Assembly: GCA_903872185.1 (NCBI GenBank)
Contig: CAIQJL010000215.1
Coordinates: 1-46,996 of the forward strand
Direction of reading: 5' to 3'
DNA from: an uncultured Bacteroidota bacterium
GTDB lineage: Bacteria > Bacteroidota > Bacteroidia > Bacteroidales > GWA2-32-17
DNA length: 46,996 nt
The notes beneath the pieces are model-generated. The model was not told the origin of the DNA and searched no databases. It saw only the letters and a program-made list of their open reading frames with translations. The translations under genes were made by a program, and so were the position numbers. Each line of letters opens with the position of its first letter. Position 1 is the stretch's first letter. Below, one piece after another: positions 1-46,996 of this stretch.

Positions 1-735
1 TGTTCCTGTTGCTATTAATTCATAAATTGTTTGGCCCGCTCCTGTGATTGCAAAATCGCATAACTCCATTAAATTATGCATTTTATTAGCATCAATATTT
101 GAATAATATATAATCTTATCGCTATCAATCAATCTTTCATGATTTCCTGAAACAACAACGTGTATTATTAATTCGCTTTCAATACTCCGAACTTTATTAA
201 TAACCTCATTTATCAGCTCACTATAATTAACTCCTCCTAAGGTTATTAATATGTTTTTAACTTTTAATGAAATTTCCTTTTTGGTTTTAATCTGAAATGC
301 TTTTCGTAACAATTGATACTCAACACCAGCTAATACTTTGTTTCTAAAAATTAACTTATTATAATAATCAGCTTCAATACCAATTGACCCATTAATAATT
401 ATTCCTTCTGGATAGTTAAGTCTGAAGTAATCATCAAAAAACACAGGTACTTCACACAATTCAACTGCTTTTTCATAATAACCTAAAGAAGCAAGATACG
501 AATCTATTACTATTATTTGTGAATTTCTAGCTATCTCTTCAAACAAATCCTTGTTAGAAAGCCAATTTAATGGTATGATATTTTCAATTGCTGATTCATT
601 AAAATTGCTTTCGCAATCTAAATAAATTGTAACATCAAATCCTTTTTCAATAAAGCCTTCAGCTAAAGAAACGCACCGTGTTAAGTGGCCCCTACCAGTT
701 GTTTTATGCCACTCGGTAAAAAAGCATATTTTCAT
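1..735 (-). CDS. pseG: PseG-like UDP-sugar hydrolase, partial (C-terminus outside window)
   Basis: This open frame is absent from the ORF track because its stop lies beyond base 1. It starts at the ATG at 735 and gives 245 codons. The N-terminus has TTGRGHLTRCVSLAEGF, the GxGHxxRCxxLA signature of the GT-B-fold hydrolase PseG, which cleaves UDP from UDP-2,4-diacetamido-2,4,6-trideoxy-beta-L-altropyranose in pseudaminic acid biosynthesis. A middle segment LGGVNYSELI and a later FAITGAGQTIYELIATG match the family's nucleotide-binding C-terminal half. Full-length PseG is about 280-350 residues, so roughly the last quarter is missing. It begins only 22 bases after the atpG stop on the same strand, so it may be read from the ATP synthase transcript. 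Other GT-B enzymes of nonulosonic acid pathways cannot be excluded. Confidence 0.75.
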   Translation of the reverse strand, partial: MKICFFTEWHKTTGRGHLTRCVSLAEGFIEKGFDVTIYLDCESNFNESAIENIIPLNWLSNKDLFEEIARNSQIIVIDSYLASLGYYEKAVELCEVPVFFDDYFRLNYPEGIIINGSIGIEADYYNKLIFRNKVLAGVEYQLLRKAFQIKTKKEISLKVKNILITLGGVNYSELINEVINKVRSIESELIIHVVVSGNHERLIDSDKIIYYSNIDANKMHNLMELCDFAITGAGQTIYELIATGT

Positions 736-757
736 TCCGAGGCATTTATTAATAATT

Positions 758-1639
758 TTAAGACTTCAACGCATTAGCGCCACTTACAATTTCAAGAATT
801 TCGTTTGTAATTGAGGCTTGACGTGCTTTGTTATATGTTAACTTCAAATTGTTAATTAGTACCGTTGCATTATCTGTAGCTTTATGCATCGCTGTCATTC
901 TTGCACCTTGTTCTGAAGCATAGCTATCCAATAGTGATTTAAAAAGCTGAGTTTTTAAAGTTTTTGGAATTAACTGGCTAACTATTTCCTCTTCATCTGG
1001 TTCAAAAATATAAAATTTACGTGTGCCTTTTCCTGCAACAGTTTTATTTATTGGAACCGGAAGATATTGTTCGGTAGTTAAAATTTGAACTCCAGCATTT
1101 TTAAATTTATTGTAGAGAATATCAATACGATCATATTCGTGTAAAGAATATTTCTGCATTAACTCATCAGCAAATTTAGCTGTAGCAAGATATTTAAGAT
1201 TGTCGAAAATTTTATTTTCAAAACCTGCTACAGGGTAGTTTTTTGATTTTAAAAAATCAGCCCCTTTTTTTCCAAAGCAATAAAAATGAACTTTTTTAGC
1301 AGCAAACTGAACAGGAAAAGTTTCCTCGGCATATTGTAAAGCACGACGAATTACATTAGAATTAAACGCACCACACATTCCTCTATTAGACGTAACTACA
1401 ATTAAAAGTACGTTTTTAATTTCGCGATGCTTTATAAATGCATTTTCGTTTGCATTATCGAGATTACCGCAAACTTCTGCAAGAACTTCCTGAAGCTTAT
1501 TTGCGTAAGGTCTCATTTTCAGTACAGCATCCTGCGATTTGCGCAACTTCGCAGCAGACACCATTTTCATGGCACTGGTAATTTGCTTAGTTGAACTAAC
1601 CGATGCAATACTGTTTCGTATCTCTTTCAAATTCGCCAT
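758..1639 (-). CDS. atpG: ATP synthase F1 subunit gamma
   Basis: The 293-residue protein is the central rotor shaft of F1, coupling proton flow through the c-ring to catalysis in the alpha3beta3 head. The N-terminal helix (MANLKEIRNSIASVSSTKQ, then MKMVSAAKLRK) and the C-terminal helix (ITNEILEIVSGANAL) are the two conserved ends that form the coiled-coil shaft. The length is normal. The ATG at 1639 is the family start. It is the last atp gene in the operon and is separated from atpA by 131 bases, an unusually wide gap for this operon that appears to be filled with repeat-like sequence. Confidence 0.97.
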   Translation of the reverse strand: MANLKEIRNSIASVSSTKQITSAMKMVSAAKLRKSQDAVLKMRPYANKLQEVLAEVCGNLDNANENAFIKHREIKNVLLIVVTSNRGMCGAFNSNVIRRALQYAEETFPVQFAAKKVHFYCFGKKGADFLKSKNYPVAGFENKIFDNLKYLATAKFADELMQKYSLHEYDRIDILYNKFKNAGVQILTTEQYLPVPINKTVAGKGTRKFYIFEPDEEEIVSQLIPKTLKTQLFKSLLDSYASEQGARMTAMHKATDNATVLINNLKLTYNKARQASITNEILEIVSGANALKS

Positions 1640-1654
1640 ACTCTTTTATTCTTT

Positions 1655-1768
1655 CAACTTTTTTTGCCACTAAAACTCAAAACCACTAAATTTCACAAAA
1701 TCCTTATTGTCAGCTTAATAAACAATAAAATTCTGTCGACTTTCAAACTTTTAACTTTCTGACTTTTA
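1655..1768. repeat. Repeat-like filler between atpA and atpG
   Basis: The gap between atpG and atpA contains GCCACTAAAACTC, AACCACTAAATTTCAC and, further on, two near copies of ACTTTTAACTTTCTGACTTTT. Short CACTAAA-rich and ACTTTTAACTT-rich blocks resemble the dispersed intergenic repeats I know from Bacteroidota genomes. Only one locus is visible here, so this is a candidate; it has no coding potential. Confidence 0.3.
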
Positions 1769-1770
1769 AC

Positions 1771-3354
1771 TTATACAACTTTAAATTTTGAAGAAATTTC
1801 TGCTGCAACTTTTTCAAGTATGCCAGTAACTTCATCGTTTATAATTCCTTTGCGCAATGTTTCTAAAGTATCTGCATGTTTAGTCCTCAAATATTCTAAA
1901 TAATCGCGCTCAAATTCTACAACTTTTTTAACTGGAACATTTTTAAGTAATCCTTTTGTTCCGCAATAAATTATTGCAACTTGTTCTTCAACTAAAACAG
2001 GTGAATATTGACCTTGTTTTAGAATCTCAACATTTTTTGCACCTTTATCAAGTACTGCTTTTGTTGCAGCATCAAGGTCGGAACCAAATTTAGAGAAAGC
2101 CTCTAATTCGCGATATTGTGCCTGGTCAATTTTTAATGTACCAGCTACTTTTTTCATTGATTTAATTTGAGCATTTCCTCCAACACGTGATACCGAAATA
2201 CCAACGTTAATAGCAGGACGAATACCTGAGTTGAATAAGTTAGATTCAAGATAAATCTGACCATCGGTAATAGAAATTACATTAGTTGGGATATATGCTG
2301 AAACGTCACCTGCTTGTGTCTCAATGATAGGAAGAGCAGTTAATGAACCACCACCTTTTACCATTGGTTTTAATACCTCTGGCAAATCATTCATTGTTCT
2401 AGCAATCTCATCAGATTCTATAACTTTTGCAGCTCTTTCTAACAAACGTGAATGCAAATAGAAAACATCACCAGGATAAGCTTCACGTCCCGGTGGACGA
2501 CGAAGTAATAAAGAAACTTCACGATATGAAACTGCTTGTTTCGACAAATCATCATAAACTATAAGAGCATGACGACCAGTATCGCGGAAAAACTCACCAA
2601 TAGCGCAACCTGCAAATGGAGCATAAAACTGCATCGCTGCAGGATCACTTGCTGTTGACTCAACGATAACAGTGTAATTCATTGCACCGTTTTTCTCAAG
2701 TGTTTTAGCAATGTTTGCAACTGTTGAACCTTTTTGTCCAATAGCTACATATATACAAAAAACAGGTTGCCCTTTTTCATAAAATTCGCGCTGATTTATA
2801 ATTGTATCAATTGCAATAGCAGTTTTTCCTGTTTGACGGTCACCAATGATTAGCTCACGCTGACCACGACCAATTGGAATCATTGCATCAATTGATTTTA
2901 CTCCTGTTTGCAAAGGCTCTTTAACTGGCTGACGATAAATAACACCTGGGGCTTTACGCTCTAAAGGCATTTCATAAAGTTGACCAGAAACTGGTCCCTT
3001 ACCATCAACAGGCTCGCCAAGAGTATTTATAACCCTACCTAGTAAACCTTCGCCAACCATAATTGAAGCAATCTGTTTGGTTCTTTTTACTTTATCACCT
3101 TCTTTAATTCCTTCTGACAAACCAAGCAACACAACTCCAACATTATCTTCTTCAAGATTAAGAGTGATACCTTTCATACCGCTTTCGAACTCAACCATTT
3201 CATTTACCTGAACGTTTGATAGGCCGTAAATTCTAGCAATACCATCACCAACCTGAAGTACTGAACCAACTTCGCTTAAGTCAGCATCAGCAGTGAGTCC
3301 TTTTAACTGATTTTTTAAAATTTGGGAAACTTCACCCGGTTTAATTTCTGCCAT
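1771..3354 (-). CDS. atpA: ATP synthase F1 subunit alpha
   Basis: The 527-residue protein is the regulatory, non-catalytic nucleotide-binding subunit of F1. It shows the Walker A motif [13 protein letters not shown] near residue 170, the segment [16 protein letters not shown], and the conserved arginine region [10 protein letters not shown] that reaches into the catalytic site of beta. The length is usual for the family. The start is the ATG at 3354, 11 bases after the atpH stop. The beta subunit gene (atpD) is not in the window, as expected for the split operon of Bacteroidota. Confidence 0.98.
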
Positions 3355-3365
3355 ATAAATAATTC

Positions 3366-3920
3366 TTATTCGTTTTCAAATTGAGTATTAATTAATTCCT
3401 GACGTACTTTTCTAAGACGAGTTTGAACACTCGAATCATATTGTAAATCTTCTACCTGTAAAACAAAACCACCAAGAATTGAAGGATCAATTATTGGTGT
3501 TAATTCAATTGTTTTATTGTATTTGCTTTGTAAAAAAGCAGCTATTTTATTTTTTGTAGCATCGTCAATTGCAATAGGAGTAACAAGAGATGCAGTTATA
3601 ATTCCTTTGTGATTTCTATATTGATCTAAAAAGTTTCTTGTAATATCTTCTAATCTACTTTCTCTGCGATGAGTGATGAGTAAATCCAGAAATTTAACTG
3701 TAAGAGAAGATAATGATGTTGAAAAAGCAGCTTTAAAAATATTTTGTTTCTCAGATGGTTTAATAATTGGGCTAAGTAATATCTGGTTAAATTCTGGAAC
3801 AGATTTAACTATGCTATCAATAAAAAGCATATCGTTTTTCACATTCTCCAGAAGGTTGTCTTCTACGGAAGCCTGTATTAAGGCTTTAGCGTATCTTACA
3901 CCAATTTTACTATAGTTCAT
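3366..3920 (-). CDS. atpH: ATP synthase F1 subunit delta
   Basis: The 184-residue protein is the peripheral stator subunit (OSCP-like) that joins the b dimer to the top of the alpha3beta3 head. It begins with the family pattern [14 protein letters not shown] and has the C-terminal pattern [23 protein letters not shown]. The gene lies 2 bases after atpF, which supports translational coupling. Start and length are ordinary. Confidence 0.95.
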
Positions 3921-3922
3921 CC

Positions 3923-4417
3923 TTAATTTAAATTAATGTCTTTAATAAGACTTTCAATATATTCCTTTTGGCTAGCATCTTTTGAAAGTTCCTTTTTAAG
4001 AATTTTTTCTGCAATCTCTACTGATAAAAATGAAATCTGATTTTTAATATCTGTAAGTGCAGCCATCTTTTCACCTTGAATTAACGATTTCGCATTTTCA
4101 ACTATTTTTCCTGCTTCAACACCTGCTTGAACTTTAGCATCAGAAATAATTTTGTCTTTTATTTCGCGTGCTTCTTTTAACACGATATCGCGTTCTTTAC
4201 GAGCTTCGTTAATTATTTTTTCATTATCAGATTGCAATTTAGCCATTTCTTCTTTGGCTTTTTCTGCTGATTTAAGAGCATTTTCAATATTATCTTCACG
4301 CTCTTTAATCATTTGAAGAATAGGTTTCCATGCATATTTTTTTAGAATAATTAATACTAACGTAAAAGATAGTAACATCCAAAAAATGAGGCCTATTCCA
4401 GGGGTTACGAGTTCCAT
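3923..4417 (-). CDS. atpF: ATP synthase Fo subunit b
   Basis: The 164-residue protein has one N-terminal membrane segment (about residues 7-27, IGLIFWMLLSFTLVLIILKK) followed by a long charged helix rich in Glu, Lys and Ala, the usual b-subunit stator arm. KKYAWKPILQMIKERE after the membrane segment is a strong family signature. Only one b gene is present, so the stator is presumably a homodimer. It lies 96 bases downstream of atpE, separated by a strong hairpin. Confidence 0.96.
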   Translation of the reverse strand: MELVTPGIGLIFWMLLSFTLVLIILKKYAWKPILQMIKEREDNIENALKSAEKAKEEMAKLQSDNEKIINEARKERDIVLKEAREIKDKIISDAKVQAGVEAGKIVENAKSLIQGEKMAALTDIKNQISFLSVEIAEKILKKELSKDASQKEYIESLIKDINLN

Positions 4418-4465
4418 AATTTATTTGCGATTTGTAAATATTGTTTAATAATAATTAATTTTAAA

Positions 4466-4500
4466 ACTTGCAAAGAAAGCCAACCGCCTTCTTTGCAAGT
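4466..4500 (-). terminator. Intercistronic hairpin between atpE and atpF
   Basis: ACTTGCAAAGAA and TTCTTTGCAAGT form a perfect 12-bp inverted repeat around an 11-base loop. On the coding (minus) strand the hairpin is followed by GTTTTAAAATT, a short T-rich tract. It sits immediately downstream of atpE inside the operon. It could be a leaky terminator or a 3'-end stabiliser raising c-subunit output over downstream genes, since the c subunit is needed in many copies per enzyme. The hairpin is directly visible; the function is inferred. Confidence 0.7.
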
Positions 4501-4513
4501 ATTTCTTTCTTCT

Positions 4514-4771
4514 CTATACGAAAAGAATTAACAAACAAACAACAATAGCAAAAAATGCAACGCCTTCAACAAGAGCAGCAGCGATAATCATGTTTGAACG
4601 AATATCACCTAAAGCTTCTGGTTGTCTAGAAATTGCTGTTAAAGCACTAGCACCAATGTTACCAACACCAATACCTGCACCAACTGTAGCAATACCTGCA
4701 CCAATTCCAGCACCCATTTTTGCAATAGCTGTGTTTGCAAGAACTTGTAGAATAATTGTTAATGAAATCAT
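4514..4771 (-). CDS. atpE: ATP synthase Fo subunit c
   Basis: The 85-residue hairpin protein forms the rotating proteolipid ring. Two membrane helices flank the cytoplasmic loop with RQPEA (Arg49-Gln50-Pro51). The ion-binding carboxylate is Glu69 in ALVEGVAFF. The first helix has GAGIGVGNIG, without the Gln seen in Na+-specific rings, and Glu69 is followed by Gly-Val rather than Ser/Thr, so proton coupling is more likely than sodium coupling. The start at the ATG at 4771 gives a hydrophobic N-terminus as expected. Confidence 0.97.
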   Translation of the reverse strand: MISLTIILQVLANTAIAKMGAGIGAGIATVGAGIGVGNIGASALTAISRQPEALGDIRSNMIIAAALVEGVAFFAIVVCLLILFV

Positions 4772-4796
4772 AAATTATTGAGGTTTAAAGAAATTT

Positions 4797-5918
4797 TTAA
4801 TGATGTTCTTCGGTGGCCAATCCGAAATAAATAGCCGAAAGTAATGTAAATACATATGCCTGAATAAATGCAACAAGAAGTTCGAGCATTGTCATAAAAA
4901 GTGTGAAAATAACTGATAGGATAGATATCCCATAACCTGCGCCAGGACTCATTTCTCCAAAAATAAAAATAAGACTAAAAAATCCTAAAGCAATAATATG
5001 TCCAGCAGTTATGTTCGCAAAAAGACGAACCATAAGAACAAATGGTTTTGTTACAACTCCAATAATTTCAACTACTGGCATTAATGGAATTGGAATTTTT
5101 AACCACCAAGGAACTCCAGGAGCATTTATTATATGTTTCCAATAGTTTGCATTTGCATTTACTGTAGTAATCACAAATGTAAATAACGCTAAAATCATTG
5201 TTATTGCAATGTTTCCGGTTAGGTTTGCACCACCAGGAAAAATAGGTATAAGACCTAATAAATTAGAAATAAAAATGAAAAAGAAAATTGTAAGCAAATA
5301 AGGAAGATATTTCTCGTATTTATGGCCAATTGAAGGACGAGCAATATCATCGCGAACAAAAATAATTAATGGCTCCATCCAAGACTGTAGTCCTTTTGGT
5401 GCTTTATCTCTTCTCTTTCTATATGCTTTTGAGACACTTAAGAAAATCCAAAGCATAAAAGCAAACACAAGCAATAATTCTAGAACTACCTTTGTAATAG
5501 AAAGATCTATCAAGTAAGGTGCTGTTTCATCTATTTCGCCAGCTTCATTTACTTCTACAATTTTTCCTTTGTGAGGGCCTTCTATTTCAAGCTTAAATCC
5601 ATCATAAACAGCTTCGCCATGATGAAATTTTGAAGACATAAACACATGTAAACCTTGATTTTTTTCGCTTCTACTATATAAAATAACAGGAAGAGGTATG
5701 CTTATATGGGTTCCGTTAAATTTAGCAATATGCCATTCGTGGTTGTCAAGTACGTGATCTATAATAAAATCACCTGGCTTAAAAGCTTTTTCGTGACTAG
5801 CACCAGCTTCAGATTTTGTTGAATCAACTTCAGTTTCGTTTGCCCATATTTTAGTAGTCAAAAACAGTAAAACTGTAACTAAAAAGATGTTGCGACAATA
5901 TTTTAATAGCAATATCAT
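4797..5918 (-). CDS. atpB: ATP synthase Fo subunit a
   Basis: This is the stationary proton-channel subunit, with the essential arginine in VRLFANITAGHIIALGFF. The ORF track starts at a TTG at 5948, but the ATG at 5918 is preferred. It begins a clean signal-like segment (MILLLKYCRNIFLVTVLLFL), and the TTG lies inside a TATTTTTG promoter element. The product is then 373 residues. About 110 soluble residues follow the signal segment before the first channel helix, an extension usual in Bacteroidota a subunits. The C-terminus ends in histidines. It is the first gene of the atp operon seen here; atpI is not upstream. Confidence 0.95.
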   Translation of the reverse strand: MILLLKYCRNIFLVTVLLFLTTKIWANETEVDSTKSEAGASHEKAFKPGDFIIDHVLDNHEWHIAKFNGTHISIPLPVILYSRSEKNQGLHVFMSSKFHHGEAVYDGFKLEIEGPHKGKIVEVNEAGEIDETAPYLIDLSITKVVLELLLVFAFMLWIFLSVSKAYRKRRDKAPKGLQSWMEPLIIFVRDDIARPSIGHKYEKYLPYLLTIFFFIFISNLLGLIPIFPGGANLTGNIAITMILALFTFVITTVNANANYWKHIINAPGVPWWLKIPIPLMPVVEIIGVVTKPFVLMVRLFANITAGHIIALGFFSLIFIFGEMSPGAGYGISILSVIFTLFMTMLELLVAFIQAYVFTLLSAIYFGLATEEHH

Positions 5919-5945
5919 GCGATAATTTCGTTTTTTAAAAGCAAA

Positions 5946-5974
5946 CAAAAATAATCAAAAATATTTGTAGACAA
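5946..5974 (-). promoter_or_regulatory. Putative promoter of the atp operon
   Basis: On the minus strand TATTTTTG matches the Bacteroidota -7 consensus TAnnTTTG exactly, with a TTG 18 bases upstream as a weak -33 element. It would start transcription about 20 bases before the ATG at 5918. Confidence 0.45.
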
Positions 5975-6068
5975 TATTATAATGAATTTTTTTAAAAGAT
6001 AATCTATAATCTACTGTTTTACAACATATGAAAAATAAAAAACAAAGCAATTCATCAAAAAATTGATT

Positions 6069-9000
6069 TTAAAAATCTGTTTTTTCGGAAAAGACTATTT
6101 CTCCTCCTTCTTTTCCTGCACCAGGACCTGTTTCTATTAGCCAGTCGGCACATTTAATTAACAATGGATCATGACTTACACAAATAATAGAACTTCCGTT
6201 TTTAATAATCTGTTGAAATAATTTTATTAACTTTTCAATATCGTAGGCATGAAGTCCGCCTGTTGGTTCGTCCAAAAGATAAAGAGTTTTACTTTTAAAA
6301 GACTCACTAATTGCTTTTGTTAATTTAAGTCGTTGCATTTCACCAGACGAAAGAGTATTTAAAGGTTGACCAAGTGTTAAGTATCCTAACCCAATTTGTT
6401 CCATTAATTGCAATAGCGGATTTAACTTTGCTTTGTTTTTCTCAGATATGTTATTTTCAAAGAATAATTTTAGCTCAGAAAATGATTTATTTAACAAATC
6501 ACCAATAGAAAACCCATCAATTTTTATTTTCAAAACATTTTTGTTATATCTCAGCCCATTACAAATTTCGCAAGTCACTTTTGCATCAGTAAAATAATCA
6601 AGGCTTACAGAAAGGTTTCCTGTTCCATTGCAATTAGAACATTGTCCGTCTTTAGTATTAAAAGAAAAATGTGATGATTTAAAGTTATTTGTTATCGCTA
6701 CGGGTGATTTTGCAAATGTATCGCGAATTATTTCAAATATTCCAAGATATGTAGCCGGAATGCTTAAAGCAGACTGAAATGGCATTTCCTGCTCAACATA
6801 AACTATCTGCTCAAATTTATCGAAACTTGAAATGTTTTCACAGCTAACAGGTTTTCCTGCCAAATATGATTCATAAATAACATCGTTCAATAAACTAGTT
6901 TTGCCACTCCCACTTACTCCAGATATAACGATAAACCCTCCTAGTGGAATTTCTAAACTTATTTCTTTTAAATTGTTTGCACTTGCTTTTTGTATTGTTA
7001 ACCCCTGTGTTAATGTCGAATTAAATAGCAAGCTCTCTGATTTTTTTCTTTTTGAAAGAACTTCTTTAGGAATTCCTTTTTCAATAATGTTTCCTCCATT
7101 TTTTCCTCCCTCTGGACCCAGTTCAATCGTATAATCAGACATAGAAATAAGCACCTCTGATTGTTCAACCATTACGACTGTATTTCCTGCATTTTTTAAT
7201 CCTGAAATAACAGATTTTATTTTTAACAAATCACTTGAATGAAGTCCGAAAGAAGGTTCATCAATTATATATGTAATGCCTGTTAATCCAGAACTAAATC
7301 CGGCAGCTAATTGCAACCGTTGAAATTCTCCTCCAGAAAGAGTTGAGATCACTCGATCTATAGAAATATATCCTAACCCAACATTTAACAATGGTTCAAG
7401 TAAAGACATTATTTCTTTCGAAAGGGTTAAAGCAGTTGAGCTTTGTTGATTAGTTAAAAAATTTCTTTCAAAAAATTTATTGTCATTAAATAATTGATAA
7501 CATTCTTCTATTGAAAAAGATGAAAAGGTTGAAATATCAATACCGGCAATAGTAACAGAAATAGATTCAGGATTTAATCTTTTTCCATTGCAAGCAAAAC
7601 ATTTTTCCTGTTTCATTAAAGAAAGCATTGCTTCTCCACGACCATCATTATGTTTGCGAAAATATTCATCATTAACAAGGTTCACAAATCCTTTCCACTC
7701 AGTTTTAAATTTATGAGTACCCTCAACATTTCCGCGTTTATAATTCCAGTCAACATCAATCGTTTCAGAAGAACCATACATTGCAATTAGCTTTTCATTT
7801 TCAGATAACAATTGCCACGATTTTTCAAAATCAATATTCAGTAATTTGCCAACCGTGATTATTGCAGCAACATATTGTCCAAATGGATCGCCATAAAACT
7901 TGCCGGTTTTAGAACCATTCATGGCTCCATTGATTAAAGACATTTCTTTATTAGAAACTAATTTATATGGATCACAAGTTGTTCTATTTCCCAATCCCTT
8001 ACATTCAGGACAAGCACCACTTTCATTATTAAATGAAAACGCAGAGGCAAAAAGCGGATTAATATTTTCTGGATATTTTCCTGCGCGACTATAAAGTAAT
8101 CGTAACAAATCATAAATACCAGTAAAAGTCCCAACAGTAGAACGTGGATTTGAGGTTACTCTTTTCTTTTGAATACAAACTGCTGGTGTTAAACCAAAAG
8201 CTGAAGTAATTTCCGCATTACCTGTTTTTCCAATAAATTGCCGGATATAAGAAGAAAGGCTGTCGTTAAACCTTCTTTGACTTTCAGCATTTAAAGTATC
8301 AAAAACTAGAGAAGATTTTCCACTTCCTGAAACTCCACAAACTGTTGTGATTTTATTTAATGGAAATGTTACATTTAAGTTTTTTAAATTATGGGTAGTA
8401 ATTCCATTTAATTCTATTTCTTCTTTGAAACAAGCGTGGACGCTAGTTTTAGAATCATTGATTTGTGCAAAGCGTCCACACTTTCCACCATCATTTGTAA
8501 TATGTTTTTTTAGTTCTATTCCGGTAATGCTTTTATCACAATTAGCAAGCTCTTGTGGATTACCAGAAAAAATAATCTGTCCTCCTTCATCGCCACTTCC
8601 AGGACCAAGATCTATGACATGATCTGCAGATAAAATAAAATCTGCATGGTGCTCAATTGAAAGAATTGTATTTCCTTTTTCAATTAGTTTTTTAAGAGCA
8701 AAAAGTAAAACTTTAATGTCAGCTAAATGAAGTCCTGTTGTTGGTTCGTCAAGAATATAGAGAATTTGACCAGCAGAAGTCTTTACAAGTTCTGTAGCTA
8801 GTTTTACGCGCTGTGCTTCGCCACCTGAAAGAGTATTACTTGATTGCCCTAGTTTGATATAGCCCAATCCTAAATCAAGCAATACTTGTGTGAATTGTGT
8901 TATTTTCTTTTCTTTTTCAAAAAATTCATGCGCTTCTTTTATTGAAAAATCAAGTATTTCAGAAATGTTTTTCTCTTTATATTTAATTTCAAGTGTTTCT

Positions 9001-10901
9001 TTGTGAAATCGTTTCCCCTCACATTCTTCACAAATAACCTCTACATTTCCCAGAAAGTGCATGCCTACTTCTTGTACGCCAGCCCCCTCGCATGCTTCAC
9101 ATCTGCCACCTTTTACTACAAATGAAAACTGACCTTTTTTGTAGTCTCTATTTTTTGATTCGGGTTGTGCTGCAAATAAATCTCGAATATAATCGGACAT
9201 GCCCGTATAAGTTGCCGGATTACTTTTAGGTGTTCTTCCAATTGGTGATTGATCGAGATGAATAACTCTTCTAAAAATCTCTGTACCATGTGATTTATTA
9301 GAAACGGATTTTTCGAGAAATTCTTCAATCAAACTTGATTTTCCACTTCCAGAAACACCTGTTATTACATTAAAACAATTTGCCTTAAATTCTACAGTTA
9401 TATTTTTTAGGTTATGTTTAGTTGCGTTTGGGATGCCAAAATATTTTGAGGTCGCACTTCGACTTCGCTCAGTGTGACCATAGTTGAAAGTTTCTTTATT
9501 AGTTAGAAAATTATATGTTTTACTGTTTTGAATAGAACTTTTAAGAAAATCTTCCAGACTTCCACTAAAAAGTATTTCCCCACCTGCTTCGCCTGGTCCC
9601 GGACCAATATCAATAATATAATCTGCTTCAAGCATCGTTTGTTTATCGTGCTCAACAACGATTACAGTATTTTTATTTTCTACAAGTGATTTAATTACTT
9701 TCATTAATCGTTGATGATCTGCCGGATGAAGTCCTGCACTAGGCTCGTCTAAAACATATAGCACATTTCTTAAGCCTGTTGCTGCCTGATTTCCTAATCT
9801 TATTCTTTGAAATTCTCCACCCGAAAGTGTTGTTGATTCACGATCCAATGACAAATAACCTAAACCTAAATCAATAAGAACTTGTGTGCGGTTAAGAATA
9901 AGTTCACGAATAGGTTCAACAATTTCTTTTTCCTGAGACGAGATTTTTAACTCTTTAAAATATTGAAAAATCTGATTAATGTTATATTCAGTAAAACCAG
10001 AAATGTCTTTACCCCATAACTTTACTGAAAGGGATTGTTCATTCAACCTTTTTCCTTTACATTGCTTACATTTAAACGATCTAACAAATCGAAGAATGTT
10101 TGGATTTCTATCACGTTTCAAAATTTCTTCCATTACAGGGATTATCCCTTTGTAATATCCTTCCTCGCGTGGTTTGGCCGTTATGCCAGTCCACTTCATT
10201 CGTGACTCAAGAGTGTGTTTACCAAATGGAATTTTTATTTTTTCGGTACCATACCAAATAATATTTTTCTGATACTCTGTTAACTCATTCCAAGAAATAT
10301 CAACATTAAAACCTTCAGAATTGCAAACATCATTCAGAATATCAATTGTTACTTGTGAATAAATAATGTAACCATTTGGAGTTGACAAAACCATACAACC
10401 TTGTCGCAATGATTTTAAAGCATCAGAAATTATTAATTCTGAATCAATTTTATCCTCTACCCCTAACCCTTTACAAATAGGACATTGCCCTTGAGGTAAA
10501 TTAAATGAAAAAAAACTACGATTTATTTTTAAATTTTCAATTTCTGACTTTCCAAGTCTGGCAAATAACAATCTCAAATAATCATAAATTTCAGTCAAAG
10601 TACCAACTGTTGATCGAGGATTTTGAACTGAATTTTGCTGACTTACTGCAATAACGGGAAATAAACCACTTATTTTCTTAACATGTGGTTTTCTTAATTT
10701 TTTTCCAACCTGGTGGCTTCCAGAAAGAAAGTTTTCGAGAAATAACCTTTGACCCTCTCTGCAAATAACATCATACACAAGACTGGATTTTCCACTACCA
10801 GAAACTCCTGTAACAACGGTTAACTTATAATGCGGTATTTTAACACTTACATTTTTTAAGTTATTTTCGGTTGCGTTTTCTATGATAATTTCAGGATTCA
10901 A
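6069..10901 (-). CDS. Tandem UvrA-type ATPase (two UvrA units in one chain)
   Basis: The 1610-residue protein contains four ABC ATPase domains instead of the two of UvrA. Walker A motifs GVSGSGKSS/T occur near residues 32, 518, 855 and 1328, and signature motifs near 360 (LSGGE), 690 (LSGGE), 1186 (LSGGE) and 1516 (LSSGE, degenerate). CxxCxG zinc motifs pair up in each unit, for example CPICKGLG/CKQCKGKR and CEACEGAG/CEECEGKR. Each half is about 800 residues, shorter than the roughly 940 of housekeeping UvrA, suggesting loss of the UvrB-binding insert as in class II UvrA. The start is a TTG at 10901; an in-frame TAA lies 9 bases upstream, so no earlier start exists. A role in DNA-damage recognition or drug tolerance is inferred from the family. 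Confidence 0.9.
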   Translation of the reverse strand: MNPEIIIENATENNLKNVSVKIPHYKLTVVTGVSGSGKSSLVYDVICREGQRLFLENFLSGSHQVGKKLRKPHVKKISGLFPVIAVSQQNSVQNPRSTVGTLTEIYDYLRLLFARLGKSEIENLKINRSFFSFNLPQGQCPICKGLGVEDKIDSELIISDALKSLRQGCMVLSTPNGYIIYSQVTIDILNDVCNSEGFNVDISWNELTEYQKNIIWYGTEKIKIPFGKHTLESRMKWTGITAKPREEGYYKGIIPVMEEILKRDRNPNILRFVRSFKCKQCKGKRLNEQSLSVKLWGKDISGFTEYNINQIFQYFKELKISSQEKEIVEPIRELILNRTQVLIDLGLGYLSLDRESTTLSGGEFQRIRLGNQAATGLRNVLYVLDEPSAGLHPADHQRLMKVIKSLVENKNTVIVVEHDKQTMLEADYIIDIGPGPGEAGGEILFSGSLEDFLKSSIQNSKTYNFLTNKETFNYGHTERSRSATSKYFGIPNATKHNLKNITVEFKANCFNVITGVSGSGKSSLIEEFLEKSVSNKSHGTEIFRRVIHLDQSPIGRTPKSNPATYTGMSDYIRDLFAAQPESKNRDYKKGQFSFVVKGGRCEACEGAGVQEVGMHFLGNVEVICEECEGKRFHKETLEIKYKEKNISEILDFSIKEAHEFFEKEKKITQFTQVLLDLGLGYIKLGQSSNTLSGGEAQRVKLATELVKTSAGQILYILDEPTTGLHLADIKVLLFALKKLIEKGNTILSIEHHADFILSADHVIDLGPGSGDEGGQIIFSGNPQELANCDKSITGIELKKHITNDGGKCGRFAQINDSKTSVHACFKEEIELNGITTHNLKNLNVTFPLNKITTVCGVSGSGKSSLVFDTLNAESQRRFNDSLSSYIRQFIGKTGNAEITSAFGLTPAVCIQKKRVTSNPRSTVGTFTGIYDLLRLLYSRAGKYPENINPLFASAFSFNNESGACPECKGLGNRTTCDPYKLVSNKEMSLINGAMNGSKTGKFYGDPFGQYVAAIITVGKLLNIDFEKSWQLLSENEKLIAMYGSSETIDVDWNYKRGNVEGTHKFKTEWKGFVNLVNDEYFRKHNDGRGEAMLSLMKQEKCFACNGKRLNPESISVTIAGIDISTFSSFSIEECYQLFNDNKFFERNFLTNQQSSTALTLSKEIMSLLEPLLNVGLGYISIDRVISTLSGGEFQRLQLAAGFSSGLTGITYIIDEPSFGLHSSDLLKIKSVISGLKNAGNTVVMVEQSEVLISMSDYTIELGPEGGKNGGNIIEKGIPKEVLSKRKKSESLLFNSTLTQGLTIQKASANNLKEISLEIPLGGFIVISGVSGSGKTSLLNDVIYESYLAGKPVSCENISSFDKFEQIVYVEQEMPFQSALSIPATYLGIFEIIRDTFAKSPVAITNNFKSSHFSFNTKDGQCSNCNGTGNLSVSLDYFTDAKVTCEICNGLRYNKNVLKIKIDGFSIGDLLNKSFSELKLFFENNISEKNKAKLNPLLQLMEQIGLGYLTLGQPLNTLSSGEMQRLKLTKAISESFKSKTLYLLDEPTGGLHAYDIEKLIKLFQQIIKNGSSIICVSHDPLLIKCADWLIETGPGAGKEGGEIVFSEKTDF
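9450..9479 (-). repeat. 30-bp palindromic repeat inserted in the UvrA coding sequence
   Basis: GGTCGCAC at one end and GTGTGACC at the other form imperfect 8-bp terminal inverted repeats (7 of 8 match) around CTTCGCTCAGT-type sequence. The element is exactly 30 bp and starts on a codon boundary, adding ten codons (GHTERSRSAT, residues 475-484) in the linker between the first and second ATPase domains. I know this ACTGAGCGAAGTCGAAGT-type sequence as a dispersed repeat of Bacteroidota genomes; only this copy is visible here. Confidence 0.7.
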
Positions 10902-11020
10902 GTCTTGTTATTTTGGGTTGAAATTAGAAAATATTATTTAAAAAAATTTAATAACTCAATCTATAAAGTCTAAAAACTCATTTATTTTTTTCTTTATTTT
11001 GCCATCGAAAACCAAAAGCT

Positions 11021-11416
11021 ATGAAATACAAACAAAACCAACATCGTTCAATCCTACATTTTATTGTTATGCCTGTGATTTACAGCCTTATTATTCCTAT
11101 TGTAATTCTCGACATATGGATTGAAATTTATCATCGCATTTGTTTTGCTGCATATGGTATTCCTTATGTAAAAAGAGGTAAATACGTTAAAATAGACAGG
11201 CATAAACTGCAATACCTTAAGCCTTATGAAAAATTTAACTGCATGTATTGCGGTTATGCCAATGGGTTACTTCAATACTCGTGTGTAATTGCCGGTGAAA
11301 CTGAAAAATACTGGTGTGGAATAAAGCACCAACTTAATGAGGAATTTTGTGAACCTCAACATCATGCCGAATTTATTCCATATGGAGATGAAGATGCTTA
11401 TAAAAAATTAGGTTGA
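11021..11416 (+). CDS. Small conserved membrane protein with cysteine cluster
   Basis: The 131-residue protein has one strongly hydrophobic stretch (about residues 11-31, ILHFIVMPVIYSLIIPIVIL) and then a soluble part with KFNCMYCGYANGL, a later YSCVIAG, and KYWCGIKHQL. The CxxC pair plus further cysteines and histidines suggest metal or cluster binding. I recognise the YCGYxNG / YWCxIKH pattern as a conserved uncharacterised family but cannot name a function. It is divergent from uvrA and ends 4 bases from the converging Na/Pi transporter gene. The ATG at 11021 is the only plausible start. Confidence 0.75.
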   Translation: MKYKQNQHRSILHFIVMPVIYSLIIPIVILDIWIEIYHRICFAAYGIPYVKRGKYVKIDRHKLQYLKPYEKFNCMYCGYANGLLQYSCVIAGETEKYWCGIKHQLNEEFCEPQHHAEFIPYGDEDAYKKLG

Positions 11417-11420
11417 AAAA

Positions 11421-13475
11421 TTACTGTTTCTCGTTTATTCCTTTTAATAATATTCTTGCAATATTAGATGCATGGCGGTTTATGGCATTAAACATTCCCA
11501 GCAATTCCATATGAAATCTGCTACTGTCAACAGATTGCTGAACTTCACCCGCAAGCCTTAAAAAATGACTTTTTTCGAGCTCAATTGCTAAATCGCTGTA
11601 TTTCTTGCCTTTTTTATTTATGACTTTGGCCTTTTCTAAATTAACATCACGAAATACTTCAATGGCTCTGGATAATTGTTTTTGACATCGATTATGAAAA
11701 TCAACTATTTCTTTTTTTCCTTCATTACTGAAACTATGGCCGCTAACAACCCACTCTTTTGCTTTTGGCAAAAGATTAACAGCAACTATATCTGCCATTT
11801 GCTCAAGCTCTTTAACAACAGATAACATTTGAAACGCTTCATTTGTATTTTCTTCATGAACATTTAATCGACTGATTTTTATTAAATATTCAGAGGTTCT
11901 ATCACGTAAATAATCAACGAGTTTTTCATTCTTTTCAACTTCTGGTATAACATTTCCTTCATTTAGTAGAAACGGTAACAAAACATCATTAACCATATCC
12001 TGCACAATATGAGCTATACGAATTGTTTCCTGTTTTGCAAGATTAAGCGCCAGTGGCGGTGTTGATAAAATATTATCATCTAGAAATTGTACGGAAAGAA
12101 AAGTTTGTGTATTTGCTTTTTTAGTTGGTACAAGCTTGTCAATAAGTTTTGCAAATAGACTTGTAAATGGCAGTGAAATAATTGTTAACCCTAAATAAAA
12201 CAATGTATGCGAATTTGCAATTTGTCTGGGAATTGCAACAGAAGCACCTGCAGTTGCTTCAGAAACAGAAACAGACCTAACCAAATCAGCAAAAGCAGGA
12301 ATCCACCAAACAATTAATCCAGCACCAATTATCCTATACACAGTATGAGCAACAGCAACTTTTTTTGCTTCGGTAGAAACACCTACGGATGCAATAATTG
12401 CCGTAACAGAAGTCCCAACGTTTGCACCAATTAACAATGGAATTGACGCTTCTAACGAAAGTAATCCTTGCGAACCAAGAATTATTACAATACCAATAAA
12501 GGCGCTTGCGCTTTGTGTTATAGCTGTAAATATTATGCCTGCAAGAACACCAATAAGCGGATTTTCCATTTCAAGCAAAGCATCTATTACCGGCTGAAAA
12601 GTTTTTAAGGGCCCTATTGATTCTGACATTAACATTAAGCCCAGAAACAATAATCCCAGACCAGTTATTATTTGTCCCAAATGTTTAAAGTAATGCCTTT
12701 TTGAAAAAAAATTCAATATAAAACCTACTGCAACAAAAGCCAAAGCATATTTACTAATATTTAACGCAACTAACTGTAATGTAAGAGTAGTACCAATTGC
12801 TGAACCAATAATAACAGGAACAGTTTGTCGGAATCTCATTAGCCCTGAATCTACAAAGCTTATAAGCATTACAGACATTGCGCTGCTACTTTGAATTACA
12901 GTTGTTATAAATGCCCCAATACCAAGTCCTGTTATACGGTTATTTGTTAAGCTACCTAAAATTGTTCGTAATTTATTTCCTGCAGAACGCTGTAAACCAT
13001 CACTCAAGTAATTAATTCCAAACAAAAATAATCCTAATCCTCCCAGCAATCCAAAAACTACCCACCATACCCAATAATTTTGTCTAACCGTTACTTTGTA
13101 TGCAAGTATTCCAGAACTCGTATCACCTGCTAAAAAAGCAGCTAATAAATACTCCCCAGATTCTTTTGCCGGCAAGTAATTAAATTCTGCTATCCCATTA
13201 TTATTTGTAACTATTATTGCAGGTGAAACTATTCCCTTTTCTTTTTTATCAGGTGATAAAACAACTCTCATTTCAACAGGAACCCCAGCAACTGGATTTC
13301 CTTTTTCAGAGACTAAAACTTTAATTGTTTTAAATAAATATTGACCAGAAGTTACTACCTGATTATCTCCACAATAATTTAAGGAATTATTAATTATTGG
13401 TTTTGATAAAACAGTCTGGCCACTGACAAAACCAGTAATAAAAAATAAAACAAAAATAAAAGTTATACTTCTCAT
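11421..13475 (-). CDS. Na/Pi cotransporter family protein with Ig-like N-terminus
   Basis: The protein imports phosphate with sodium, or at least belongs to the NptA/YjbB family. The ATG at 13475 is chosen over the track's TTG at 13505, because MRSITFIFVLFFITGFVSGQ is a signal peptide and the TTG lies inside a TAGGTTTG promoter element; the product has 684 residues. After the signal comes about 100 residues resembling a bacterial Ig-like domain (VLVSEKGNPVAGVPVEMRV, then a GIAEFNY strand). A membrane region follows with the two inverted repeats TTVIQSSSA and AITQSASA, and the last 200 residues resemble PhoU helical repeats. None of the Pho-box-like repeats of the 30-41 kb region lies in front of it. 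Confidence 0.88.
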   Translation of the reverse strand: MRSITFIFVLFFITGFVSGQTVLSKPIINNSLNYCGDNQVVTSGQYLFKTIKVLVSEKGNPVAGVPVEMRVVLSPDKKEKGIVSPAIIVTNNNGIAEFNYLPAKESGEYLLAAFLAGDTSSGILAYKVTVRQNYWVWWVVFGLLGGLGLFLFGINYLSDGLQRSAGNKLRTILGSLTNNRITGLGIGAFITTVIQSSSAMSVMLISFVDSGLMRFRQTVPVIIGSAIGTTLTLQLVALNISKYALAFVAVGFILNFFSKRHYFKHLGQIITGLGLLFLGLMLMSESIGPLKTFQPVIDALLEMENPLIGVLAGIIFTAITQSASAFIGIVIILGSQGLLSLEASIPLLIGANVGTSVTAIIASVGVSTEAKKVAVAHTVYRIIGAGLIVWWIPAFADLVRSVSVSEATAGASVAIPRQIANSHTLFYLGLTIISLPFTSLFAKLIDKLVPTKKANTQTFLSVQFLDDNILSTPPLALNLAKQETIRIAHIVQDMVNDVLLPFLLNEGNVIPEVEKNEKLVDYLRDRTSEYLIKISRLNVHEENTNEAFQMLSVVKELEQMADIVAVNLLPKAKEWVVSGHSFSNEGKKEIVDFHNRCQKQLSRAIEVFRDVNLEKAKVINKKGKKYSDLAIELEKSHFLRLAGEVQQSVDSSRFHMELLGMFNAINRHASNIARILLKGINEKQ

Positions 13476-13502
13476 AAAGTATTTAAAGTCAGTTTTAAAA
13501 TT

Positions 13503-13533
13503 CAAACCTACATGTTTTTTGAAGATTTTACAA
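13503..13533 (-). promoter_or_regulatory. Putative promoter of the Na/Pi cotransporter gene
   Basis: On the minus strand TAGGTTTG (13503-13510) matches TAnnTTTG, and a TTG at 13531-13533 lies exactly 20 bases upstream. The predicted start of transcription is about 20 bases before the ATG at 13475. This element decides the start codon of the gene. Confidence 0.5.
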
Positions 13534-13544
13534 TCTTATGATAT

Positions 13545-13592
13545 AAAAAGTGCCTTAAGTATTTAAAGTTTAAAGTACTTAAAGTTCATAAA
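13545..13592. repeat. Low-complexity TTAAAGT repeats
   Basis: The stretch AAGTATTTAAAGTTTAAAG followed by TACTTAAAGTTC consists of imperfect tandem and inverted TTTAAAGT units in the divergent spacer between the Na/Pi transporter and the PLP enzyme. It resembles dispersed intergenic filler; no function is evident. Confidence 0.35.
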
Positions 13593-13676
13593 AAACCATT
13601 AGTCCCAGCAAAATCAGTAATCTACATACTTATTATTCTTTCTAAGTTACTTTACCTAAATTATTACTTTAAGCTA

Positions 13677-13710
13677 TTTCGTTATATTTTATAACAGAAC
13701 ATTATCTTTG
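13677..13710 (+). promoter_or_regulatory. Putative promoter of the PLP enzyme gene
   Basis: TATCTTTG (13703-13710) fits TAnnTTTG, with TTTCG about 21 bases upstream as a possible -33 element. The ATG at 13726 follows 15 bases later. Confidence 0.45.
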
Positions 13711-13725
13711 CAAAAAAATTAAATA

Positions 13726-14907
13726 ATGGAAAATACAAACAGTGGTTTTAACACAAAATTAATTCACGCAGGTGATGCACACGATCAATGGGGAAGTGCA
13801 GTAACTCCCATTTATCAAACTTCAACATTTGCTTTTAAAAATGCAAAACATGGTGCAGATTGCTTTGCTGGCAAGGAAAAAGGATTTATTTATACCAGAA
13901 TTGGTAATCCAACCATTGAAGCCTTAGAAAAAAAGGTTGCAATTTTAGAAAATGGTTTTGGTGGCATCGCTTTAGCATCAGGAATGGCAGCTGTTACAGC
14001 TGTTTACATGACTCTTTTATCTAAAGATTCACATATTTTAAGCACAAGCGCTGTTTATGGTCCAAGCAGATCTGTTTTAGAAACTCATTTCATGAAATTT
14101 GGTGTTGAATGCACTTTTGTTGATACTTCAAATATTGAAAATATTGAAAAAAATATTCGCCCAAATACAAAAATGCTTTATATAGAAACTCCTGGAAATC
14201 CAACCATCTCAATTACAGACATTGCTGCCTGTGCTGAAATTGCACACAAGCACGGAATTCCAGTTGTTGTTGATAACACTTTCTGTAGCCCTTATTTACA
14301 AAAACCTTTAGATTTAGGCGCAGATATCGTTTTACATTCAATTACTAAATTTATTAATGGTCATGCCGATGTTGTTGGTGGAGTAATAATTGCAAAAGAT
14401 TCTGAAATGTATGCAAAGCTTCGTAAGACAATGGTTTATATGGGTGGCAACATGGATCCACATCAGGCATATTTGGTTGTTAGAGGAATAAAAACTCTTA
14501 CAATCCGCATGGATCGTGCACAGGAAAATGCAATTAAAATTGCTGATTATTTAGAAGCACATCCAAAAGTTGGTAAAGTTATGTTCCCTGGATTAAAATC
14601 GCATCCACAATACGAACTTGGAAAAAAACAAATGAAAGGTCCGGGTGCTATGATTAGCTTTGAGCTTAAAGGCGGATACGAAGCTGGTGAAATTTTAATG
14701 GACAATGTAAAAATTGCTATGCTTGCAGTTTCGCTTGGAGGAATAGAAACGTTAATTCAACATCCGGCTTCAATGACACATGCAGGAATGGGAAAAGAAG
14801 GAAGATTGGCTGCTGAGATCACAGACGGTTTAGTTCGTTATTCTGTAGGAATCGAAGACGTTGAAGATTTAATTCAGGATTTAGATCAAGCTTTAGCAAA
14901 AATATAA
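13726..14907 (+). CDS. Trans-sulfuration-family PLP enzyme (methionine gamma-lyase-like)
   Basis: The 393-residue protein belongs to the Cys/Met metabolism PLP family, which carries out beta/gamma elimination or replacement on sulfur amino acids. [15 protein letters not shown] and ASGMAAV form the PLP phosphate-binding region, [15 protein letters not shown] holds the pyridine-ring aspartate, and [13 protein letters not shown] contains the Schiff-base lysine (Lys208). The overall pattern is closest to methionine gamma-lyase or O-acetylhomoserine sulfhydrylase. The catalytic-site cysteine typical of classical methionine gamma-lyase after YG is replaced (VYGPSRS), so the exact reaction is uncertain. 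It is followed by tyrS after 16 bases, probably as one transcript. Confidence 0.9.
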
Positions 14908-14923
14908 AAACAAACATTTTCCT

Positions 14924-16198
14924 ATGAACTTGATTCAAGAATTACAGTGGAGAGGCATGGTTCAGGATATTATGCCAGGAACAGAAGAAAAATTATTAAA
15001 AGAAAAAACCATTGGATATATTGGTTTTGACCCCACTGCTGATTCACTTCACATAGGAAGTTTAGTACAAATTATTTTACTTATGCACCTTCAAAGAGCC
15101 GGTCACCAGCCGGTTGCTTTGGTTGGTGGTGCAACAGGTATGGTTGGTGACCCATCAGGTAAATCAGAAGAAAGAAATTTACTTTCTGAAGATATCTTAA
15201 AGCATAATGTTGAATGCGTTCATAATCAACTAGCGAGATTTCTTGACTTTACCTCAACAACAAATCCAGCAATTATGGCCAATAATTTTGATTGGTTTAA
15301 AGAGATGGGGTTTTTAACATTTATAAGAGATGTAGGCAAGCACCTTACCGTTAACTATATGATGTCAAAAGATTCTGTAAAAAAAAGGATGGAAACAGGA
15401 ATTTCTTTTACTGAATTTAGTTACCAACTTTTACAAGGATATGATTTTTACTGGCTTTTTAAAAACAAAAATTGTCACCTGCAAATGGGTGGTGCCGACC
15501 AATGGGGCAACATGACTACCGGAGCAGAACTTATTAGAAGAATGTGCGGTGGCGAAGCATTTTCGTTTACAACACCATTAATTACAAAAGCTGATGGTGG
15601 AAAATTTGGAAAAACAGAAAAAGGAAATATCTGGCTTGATGCAGCCAAAACATCACCTTACGAATTTTATCAGTTTTGGGTAAACGTATCCGACGAAGAT
15701 GCTGAAAAATATATCAAGATTTTTACTTTCATTTCAAAAGAAGAAATTGACACATTAATAAATCAGCACAGACTGGAGCCACACATGCGTTTACTTCAAA
15801 CCAGATTAGCAAAAGAAGTTACATGTATGGTTCATTCAGAATCTGATTACAATTCAGCTGTTGAAGCATCTCAAATACTTTTTGGAAAAGGGACAAAAGA
15901 AATGCTTGAAAAAATGGACGAAAATTTATTTTTATCTGTATTTGAAGGCATTCCACAATTTAGTATTTCAAAATTAGAACTCGAACAAGGCATTTTGATT
16001 ACAGATTTACTTGCAGTTAAAACACAGGTTTTTCCAAGTAAAGGCGAGGCAAGAAAAATGATTCAAGCTGGTGGATTAAGCATAAATAAAGAAAAAGTTA
16101 GTGATGATATTAGTATAAATTCATCAGCTTTATTAAACGGAAAATTCTTTTTAATACAAAAAGGAAAAAAGAATTATTTTTTATTAAAAGCAGAATAA
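14924..16198 (+). CDS. tyrS: Tyrosyl-tRNA synthetase
   Basis: The 424-residue class I synthetase charges tRNA-Tyr. It has the HIGH-type motif HIGS (residues 43-46, within DSLHIGSLV), the tyrosine-binding region GYDFYWLFK...[11 protein letters not shown], the KMSKS-type motif KFGKT near residue 227, and a C-terminal S4 RNA-binding domain ([18 protein letters not shown]). Length and start are normal for TyrS. It converges with the flippase gene after 13 bases. Confidence 0.97.
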
Positions 16199-16211
16199 TT
16201 CTCAAGGATTT

Positions 16212-17663
16212 TTAATCCTCATCTCTGTTTTTAATAATATGTAACATCCCTTTTAAGTCAATAAGTTTTAAAGCAAATGCAGCAATAATGCCTGTAATGC
16301 CTATTAAAACAAAACCCAAGAACCAATTATCAAAAGTATTTTTAAATAAAATGCCTATTGCTGTAATGCCAGCAATAAATATTAATAAAATTGAAATAAA
16401 ATTATAGTTTGTTTTAAAACCAAAAACTTTATTTGCAATAAATATTTGAATAATTGCCGTAAGTGATTGTGTTGTTAAACTGGCCATTGCAGAACCAAAG
16501 GCATGAAATCTTGGAATAAGAATAATGTTCAAAATAATATTAAATACCATCGCTATTGCAGCCATAATATTTAATTGCCTAAAACTACCATTTGCGGTTA
16601 ATAAAGTGCCATAAATATATGTTGTAGACATTGCTATTAATCCGGGAATAATAATGGCAAATATTTCTGATGAATAAGACAATCTGCTACCATGATATAA
16701 AAGTTGAATTAACTCTTCTTTATAAATTATCGCACCTATTACAAAAATCAAAGCAGGAACAATAATTAGTCTGTATGAAAATTGAACTAATTGATCAACT
16801 GGATCTTTGTGTTTTAGCATTTTCGAAAAAATTGGCAACAATAGCCCTGCGAACAAAAATGCAATCATAGATGTAGCATCTAAAATTCTATAGGACTGGG
16901 CATAAATACCAGCTTCTTCGGCTCCGTTAGGCAGCATTCTCTCAAGCATTACAGAATCAATACGATTATAAAATGCCATTAAAAAAATTAATAATGCAAA
17001 AGGGTAGCTTTGTTTTAAAAATGCCAAGAAAAAGAACCTGTCAAAATTAAGTTTCAAAAAACCTGCTTTCCTTAGAACAATAAATAAAGTAAATAAAGCA
17101 GTTGAAAGATATGCTACGGTCTGAGAATACACAAACCATTCTATTTTAAATGGAGTTGATGTAACATGTCCCCAAAGTAAAACACTACAAATAATAATCA
17201 TTAATAAACGATCGAGAACAGAAATGAGACTATCTGTTTTAAACATGTGCAAACCACTTAAATTTGATCGCAAATAAAGAATAAATGAAAGCAAAAACTG
17301 GTTGGCAACTAAAAACAATAGCATTTGAATTTGCCTAAAGTCATATTTAATAATTACAGCAATTGCAAGACAAACTATAGTATAAAATACAGCTAACAGG
17401 AATTTTAATACAATAACATTTGATAAGTGCTTGTTTAGCAGCTGATTGTTTTGGGCGATGTTTTTGTTATTGTAATTAGTAATTCCAAAATCTAAAAGAA
17501 TATTTAAAATTAGGCTAAAATTAAAAAGGGCAATATAAAAGCCATAATCTCCCGAACCCACAACATTCTGAACGCTTCGATCAATACCAAACATCCAGAA
17601 TGGCTTAACAAGTAAGTTAAGAAAAAGTACTAATCCAAGATTTGTTACAAATAGTCTTTTCAA
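16212..17663 (-). CDS. Polysaccharide flippase (Wzx/MATE-like)
   Basis: The 483-residue protein is hydrophobic throughout, with about 12-14 membrane segments, and belongs to the oligosaccharide flippase family that moves lipid-linked sugar units across the inner membrane. The N-terminal pattern FGIDRSVQNVVGSGDYGFY and the loop LDFGITNYNNKNIAQN are typical of Bacteroidota members. The start is a TTG at 17663; the next ATG falls inside the first membrane helix and would remove conserved sequence, so TTG is kept. It is divergent from the Wzz/ligase operon and belongs to the same surface-polysaccharide locus. Confidence 0.85.
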   Translation of the reverse strand: MKRLFVTNLGLVLFLNLLVKPFWMFGIDRSVQNVVGSGDYGFYIALFNFSLILNILLDFGITNYNNKNIAQNNQLLNKHLSNVIVLKFLLAVFYTIVCLAIAVIIKYDFRQIQMLLFLVANQFLLSFILYLRSNLSGLHMFKTDSLISVLDRLLMIIICSVLLWGHVTSTPFKIEWFVYSQTVAYLSTALFTLFIVLRKAGFLKLNFDRFFFLAFLKQSYPFALLIFLMAFYNRIDSVMLERMLPNGAEEAGIYAQSYRILDATSMIAFLFAGLLLPIFSKMLKHKDPVDQLVQFSYRLIIVPALIFVIGAIIYKEELIQLLYHGSRLSYSSEIFAIIIPGLIAMSTTYIYGTLLTANGSFRQLNIMAAIAMVFNIILNIILIPRFHAFGSAMASLTTQSLTAIIQIFIANKVFGFKTNYNFISILLIFIAGITAIGILFKNTFDNWFLGFVLIGITGIIAAFALKLIDLKGMLHIIKNRDED

Positions 17664-17785
17664 CTTTATACTTATATTAAGGAGGGCAAAAGTAAAAAAA
17701 TAAGTCGATTTTTATTAAAAAATAGACCAGACTCTTTAATAAAAGGTTGTTTAACCTAATGTTTTTAAATTACGGTTAATTATTA

Positions 17786-17793
17786 TAATTTTG
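17786..17793 (+). promoter_or_regulatory. Putative -7 element of the polysaccharide operon
   Basis: TAATTTTG matches TAnnTTTG exactly and lies 19 bases before the first gene's TTG start. The upstream -33 region is only T-rich (GTTTTTAAAT), so the assignment is tentative. Confidence 0.4.
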
Positions 17794-17812
17794 ACCGAAA
17801 TTATTTAGAAAA

Positions 17813-18841
17813 TTGAATCAGCCCTTAGAACAAAACGGTTTTAACTCTCTTAAGATTTACGAATTTATTTTACGTAATCTTAAACCATTAATTATAATTG
17901 CAATAGCCGCATTTATAGCTTCTCTTGTTATTGCATTTATATTGCCATCAAAATTTAGAGCAACAGTGGTATTATTTCCTGCAACGTCTGAATCTGTCTC
18001 AAAATCACTGCTTTCAGATAATCAACAAACAAAAGGGTTGCTAAATTTTGGAACCTCTGAAGAAGTAGAACAATTTTTACAAGTTCTTTATTCAGACGAA
18101 ATTAGAAAAAAAATTACTACTAAATACGATCTTTTTAAACATTATAAAATTGATACCGCCTCTAATTATCCTTACACACAACTTCGAAAAAAATTCGAAA
18201 ACAATGTTTCTTTTAGAAAAACAGAATTCTTATCAATAGAAATAGAAGTTTTTGATAAAGACCCTATAACTTGTGCAGATATAGCTAACGACATTGCCGA
18301 TTATGCCGATAGCACAATAAATAATATGCAGCACGAGCGTGCTTTTAAAGCATACTCGTTGGTTGAAAAAGAATATCTAAGTGCGAGTAATTATCTTGAT
18401 TTTATTCAAGATTCATTAACAAAGTTAAGAGAACTTGGAGTTTTTAACTACGAAGCACAATCTGAAGTTTTTAGCGATGCATATGCAATTGCAATTGCAA
18501 AAGGCAACAAAGAGGGCATAAGAGATCTTGAAGAAAAATTTAAAATTCTTGCCAAATACGGTGGGGCATATCAGAATTTTAACGAGATGGTTACAAATGA
18601 AAACTTGCGCCTAAGTCAGTTAAAGCAAAAATTAGCAGAAGCAAAAATAGATGCAGAACAGAATATACCTCATAAATTTGTCGTTAGTCGAGCCGAAGTT
18701 CCAGAAAAAGAATATTATCCTATTAGATGGATGATAGTTTTTACGGGCGTTTTATCTGCACTTTTTTTCGGACTTATGATTCTTGCTTTTGCAGAGTTAT
18801 TAAAAAAAAAACGATATACCTCCCCTTCAAAATCAACATAA
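17813..18841 (+). CDS. Wzz-type polysaccharide co-polymerase, first copy
   Basis: The 342-residue protein has membrane helices near residues 31-53 and 308-330 flanking a long periplasmic, partly coiled-coil region, the layout of chain-length regulators. The post-helix pattern PSKFRATVVLFPATSES and the final SRAEVPEKEYYPIRWMIV (proline-rich, just before the second helix) are family features. There is no cytoplasmic tyrosine kinase domain. The start is a TTG at 17813, with no nearby ATG. The 3' end is followed after 50 bases by a paralogue; the two probably act together. Confidence 0.82.
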   Translation: MNQPLEQNGFNSLKIYEFILRNLKPLIIIAIAAFIASLVIAFILPSKFRATVVLFPATSESVSKSLLSDNQQTKGLLNFGTSEEVEQFLQVLYSDEIRKKITTKYDLFKHYKIDTASNYPYTQLRKKFENNVSFRKTEFLSIEIEVFDKDPITCADIANDIADYADSTINNMQHERAFKAYSLVEKEYLSASNYLDFIQDSLTKLRELGVFNYEAQSEVFSDAYAIAIAKGNKEGIRDLEEKFKILAKYGGAYQNFNEMVTNENLRLSQLKQKLAEAKIDAEQNIPHKFVVSRAEVPEKEYYPIRWMIVFTGVLSALFFGLMILAFAELLKKKRYTSPSKST

Positions 18842-18891
18842 AGAAAATTAACTTACACAAAAAAGAAATAATATTATTTAACTACGATAAT

Positions 18892-19815
18892 ATGGAAGCA
18901 TTCTTCAAAAACAAAAGTATAATTGATATGATTAACAGATGGAAAACACATCTGATACTAATTACTGTCCTTTCTGCTGCAATTGGCACATTTATTTCGT
19001 CACCCATTATAATGACACCCAAATTCAAGTCAACAGCAATTGTATATCCCGTTAACATTTATGCATATTCAAAAGAATCTACAACAGAACAAATGTTACA
19101 GGTATTTAACTCAAATGATATCAAAGAAAAAATGTTAACTGCATTTAACCTTGCAGATCATTATAAACTTGATAAAAAAGAGCCACAATTTTATACATAT
19201 TTTTTAGCAGAATACAACGATAATGTTAGCATTAGCAAAACCGAATTTGAGTCTGTAGAAATAAAAGTTTTAGATACAGATCCAAAAACTGCTAGTAAAA
19301 TGGTTGATAGTTTAATTACTTTTTACGACGGTAAAACTGCAGAAATGCACCGAAAAAAACAAAAGGAAGTTATAGTTATTTCAACAAATCAGTTTAAGAT
19401 TAAAAACAGAGAATTAGATAGTCTTGAGAAATTGTTAGGAAATATTCGCCAGACTTATGGTATTATGAACTACAGCACACAAGTAACAGAGGCAACAAAA
19501 GGCGAACTATCTGGAAATGCTGCAGCCAAAGAACTATTTAAAAAGCTTCAAGATCACGGTGTAGAATACCAAAGAACTGATTCGCTTTTAACACATATTA
19601 GAAGAGAATATCTTACTAACAAATTCAACTTAGAAACTGCTGAAAAGGAATTCAATAAAAAAATATCATACTCTCAGATTGTTTCTAGCCCTTACCCTGC
19701 TGATAAAAAATCATACCCTGTTAGATGGGCTGTAGTTGCAATAACTGTAATTACTTCCCTCATATTCTCGCTAATTGTTATAGCATTTATTGACAGTAAA
19801 CGAAAAAAGGCATAG
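18892..19815 (+). CDS. Wzz-type polysaccharide co-polymerase, second copy
   Basis: The ORF track begins at 18727 inside the preceding gene; the ATG at 18892 is the real start because it opens the conserved N-terminus, giving 307 residues. Membrane helices lie near residues 21-43 and 279-300. The protein parallels the first copy segment by segment (FNSNDIKEKM versus LYSDEIRKKI; SKTEFESVEIKVLDTDP versus RKTEFLSIEIEVFDKDP; SYPVRWAVV versus YYPIRWMIV), so the pair arose by duplication. It also lacks a kinase domain. The O-antigen ligase gene follows after 2 bases. Confidence 0.8.
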   Translation: MEAFFKNKSIIDMINRWKTHLILITVLSAAIGTFISSPIIMTPKFKSTAIVYPVNIYAYSKESTTEQMLQVFNSNDIKEKMLTAFNLADHYKLDKKEPQFYTYFLAEYNDNVSISKTEFESVEIKVLDTDPKTASKMVDSLITFYDGKTAEMHRKKQKEVIVISTNQFKIKNRELDSLEKLLGNIRQTYGIMNYSTQVTEATKGELSGNAAAKELFKKLQDHGVEYQRTDSLLTHIRREYLTNKFNLETAEKEFNKKISYSQIVSSPYPADKKSYPVRWAVVAITVITSLIFSLIVIAFIDSKRKKA

Positions 19816-19817
19816 CC

Positions 19818-21284
19818 TTGCCCGAACGTAAAAGCATATTATGGGTTTATGGTTTATCGGCGCTATTTATTGCGCTTAATGCTTATTTTATAGCAACTGA
19901 GCGTTATTTGTTTTCTTTAATACCATTTGCTTTGTTGGTTGTATTAGTCGCAATTTTTTCACTCGATAAACTTATTCTGGGTATTGTTTTTTTCACTCCG
20001 CTTTCTTTGCCTTTATACGAATTAACACCAGGCTTAGATTTTAATATGTTTCTGCCAACAGAACCTCTATTGTTCGGCGTTCTGCTTATTTTTATTTTTA
20101 AATTAATTATAGATAGCACTTTTGATAAAAAAATATTTCTTCATCCTATATCAATAATTATTGGCATAAACCTACTCTGGATACTCTTTACCAGCATGAC
20201 AAGCACAATGACTATTGTTTCATTAAAATTCTTTCTTTCTCGTTTGTGGTTTGTTGTTGGATTTTATGTGTTCGCTATACAGCTTTTTAAAAACAAACAA
20301 AATATTGGCAAATATTTTTGGCTTTATACATTCTCGTTAATTATAGTAATAGGATATACGCTTACACGACAGTCTCATTATGGCTTTTTAGATCAGGAAG
20401 TAGCTAACTACATGGTTAACCCATTATACAATGACCACACCTCATATGCTGCTGCTTTAGCAATGATTTTACCTGTTATGATCGGGCTACTCTTTCTTAA
20501 AAACTATTCATATTGGCAACGTATTGCAGCTTTTGTTGTAACAATTATTTTAGTTATAGCACTTGTATTTTCATATACTCGTGCTGCATGGCTTAGTTTG
20601 GCAGTGGCTTTTGTTATGTTTGTTCTAGTAGTTTTAAAAATAAAATTCAGAACATTTGCTATTATTATAGTAAGCTCGGTTGTAATCCTGCTTTTATTCT
20701 GGACTCAAGTATATATGAAACTAGAAAAGAACAGACAAGATGCTTCTTCAAATTTCTCTGAACAATTACAGTCTGTTACTAATATTTCTACAGATGCATC
20801 AAACAGAGAAAGATTAAACCGATGGAGTTCTGCAATAAGAATGTTTAAAGAAAAACCAATTTTAGGATGGGGACCGGGTACTTATATGTTTAAATATGCA
20901 CCCTTCCAATTCTCTTACGAAAGAACAGAAATAAGCACTAACTCTGGCGATTTAGGAAATGCACATAGTGAATATTTAGGACCACTTGCCGAATCTGGAG
21001 TTTTTGGTTCGTTATCATTTTTAGCCATTGTTATTGCTTCTATTTATTACGCAATGAGATTATACCGAAACACACAAGATAAAAACACAAAAATTATTAT
21101 ACTGTCTGTATTAATAGGTTTAGTTACCTACTATGTTCATGGAATATTAAATAATTTTTTAGATACTGATAAACTTTCTGCGCTTTTCTGGGGGTATACT
21201 GCAATCATTGTAGCTCTAGATATTGCTGAAAAACAAAATAAAAAAGAATTAGAATCAAAAAAAGAGGAAAGAAATGACAGTTGA
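19818..21284 (+). CDS. O-antigen ligase/polymerase family membrane protein
   Basis: The 488-residue protein has about 10-12 membrane helices and the Wzy_C-type region, including FSYTRAAWLSLAVAF and the large periplasmic loop GWGPGTYMFKYAPF followed by NAHSEYLGPLAESGVFG. Members ligate polysaccharide to lipid A core or polymerise repeat units; which of the two cannot be told from sequence. The start is a TTG at 19818, 2 bases after the previous stop, so translation is probably coupled. The C-terminal tail is charged (KEKEE-like) and overlaps the next gene by 11 bases. Confidence 0.83.
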   Translation: MPERKSILWVYGLSALFIALNAYFIATERYLFSLIPFALLVVLVAIFSLDKLILGIVFFTPLSLPLYELTPGLDFNMFLPTEPLLFGVLLIFIFKLIIDSTFDKKIFLHPISIIIGINLLWILFTSMTSTMTIVSLKFFLSRLWFVVGFYVFAIQLFKNKQNIGKYFWLYTFSLIIVIGYTLTRQSHYGFLDQEVANYMVNPLYNDHTSYAAALAMILPVMIGLLFLKNYSYWQRIAAFVVTIILVIALVFSYTRAAWLSLAVAFVMFVLVVLKIKFRTFAIIIVSSVVILLLFWTQVYMKLEKNRQDASSNFSEQLQSVTNISTDASNRERLNRWSSAIRMFKEKPILGWGPGTYMFKYAPFQFSYERTEISTNSGDLGNAHSEYLGPLAESGVFGSLSFLAIVIASIYYAMRLYRNTQDKNTKIIILSVLIGLVTYYVHGILNNFLDTDKLSALFWGYTAIIVALDIAEKQNKKELESKKEERNDS

Positions 21285-22092
21285 AGTTTTTTTTGATTTA
21301 CTAATTGAAGAGTTAAAAATAAATGAGAATCTTAAGGGATACTACAGATTTCTTAACAACCCTAAACTTTTTAATTTTCGAAAAGCATATTTTTGCCAAC
21401 GATTGCAATATGTTATAGATAATATTCCACAAAATAAAAACATTAACATTTTCGATATTGGATGTGGATATGGAACTACGGCAATCTTTTTAGCAATTAA
21501 CGGATACAAAATAACCGGTAGTACCCTGGAATATTATTTTGAGCAAATAAATACCCGCTTAAAATATTGGTCTGCATACGGCGATATGTCAAATGTTGAA
21601 CTTCGTTACGAAAACTTATTCGACAATCCACTAACAACTAATAACTACGACGTAGTTATTACAATGGATGTTCTTCACCATCTGGAACCACTTAACGAAG
21701 CACTAAGTATTATAAGTAATAGTTTAATCCCAACTGGGATTTTAATTGCTTGTGAAGAAAACGGAAGTAATCTTATAAATTCTTCAAGATTATTTGTTAA
21801 ACGTGGAAATAAACGCATTATTGAATTCCACGACGAAAAACTGGGGAAGAATATTAAAATGGGAAACGAGAATATAAGAAGCTTAAAAAAGTGGAAAAAA
21901 GAACTGCACAAAGCAACTTTAACTGTAGAAAATAATTCAGTAAATTATATTAGATATTACCTTCCAACAAAGCACAAAACTTTATCGATAAACCAAATTA
22001 TTACAAAAGAACAACTTCTTTGGAAATCAAATAATTTTCTTAAAAATTATTTTTTCCATGGTTTAAATTTTATCGCGAAGAAAAATAATTAA
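21274..22092 (+). CDS. Class I SAM-dependent methyltransferase
   Basis: The 272-residue protein has motif I FDIGCGYGTTAIFLA near residue 62, a following acidic strand, and the motif IV-like segment YDVVITMDVLHHLEPL, which mark a Rossmann-type SAM methyltransferase. Its start overlaps the ligase gene by 11 bases, so it is co-translated with the polysaccharide operon. Methylation of a sugar or lipid-linked intermediate is plausible from context but not shown; the substrate is unknown. Confidence 0.8.
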   Translation: MTVEVFFDLLIEELKINENLKGYYRFLNNPKLFNFRKAYFCQRLQYVIDNIPQNKNINIFDIGCGYGTTAIFLAINGYKITGSTLEYYFEQINTRLKYWSAYGDMSNVELRYENLFDNPLTTNNYDVVITMDVLHHLEPLNEALSIISNSLIPTGILIACEENGSNLINSSRLFVKRGNKRIIEFHDEKLGKNIKMGNENIRSLKKWKKELHKATLTVENNSVNYIRYYLPTKHKTLSINQIITKEQLLWKSNNFLKNYFFHGLNFIAKKNN

Positions 22093-22445
22093 TGAGATTT
22101 TAATACACATCACTGTGTAATATCATCGGTTTGTTCAACGGGTTTTCCAAAATTATTAATCAAAAAATTTTATCGTTCCCTCTAAATAAAGTTTTTTCAC
22201 AGATCTTTTGTTTGGACCACCGAATTAATCTGAATAACAATTTGAACTCAAATATAAAATATCCGATTTTGCAATTTGTTTTATCCTCCTGCAGCTCCCT
22301 TTTAATGAAGCGATTTTAAATAAATTCTCTAAATATTCCTTTAGCCCAACTTGCTTGATTAACATCTGGGCGAATAATTTTTTCATTTAAAAACAAAAAA
22401 GGTCCCACATTTCTGAGGAACCTTTTCTTTAAGATTAGTTGACGA
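22093..22445. other. Intergenic region between methyltransferase and HU
   Basis: This 353-base stretch has no convincing gene. A 62-codon frame in the track begins with TTG and has no family resemblance. Two hairpins are visible: ACAC-ATCACT-GTGT just after the methyltransferase, and GCCCA (22344) pairing with TGGGC (22367), followed by AATAATTTTTT, a possible terminator for the polysaccharide operon. The HU terminator occupies the far end. Confidence 0.6.
22394..22430 (-). terminator. Rho-independent terminator of the HU gene
   Basis: AAAAGGT and CC pair with GG and ACCTTTT around CACATTTCTGA, with one bulged A. On the minus strand the stem is followed by CCTTTTTTGTTTTT. It ends 15 bases beyond the HU stop. 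Confidence 0.75.
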
Positions 22446-22721
22446 CTATTTGTTAACTAATTTTTTTAATTCTGTACCAGCTTTAAATTTAGCTACTTTT
22501 TTAGCTGCAATTTTAATAGCTTTTCCAGTTTGAGGATTTCTTCCTGTTCTAGCAGCTCTTTTAGCTACTGAGAAAGAACCAAAACCTACTAACGCAACTC
22601 TGTCACCTTTTTTAAGTGCTTTTGTTGTAGCGTTTACAATAGCTTCAATAGCTCTTTGAGAATCTGCTTTTGTTAATTTTGATTCTGATGCCATAGCGTC
22701 AACCAATTCTGCTTTGTTCAT
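22446..22721 (-). CDS. HU-family nucleoid DNA-binding protein
   Basis: The 91-residue protein binds and bends DNA as a dimer and compacts the nucleoid. MNKAELVDAMA at the start, VALVGFGSFSVAKRAARTGRNPQTG (the beta-arm with the GRNP tip and the intercalating proline) and KFKAGTELKKLVN at the end are the full HU pattern. Length and start are standard. It is monocistronic with its own terminator. Confidence 0.97.
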   Translation of the reverse strand: MNKAELVDAMASESKLTKADSQRAIEAIVNATTKALKKGDRVALVGFGSFSVAKRAARTGRNPQTGKAIKIAAKKVAKFKAGTELKKLVNK

Positions 22722-22759
22722 TTTTTTTAATTTTAAGGGTTTAACATAGAATTACGGGG

Positions 22760-22790
22760 CTAATGTATTACAACATCACTAACCATGCAA
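22760..22790 (-). promoter_or_regulatory. Putative HU promoter
   Basis: On the minus strand TACATTAG is one mismatch from TAnnTTTG, and a TTG (in CTTGCATGG) lies 20 bases upstream. It would give a leader of roughly 30 bases. Confidence 0.35.
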
Positions 22791-23012
22791 GTTTTAAGAC
22801 TAAAAATATGCAAAAATGTTGATAACCCTTTATTTTGTTAATAAGTGGGGTGCAAAAATCAACAAAAACAGGGTTTAAGGAAGGAAATTAAAAGAAACTG
22901 CACGATTTTAACAAGCATTTAATAAATTAGCAAATAGCACAAAAGTCGAACTCTAAAAAACAAAGCTTTTTTAAATGAATTCAAAATCTGTGAATTGTAA
23001 AGTCACTTAAAA

Positions 23013-23309
23013 TTATTTTACTTCAATAACATTTAAAAAGTAAGGGCCACCATTTAATGGATATCCACTTATAGTTTCCCCAATTATTGTTATTGTTTGG
23101 TTAACATAATTATCTAATTTATAATTGTCGCTTTTTAATGCATAGAAAGCACTGTTGTTAGAAATAGTATGCGTGCCATATTGATAGGTTGCAACACCTC
23201 GTATTTGAATTATACCTGTTACTTCAAATTGTTGCGTCTTTTCCTTTTTACATCCGCTTATGCAAAATATTAAGGTAAGTGATATAATTAGTACTGTATT
23301 AATTTTCAT
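23013..23309 (-). CDS. Small lipoprotein, probable OB-fold
   Basis: The 98-residue protein starts at the ATG at 23309 with a lipoprotein signal (MKINTVLIISLTLIFCISGC, lipid-attached Cys20). The mature part of about 78 residues has the alternating strand pattern VTGIIQIRG, FYALKSDNYKLDNYVNQTITIIGETI and PYFLNVIEVK, which looks like a small OB-fold domain of the kind found in Bacteroidota periplasmic lipoproteins. The gene stands alone, with gaps of nearly 300 bases on both sides. Ligand and role are unknown. Confidence 0.7.
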   Translation of the reverse strand: MKINTVLIISLTLIFCISGCKKEKTQQFEVTGIIQIRGVATYQYGTHTISNNSAFYALKSDNYKLDNYVNQTITIIGETISGYPLNGGPYFLNVIEVK

Positions 23310-23573
23310 TTGCTTTTTTAAAGCTTTTCAAATTATAGAAAGTAAAACAAAGATAAGAGTAAAACTCCAAATTTTAATCGGCTAGAAAATACACAAATTT
23401 TAAAAGTTCGAGAAATTAATATTTTGTTGTTTTGCTTATGATATAGTATTATTAGTAAACCAAATTTTATTTTCTAATTTTATACTTTCTATTTTATTCT
23501 TTATAAATTAAAAAACACCATTAACTCAGGGCCTTTAGGTATTCAATACTGAAAGTTGAAATAAGAATATTTA

Positions 23574-25586
23574 ATGAAAAAAAATAAAAAGCCCATTGAG
23601 TCAACTCCTGCAGAAAAAAGGAAACTTAAATATGCACTGGGTATAATTATCGCAGCTTTTGCTTTCTTATTATATGCACAAAGCTTTTCATATAATTATG
23701 CATGTGATGACATAAGCATAATACCCGAAAATAATTTAGTAAAGCAAGGATTTGCTGCTATTCCAACTCTTTTAACTACCGACAGGCTTTTTGGCACAAA
23801 TGACCAAAACGAAAGAATGCCAGAATATAGGCCTATTCCAATGGTTGTGTTTGCATCTGTATGGCAATTTTTTCCCAACAATCCTCACGCTTATCACTTT
23901 ATAAACGTGTTTCTATATTCAGTGTTATGCCTGTTGATCTTTTTATTACTTTCAAAATTATTTAAGAACCGAAATCTAATTTTACCTTTTATCTGTACCC
24001 TGCTATATGTTGCTCATCCCATACATACCGAAGTTGTAGATAATATTAAGAGCTTAGATGAAATATTGTGTTTTCTTTTTGCACTGCTTTCGTCATATCT
24101 GTTTATTCGTTTTACCGGAAAAAAATCTGTTTTAATATTTGTTTTTGCCTCCATTTGCTATTTCTTTTCTTTATTATCAAAAGAGACAGGTATTGTTTTT
24201 TTTATAATAATACCATTAATTCTGTTTTTATGTTCCGAAAAAATAAATTATAAAAAGATCTTAATTATTACACTCGTTCTTGCAGTTGTTACAGCTATAT
24301 TTCTTTTGATTCGTTTTAAAGTTTTAGAATCATTTCCTAAAGGCAAAATGGAAATTTTAAATTCATCTTACTATAACCCCCTTATAGCCGCACCTGATTT
24401 TATAAGTCAAAAAGCTACTGCATTTTATTACATGCTTCGATATGTTTTTCTCCTGATTTTCCCCTATAAGCTATCTTATGACTATTCCTTTTCGGAAATT
24501 CCAATTCAGCAAATATTCAGTCCCGGCGCATTAATAAGTATATTGTTATATTTATTACTGGGGATCTATGCCATTATAAAAATTTGGAAAAAAGACATCA
24601 TTGCTTTTGCCATTTTATTTTATTTGCTCACTCTTGTACCTATCTCCAATATTTTTTTTCTAATTCATTGGTCCATGTCTGAACGGTTTCTGTTTATGCC
24701 TTCATTGGGGTTTAGTATATTGTTAGCATTTCTACTCATAAAAATTACTAAAACAGAAAACTTTAAAAGTGAATTCAAAAATGTTAGTCAATTGATTAAG
24801 ATGAATTCCGGATTATTTATTTTATTATTTGTTATCATAGGTATTTATTCATTTAAGACTATTTCAAGAAACCCCGACTGGAAGGATAGCAATACATTAT
24901 TCAGCCATGATGTAAAAGTTGTTCCTAATAGTGCAAGAGCACATTTTAATTACGGAAATGTTCTTTTTTATTCTCTTTATGCTGATGAAACAGGTAAAGC
25001 AAAACAAAAAGATCTGTTAAACGATGCGGCAAAAGAGTACACAAAAGCAACTGCTATTTACCCTGATTTCCCTATAGCATATTATTCTCTTGGAGGTGTA
25101 TATGAAAGAATGGGCGATTTTAAAAATGCCATCCTTAATTACGAAACTGCCATACAGCGGTTTCAGACAATACCTCCATCAAAATTATTTTGTGATTTGG
25201 GATTACTTTATTGCAATATTCAAAAATATGATAACGCAATAAGCATTCTTGATTCGTCATTAAAATATTATCCTAATAATACTGATGCCTACATAAAGAA
25301 AAGTTTTGTTTATTTAAGTGAAGAAAAAAATACTGAGGCAATTGCTGAATGTGATAAATTATTAAAAATCGACTCAAATAATATATATGCATATATAAAC
25401 AAAGGTTGCGGATATATTAACCTGAAGCTTTATGACAAAGGAATATTAACTCTTAACAAAGGGCATAAGATTAATCCCTATAATGCCGAGTGTATGCGTT
25501 TACTTGGAGTATCATATATGAATCTGGGCGATTCCGTTAAAGCAAATCAATATTTTGAAAAAGTATATTCTATAATAAATAAATAA
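23574..25586 (+). CDS. TMTC-like GT-C glycosyltransferase with TPR domain
   Basis: The 670-residue protein has about 10 membrane helices (residues 20-430) followed by roughly 220 residues of tetratricopeptide repeats. The first loop has YACDDISIIPENN and, later, YRPIPMVVFAS; further on come AHPIHTEVVDNIKSLDE and LSKETGIVFF. These match the order and motifs of TMTC/DUF1736-type O-mannosyltransferases (GT-C fold, catalytic acidic residues in the first luminal loop). In bacteria such proteins could glycosylate exported proteins, but the substrate is unknown. The TPRs would be periplasmic and may bind the acceptor. It stands alone on its strand. Confidence 0.75.
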   Translation: MKKNKKPIESTPAEKRKLKYALGIIIAAFAFLLYAQSFSYNYACDDISIIPENNLVKQGFAAIPTLLTTDRLFGTNDQNERMPEYRPIPMVVFASVWQFFPNNPHAYHFINVFLYSVLCLLIFLLLSKLFKNRNLILPFICTLLYVAHPIHTEVVDNIKSLDEILCFLFALLSSYLFIRFTGKKSVLIFVFASICYFFSLLSKETGIVFFIIIPLILFLCSEKINYKKILIITLVLAVVTAIFLLIRFKVLESFPKGKMEILNSSYYNPLIAAPDFISQKATAFYYMLRYVFLLIFPYKLSYDYSFSEIPIQQIFSPGALISILLYLLLGIYAIIKIWKKDIIAFAILFYLLTLVPISNIFFLIHWSMSERFLFMPSLGFSILLAFLLIKITKTENFKSEFKNVSQLIKMNSGLFILLFVIIGIYSFKTISRNPDWKDSNTLFSHDVKVVPNSARAHFNYGNVLFYSLYADETGKAKQKDLLNDAAKEYTKATAIYPDFPIAYYSLGGVYERMGDFKNAILNYETAIQRFQTIPPSKLFCDLGLLYCNIQKYDNAISILDSSLKYYPNNTDAYIKKSFVYLSEEKNTEAIAECDKLLKIDSNNIYAYINKGCGYINLKLYDKGILTLNKGHKINPYNAECMRLLGVSYMNLGDSVKANQYFEKVYSIINK

Positions 25587-25642
25587 TTCTAATTTTTATT
25601 CTAAATATATCTAAAGGAGCAAATAAAGTTATCTTCATAATA

Positions 25643-26098
25643 TTAATTTAAACAATATCTAACTTCTTTATTCCCTAATATCAAATTTGCATTAACAATA
25701 GGCCCAACAAATGAAGAAAAATCCTCATTAAAGTATAAATCTTCAAATGCATTTAAAGCGAACACATGCCATTGTGCTAAATAAGGCAAATTATCGGCAG
25801 TAGGAAGACAACCTTCATAATCATTTGAAGAATTATCTAAATTAAAATGCTGATGCAAAATATTAATTGCAGAATAAGCTAAAGTAGTTTCCTCTATATT
25901 AAGATTAATATAACAATTAGCATTTTCTACTTTATCAATAAGTGTTTTAAGCCCTGATCCGTCATCATAAGTTGCTTCACTCCATTTTTTGTATAACAAA
26001 GAATCTGCTAAAAGAAGGTTTCGGCATCTTACAAGTGTCAGATACCAATACTGTTTATTTAATCCAGTTGCATAAATGTTTAATTCAATATTTTCCAT
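25643..26098 (-). CDS. Hypothetical protein
   Basis: The 151-residue soluble protein is not recognised. It has no signal peptide or membrane segment, is acidic, and has several Trp/Tyr (KQYWYLTLVRCRNLLLAD, LAQWHVFALNAF) and four cysteines without a spacing that suggests metal binding. It starts at the ATG at 26098 and reads as a real gene by its sustained amphipathic helix pattern and lack of a competing frame. It converges with the TMTC-like gene. No function can be proposed. Confidence 0.55.
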   Translation of the reverse strand: MENIELNIYATGLNKQYWYLTLVRCRNLLLADSLLYKKWSEATYDDGSGLKTLIDKVENANCYINLNIEETTLAYSAINILHQHFNLDNSSNDYEGCLPTADNLPYLAQWHVFALNAFEDLYFNEDFSSFVGPIVNANLILGNKEVRYCLN

Positions 26099-26299
26099 AG
26101 TTTTTTATTGCAATATTCGACTAATAATATTTAATAAAGATTACTGAATAATTAAAAATATCTTAAGTTATTAAACTGCCAGCTAAACACACAGAGTATT
26201 ATATGCCAACACATAACACAACAACCATATAAAACATTCATTCATAAAACAATAATAATAAGGTAATCTAAATTTAACAATTCATTTTAATGATGTAAG

Positions 26300-26307
26300 T
26301 AAATTTG
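26300..26307 (+). promoter_or_regulatory. -7-like element immediately before a small ORF
   Basis: TAAATTTG matches TAnnTTTG exactly and ends 3 bases before the ATG at 26311, so transcription from it would begin at or next to the start codon (leaderless mRNA). No TTTG is seen at the -33 position, so the match may be by chance. Confidence 0.3.
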
Positions 26308-26310
26308 CGT

Positions 26311-26550
26311 ATGGAAAATCTAACTGTTACGTTATTTGAACAACTTCTAAAAACTGCAAAAAATCAGTTTGAAGTTAAAACTATTAGTAAAAATATTTTT
26401 ATTAATGTACAAAACTTTTCTTCATTTATTGACGAAGGATTTGTTTCTAAAAATGAAATAAATAAAAGATTTGATATTGTTCCATTTGAAGAAGTTCTGG
26501 AAATAACAGTTGACAATAAAAAATACAGCTTTAGGGTAAATTTAAATTAA
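26311..26550 (+). CDS. Hypothetical small protein
   Basis: The track starts at a TTG at 26305, but the ATG at 26311 is better, because the TTG is part of a TAAATTTG motif; the product is 79 residues. It is a soluble, mixed alpha/beta protein (LTVTLFEQLLKTAKNQF, then ILEITVDNKKYSFRVNLN strands) without signal peptide or known motif. It is followed after 103 bases by the SpoIIE phosphatase gene on the same strand. Function unknown. Confidence 0.5.
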   Translation: MENLTVTLFEQLLKTAKNQFEVKTISKNIFINVQNFSSFIDEGFVSKNEINKRFDIVPFEEVLEITVDNKKYSFRVNLN

Positions 26551-26653
26551 TTACCTTTTTAAGGTTGTCTTTTATTTTTTTCTCTCTCCTTTTCGGCATT
26601 TAAGATTATGCTGAAACCTATAGATATTTAGAGTTTTCAACTTACTTCATAAG

Positions 26654-28633
26654 ATGAGTAACAAATTACATTTAAACGAAATTCTTAGAATTAGCTCCAT
26701 AAGATATAGATTATTTTTAAGTTTTTTATTAATTACAAGTATTGCAGTGTTAGTTGTTATACTCAATAGCTATAATATGATAAAGAAGGATCAGATTCAA
26801 GAGGTTACTGAATCTCTTGATAATTTAAATGTCCTGTACTTACAGTATATTCGCGAAAACAATGGGTTTTTTTCTTATGAAATTATTAATTCAGATTTTT
26901 ACAAAACAGGAAAAAGTCAGTATTTAAAAAAGGGAGATTATTATCATAATTTAATCCACAATGAGCTGAATAAACTAAACTCATTTAAAATGATTTCTTC
27001 TTTTAACCTAGATTCAACTCTTTTTCAAATTAACAATAAATTCGAACATGGAATTTATTTATATAATGAACTCATTAGTTTAGTGAGAATAAGAGGATTT
27101 AAAGATTATGGAATTGAAGGGATAATGCGTGAAAACGTACATCGCTTAGAAAAAATGCCTGAAATAAATCAAATTAGTTTATTAAGTCTTAGGCGTCATG
27201 AAAAAGATTATATTATTAGAATGGATACCAACTATGTTAGAAAACTTAAAAATGTTGCGGCAGAAATGAAAAAAGAAATTAGCAATAGTCATTTAAATAA
27301 GCAGAGATCCCATGATGCGTTAAAATACCTAAACAATTATGTTAACCAATTTGAAATGCTTGTATTAGTTGATTATAGAATAGGTTTAAAAAAACATATT
27401 GGTTTAAAAGAACGTCTTGACATTAACGAAAAAGAACTTTCCGAACTATTCGTAAAAGCAATTCTTAATGCTAGAATTACACAAAATGAATTATTACACA
27501 GAATGCAGATATTATTAATTTATATTTCTGTATTTATAACAATTATAGGCTTTTTTGTTAGTTGGTGGATTTCCAGACAATTTACTAAGCCTATTGTTAT
27601 GTTATCATCATATATAGACCGCTTTGTTTCAACAAAATTTAAAAACGATGAAGAATTCTTAATAAATCCTTCTGAAGATGAAACCGGAAAATTAATTGTA
27701 AATTTTGGGATTCTAAAAAAAGAATTACTTGCACACATAAATGATCTGAATCAAAAAGTATTAGAAAGAACATCAGAAGTATCCGAACAAAAATCACTAA
27801 TTGAACGACAGAACAGAGTTATTGGCCAGCAAAATAAAAATGTTATGGCAAGTATTCGTTATGCCCGTCATATACAAGAAGCTATTTTGCCAGATGTTAA
27901 TTATATTTCATCTATTTTACCTGAATATGGAATATTCTACCAACCAAGGGATATTGTTAGCGGAGATTTTTATTTTATAGATGACTTTAGCGATAACAAA
28001 AAAGATAAAGTATTTATTGCAGTTGCAGATTGTACTGGACATGGAGTTCCTGGTGCTTTCATGAGCCTAATAGGACACAATGCCCTACATCAGGCTGTAA
28101 AAGTAAAAAAAATGTCTGACCCTGTTGCAATTCTTCAGCATCTTGATAAATCTATTCACAGCACATTGCACGAAAAAAACAGATACTCTAAAATAAATGA
28201 TGGCATGGATGTGGGAATCTGTGTGTGGGACAGGAAAACAAATTACATAGAATTTTCAGGCAGTAATACATCTTTATACATAATTAGAAATAATACTCTA
28301 ATTGAATATCCTGGCCAAAAATATTTAATTGGACATGTTTTTTTAGAAGAAAATAAACCAGAGCGCACTTTAACAAAGAAACGAATTCAAGTACTAGAAG
28401 GTGACATTATCTGTATGTCAACAGATGGATACTATGATCAGTTTGGTGGAATTGATGGTGGAAAAATGAAAAGAAAAATATTTAAACAACTCCTTGAATC
28501 AATAAATACATTGTCAGTTGAAAAACAAATAATTGAAATTAAAAAATATTTTGAAAGTTGGAAAGGAGATCATGAACAGATTGATGATGTTTTAGTTTTA
28601 TTATTTATTGTTAAAGCAGAAGCTAACAATTAG
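26654..28633 (+). CDS. Membrane sensor with HAMP and SpoIIE-type PP2C phosphatase
   Basis: The 659-residue protein has a membrane helix near residues 20-43, a helical extracytoplasmic region of about 240 residues, a second helix near 286-308, a HAMP-like segment (FTKPIVMLSSYIDRF), a coiled coil, and a C-terminal SpoIIE/PP2C phosphatase. The phosphatase begins with SIRYARHIQEAILP and has the metal-binding acidic motifs DIVSGDFYF and ADCTGHGVPGAFMS, plus DDVLVLLF near the end. It should dephosphorylate a Ser/Thr-phosphorylated partner, typically an anti-sigma antagonist, on an external signal. No anti-sigma or STAS gene is adjacent. Its stop overlaps that of the converging PiT gene (TTAG). Confidence 0.85.
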   Translation: MSNKLHLNEILRISSIRYRLFLSFLLITSIAVLVVILNSYNMIKKDQIQEVTESLDNLNVLYLQYIRENNGFFSYEIINSDFYKTGKSQYLKKGDYYHNLIHNELNKLNSFKMISSFNLDSTLFQINNKFEHGIYLYNELISLVRIRGFKDYGIEGIMRENVHRLEKMPEINQISLLSLRRHEKDYIIRMDTNYVRKLKNVAAEMKKEISNSHLNKQRSHDALKYLNNYVNQFEMLVLVDYRIGLKKHIGLKERLDINEKELSELFVKAILNARITQNELLHRMQILLIYISVFITIIGFFVSWWISRQFTKPIVMLSSYIDRFVSTKFKNDEEFLINPSEDETGKLIVNFGILKKELLAHINDLNQKVLERTSEVSEQKSLIERQNRVIGQQNKNVMASIRYARHIQEAILPDVNYISSILPEYGIFYQPRDIVSGDFYFIDDFSDNKKDKVFIAVADCTGHGVPGAFMSLIGHNALHQAVKVKKMSDPVAILQHLDKSIHSTLHEKNRYSKINDGMDVGICVWDRKTNYIEFSGSNTSLYIIRNNTLIEYPGQKYLIGHVFLEENKPERTLTKKRIQVLEGDIICMSTDGYYDQFGGIDGGKMKRKIFKQLLESINTLSVEKQIIEIKKYFESWKGDHEQIDDVLVLLFIVKAEANN

Positions 28634-30045
28634 CCAACAAATAATCTAAATAAAAGAAATAATCCACCTGAAAGTAATATTGTTACAGGTATAGTAACAA
28701 CCCAAGCTATTAAAATATTCTTAACTGTGCTGTATTGTAAATTTTTTCTCCCTCCATGAGCTAACATACTACCCGCAACACCTGAAGAAAGTACATGGGT
28801 TGTACTCACAGGTAATCCTAAAAGTGTTGAAATCCCAATCGTACTTGCTGCGACTAATTCTGCACTTGCTCCTTGAGCATAAGAAAGATGCGATTTTCCT
28901 ATTTTTTCACCAATTGTCACAACAATGCGTTTCCACCCTATCATAGTTCCTAAACCAAGTGATGTTGAAATTAATAAAATTACCCACCATGGAGCATATT
29001 CTGTATATCCAGACAATTCTTTTACGTTTTTCTTGAAATGATCAACTTCCTTTTCAGTTAAGCTAATTATTGCAACGTTTTTTAATGATTCACTTTTAAA
29101 AAACTTATCACTTAATTTGGCTATTGACAGAATGTTTTTTCTAACTCCAAATCTTTCAGAATAAGGAATTTCTTCTGGACCTTGAGATCTACCAAGTACA
29201 GATTTAATTGCAGTTACTTTTGTTCTCATATCTGCGAATACTTTATAATCTGCTGCATTCAATTTCACTGTATCAATTTTTGAAATATAATTTCCAAGAT
29301 AATTAATATTACCTGTCATGTTTGTTGTAATTTTTGAAGAATCTAATGCAAATTTAGCAGGTAAAAAAGCAATTAAAATTATCATTATTAAACCAACACC
29401 TTTTTGTCCATCATTTGAACCATGAGAAAAACTAACACTTGTACATGTTAATACAAGAAATGAACGAATCCAAAATGGAGGTTTTTTAACAGGATCAGGT
29501 TCAGCAAAAAACTTTTTCTTTTTAATTATTCTTTTGAATAAAAACATTAACAGCATAGTTAAACCTAAACCAATAAGAGGTGAAATCAATAGTGATAGAC
29601 CTGCATCTGTTACTTTTTTCCAATTTAAAGCGGCATCACCAGAAATAAACATAAATGCTATTCCAACTCCAAAAATAGAACCTAATAGGGTATGAGAACT
29701 AGAACAAGGAATACCGAAATACCATGTTGCAAGATTCCATACAATTGCAGTTAAAATTAAAGCCGCAATCATCGCAACACTATGATATATATTCTGATCT
29801 ACTAAAGCATCCATGGGAAGTAAATTAACTATTCCCATAGCAACTGCAATTCCTCCAAAATAAACACCAATAAAATTCCATATACCCGACCAAACAACGG
29901 CAACACTTGGTTTTAATGATCGCGTATAAATTACAGTAGCAACTGCATTTGCAGTATCGTGAAATCCATTAATAAATTCAAAAACTAAAGCTGCAAGTAT
30001 AACTACAACTAATAAAACTGATAATCCAATTGATAATCCAAACAT
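28630..30045 (-). CDS. pit: PiT-family inorganic phosphate transporter
   Basis: The 471-residue low-affinity phosphate permease has the two PiT repeats. The N-terminal one has FINGFHDTANAVAT and GIPCSSSHTLLGS; the C-terminal one has SAELVAASTIG and LPVSTTHVLSSGVAG. A hydrophilic insert of about 110 residues (roughly 225-335) lies between them, as in Bacteroidota PiT proteins. Start at the ATG at 30045. Upstream is an array of TTAAC repeats with 11-bp period, like a Pho box, and the PhoU operon lies 413 bases further up on the same strand, so phosphate control is likely. Confidence 0.93.
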   Translation of the reverse strand: MFGLSIGLSVLLVVVILAALVFEFINGFHDTANAVATVIYTRSLKPSVAVVWSGIWNFIGVYFGGIAVAMGIVNLLPMDALVDQNIYHSVAMIAALILTAIVWNLATWYFGIPCSSSHTLLGSIFGVGIAFMFISGDAALNWKKVTDAGLSLLISPLIGLGLTMLLMFLFKRIIKKKKFFAEPDPVKKPPFWIRSFLVLTCTSVSFSHGSNDGQKGVGLIMIILIAFLPAKFALDSSKITTNMTGNINYLGNYISKIDTVKLNAADYKVFADMRTKVTAIKSVLGRSQGPEEIPYSERFGVRKNILSIAKLSDKFFKSESLKNVAIISLTEKEVDHFKKNVKELSGYTEYAPWWVILLISTSLGLGTMIGWKRIVVTIGEKIGKSHLSYAQGASAELVAASTIGISTLLGLPVSTTHVLSSGVAGSMLAHGGRKNLQYSTVKNILIAWVVTIPVTILLSGGLFLLFRLFVG

Positions 30046-30458
30046 AATTATAAAGGTTTATTTTAATTATACAAATTACTCTCTTTACTTTTATTTTAAC
30101 ATTAACTTACTGTTAAGTTACCGTTAAGTTTATGTAACTAGAGTGCTTTTTTCAGATTTACTTCATGTTTGGAAAAATTAATATGATGCGCTCATTAATT
30201 TCTTGTCTTAAAGCATTTTTAATATTTGTGAAGATTTTTTAAGTTGTTTTCTATAATTGGAATTAGTAATTCCTAAATTCTTGCATTAGATATTAAAAGA
30301 ATGTCATGCTATTTTTTTAAGTATTTAAAACTGTAAATACACTTTACTTAAACCGAGAACCTAATTTAACTTCGTAATATTATTCATTATGTTTAAACAA
30401 ATTGTTATGAAAACTTATTTTTATGTTAATGAAACTTTTTATTAAATTTTCAATTAAT
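30046..30458. other. Intergenic region between phoU and pit
   Basis: This 413-base stretch has no gene. Next to pit it holds the Pho-box-like array and a weak TAATTTG -7 candidate (30072-30079 region). Further up are two perfect inverted repeats: GGAATTA-G-TAATTCC (30259-30273) and GTATTTA-AAACTG-TAAATAC (30321-30340). The second could be a weak phoU operon terminator but has no clean T-tract. Confidence 0.6.
30101..30127 (-). promoter_or_regulatory. Pho-box-like repeat array upstream of pit
   Basis: Read toward pit, TTAAC (30127-30123), TTAAC (30116-30112) and TTAAT (30105-30101) recur with exactly 11-bp period (TTAAC-N6-TTAAC-N6-TTAAT). PhoB-family winged-helix regulators bind 11-bp direct repeats as head-to-tail dimers. 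The array lies 56-82 bases before the pit start. Confidence 0.6.
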
Positions 30459-31118
30459 TTAATTTTTTTGAACAACCATAATTTTTGAATGAAAATAAAA
30501 AACCATTTCTTCAACAATGTTCTGAATATTGTCACATGTTCTATCTAATTTTCTTATAATAGATAGAGTATTCACAGCCATCTTTACTTCACTTTGATTG
30601 GCATTAATGTATTCGGCGACTATTTCACTAGAATCTTTATTTAATTTTTTAATTGTTTCTTTTTTACCAAAATTAGTTTTCAATAATTCATTGTTTTCCT
30701 TTTCGAAAGTTTCAAGTGTATCTGTTAATAAATTAACGCAAATTTCAAACATCTCAAATACCCGACATGATTTTAATAACTTTTCAGAAAAAGGCAATTC
30801 CTGATCCTCAATTAATTTTGAAATACTAAATGCATAATCGCCAATCTTTTCTAAGTTGTTGTTTAATTTAAGAACCACTAATACAAATTTCAAATCAACT
30901 TTGATTGGATTTTGTTGAACTAATATACTTTCACATTCTTTATCAATTTTCAATTCTAAAGTATTTAATAATTTTTCATTTACTTCAATATTATAAACAA
31001 TATTTTTATCGAAATTTTTTAAAGCAAGTTGAGATTTACTGATTTGACTAATAACAATATTCCACATCTCAACAATATTTTCTTTTAATTCTTTAATTTC
31101 TGTTTCTAAATGATTCAT
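30459..31118 (-). CDS. phoU: PhoU-family phosphate signalling protein
   Basis: The 219-residue helical protein has the two PhoU three-helix repeats, each with its metal-binding motif: LEKIGDYAFSISKL in the first and LDRTCDNIQNIVEE in the second. PhoU normally links phosphate transporters to the PhoR kinase and keeps the Pho regulon off when phosphate is plentiful. It starts 9 bases after the stand-alone DNA-binding ORF and closes the regulator operon. No PstSCAB genes are in the window; the likely transporter partner is PiT downstream. Confidence 0.88.
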   Translation of the reverse strand: MNHLETEIKELKENIVEMWNIVISQISKSQLALKNFDKNIVYNIEVNEKLLNTLELKIDKECESILVQQNPIKVDLKFVLVVLKLNNNLEKIGDYAFSISKLIEDQELPFSEKLLKSCRVFEMFEICVNLLTDTLETFEKENNELLKTNFGKKETIKKLNKDSSEIVAEYINANQSEVKMAVNTLSIIRKLDRTCDNIQNIVEEMVFYFHSKIMVVQKN

Positions 31119-31127
31119 AATATATTT

Positions 31128-31418
31128 TTAATTTTTTATTGTAATGCTTTCAACAGTTAATTTGTATCCTACGCCAATAATATTTCTAATAATATTTTTA
31201 TCTATTTTTTTTCTAAGATGCGAAATATGGACATCTACAGTTCTTTCTTTTGACTGCGAATTTTCTCCCCAAAGAATATTATAAATTTGTTTTCTTGAAT
31301 AAACTTTACCTGGGGTTATAGATAATAAATGAAGTAACTCAAATTCTTTTAATGGTAGTTCTAATCTTTCACCATCTTTTAAAACAATATATTTTTCTGT
31401 ATCAATTTCTATTCTCAT
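31128..31418 (-). CDS. Stand-alone OmpR/PhoB-type winged-helix DNA-binding protein
   Basis: The 96-residue protein is a complete Trans_reg_C domain: LPLKEFELLHLLSITPGKV, SRKQIYNILWG, the recognition helix in KERTVDVHISHLRKKI, and the wing IRNIIGVGYKL. It has no receiver domain. It begins with its own ATG 13 bases after the stop of a receiver-only ORF. It aligns with the C-terminal half of the complete regulator two genes upstream, starting right after that protein's interdomain linker. It could bind the same TTAAC repeats constitutively, or be recruited by the separate receiver. Confidence 0.85.
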   Translation of the reverse strand: MRIEIDTEKYIVLKDGERLELPLKEFELLHLLSITPGKVYSRKQIYNILWGENSQSKERTVDVHISHLRKKIDKNIIRNIIGVGYKLTVESITIKN

Positions 31419-31431
31419 TTTCTGCTAATTT

Positions 31432-31812
31432 TCAATGTTGTATCTTGTTATTTAAAACCTCGGCAACTGTACTTAGCAATAATTTTAGAGAAACAGGTTT
31501 ATTTATGTATTGTGCTCCACCAGCATAATGAGCAGTAAGTGCAAGATATTCATCGCTATCTGCAGTAAGAAAAATAACTGGAATGTTTTTAATTAATTCA
31601 TTTCGTTTTATTCTTCTGCACATTTCAATTCCATCAATTTCTGGCATTCTTATATCGGCAATTATTACATCAGGTATATGATGAATTGCCTTTTCAATCC
31701 CTTCTTTAGCATTAGACGCAGTAAACACTTCATATCCATGTTTATTGAAATTATATGAAACAAATTCAAGTATGTCATTTTCATCATCTACTATAAGTAT
31801 TTTTTTGTGCAT
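31432..31812 (-). CDS. Stand-alone response regulator receiver domain
   Basis: The 126-residue protein is a full receiver: acidic pair in LIVDDENDI, phospho-acceptor Asp in IIADIRMPEIDG, switch Thr in FLTADS and Lys in INKPVS. It ends immediately after the last helix. All catalytic residues are intact, so it should accept phosphate. Relative to the complete neighbour, the alpha4-beta5 face has AQYINKP in place of DDYLKKP, so dimerisation may differ. It lies 73 bases after the complete regulator and 13 before the DNA-binding ORF. Confidence 0.85.
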   Translation of the reverse strand: MHKKILIVDDENDILEFVSYNFNKHGYEVFTASNAKEGIEKAIHHIPDVIIADIRMPEIDGIEMCRRIKRNELIKNIPVIFLTADSDEYLALTAHYAGGAQYINKPVSLKLLLSTVAEVLNNKIQH

Positions 31813-31885
31813 TAATAACTTTTTAGAATTTTATAAAATATCAATCTGTATAATGTTATTTCAAAGTCAATTGTTTTATAAAAAA

Positions 31886-32584
31886 CTACCAATCCATAAA
31901 TTTATATCCAACACCCTTTTGAGTTCTAATAAAATCTTCACCCAATTTTTCTCTTAGTTTTCTAATATGAACATCAATTGTTCTTTCACCCGAAGAATTA
32001 TTATCACCCCATATTTTATTAAATATTTCATCACGGGTAAATACTTTATCTGGTTTTGATGCTAACATTGCTAATAATTCGAACTCTTTACGAGGAAGAT
32101 TTACTTCTTTATTATTAACCATTACCACATATTTTTCTCGATTAATTAATAATTTTCCATTTAACAAAACAGTATCTTTTGGTTTTATAAAAACAGCATC
32201 AGCTCTTTTTCTATAGAGCATTGATTTTAATTTTGCAACCAGCACTCTTGGGCTTACTGGCTTTTTTAAATAATCATCACCGCCAGCTTCAAATCCGGCA
32301 ATTTGAGAATAATCCTCACTACGTGCTGTTAAGAAAAGTATTAATGTAGAATCAAGTTTGGATTCTTTGCGCATTTCAATACAAGTCATTATGCCATCCA
32401 TTTCAGGCATCATAATATCCAATAAAATTATGTTTGGCAATTTTTCTTTTGCTAGTTTTAAACCCTCAATGCCGTTTCTAGCCGAATATACAGTAAAATC
32501 GGCTTTAACTAAATTATACGTAAGAAATTCGTGAATACTTTCTTCGTCATCCACTATTAAAACAGAGTTTTGTAATTCTTTCAT
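31886..32584 (-). CDS. PhoB/OmpR-type response regulator
   Basis: The 232-residue regulator has an N-terminal receiver (VLIVDDEES, phospho-acceptor in IILLDIMMPEMDG, FLTARS, DDYLKKPVS) and a C-terminal winged helix (LPRKEFELLAML, GERTIDVHIRKLREKL, QKGVGYKF). Length and architecture fit PhoB. It heads an operon with the split receiver, split DNA-binding protein and phoU, and sits beside a TTAAC-repeat array, which makes a phosphate-response role likely. No histidine kinase is adjacent, so the PhoR partner must lie elsewhere. Confidence 0.88.
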   Translation of the reverse strand: MKELQNSVLIVDDEESIHEFLTYNLVKADFTVYSARNGIEGLKLAKEKLPNIILLDIMMPEMDGIMTCIEMRKESKLDSTLILFLTARSEDYSQIAGFEAGGDDYLKKPVSPRVLVAKLKSMLYRKRADAVFIKPKDTVLLNGKLLINREKYVVMVNNKEVNLPRKEFELLAMLASKPDKVFTRDEIFNKIWGDNNSSGERTIDVHIRKLREKLGEDFIRTQKGVGYKFMDW

Positions 32585-32909
32585 AATTAATCTTTAGACC
32601 TTTTATTCAATGTAAAATTATTTCTTTTGCATTAACTGAATATTAACAGTATATTATCTAATAGTTATTAAAACGAGATTATACTTTTGGTTTTAGTAAT
32701 AGAGAATTAATCTTTAGTTAACTATTAATTTATATCATTAAAATAGTTTTGTATAAAATTATATTCATTGAATTTTAAAATAAATACCATTTTCTTCAAG
32801 CAACTAATTAAAGCCTTTATCTCTCCTCTTAATATATTTTATTCTGCTTGTTTCACGATGTTATTATACTTCTTACACTATTATTCAATATTTATATCAT
32901 GATTTTTTT
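32585..32909. other. Divergent control region between the regulator and PlcP-like operons
   Basis: This 325-base, very AT-rich region separates the minus-strand regulator operon from the plus-strand lipid operon. It contains the TTAAC-repeat array (32632-32658) and a plus-strand TACTTTTG (32682-32689) matching TAnnTTTG. If that is the promoter, the lipid operon has a leader of about 210 bases. No open frame is seen. Confidence 0.55.
32632..32658 (+). promoter_or_regulatory. Pho-box-like repeat array between the two operons
   Basis: TTAAC (32632), TTAAC (32643) and TTATC (32654) recur with 11-bp period, and a weaker TTATT follows at 32665. The orientation points toward the PlcP-like operon, matching the orientation of the other arrays relative to their genes, but the site could serve both directions. 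Confidence 0.5.
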
Positions 32910-33776
32910 ATGCAAGAAAAATTAAAAAAAGAAAAAAGAAAAGTAGATATTCTGGTTATTTCAGATGTTCATTTGGGGACATATGGATGTCACAGCAAGG
33001 AACTTCTAAAATATATAAAAAGCATTAAGCCAAATACAGTTATATTAAATGGAGATATAATAGACATGTGGCAGTTTAGTAAAAGATACTGGCCAAAATC
33101 GCATATGAAGGTAATTCATAAGATAATTAAGTGGATTAGTGAAGGAGTCAAAGTATACTATATAACCGGAAATCATGACGAAATGCTTAGGAAATTTGCT
33201 GGATTTAAAATGGGCTCACTAATAATTGATAACAAATTATTAGTTGAGATTGATGGTAAAAAAACTTGGATTTTTCATGGTGATGTGTTCGATGTTACGA
33301 TGAAAAACTCGAAATGGCTTACAAAATTAGGATCACATGAGTACGATTTGCTAATACTTATAAATGCAGTCTGTAACTGGATTTCTGTAAAAGTGGGAAG
33401 AGGAAAAATATCTTTATCGAAAAACATAAAAAATAGCGTAAAACAAGCAGTGAGTTTTATAAATGATTTTGAAAAAACGGCAACAGATATAGCAATTTCA
33501 AATGGATATGATTATGTATTATGCGGTCACATACATCACCCAGAAATGAAAACTATAAAAACCGAAAAAGGACAAGTTGAATACTTAAACTCCGGTGATT
33601 GGATAGAAAATTTAACAGCTCTGGAATACAACGATAAAAAATGGAGCATCTTTCAATATAAAGATAAAGATTTTGAAAATGACGAAATAGATGAAGTTGA
33701 TGATGAAATATTGATGATGAGCAATAATCAAATTTTCAAACAAATGCTTTGTGAATTCTCTATAATAGCAAACTAA
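32910..33776 (+). CDS. PlcP-like metallophosphoesterase
   Basis: The 288-residue cytoplasmic phosphoesterase has all dinuclear-metal motifs: SDVHLG (Asp19, His21), NGDIID (Asp49), GNHDE (Asn88, His89), FHGD (His123) and CGHIHH (His207, His209). The intervening pattern (LGTYGC, YWPKSH, INDFE, NSGDW) matches the PlcP phospholipase C family, often annotated as UDP-2,3-diacylglucosamine hydrolase, rather than true LpxH, which has GNRDF. PlcP removes the head group from phospholipids to give diacylglycerol under phosphate shortage. A glycosyltransferase follows 13 bases later, the arrangement known for PlcP-Agt lipid remodelling. LpxH-like activity is the alternative. Confidence 0.75.
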   Translation: MQEKLKKEKRKVDILVISDVHLGTYGCHSKELLKYIKSIKPNTVILNGDIIDMWQFSKRYWPKSHMKVIHKIIKWISEGVKVYYITGNHDEMLRKFAGFKMGSLIIDNKLLVEIDGKKTWIFHGDVFDVTMKNSKWLTKLGSHEYDLLILINAVCNWISVKVGRGKISLSKNIKNSVKQAVSFINDFEKTATDIAISNGYDYVLCGHIHHPEMKTIKTEKGQVEYLNSGDWIENLTALEYNDKKWSIFQYKDKDFENDEIDEVDDEILMMSNNQIFKQMLCEFSIIAN

Positions 33777-33789
33777 AAAATTAAAAAAC

Positions 33790-34830
33790 ATGAAGATTTT
33801 ATACGCAATTCAGGGAACAGGAAATGGCCACATAACAAGAGCTATTGAAATAATACCATATTTACAAAAAAAAGGAGATTTAGATATACTTATAAGCGGT
33901 ATACAATCTGATATTGAATTACCATTTAAAGTTAAATACAAATTAAATGGTCTTTCATTCATTTTCGGAAAACAAGGAGGTGTTGACATCTGGAAAACAT
34001 ATTGGAAAATGAATTCTAATAAGTTAAGGAAAGAAATTAAAGCTTTAGATTTAACAAAATACGATTTAATTATTAATGATTTTGAACCAGTTTCGGCTTG
34101 GGCTGCAATAAGAGATAAAAAACCCTGTATAGGCCTAAGCAATCAAGTAGCAACACTACATCCTTTGGCACCAAAACCAAAAAATAATGACTTAATTGGT
34201 AGATTAGTTTTACAAAAGTATGCACCTTCTTCCTTCAATTATGGGTTTCATTTTAAAAGTTTAGATAACAATATATACACCCCAATTATAAGAAAAGAAG
34301 TAAGAGAAATAACAACCACAAAAGATGGGCACTATACAGTTTATCTGCCTTCTTATGACGATAAGCAAATTTTAAAAAACTTAAGTAAAATTGAAAGCGT
34401 TAACTGGGAAGTTTTTTCAAAACACTGCAAGAAAAGAAAAAAAGTAAGAAATATAACAATTCATCCTATTAATCAGGAATCGTTTTTAAAAAGCATGGCT
34501 GCAAGCACTGGAGTTCTTTGTAATGCAGGATTTGCGACTACAAGCGAGGCTTTATTTTTGAAAAAGAAATTACTAGTTATTCCTATGAAAAAGCAATATG
34601 AACAAAAGTGTAATGCCGAAATGCTTAAAAGTATGGGAGTGAGAGTTATTAAAAAATTAAACAAAGAAAACCATATTAATATATACGAATGGATAAGATC
34701 TAAAAAAATTATAACGGTAGATTATCCAGATATAACGGAAAAAATTATAGAGACTATTTTTGAAAATCATTTAGGAAAAGATACTTTGGATAAAAATTTT
34801 ACTAAGGCAAATTATAGCCTTTTTCAATAA
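33790..34830 (+). CDS. GT28/MurG-like glycosyltransferase, candidate diacylglycerol glycosyltransferase
   Basis: The 346-residue GT-B enzyme has an N-terminal GTGNGHITRAIEI glycine loop (residues 9-14 GTGNGH) and a C-terminal donor site with LCNAGFATTSEALFLKKK, then IPMKKQYEQKCNAEML, as in MurG and MGDG-synthase-type families. It also resembles the uncharacterised MJ1255-type family. It has no membrane segment or signal peptide, so it would work on the inner face of the membrane. Between a PlcP-like enzyme and a GH1 enzyme, transfer of a sugar to diacylglycerol is the best-supported guess. Donor and acceptor are not established. Confidence 0.7.
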   Translation: MKILYAIQGTGNGHITRAIEIIPYLQKKGDLDILISGIQSDIELPFKVKYKLNGLSFIFGKQGGVDIWKTYWKMNSNKLRKEIKALDLTKYDLIINDFEPVSAWAAIRDKKPCIGLSNQVATLHPLAPKPKNNDLIGRLVLQKYAPSSFNYGFHFKSLDNNIYTPIIRKEVREITTTKDGHYTVYLPSYDDKQILKNLSKIESVNWEVFSKHCKKRKKVRNITIHPINQESFLKSMAASTGVLCNAGFATTSEALFLKKKLLVIPMKKQYEQKCNAEMLKSMGVRVIKKLNKENHINIYEWIRSKKIITVDYPDITEKIIETIFENHLGKDTLDKNFTKANYSLFQ

Positions 34831-34849
34831 ATACATTTTTAATCTTTTG

Positions 34850-36190
34850 ATGAAGAATTCAGATTTTGGAGACTCTTTCACATGGGGGGTTTCTTCATCG
34901 GCACTGCAAACAGAAGGTGCTTTTAATGTTGATGGAAAAGGACTCTCTATTTGGGACGAATTCTCAAAGAAAAAAAATAAAATATTTAATAACGATTCAC
35001 CAGCAATTGCTTGCGATTTTTATAATAACCACAAAGAAGATATTGCAATAATAAAACAGTTAGGTATTCCAAATTTCAGATTTTCATTATCCTGGTCAAG
35101 GATACTACCAAATGGAACTGGAAAAATAAATCAGCTAGGAATTGATTTCTATAACAAAATACTTGATACTTGCATTGAATCAGGTATTGAGCCTTGGGTG
35201 ACATTATATCATTGGGATTTGCCATTGGAACTTGAAAAACAAGGTGGTTGGGCTAATAGAGAAATTCTTAAATGGTTCGAAGAATTTGTAACAGTTTGCA
35301 TATATTCTTTTAAAAGCAAAGTAAAATATTGGATGATTTTGAATGAGCCAATGGTTTTTACCGGAGCAGGATATTTTTTGGGCGTACATGCTCCTGGAAA
35401 AAAAAGCTTATCAAAGTTTTTATCTGCAATGCACCATGCTGTATTATGTCAGGCAATAGGTTATAACGTAATTAAAAAAATACAGCCAACAGCTCAGGTT
35501 GGAACAACATTTTCGTGCTCATTTATTACACCAAATTCCACTTCTAAAAAAGATACACTTGCAGCAAAAAGAATGGATGCACTTTTAAACAGATCATTTA
35601 TCGAACCCTCATTAGGACTTGGCTATCCGATGATAACATTCCCTTTTTTAAAACGAATTAAGAGATATATTTTAGAAGGTGATGAAGATTTAATGAAAGT
35701 TGAGTTTGATTTCATCGGTATTCAGAATTATACCAGAGAAGTTGTTACACATTGTTTTTATATTCCCTATTTAAAAGCAAAAATAATTCCGGCTAATAAA
35801 CGAAAGGTTTATCACTCTAAAATGAATTGGGAAGTCTATCCTGAATCAATTTATCAAATGATTAGAAAATACAGTAAATATAATGGTGTTAAGAAAATAA
35901 TTATTACCGAAAATGGTGCTTCTTTTAAAGATGAAGTAAAAAATAACATAATAGAAGATAAAGAGCGAAAACAATTTATAAAATCAAACCTCGAACAAGT
36001 TTTAAGAGCTAAAATAGAAGGGTTAAAAGTTGATGGCTATTTTGTTTGGTCATTAACTGACAACTTTGAATGGGCAGAAGGTTACAAACAAAGATTTGGA
36101 ATAATTCATATAGATTACCAAACTTTAAAAAGAACAATAAAAGAATCGGGAAAATGGTATAGTAATTTTTTAACTAAAAACAGTATTTAA
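34850..36190 (+). CDS. GH1-family glycosidase or transglycosidase
   Basis: The track begins at a TTG at 34847 directly before the ATG at 34850, which is preferred (446 residues). The family signature FTWGVSSSALQTEG opens the TIM barrel; the acid/base is Glu166 in ILNEPMVF and the nucleophile Glu354 in ITENGAS, and WSLTDNFEWAEGY closes the barrel. There is no signal peptide, so the enzyme is cytoplasmic. It follows the glycosyltransferase by 19 bases, and no sugar-uptake genes are near. In this operon it may trim or transfer sugars on glycolipids rather than digest imported glucosides. It converges with the TonB receptor, 5 bases apart. Confidence 0.9.
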   Translation: MKNSDFGDSFTWGVSSSALQTEGAFNVDGKGLSIWDEFSKKKNKIFNNDSPAIACDFYNNHKEDIAIIKQLGIPNFRFSLSWSRILPNGTGKINQLGIDFYNKILDTCIESGIEPWVTLYHWDLPLELEKQGGWANREILKWFEEFVTVCIYSFKSKVKYWMILNEPMVFTGAGYFLGVHAPGKKSLSKFLSAMHHAVLCQAIGYNVIKKIQPTAQVGTTFSCSFITPNSTSKKDTLAAKRMDALLNRSFIEPSLGLGYPMITFPFLKRIKRYILEGDEDLMKVEFDFIGIQNYTREVVTHCFYIPYLKAKIIPANKRKVYHSKMNWEVYPESIYQMIRKYSKYNGVKKIIITENGASFKDEVKNNIIEDKERKQFIKSNLEQVLRAKIEGLKVDGYFVWSLTDNFEWAEGYKQRFGIIHIDYQTLKRTIKESGKWYSNFLTKNSI

Positions 36191-36195
36191 CATTA

Positions 36196-39069
36196 CTAAA
36201 AACTATAACTAACTCCCAAACTAAAGTAGGTACCAACCTTGTAATTAATAGTTTCCTGTTCACGTTTTACTTTTGCACCATCTTTTCCAGTAAAGATTAG
36301 AAATTGTTTATTAACAAATGGCTGATTTAATATATCCTGAATACCACCCTTTAATTGAAAATGCTTACCAAGTTTTTTAGAAAATGTTAAATCAAGCGAC
36401 TGACGAGGCATTTCATAAGTGTCTGGAATATCTTCATCAGCATTTTGCATTGGTTGTCCTACAGCAATAATTCTTTTACCAATTACATTATATAATAAAC
36501 TTACCATTAATCCCTGTTCTTCGTTTTGGTAAAACAAACCAACATTTACTATAAATGGCGATTGGCCTTGCATTGGGCGATCTCTGTCTTCTATAGGATT
36601 ATCAAATTGAACTTTACTTTTAATATATGAAGCATTAAGAGAAAGATTGAAATATTTAAAATATTTTAGAAAACTATCTGATTTCCCTAATTTCTCAAAG
36701 GATTTTTTCATTTCTATTTCCGCTCCAATACTTGTAGCTTGTTTTGCATTCTGAAATCCATATTGTAAACCACTTCCTGCATTTACATATCTTATCTCAA
36801 TTGGATTAACAAATTGTTTGTAGAAAATTCCGGCTGAAAAAGTTTCAGATTTTGAAGGATAAAGCTCATATCGCAAATCGAAATTATGTATTATAGCATC
36901 TTTAATTTTCGGATTGCCACCAAATGCAGCATTTAACTCAAAATCATAAAATATAAATGGTGCAATTTCTCTGAATTCTGGGCGATTTATAGTTTTTCCA
37001 TAACTTAATCTTAACTGACTTTTTTCTGTTAAATCATATGAAAGATTTATTGAGGGAAATAATTTTATTGCATCATTGTTATAATTAACAGGAATTGTAG
37101 GATTATCTGACAAATAACTATCTAAAGTCTGCCTGTTTTTTTCAACTCTTACACCTGTATAAATCTGAAATAACAAAGTAACAGGAATTTTAAAAGCAAC
37201 ATATGAAGCAGCCATCAAATTGCCAGCATCATAAGAATCGGAAGGGTTTGATGATTCGCTTATTTTTATACCATTTATATTGTTAATATTTTGCTCTGTA
37301 AATATTTCATCAGGTGACAAAAATAAATTAATGTTTGTGCTATCAGTACTTTTCTTATATCCTAGTAATCTTGCATTAAATGTTCTAGTTTTATTTTCTA
37401 AATATACTCCTGCTTTTAACTCAGGTCTGAAATCATTAAACTTAAATTTTTGCTCATAATTTGCACATCCCATAACAATATTCTCATTCAAATGCATATA
37501 CACTCTTCCTGCATATTTTGGGGAAGCCGCAGAACCAATAGCAACTTCGTATTTGTTATAATATTGACTAGTGGGATCTGTATTTTTAATTGTTGTTAAT
37601 CTTCGAAGGTCTGGCTCATTACGATTTGCAAAAGAGTAACCAGTTGTCCAATTTAATTTTTTTGTATCCTTTCCAAAAGAATGTTGTCCACCAAGCTGTC
37701 CAGAATAGGTAGTACGACTCAAAAAACGATATTCATATGATTTTAATATTTGTGAACTATAATATTCTTCTCCATTTCTGAATATTGTTTTTGAATATCC
37801 AGTTTGGTTAAAAACATTTCTAAATTCCAATTTATTATTTTCATTTATTTGCCAAGCCCAATTATGCAAAATACCTTCTTTTGCAGTATTTGTATATTGT
37901 TCATCCATAAAATCAAAATCGGGCGTACTTTGATCAAGAGTAAAATTATATACAGTATAATTTCTTCTATGGATATTCAAATATTGACTAGTATTACTAT
38001 AATTAATTGCAGAAATATTATTTAAAGTTGTTTTACCAATTTTAAATTTTCTTGTAAAGCCCAAAGAAAAACGCTGATCGGGAATAGCTGTTAATTTATT
38101 TGCACTCCAACTTGTATTAATTTCTCTACCTAATTCTTGTAATTTCTGTTGATCGGCTGAAAAGTTGGTAGAATTAAAATCTTCCAGTTTATTTAAATGT
38201 GTTGGAAAATCGGTTGGCAATGCACGTGTGCCATTATCAAAACCAAGAAAATCAGTTGAACTTCCTTTATATTTATAAAATGTATTAAAAGTTGTACCGT
38301 TTCTATAATGAGCTGAATAATTAACTGTAGTTGAATTTTTGTCGGAAATATTTTTTGTAAAAATCTGAATTGCTGCTCCGGCAAACTCAGCAGGAAGTTC
38401 AGGTGCGGGAGATTTAAAAATTAGAATATTATCAATTAACGAACTTGGTATTACATCAAATGAAAATGCCTTAACATCTGATTCTGAACTTGGAGCAGTA
38501 GCATTATTAAGAAGTGTTGAATTATATCTTTCACTTAATCCACGAACCATAACAAAACGTCCATCAATTACAGTAATGCCTGGAATTCTTTTTATTACTT
38601 CAGATGCATCTTTATCTTGCGAACGTTGTATTACTTCGCTTGATATGCCATTAACTACAAGATTACTTTCTTTTATTGAACTTATAAGGGACATATCGGT
38701 ATCAGTTTTTCTTGTGGCCACAACACTAATTTCAGTTAATTGTGTTGACGCTGGCTCAATGTATATTGTTACAATAGTTTCTTTATCCTTTGTTACTTTT
38801 ACTCCTTCAATTATTAATTGTTTATATGAGATATAAGATATAACAAGATTACATGTTCCAGGTTTAACATTAGTAATAATAAAATTTCCATCAAAATCTG
38901 TAGAAGCTCCCTGAGTTGTACCTTGAATAATTACACTAGCTCCAAAGATACTCTCTTTTGTTACTTTGTCTTTTATATTTCCTTTAATACTTCCTTTATC
39001 TGAAGCACTGGCTTTATAAAGACTTAGAAATATTAATGCGAGGATTAAAATAGTTTTCAAATAAGACAT
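36196..39069 (-). CDS. TonB-dependent outer-membrane receptor with CarboxypepD_reg domain
   Basis: The 957-residue protein starts with a signal peptide (MSYLKTILILALIFLSLYKASA), followed by a CarboxypepD_reg domain (GSIKGNIKDKVTKESIFGAS to about residue 110), a plug domain (EVIKRIPGITVIDGRFVMVRGLS) and a 22-strand-type barrel ending in YFSLGVSYSF. It imports a large or scarce nutrient across the outer membrane using TonB energy. It is not SusC-like in length and has no SusD partner. A Pho-box-like array lies directly upstream, and the gene after the intervening terminator encodes a surface lipoprotein. A phosphate-containing substrate is suggested by context only. Confidence 0.92.
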   Translation of the reverse strand: MSYLKTILILALIFLSLYKASASDKGSIKGNIKDKVTKESIFGASVIIQGTTQGASTDFDGNFIITNVKPGTCNLVISYISYKQLIIEGVKVTKDKETIVTIYIEPASTQLTEISVVATRKTDTDMSLISSIKESNLVVNGISSEVIQRSQDKDASEVIKRIPGITVIDGRFVMVRGLSERYNSTLLNNATAPSSESDVKAFSFDVIPSSLIDNILIFKSPAPELPAEFAGAAIQIFTKNISDKNSTTVNYSAHYRNGTTFNTFYKYKGSSTDFLGFDNGTRALPTDFPTHLNKLEDFNSTNFSADQQKLQELGREINTSWSANKLTAIPDQRFSLGFTRKFKIGKTTLNNISAINYSNTSQYLNIHRRNYTVYNFTLDQSTPDFDFMDEQYTNTAKEGILHNWAWQINENNKLEFRNVFNQTGYSKTIFRNGEEYYSSQILKSYEYRFLSRTTYSGQLGGQHSFGKDTKKLNWTTGYSFANRNEPDLRRLTTIKNTDPTSQYYNKYEVAIGSAASPKYAGRVYMHLNENIVMGCANYEQKFKFNDFRPELKAGVYLENKTRTFNARLLGYKKSTDSTNINLFLSPDEIFTEQNINNINGIKISESSNPSDSYDAGNLMAASYVAFKIPVTLLFQIYTGVRVEKNRQTLDSYLSDNPTIPVNYNNDAIKLFPSINLSYDLTEKSQLRLSYGKTINRPEFREIAPFIFYDFELNAAFGGNPKIKDAIIHNFDLRYELYPSKSETFSAGIFYKQFVNPIEIRYVNAGSGLQYGFQNAKQATSIGAEIEMKKSFEKLGKSDSFLKYFKYFNLSLNASYIKSKVQFDNPIEDRDRPMQGQSPFIVNVGLFYQNEEQGLMVSLLYNVIGKRIIAVGQPMQNADEDIPDTYEMPRQSLDLTFSKKLGKHFQLKGGIQDILNQPFVNKQFLIFTGKDGAKVKREQETINYKVGTYFSLGVSYSF

Positions 39070-39090
39070 TTTATTTACTTTTTATAATTG

Positions 39091-39135
39091 CAAAATTATC
39101 AACTCTGTTTTAACTTAACGTTAAGTTGATTTTAA
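39091..39135 (-). promoter_or_regulatory. Promoter and Pho-box-like array of the TonB receptor gene
   Basis: On the minus strand TTAAA (39135-39131), TTAAC (39124-39120) and TTAAA (39113-39109) have 11-bp period, with ATAAC a further 11 up. Ten bases downstream is TAATTTTG (39098-39091), an exact -7 match. No TTTG is at -33; the repeats occupy that position, as expected for an activator-dependent promoter. Confidence 0.6.
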
Positions 39136-39150
39136 TGAATTGTTATCTAT

Positions 39151-39186
39151 AATAAAAAAAGGGTGCCTTAAAAAAGGCAACCCTTT
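39151..39186 (-). terminator. Rho-independent terminator after the surface lipoprotein gene
   Basis: AAAGGGTGCCTT pairs with AAGGCAACCCTTT (one bulged A) around a short A-loop, followed on the minus strand by a run of T (CCTTTTTTTATT). It separates the lipoprotein gene from the TonB receptor gene, which has its own promoter. Confidence 0.8.
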
Positions 39187-39212
39187 ACAAACATCCATCG
39201 AAGAAAAGATTA

Positions 39213-40574
39213 TTAGTAAACTGTATTTTGTGGATCGTAATTAGCCCAGCCACTTAACCAATTAGAAGTTCCAAAAGCACCGCGATAAGTTACAACTTCA
39301 AAACCAGTAGTTAAATTAGCACTTGAAAAACTTGCAGTACCTAACAAAGGTGAATTTGAAAGAGGTAAGAAATTTGGAGTTGTACCCCATGGATCAGTTA
39401 CTTTCAAAGATGAATTTGCCATTAAAGTATCATTACCAGCGCCTAAGTACCAACTTGCAACTTGTGAAGCAGTCCAAGTAGCACCACTTGTACCAATTTC
39501 AAAAAATGTACTTGCACTACTACAACCTGAGATAGTCACGTTTTTAATTTCTAAATCACCATTTGTTGCATTTGTTTCACATTTGCTACCATCTATCATA
39601 ACACCTTCTAAATAACCAGCAAATACTGAATTATAAACACAAAGACGTGAATTTCTGCGAATATGCATAGATCTTTTAAAATTAGCACTAATATTAGAAG
39701 TTGCAGATGAAACTCTTGGTCCAAAAATGCTTACGTTTGAGAAAATAGGGTGAGTAAATGGAGCATTATCAGAACCTGCTGCATCATTATCAGATTCAAA
39801 ACCATTAGAACCAGAAACGTCAGCAACGTTTTTATCTCTTAAAGACACAATAAATTGTACTTTTCCAGAAAATCCAAAGTCAGTATCAAAATCATCATCT
39901 AATCCTTTGTATGCAAATAAATGTTTACAGTTTACTGTACCACCAAACCATTCAAAAGAATCATCGTTAGCATAAGAAACCATTACGTAGTCAACAGTTG
40001 TTCCACTTCCAACACCACAGAATGTTAATCCGTTAATTTCTTTATCTGGCATTAAAGGATAACCAGCATATTCTATACGTACATATTTTAAAGTACCTGA
40101 ATTATCAAGAGCATCTGTACCGCCATAAATTGTACGAGGACCACCTTCTACCTGAGGATTAGTCTGGTTTACTGGAGCTTTTCCACAAAGTACAACACCA
40201 CCCCAATCGCCACGGTTACGGAAAGTAACAGGAGCATTTGAAGTAAAAATAATAGGCTGAGCTAAAGTACCATTTGCTTCAATTTTAGCACCTCTTTCAA
40301 TAATTAATGTGCCCATTGTTGTTTTGTCACCTTTAATAACAGTTCCAGGACTAACTGTTAACGTAACACCGTCCACAACATAAACAAATCCTTTTAATAA
40401 ATATTTTTTATCTGCTGTCCAGGTTGTATTAGCGGTAATTTCGCCAGTTATCTCTATCACAGAAGAAGAAGGTGTTGGATCTGGTTCAGCAGTATCCTTT
40501 TTTTTGCATGAGGTAAAGCTCATACTAAAACCAATTAATAATGCTAATGCATAGAACAAAAAACTTTTTTTCAT
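39213..40574 (-). CDS. Surface lipoprotein with predicted beta-helix
   Basis: The 453-residue protein has a lipoprotein signal (IGFSMSFTSC, lipid-attached Cys23) followed by KKKDTAEPDPTPSSS, a linker. The mature domain has repeated short strands and Asn/Gly turns (TVSPGTVIKGDKTTMGTLIIERGAKIEANG, then PIIFTSN), consistent with a right-handed parallel beta-helix, and the C-terminal half includes FEWFGGTVNCKHLFAYKGLDDDF. I recognise this as a conserved Bacteroidota family found next to TonB receptors, without known function. A TTAAC repeat pair lies upstream. Confidence 0.7.
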   Translation of the reverse strand: MKKSFLFYALALLIGFSMSFTSCKKKDTAEPDPTPSSSVIEITGEITANTTWTADKKYLLKGFVYVVDGVTLTVSPGTVIKGDKTTMGTLIIERGAKIEANGTLAQPIIFTSNAPVTFRNRGDWGGVVLCGKAPVNQTNPQVEGGPRTIYGGTDALDNSGTLKYVRIEYAGYPLMPDKEINGLTFCGVGSGTTVDYVMVSYANDDSFEWFGGTVNCKHLFAYKGLDDDFDTDFGFSGKVQFIVSLRDKNVADVSGSNGFESDNDAAGSDNAPFTHPIFSNVSIFGPRVSSATSNISANFKRSMHIRRNSRLCVYNSVFAGYLEGVMIDGSKCETNATNGDLEIKNVTISGCSSASTFFEIGTSGATWTASQVASWYLGAGNDTLMANSSLKVTDPWGTTPNFLPLSNSPLLGTASFSSANLTTGFEVVTYRGAFGTSNWLSGWANYDPQNTVY

Positions 40575-40678
40575 AATTAATTATTTAAATGATTAATAAA
40601 TTTCAAATTTCTGATGCAAAGATTATCTCTTGAATTAAAAGAGCTGTTACCAAATCTTTACTTGAACTTTACCAATTT

Positions 40679-40694
40679 GTTAATAATGTATTAA
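40679..40694 (-). promoter_or_regulatory. Pho-box-like repeat pair facing the lipoprotein gene
   Basis: On the minus strand TTAAT (40694-40690) and TTAAC (40683-40679) are 11 bp apart (TTAAT-N6-TTAAC). A weak -7 candidate, AATCTTTG, lies about 53 bases downstream, further than at the other sites, so this assignment is less certain. Confidence 0.4.
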
Positions 40695-40711
40695 CTAAAA
40701 ATAATCTAATG

Positions 40712-40756
40712 TTAACGTAAGTTTAACATTAGATAATAGCATTGAATCTATATTTG
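40712..40756 (+). promoter_or_regulatory. Promoter and Pho-box-like pair of the small CarboxypepD_reg gene
   Basis: TTAAC (40712-40716) and TTAAC (40723-40727) are exactly 11 bp apart, and TATATTTG (40749-40756), an exact -7 match, follows after 21 bases. The second half-site covers the -33 position. The ATG at 40773 is 17 bases past the -7 element. Confidence 0.6.
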
Positions 40757-40772
40757 CAATAAAAAAAAGAAA

Positions 40773-41111
40773 ATGAAAACATTATTTATTTTACTCTCAA
40801 TATTAGTAATAGGTATAAATTCTAACGCTACTGATATTAAAAGCAAAAAAACAAATACCACTTTTATTTCAGGTAAAGTAACTGATATAAACACAGGTGA
40901 GGCACTAGTTGGAGTAAAAATTCAAATATCTGGAAACAATAACACTGTGTACACTGATTTTGACGGAAACTTTAAATTAGATGTTTCTGATGCAGGAAAC
41001 TATAATTTGAAAACCTCATATATCTCATATAAAGAAGATACTTTAACTGACATTAAAATTGAAACCAATTCTGAAAATAAGGTATCAGTAAAGTTAACAC
41101 CAAAAAAATAA
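40773..41111 (+). CDS. Small secreted CarboxypepD_reg-domain protein
   Basis: The 112-residue protein has a signal peptide (MKTLFILLSILVIGINSNAT) and a single CarboxypepD_reg/CNA-B-like domain (residues about 30-108: FISGKVTDINTGEALVGVKI, FDGNFKLDV, YISYKEDTLTDIKI). The same domain forms the N-terminus of the TonB receptor in this island (GNIKDKVTKESIFGASVII, FDGNFIITNV, YISYKQLIIEGVKV). A stand-alone copy is unusual. It is divergent from the surface lipoprotein gene and preceded by a Pho-box-like pair. It may be a periplasmic accessory of the receptor; this is inference. Confidence 0.75.
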   Translation: MKTLFILLSILVIGINSNATDIKSKKTNTTFISGKVTDINTGEALVGVKIQISGNNNTVYTDFDGNFKLDVSDAGNYNLKTSYISYKEDTLTDIKIETNSENKVSVKLTPKK

Positions 41112-41214
41112 TTAAAATTTCACTTCTCAATTATACTACACTTTCTGAATTGCTTAATAGAGAACACTATTAAGCATTCTTTTTTAATACTTATTTAAAG
41201 AACAGCTTTTCTTA

Positions 41215-41246
41215 TTTGTGCAATAAATAAAGTATCATTAAATTTG
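41215..41246 (+). promoter_or_regulatory. Putative promoter of the MORN-repeat gene
   Basis: TTTG (41215-41218) and TAAATTTG (41239-41246) are separated by exactly 20 bases, a full match to the Bacteroidota -33/-7 pair. The ATG at 41281 is 34 bases downstream. Confidence 0.6.
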
Positions 41247-41280
41247 TATTATCTAAAATAATCTAGAACATTATTTATCT

Positions 41281-41730
41281 ATGAAAAAATATTTCGTTTT
41301 AATCAGTTTCCTTTTATTTTCTTCCATAATTTTTGCTCAAAATATTGAAGAAAAAGATGGGTTATATTATAATGAGAATACACTTTACACTGGGTTATTT
41401 GAAAAAAAGGATAATGAAGCTATCACAAAGATGAATATCTCAGCGGGAAAATTAGAGGGAATTACAAATGTTTATTATTTGTCAGGACAAAAAAAAGAAC
41501 AGCAATCATATAAAAATGGACTATTCGATGGTTTATGGATAACATGGAATGAAAATGGACAAAAGCTTGCTGAAGCAAATTATAAAGAAGGAAATAAAAA
41601 TGGTAAATGGTTCATTTGGGACGAAAAAGGCACTTTACGATATGAAATGAATTACGAAAACGGTCTGCGTAAAGGAAAATGGATAATGACAGACGAAAAT
41701 GGTGTGCTAATCTCAGAAAAGGCTTATTAA
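41281..41730 (+). CDS. Secreted MORN-variant repeat protein
   Basis: The 149-residue protein has a signal peptide (MKKYFVLISFLLFSSIIFAQ) and about four copies of a 22-23-residue MORN-like repeat (YYLSGQKKEQQSYKNGLFDG, NENGQKLAEANYKEGNKNG, DEKGTLRYEMNYENGLRKG). Such YwqK-type repeat proteins are common in Bacteroidota and are often labelled antitoxins, but nothing here suggests a toxin partner. Start at the ATG at 41281, after a good promoter. The role is unknown. Confidence 0.8.
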   Translation: MKKYFVLISFLLFSSIIFAQNIEEKDGLYYNENTLYTGLFEKKDNEAITKMNISAGKLEGITNVYYLSGQKKEQQSYKNGLFDGLWITWNENGQKLAEANYKEGNKNGKWFIWDEKGTLRYEMNYENGLRKGKWIMTDENGVLISEKAY

Positions 41731-42334
41731 ATAATTTTTTAACTACTAATTATTTATACAACAAAGTTTAATTTGAAACTTTTGATATATAGCATTGAGC
41801 TACCATCACAAAACCGCACACAGATAAAAGGCTACTGATTAAAGCCATCCAAAGAATTTATTGGCGGTAATTTTTTTAGAAAACTATTAGAAAAAGAAAG
41901 CACACACAAGGTATTACCTGGCTTTTATAGGTATAACACCAACGCAAAAATCATTACAAAATTTATTTCAGTATTCTTATATTTGATTTGTAAATAATTC
42001 AAAAAGTTTCTTAAAAGTGCAAACTAAAAAATAAATAACCGTGGAGACCATACTCCACTTAAAAAAAACGGGCGAAACCGAAATGCCAAATGAGTTGGAT
42101 AAATAACTAACATAAATACCCTTTAAATTTCATAAAAATAAAACACACATTTTAGAACAATACATTAATAAAAATCTGTCGTATCAATTACACTAAGCAC
42201 ATTATTTCAAAGGAATATTAAAATTCTATATTTTATTGTTTTGTTTCGTTAGGTAAATCACCTATTTAAAATTAGTTATGTGGCTTTTTAAAATATTTTT
42301 AAATTTGATTTTTCGCAAATTCAAAAAATTATAA
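41731..42334. other. Long intergenic region with several hairpins
   Basis: This 604-base stretch has no gene in either direction. Around 42041-42098 three small hairpins follow one another: GTGGAG-ACCATA-CTCCAC (perfect 6-bp stem), CGG-GCGAAA-CCG, and CCAA-ATGAG-TTGG. This block is richer in G and C than its surroundings and could be an RNA structure. GGCT...AGCC near 41830 is weaker. The promoter of the propeller-sensor gene is at the right end. Confidence 0.5.
42300..42307 (+). promoter_or_regulatory. Putative -7 element of the propeller-sensor gene
   Basis: TAAATTTG matches TAnnTTTG exactly, 27 bases before the ATG at 42335. The -33 region (TTATG) is poor. Confidence 0.4.
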
Positions 42335-45300
42335 ATGAAACTCCCTCTTGTTTGCTTTGTTATATTTTTTATATTCAGTAGTTGTGAAACAAAACACAAT
42401 TATCAAGATTTAAGTAAAAATTCAAAAAACACAAAAGAAAAAACAAAATCCTCTATAAATAATTCTATTTGTCCCGTTGTGTTCGTTGTTAATGAGTCTA
42501 AACTAAATAAAACTCTTGCAGGGGTTCCGGTTATTAATAAAATAGTTTCAAATATTAAAAAAGCAAAAGAATCTAAGACTATAGAATATACTAATTTGTG
42601 TAAAATAACAATTGGAAAAGACTCTGTTTTATTTCCAAAAATCATTAAAAGTCCAATTTTGAAATCTGTTATCGCAGGTATGCCAGAAACAGTTGATAGC
42701 AAAGATTTTTATAATAGAACAAATAACTTTGAAAACTATAATTGCTTTAATAATAACCTAGGAAATAAATCAGAAATAGTAAGATGCATAATACAAGATA
42801 AGAATGGTAATATTTGGTTTGGAACAGATGGTGATGGTGTTTCAAAATTTGACGGAAAATCTTTTACTACCTATAACGAAAAAGATGGGCTGCCAAGTAA
42901 TCAAATATTTTCAATTTTAGAAGATAATAAAGGCAATCTCTGGTTTGGAACAAATGGTGGTGGTGTTTCAATGTTTGATGGTAACTCGTTCACAAATATT
43001 TCTGTAAAAGAAGGACTTTCTAATAACAATGTATGGTCAATATTGCAAGATAAAGATGGAAATATTTGGTTTGGGACTTATGGTGGAGGTGCAATAAAAT
43101 ATGACGGTAAATATTTAACATATTATACAGAAAAAGAAGGATTAATAAATAATAGCGTCAGAGCAATTACTCAGGATAAACAAGGTAATATTTGGTTTGG
43201 AACATATATGGGTGTTAGTAAATTCGATGGGGTATCTTTTACGAATTTTACAGAAAAAGAGGGATTAACAAATAACAGAATAAGAGCTATTGTTCAGGAT
43301 AACATTGGAAATATTTGGCTTGGCACATACGGAGGAGGAGTGTCTAGATTAACATTTAACAAAAACAATAGTGGATATTCATTTACAAATTTTACTGAAA
43401 AAGATGGCTTGTCAAATAATATAGTTCTTTCAATATTAAAAGATAATAACGGAAATATATGGTTTGGAACATCTGGTGGCGGTATTTCAAAATATGATGG
43501 TATTAGAATTGAAAAAGAAATTAAAAAAAACAGCCACGTTTCACAACAATATTCACATGACTTTAACCTAGTTAACGAAAACATTATTGACTGTTTTACG
43601 AATTATTCTGAAACAGAAGGATTACTCAATAATACCGTACTGTCAATGTTTCAAGACAGAAACGAAAATATCTGGATTGGCACTTCTGGTGGAGTTAGTA
43701 AATTTGAAAATAACACTTTTAATAATTATACCGAAAAAGATGGGTTGCCAAATAATTTTATTTTCTCAATATTAAATGATAAGAATGGAAATATATGGTT
43801 TGGAACATATGGTGGAGGTGTTTCGAAATATAATGAAAATTCTTTTATGAATTATTCAATAAAAGAAGGACTGCCAAATAATATTGTTTTATCGATAATT
43901 CAGGATAAAAGCGGCAATATTTGGTTTGGAACTTATGGTGGAGGTGTTTCTAAATTTGATGGAAAATTTTTTGTTAATTATAACGAAAACGATGGCCTGT
44001 CAAATAATAATGTAAGATCTATTTTACAAGATAAATCCGGCAATATTTGGTTTGGAACATATGGTGGAGGTGTTTCTAAATACAATGGTAGGACCTTTAC
44101 TAATTATACCGAGAAAGAAGGGTTATCAAGTAATATTGTAATTTCTATGTTAGAAGATAAAAACGGAAATATCTGGTTTGGAACATCAGGTGGCGGAGTC
44201 TCCAGATTTGATGGCAACACTTTTACTAATTATACCGAAAAAGAAGGGTTGTCAAATAATGTTGTATTATCAATGTTAGAAGACAAACATGGAAATATCA
44301 TATTTGGCACCTCAGGTGGAGGTATTTCAATATTTGATGGTAAAGCCTTTAAAAACATTGCCGAGAAAGATGGGTTGTTGAATAATTACGTAAGGGCAAT
44401 TTATCAAGATAAAATTGGCAATATTTGGTTTGGCACACGCCTAGGTCTTTGTAAACTATCATTAAACAATCAAATAAAGTTGAATTCTTTTATTAAAAAA
44501 GAGAACTCTATAACAAATGGTATAAACGTATCACAAAATGAAGTGTTTTTTAAAAATTACGAATATGAAGATGGATTTCTTGGTATTGGAATAAATGGTG
44601 GCAATACTATTTGCGAAGATAATAGCGGAACTATATGGATAGGCTCAAATGACAGGCTTATAGCATTTAATCCTAATGTTGAAAAGCTCGATACAACACC
44701 GCCAAATATTCAATTAACCGGTATAGAATTGTTTAATGAAAATATTTCGTGGGTAAATCTTAAGTCAAATAACAAGACTAAAAGGAAGGGTATTTTAAAA
44801 TTTAACAATGTTGCGAAAGATACTTTATTTACCTTAGGTAATGGCGTGAACGTTGAAAATTTAAAATTTAATAGTTTATCTCGTTGGTATAATCTTCCAG
44901 AAAAATTAAGTTTAGCATTTAATAACAATTATCTAACTTTTCATTTTATAGGAATAACGCAGCTACATAATAAAAAGGTAAAATATAAATATAAATTAGA
45001 TGATATTGATGAATACTGGAGTGCAATAACAACTCAAACAACTGCTACATATGGCAATTTACCTCAAGGTCGTTATATTTTTAGAGTTAAAGCAATGAAT
45101 AGTGAGGGGTATTGGAGCAAGGAATTTAGTTATAGTTTTACTATTCGTCCATATTGGATGCAAACATGGTGGTTTAGGACAATTTATATCATTGTATTTA
45201 TATTATTATTATTTGCATATTACCGTTGGCGCACTAGTGATTTACGAAAACAAAAAAATGAATTAAGATTAAAAATAAATGAAGCCACCTCAGAAATTAG

Positions 45301-46150
45301 GCAACAAAACGAAGAAATAACTTCAAAGCGAGATGAAATTGAAGCACAATGGGATTTGGTATCAAATCAAAAAAGACATATCGAGGCAATTCATAAAGAT
45401 TTAAAAGATAGCATTAAATATGCCGAAAGAATTCAACATAGCTTTTTGGCTTCAAGCGAATTATTAGATGAATATTTAAATGAATATTTTGTTTTCTTTC
45501 AACCTAAGGATGTTGTTAGCGGTGATTTTTATTGGGCCAGTAAGTTGAATAACGAGAATTTTGTTATAGCAATTGCTGATAGTACTGGGCACGGTGTTCC
45601 TGGTGCAATTATGAGCATCCTAAATATTTCATCGCTTGAAAAAGCTGTTGAACAAGGGCTTTGTGAACCGTCAGAAATTTTAAATAAAGTTCGCTGTATT
45701 ATAATTGATCGACTGAAGAAAGATGGTAGCAAAGAAGGCGGTAAAGATGGAATGGATATAAGTTTATTAAGTTTTGATTTTAAAAACAATAAGCTGCTTT
45801 ATTCTTCTGCTAATATTTTAATATGGATAATTAGAGAAAATAACATAATTGAATTAAAACCCGACAAAATGCCTGTAGGTAAACACAACAGAGATCAATT
45901 ATGTTTTACTAAAAATGAGATCATTTTACAAAAAGGTGATATGATATATAGCTTTACTGATGGATTGGTTGACCAATTTGGCGGTGCAAAAGGGAAAAAA
46001 TACATGCACAAACAATTAAAAGAACTTTTATATTCAATTGCTGATTTACCACTGCAGGACCAGAAAAATCGAATAACTCAATCGTTTATTAATTGGAAAA
46101 ATAATCTTGATCAGGTTGACGATATTACCATAATGGGAATAAAAATATAA
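42335..46150 (+). CDS. Two-propeller (Reg_prop) sensor with Y_Y_Y and SpoIIE phosphatase domains
   Basis: The 1271-residue receptor has an N-terminal lipoprotein-like signal (Cys17 in FSSCETK), then 13 clear and one degenerate Reg_prop repeats of about 42 residues (residues about 145-790). Their core is GNIWFGTYGGGVSKFDG, and 14 blades would form two seven-bladed propellers. A Y_Y_Y domain (about 850-935, with YKYKLDDIDEYW and YIFRVKAMNSEGYWS), a membrane helix (about 947-967), a coiled coil and a SpoIIE/PP2C phosphatase (about 1040-1271; DVVSGDFYW, ADSTGHGVPGAIMS) follow. The layout parallels hybrid two-component sensors, but the output is a Ser/Thr phosphatase instead of a histidine kinase. 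A TPR gene follows after 18 bases. Confidence 0.9.
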   Translation: MKLPLVCFVIFFIFSSCETKHNYQDLSKNSKNTKEKTKSSINNSICPVVFVVNESKLNKTLAGVPVINKIVSNIKKAKESKTIEYTNLCKITIGKDSVLFPKIIKSPILKSVIAGMPETVDSKDFYNRTNNFENYNCFNNNLGNKSEIVRCIIQDKNGNIWFGTDGDGVSKFDGKSFTTYNEKDGLPSNQIFSILEDNKGNLWFGTNGGGVSMFDGNSFTNISVKEGLSNNNVWSILQDKDGNIWFGTYGGGAIKYDGKYLTYYTEKEGLINNSVRAITQDKQGNIWFGTYMGVSKFDGVSFTNFTEKEGLTNNRIRAIVQDNIGNIWLGTYGGGVSRLTFNKNNSGYSFTNFTEKDGLSNNIVLSILKDNNGNIWFGTSGGGISKYDGIRIEKEIKKNSHVSQQYSHDFNLVNENIIDCFTNYSETEGLLNNTVLSMFQDRNENIWIGTSGGVSKFENNTFNNYTEKDGLPNNFIFSILNDKNGNIWFGTYGGGVSKYNENSFMNYSIKEGLPNNIVLSIIQDKSGNIWFGTYGGGVSKFDGKFFVNYNENDGLSNNNVRSILQDKSGNIWFGTYGGGVSKYNGRTFTNYTEKEGLSSNIVISMLEDKNGNIWFGTSGGGVSRFDGNTFTNYTEKEGLSNNVVLSMLEDKHGNIIFGTSGGGISIFDGKAFKNIAEKDGLLNNYVRAIYQDKIGNIWFGTRLGLCKLSLNNQIKLNSFIKKENSITNGINVSQNEVFFKNYEYEDGFLGIGINGGNTICEDNSGTIWIGSNDRLIAFNPNVEKLDTTPPNIQLTGIELFNENISWVNLKSNNKTKRKGILKFNNVAKDTLFTLGNGVNVENLKFNSLSRWYNLPEKLSLAFNNNYLTFHFIGITQLHNKKVKYKYKLDDIDEYWSAITTQTTATYGNLPQGRYIFRVKAMNSEGYWSKEFSYSFTIRPYWMQTWWFRTIYIIVFILLLFAYYRWRTSDLRKQKNELRLKINEATSEIRQQNEEITSKRDEIEAQWDLVSNQKRHIEAIHKDLKDSIKYAERIQHSFLASSELLDEYLNEYFVFFQPKDVVSGDFYWASKLNNENFVIAIADSTGHGVPGAIMSILNISSLEKAVEQGLCEPSEILNKVRCIIIDRLKKDGSKEGGKDGMDISLLSFDFKNNKLLYSSANILIWIIRENNIIELKPDKMPVGKHNRDQLCFTKNEIILQKGDMIYSFTDGLVDQFGGAKGKKYMHKQLKELLYSIADLPLQDQKNRITQSFINWKNNLDQVDDITIMGIKI
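42780..44440 (+). repeat. Tandem Reg_prop coding repeats
   Basis: Units of roughly 126 bp encode the propeller blades. Neighbouring units share long near-identical tracts such as TTTGGAACATATGGTGGAGG, strongest between about 43780 and 44300. The similarity is high enough that recombination between units, and so a change of blade number, is plausible. Confidence 0.8.
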
Positions 46151-46168
46151 TTAAAATTGTTTACATAA

Positions 46169-46996
46169 ATGAAAAAATTAATACTGCTTTATTTTATATC
46201 TCTTTTTTTATGCTGTACTCTATTTGGACAAAGCAAATTAGACTCTTTATCTGCTCAGTTAAAGAAAATAAAATCTGATACATCAAGAGTCAACTTACTA
46301 GAAGACATTGGAATTGAGTACCTCAACTTTAACAAAGATTCTGCATTACTTATCGAAAAACAAGCATTAAATCTTGCCATTAAAATTAATTATTCAAAAG
46401 GTATTTCAAATGGATATTTTAAATGCGGAATCATTTATTCTGAGCAAGAAAATTACACTGAATCCTTAGCGTTTTTAGATAAAGCCTTAAAAATATGCGA
46501 AAAACAAAACATAAAAGATGGCATGGCCAATTGTTATAATAATATCGCTAGTGTGTTTTCAAACCGAGGTGATAATTATAAAGCTATAGATTACCTTATT
46601 AAAGCATCAAAAATATATGTTGAAATGGGTGAAAAACAAATTCTGGCTACTTGTTATATTAATATTAGTACAACATATGAATCGCAGGGTAAGTATAATA
46701 AATCACTTGAATATGCCTTTAAATCATTAAATATATTAGAAAAAACAGGTGGCAAAAAAGAAATAGCACATTGTTACCGTAATATATCAAATATTTATGT
46801 TAGTCAAGGATTATATGATAAAGCCTTAGAATATTGTTTGATTGCATTAAAAAATAATAAAGAAATTAATGATAAAGAAGGATTATCTGGTTGTTATACG
46901 ACTCTTGGAATGATATATTGTTACCAAGGAAACAATAAAAATGCAATGGAGTACTACTTAAAAGCCATGAAAATAAATGAAGAAAATGATAATAAA
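46169..46996 (+). CDS. TPR-repeat protein, partial (C-terminus outside window)
   Basis: The frame runs from the ATG at 46169 to the window end (276 codons) and is missing from the ORF track because it has no stop here. It has a signal peptide (LYFISLFLCCTLFGQ) and at least five TPR units of about 40 residues (GISNGYFKCGIIYSEQENY, CYNNIASVFSNRGDNYKAI, CYINISTTYESQGKY, CYRNISNIYVSQGLYDKA, CYTTLGMIYCYQGNN). In Bacteroidota such N-termini usually lead to a membrane helix and a histidine kinase, SpoIIE phosphatase or LuxR output. It lies 18 bases after the propeller sensor and is probably co-transcribed. Confidence 0.85.
   Translation, partial: MKKLILLYFISLFLCCTLFGQSKLDSLSAQLKKIKSDTSRVNLLEDIGIEYLNFNKDSALLIEKQALNLAIKINYSKGISNGYFKCGIIYSEQENYTESLAFLDKALKICEKQNIKDGMANCYNNIASVFSNRGDNYKAIDYLIKASKIYVEMGEKQILATCYINISTTYESQGKYNKSLEYAFKSLNILEKTGGKKEIAHCYRNISNIYVSQGLYDKALEYCLIALKNNKEINDKEGLSGCYTTLGMIYCYQGNNKNAMEYYLKAMKINEENDNK

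Follow-up and report, generated by a model that had tools for sequence, protein, structure and literature searches.

A conserved PlcP-glycosyltransferase-GH1 gene order in Bacteroidota and its possible role in phosphate-linked membrane-lipid remodelling

The DNA we analyzed (the window) is a stretch of 46,996 nucleotides from an uncultured Bacteroidota bacterium, and it carries a three-gene arrangement that is real, lies beyond chance and needed only small corrections to its first description. A PlcP-type metallophosphoesterase gene is followed by a glycosyltransferase (GT) gene and then by a gene for a glycoside hydrolase of family GH1, and what is new here is the GH1 gene added to the known PlcP-GT remodelling arrangement. 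We read the three genes as a phosphate-linked cassette with which Bacteroidota would remodel their membrane lipids, extended by an editing enzyme, a reading for which the chances of being right or wrong seem to us about equal. Three parts of it we infer: that phosphate controls the operon, that the acceptor is a lipid and that GH1 acts on lipid.

The earlier note on this DNA had described three plus-strand genes at 32910-36190, separated by 13 and 19 bases, beside PhoU, PiT and PhoB-like regulator genes, and the open reading frames do lie at these coordinates. The phosphoesterase (32910-33776, plus strand) is 288 amino acids long and the GT (33790-34830, plus strand) 346; the GH1 gene (34850-36190, plus strand) starts with the ATG at 34850, with a TTG at 34847 as an alternative start. 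The neighbors on the minus strand are a response regulator with a receiver and a winged helix domain that is divergent from the operon (31886-32584), a stand-alone receiver domain (31432-31812), PhoU (30459-31118) and a PiT/PHO4 phosphate transporter (28630-30045). Pfam matches agree with the note on PhoU (PF01895) and the transporter (PF01384), while the regulator is PhoB-like only and no PhoB equivalog, with 196 bits against the PhoB cut-off of 270; PhoU itself falls slightly below its equivalog cut-off (120.5 against 130.25). Between the regulator gene and the phosphoesterase gene lies an intergenic region (32585-32909); its final ~65 bases show conservation with the nearest relative, L003, and with no other. 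Tail-to-tail with the operon is a minus-strand pair (36196-40574) of a TonB-dependent receptor and a lipoprotein-like protein with no Pfam match; the pair recalls, by analogy, the clusters of a TonB-dependent transporter with FI/FII lipoproteins that Flavobacterium johnsoniae induces strongly when phosphate is low (PMC8115612), and weak homologs of the lipoprotein (86-89 bits) occur near two other operons (L184, L186). The region of phosphate and lipid genes has a SpoIIE-type phosphatase protein on either side (42335-46150 and 26654-28633), and one of the two has a two-component propeller sensor region.

The phosphoesterase is a calcineurin-type protein (Metallophos, PF00149, 1e-14) in which all the metal motifs of that type are found (SDVHLG, GDIID, GNHDE, HGD and GHIHHPE), together with an NSGDWxENLTAL motif. 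It had been described as PlcP-pattern, with its possible grouping with LpxH as the point to check. Its homologs in S. meliloti, Roseateles and Sphingomonas have GNHDE and GDWVE where E. coli LpxH has GNRD, and in a tree whose LpxH side comprises three long-branched rows only, the phosphoesterase groups with these homologs and apart from E. coli LpxH (support 94/97); the S. meliloti protein is the one that we take to be the characterized PlcP. The genome’s own LpxH-like protein, encoded elsewhere, is also apart from the phosphoesterase in the tree. Public annotation pipelines call such proteins UDP-2,3-diacylglucosamine diphosphatase, in which case the genes would belong to lipid A synthesis, but the curated LpxH models are failed by a wide distance (62.6 bits against 134 for NF003743; 50.6 against 190 for TIGR01854), and with score, motif, tree and separate paralog all pointing away from LpxH we discarded that identity as highly improbable. 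Sequence comparison supports a PlcP-type enzyme, as the earlier note had it. A more distant PlcP-GT pair with no GH1 gene is present in Parabacteroides distasonis (L141), on a record that is called a plasmid, and the annotation of such pairs as lipid A genes may be a widespread misnaming. At another locus (L122:3765-4928), in a genome with no PlcP, a secreted alkaline-phosphatase-superfamily gene precedes GT-GH1, and a gene of the same superfamily, also secreted, comes after a stand-alone GH1 gene (L124:7681-8790). We considered the L122 protein as a non-orthologous phospholipase C replacing PlcP and dropped the idea because a secreted protein of this superfamily is more likely a phosphate scavenger.

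For the GT, the likeness to MurG and MGDG synthase (GT28) that had been proposed was not supported by family assignment. The score against the GT28 C-terminal domain (Glyco_tran_28_C) is 20.1, below the cut-off of 22, and the best families are PF13528 (Glyco_trans_1_3; 1.3e-36, 126.9 against a cut-off of 25) and the MJ1255/VC2487 family TIGR00661, with 171.8 just below the cut-off of 195.9. In an alignment of 41 GT sequences two motifs are conserved, GTGNGH close to the N terminus and GAGF/E..Q in the C-terminal, donor half. The AlphaFold2 model is confident (pLDDT 90.3), the solved folds nearest to it are GT1-type (e.g. YjiC and UGT109A1, TM-score 0.5-0.6), and a search for relatives by sequence in the PDB gave weak matches only, to GT1-type UDP-glycosyltransferases. 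From the confident model and its closest folds we take the protein to be a GT-B enzyme, and it is the partner gene, PlcP, that suggests a lipid acceptor.

A search for a conserved PlcP-GT-GH1 order across Bacteroidota had been proposed as a check, and the genome comparisons bear out both the order and the co-conservation of the GH1 gene. GH1 is directly downstream of GT in 15 of the 33 GT loci found, in lineages that include Flavobacteriaceae, Sphingobacteriaceae, Crocinitomicaceae and Cytophagales, and among 148 genomes sampled evenly across the phylum closely related GH1 proteins were confined to the window’s class. Among 247 genomes of that class, a GH1 of the subfamily type occurs in 70 and the GT in 83; 42 genomes have both, 28 GH1 only, 41 GT only and 136 neither (Fisher p = 8.5e-8, a value that overstates independence because the genomes are mutually related). 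Judged by coordinates, 23 of the 42 co-carrying genomes, from about 14 families, have the two genes side by side on one strand, and all 12 of the adjacent cases that were fetched have PlcP-GT-GH1. Because some records are shared by both of our collections (L004 is L178, and L027 is G363 by coordinates), we count about 26 distinct complete operons in this order, from many families; the genes of one of them (L006) touch or overlap. The open literature searched yielded no report of a plcP-GT operon that includes a GH1 gene, which agrees with the earlier note’s statement that it knew of no bacterial system with this third enzyme.

The operons that contain GH1 also tend to lie near phosphate genes. 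PstS, PstC, PstA, PstB, PhoU or PiT is encoded within four genes of 6 of 16 GH1 operons and of 0 of 20 GT loci with no GH1 (Fisher p = 0.004), and many PlcP-GT pairs lacking GH1 are in neighborhoods free of phosphate genes. PstS and PstC score above their cut-offs at L004, and L010 has PHO4, PhoU-like, PstB and PstA genes. The loci compared are partly related, several of them being close relatives of the window, so the phosphate neighborhood is supporting evidence and no proof of regulation. Inspection by eye and with one simple pattern recognized no Pho box motif common to relatives upstream of the operon; one candidate, a set of TTxTTxCA-like repeats with 11-base spacing at 32847-32888, was rejected as it is absent from the relatives. 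At L004, L007 and L122, a gene next to the operon and adjoining PstS or PhoU-like genes encodes a protein of a family with no Pfam match (c15, 425-444 amino acids), possibly a phosphate-related outer-membrane protein. In Fulvivirga (L024:6990-7676) and in another lineage (L130:6903-7586) a PhoB-like response regulator gene comes immediately after a PlcP-GT pair with no GH1.

The third gene product is a retaining GH1 beta-glycosidase (PF00232, 2e-142) that passes the curated beta-glucosidase model TIGR03356 with 518 bits against a cut-off of 478.5. It had been described as cytoplasmic with both catalytic glutamates, and we find both (in LNEP and ITENG, equivalent to E166 and E351 of TmBglA) and no signal peptide. 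A first tree placed 27 rows of its subfamily in one clade (100/100) against 13 other GH1 proteins, among them TmBglA and GH1 proteins of Thermus, Azospirillum and Streptomyces, and a second tree of 80 rows united 67 subfamily members (99/97). In TmBglA numbering, all 67 members have Gln at position N293, where 12 of the 13 other proteins have Asn and one has Ser (none has Gln); 65 of the 67 and none of the 13 have Ser at N222, most members have Cys at N223, and M, L, A, S or F takes the place of W168; one row of the alignment (L009) is shortened by a contig end. The subfamily resembles TmBglA, TnBgl1A and Ttbgly in its whole GH1 domain, its catalytic Glu residues and its -1 subsite (Q20, H121, N165, Y295, E405 and W406 are kept), and differs from them at the four positions just named and in its place in a PlcP-GT operon. 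The GH1 proteins form a distinct subfamily, an undescribed one as far as we found.

All the operon GH1 proteins lack an evident signal peptide, twin-arginine or other, which fits a product on the cytoplasmic face. Stand-alone members form a sister clade (98/95) in which 22 of 28 start with Tat signals of the MNRRxxLK type, and every class-sample genome with a member has a single subfamily GH1 at the threshold used. One reading of this distribution is that both forms may act on the same kind of substrate, e.g. a membrane lipid, that is reachable from either side. The stand-alone genes (L150-L177, most with Tat signals) come from genomes with or without the GT and have no consistent neighbor beyond a SpoIIE/Reg_prop-like protein downstream in L167, L171 and L173 and a common upstream gene in L167 and L171-L173.

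In the remodelling scheme that we favor, PlcP would take the phospho-head group off a phospholipid to leave diacylglycerol or a lipid alcohol like it, the GT-B enzyme would transfer a sugar from a nucleotide sugar to that alcohol, and the cytoplasmic GH1 would act on the sugar of the GT product, either by removing it (turnover, and a reset once phosphate returns) or by moving it to another lipid or acceptor. The PlcP and GT steps follow from established PlcP-GT systems, and the GH1 step is suggested by operon conservation, location and family chemistry. Among published lipid-remodelling arrangements plcP beside a glycosyltransferase gene is the commonest, the Agt of SAR11 makes glycolipids, and the main text on the six published plcP gene arrangements names no GH1 (PMC4796936). 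As in the PlcP-Agt systems of Alphaproteobacteria and SAR11, the PlcP-type gene here directly precedes the glycosyltransferase gene, with phosphate genes nearby; unlike in them, the GT is of the PF13528/MJ1255 type, set apart by family assignment, and GH1 is added. In its proposed role the GT would also resemble Sgt1 and Sgt2 of Caulobacter, which add sugars to lipids when phosphate is scarce, and no GH1 is described in that glycosphingolipid synthesis. Several observations speak against this scheme: the flavobacterium Dokdonia MED134, which has plcP, showed aminolipids rather than glycolipids at low phosphate (PMC4796936), PlcP-GT pairs lacking GH1 are often away from phosphate genes, the subfamily GH1 occurs with no GT in 28 of 70 genomes, and no Pho box was recognized. 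The lipid-remodelling proposal of the earlier note is supported in part, by the PlcP type, the GH1 co-conservation and the nearby phosphate genes, and loses its GT28/MGDG-synthase component.

What GH1 does could also be read in other ways. It could be a lipid transglycosidase like plant SFR2, a galactolipid:galactolipid galactosyltransferase that is also a GH1 protein, and by this analogy would transfer sugars from glycolipid to glycolipid, giving oligoglycosyl lipids and free diacylglycerol; the nearest families of the window enzyme, however, are bacterial BglA-type beta-glucosidases. W168 is lost in the subfamily, and its Gln and Ser lie where engineered changes have been reported to shift GH1 enzymes towards transfer over hydrolysis, as with N282T in Ttbgly (PMC4803828; N282 of the Thermus protein is N293 of TmBglA) and with N220F/R/Y in TnBgl1A and N222F in TmBglA (PMC5247548, PMC9113129), and this lends some independent but indirect support to the suggestion that GH1 may elongate head groups. 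The natural residues differ from those tested (Q and not T; S and not F, R or Y), so the link to transfer is a lead; moreover, N294T in HoBGLA lowered the yield of galacto-oligosaccharide, the transfer-linked positions Y295 and F414 are unchanged, and the replacements may alter sugar specificity instead. We regard an SFR2-like transglycosidase as unlikely, and as equally doubtful the wider idea that the Q293/S222 subfamily consists of natural glycolipid transglycosidases or editing enzymes, the cytoplasmic ones working with PlcP and GT at the inner leaflet and their Tat-exported sisters outside, on lipid of the same kind.

If GH1 were an ordinary beta-glucosidase that salvages sugars in the cytoplasm, placed in the operon incidentally or as a supplier of glucose for the GT, this would explain the pass of the curated beta-glucosidase model and the mostly Tat-exported stand-alone members in many genomes with no GT. 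Adjacency far above chance that recurs in about 14 families, and an active site unlike that of ordinary beta-glucosidases, make this reading somewhat unlikely; SusD is missing from the 25 commonest neighbor families, which also argues against salvage and led us to reject a polysaccharide-locus reading. The acceptor, finally, might be a sphingolipid or other Bacteroidota lipid, with PlcP acting on a phospho-sphingolipid, the GT making a glycosylceramide and GH1 serving as glucosylceramidase. Bacteroidota make sphingolipids, and three oxoamine synthases from the serine palmitoyltransferase superfamily are encoded in the genome, but all of them score below the curated cut-off for the Bacteroidota serine palmitoyltransferase (341.6 at best, against 640) and the substrates of known PlcP enzymes are glycerophospholipids. 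Even with Caulobacter making glycosphingolipids at low phosphate (PMC6445935), we consider this quite improbable.

In existing descriptions, bacteria remodel their lipids at low phosphate by breaking down phospholipid and then adding sugar in one further step, and we know of no account of a later adjustment or removal of the sugar lipids in bacteria. A conserved operon glycosidase with unusual residues at engineered positions makes this question testable in cultured Bacteroidota such as relatives of Maribacter, Arenibacter and Parapedobacter. Our results suggest that Bacteroidota with the GH1 gene can also edit or undo their own sugar lipids; if this is true, the operon enzymes would represent a GH1 subfamily naturally tuned at the positions that set hydrolysis against transfer.
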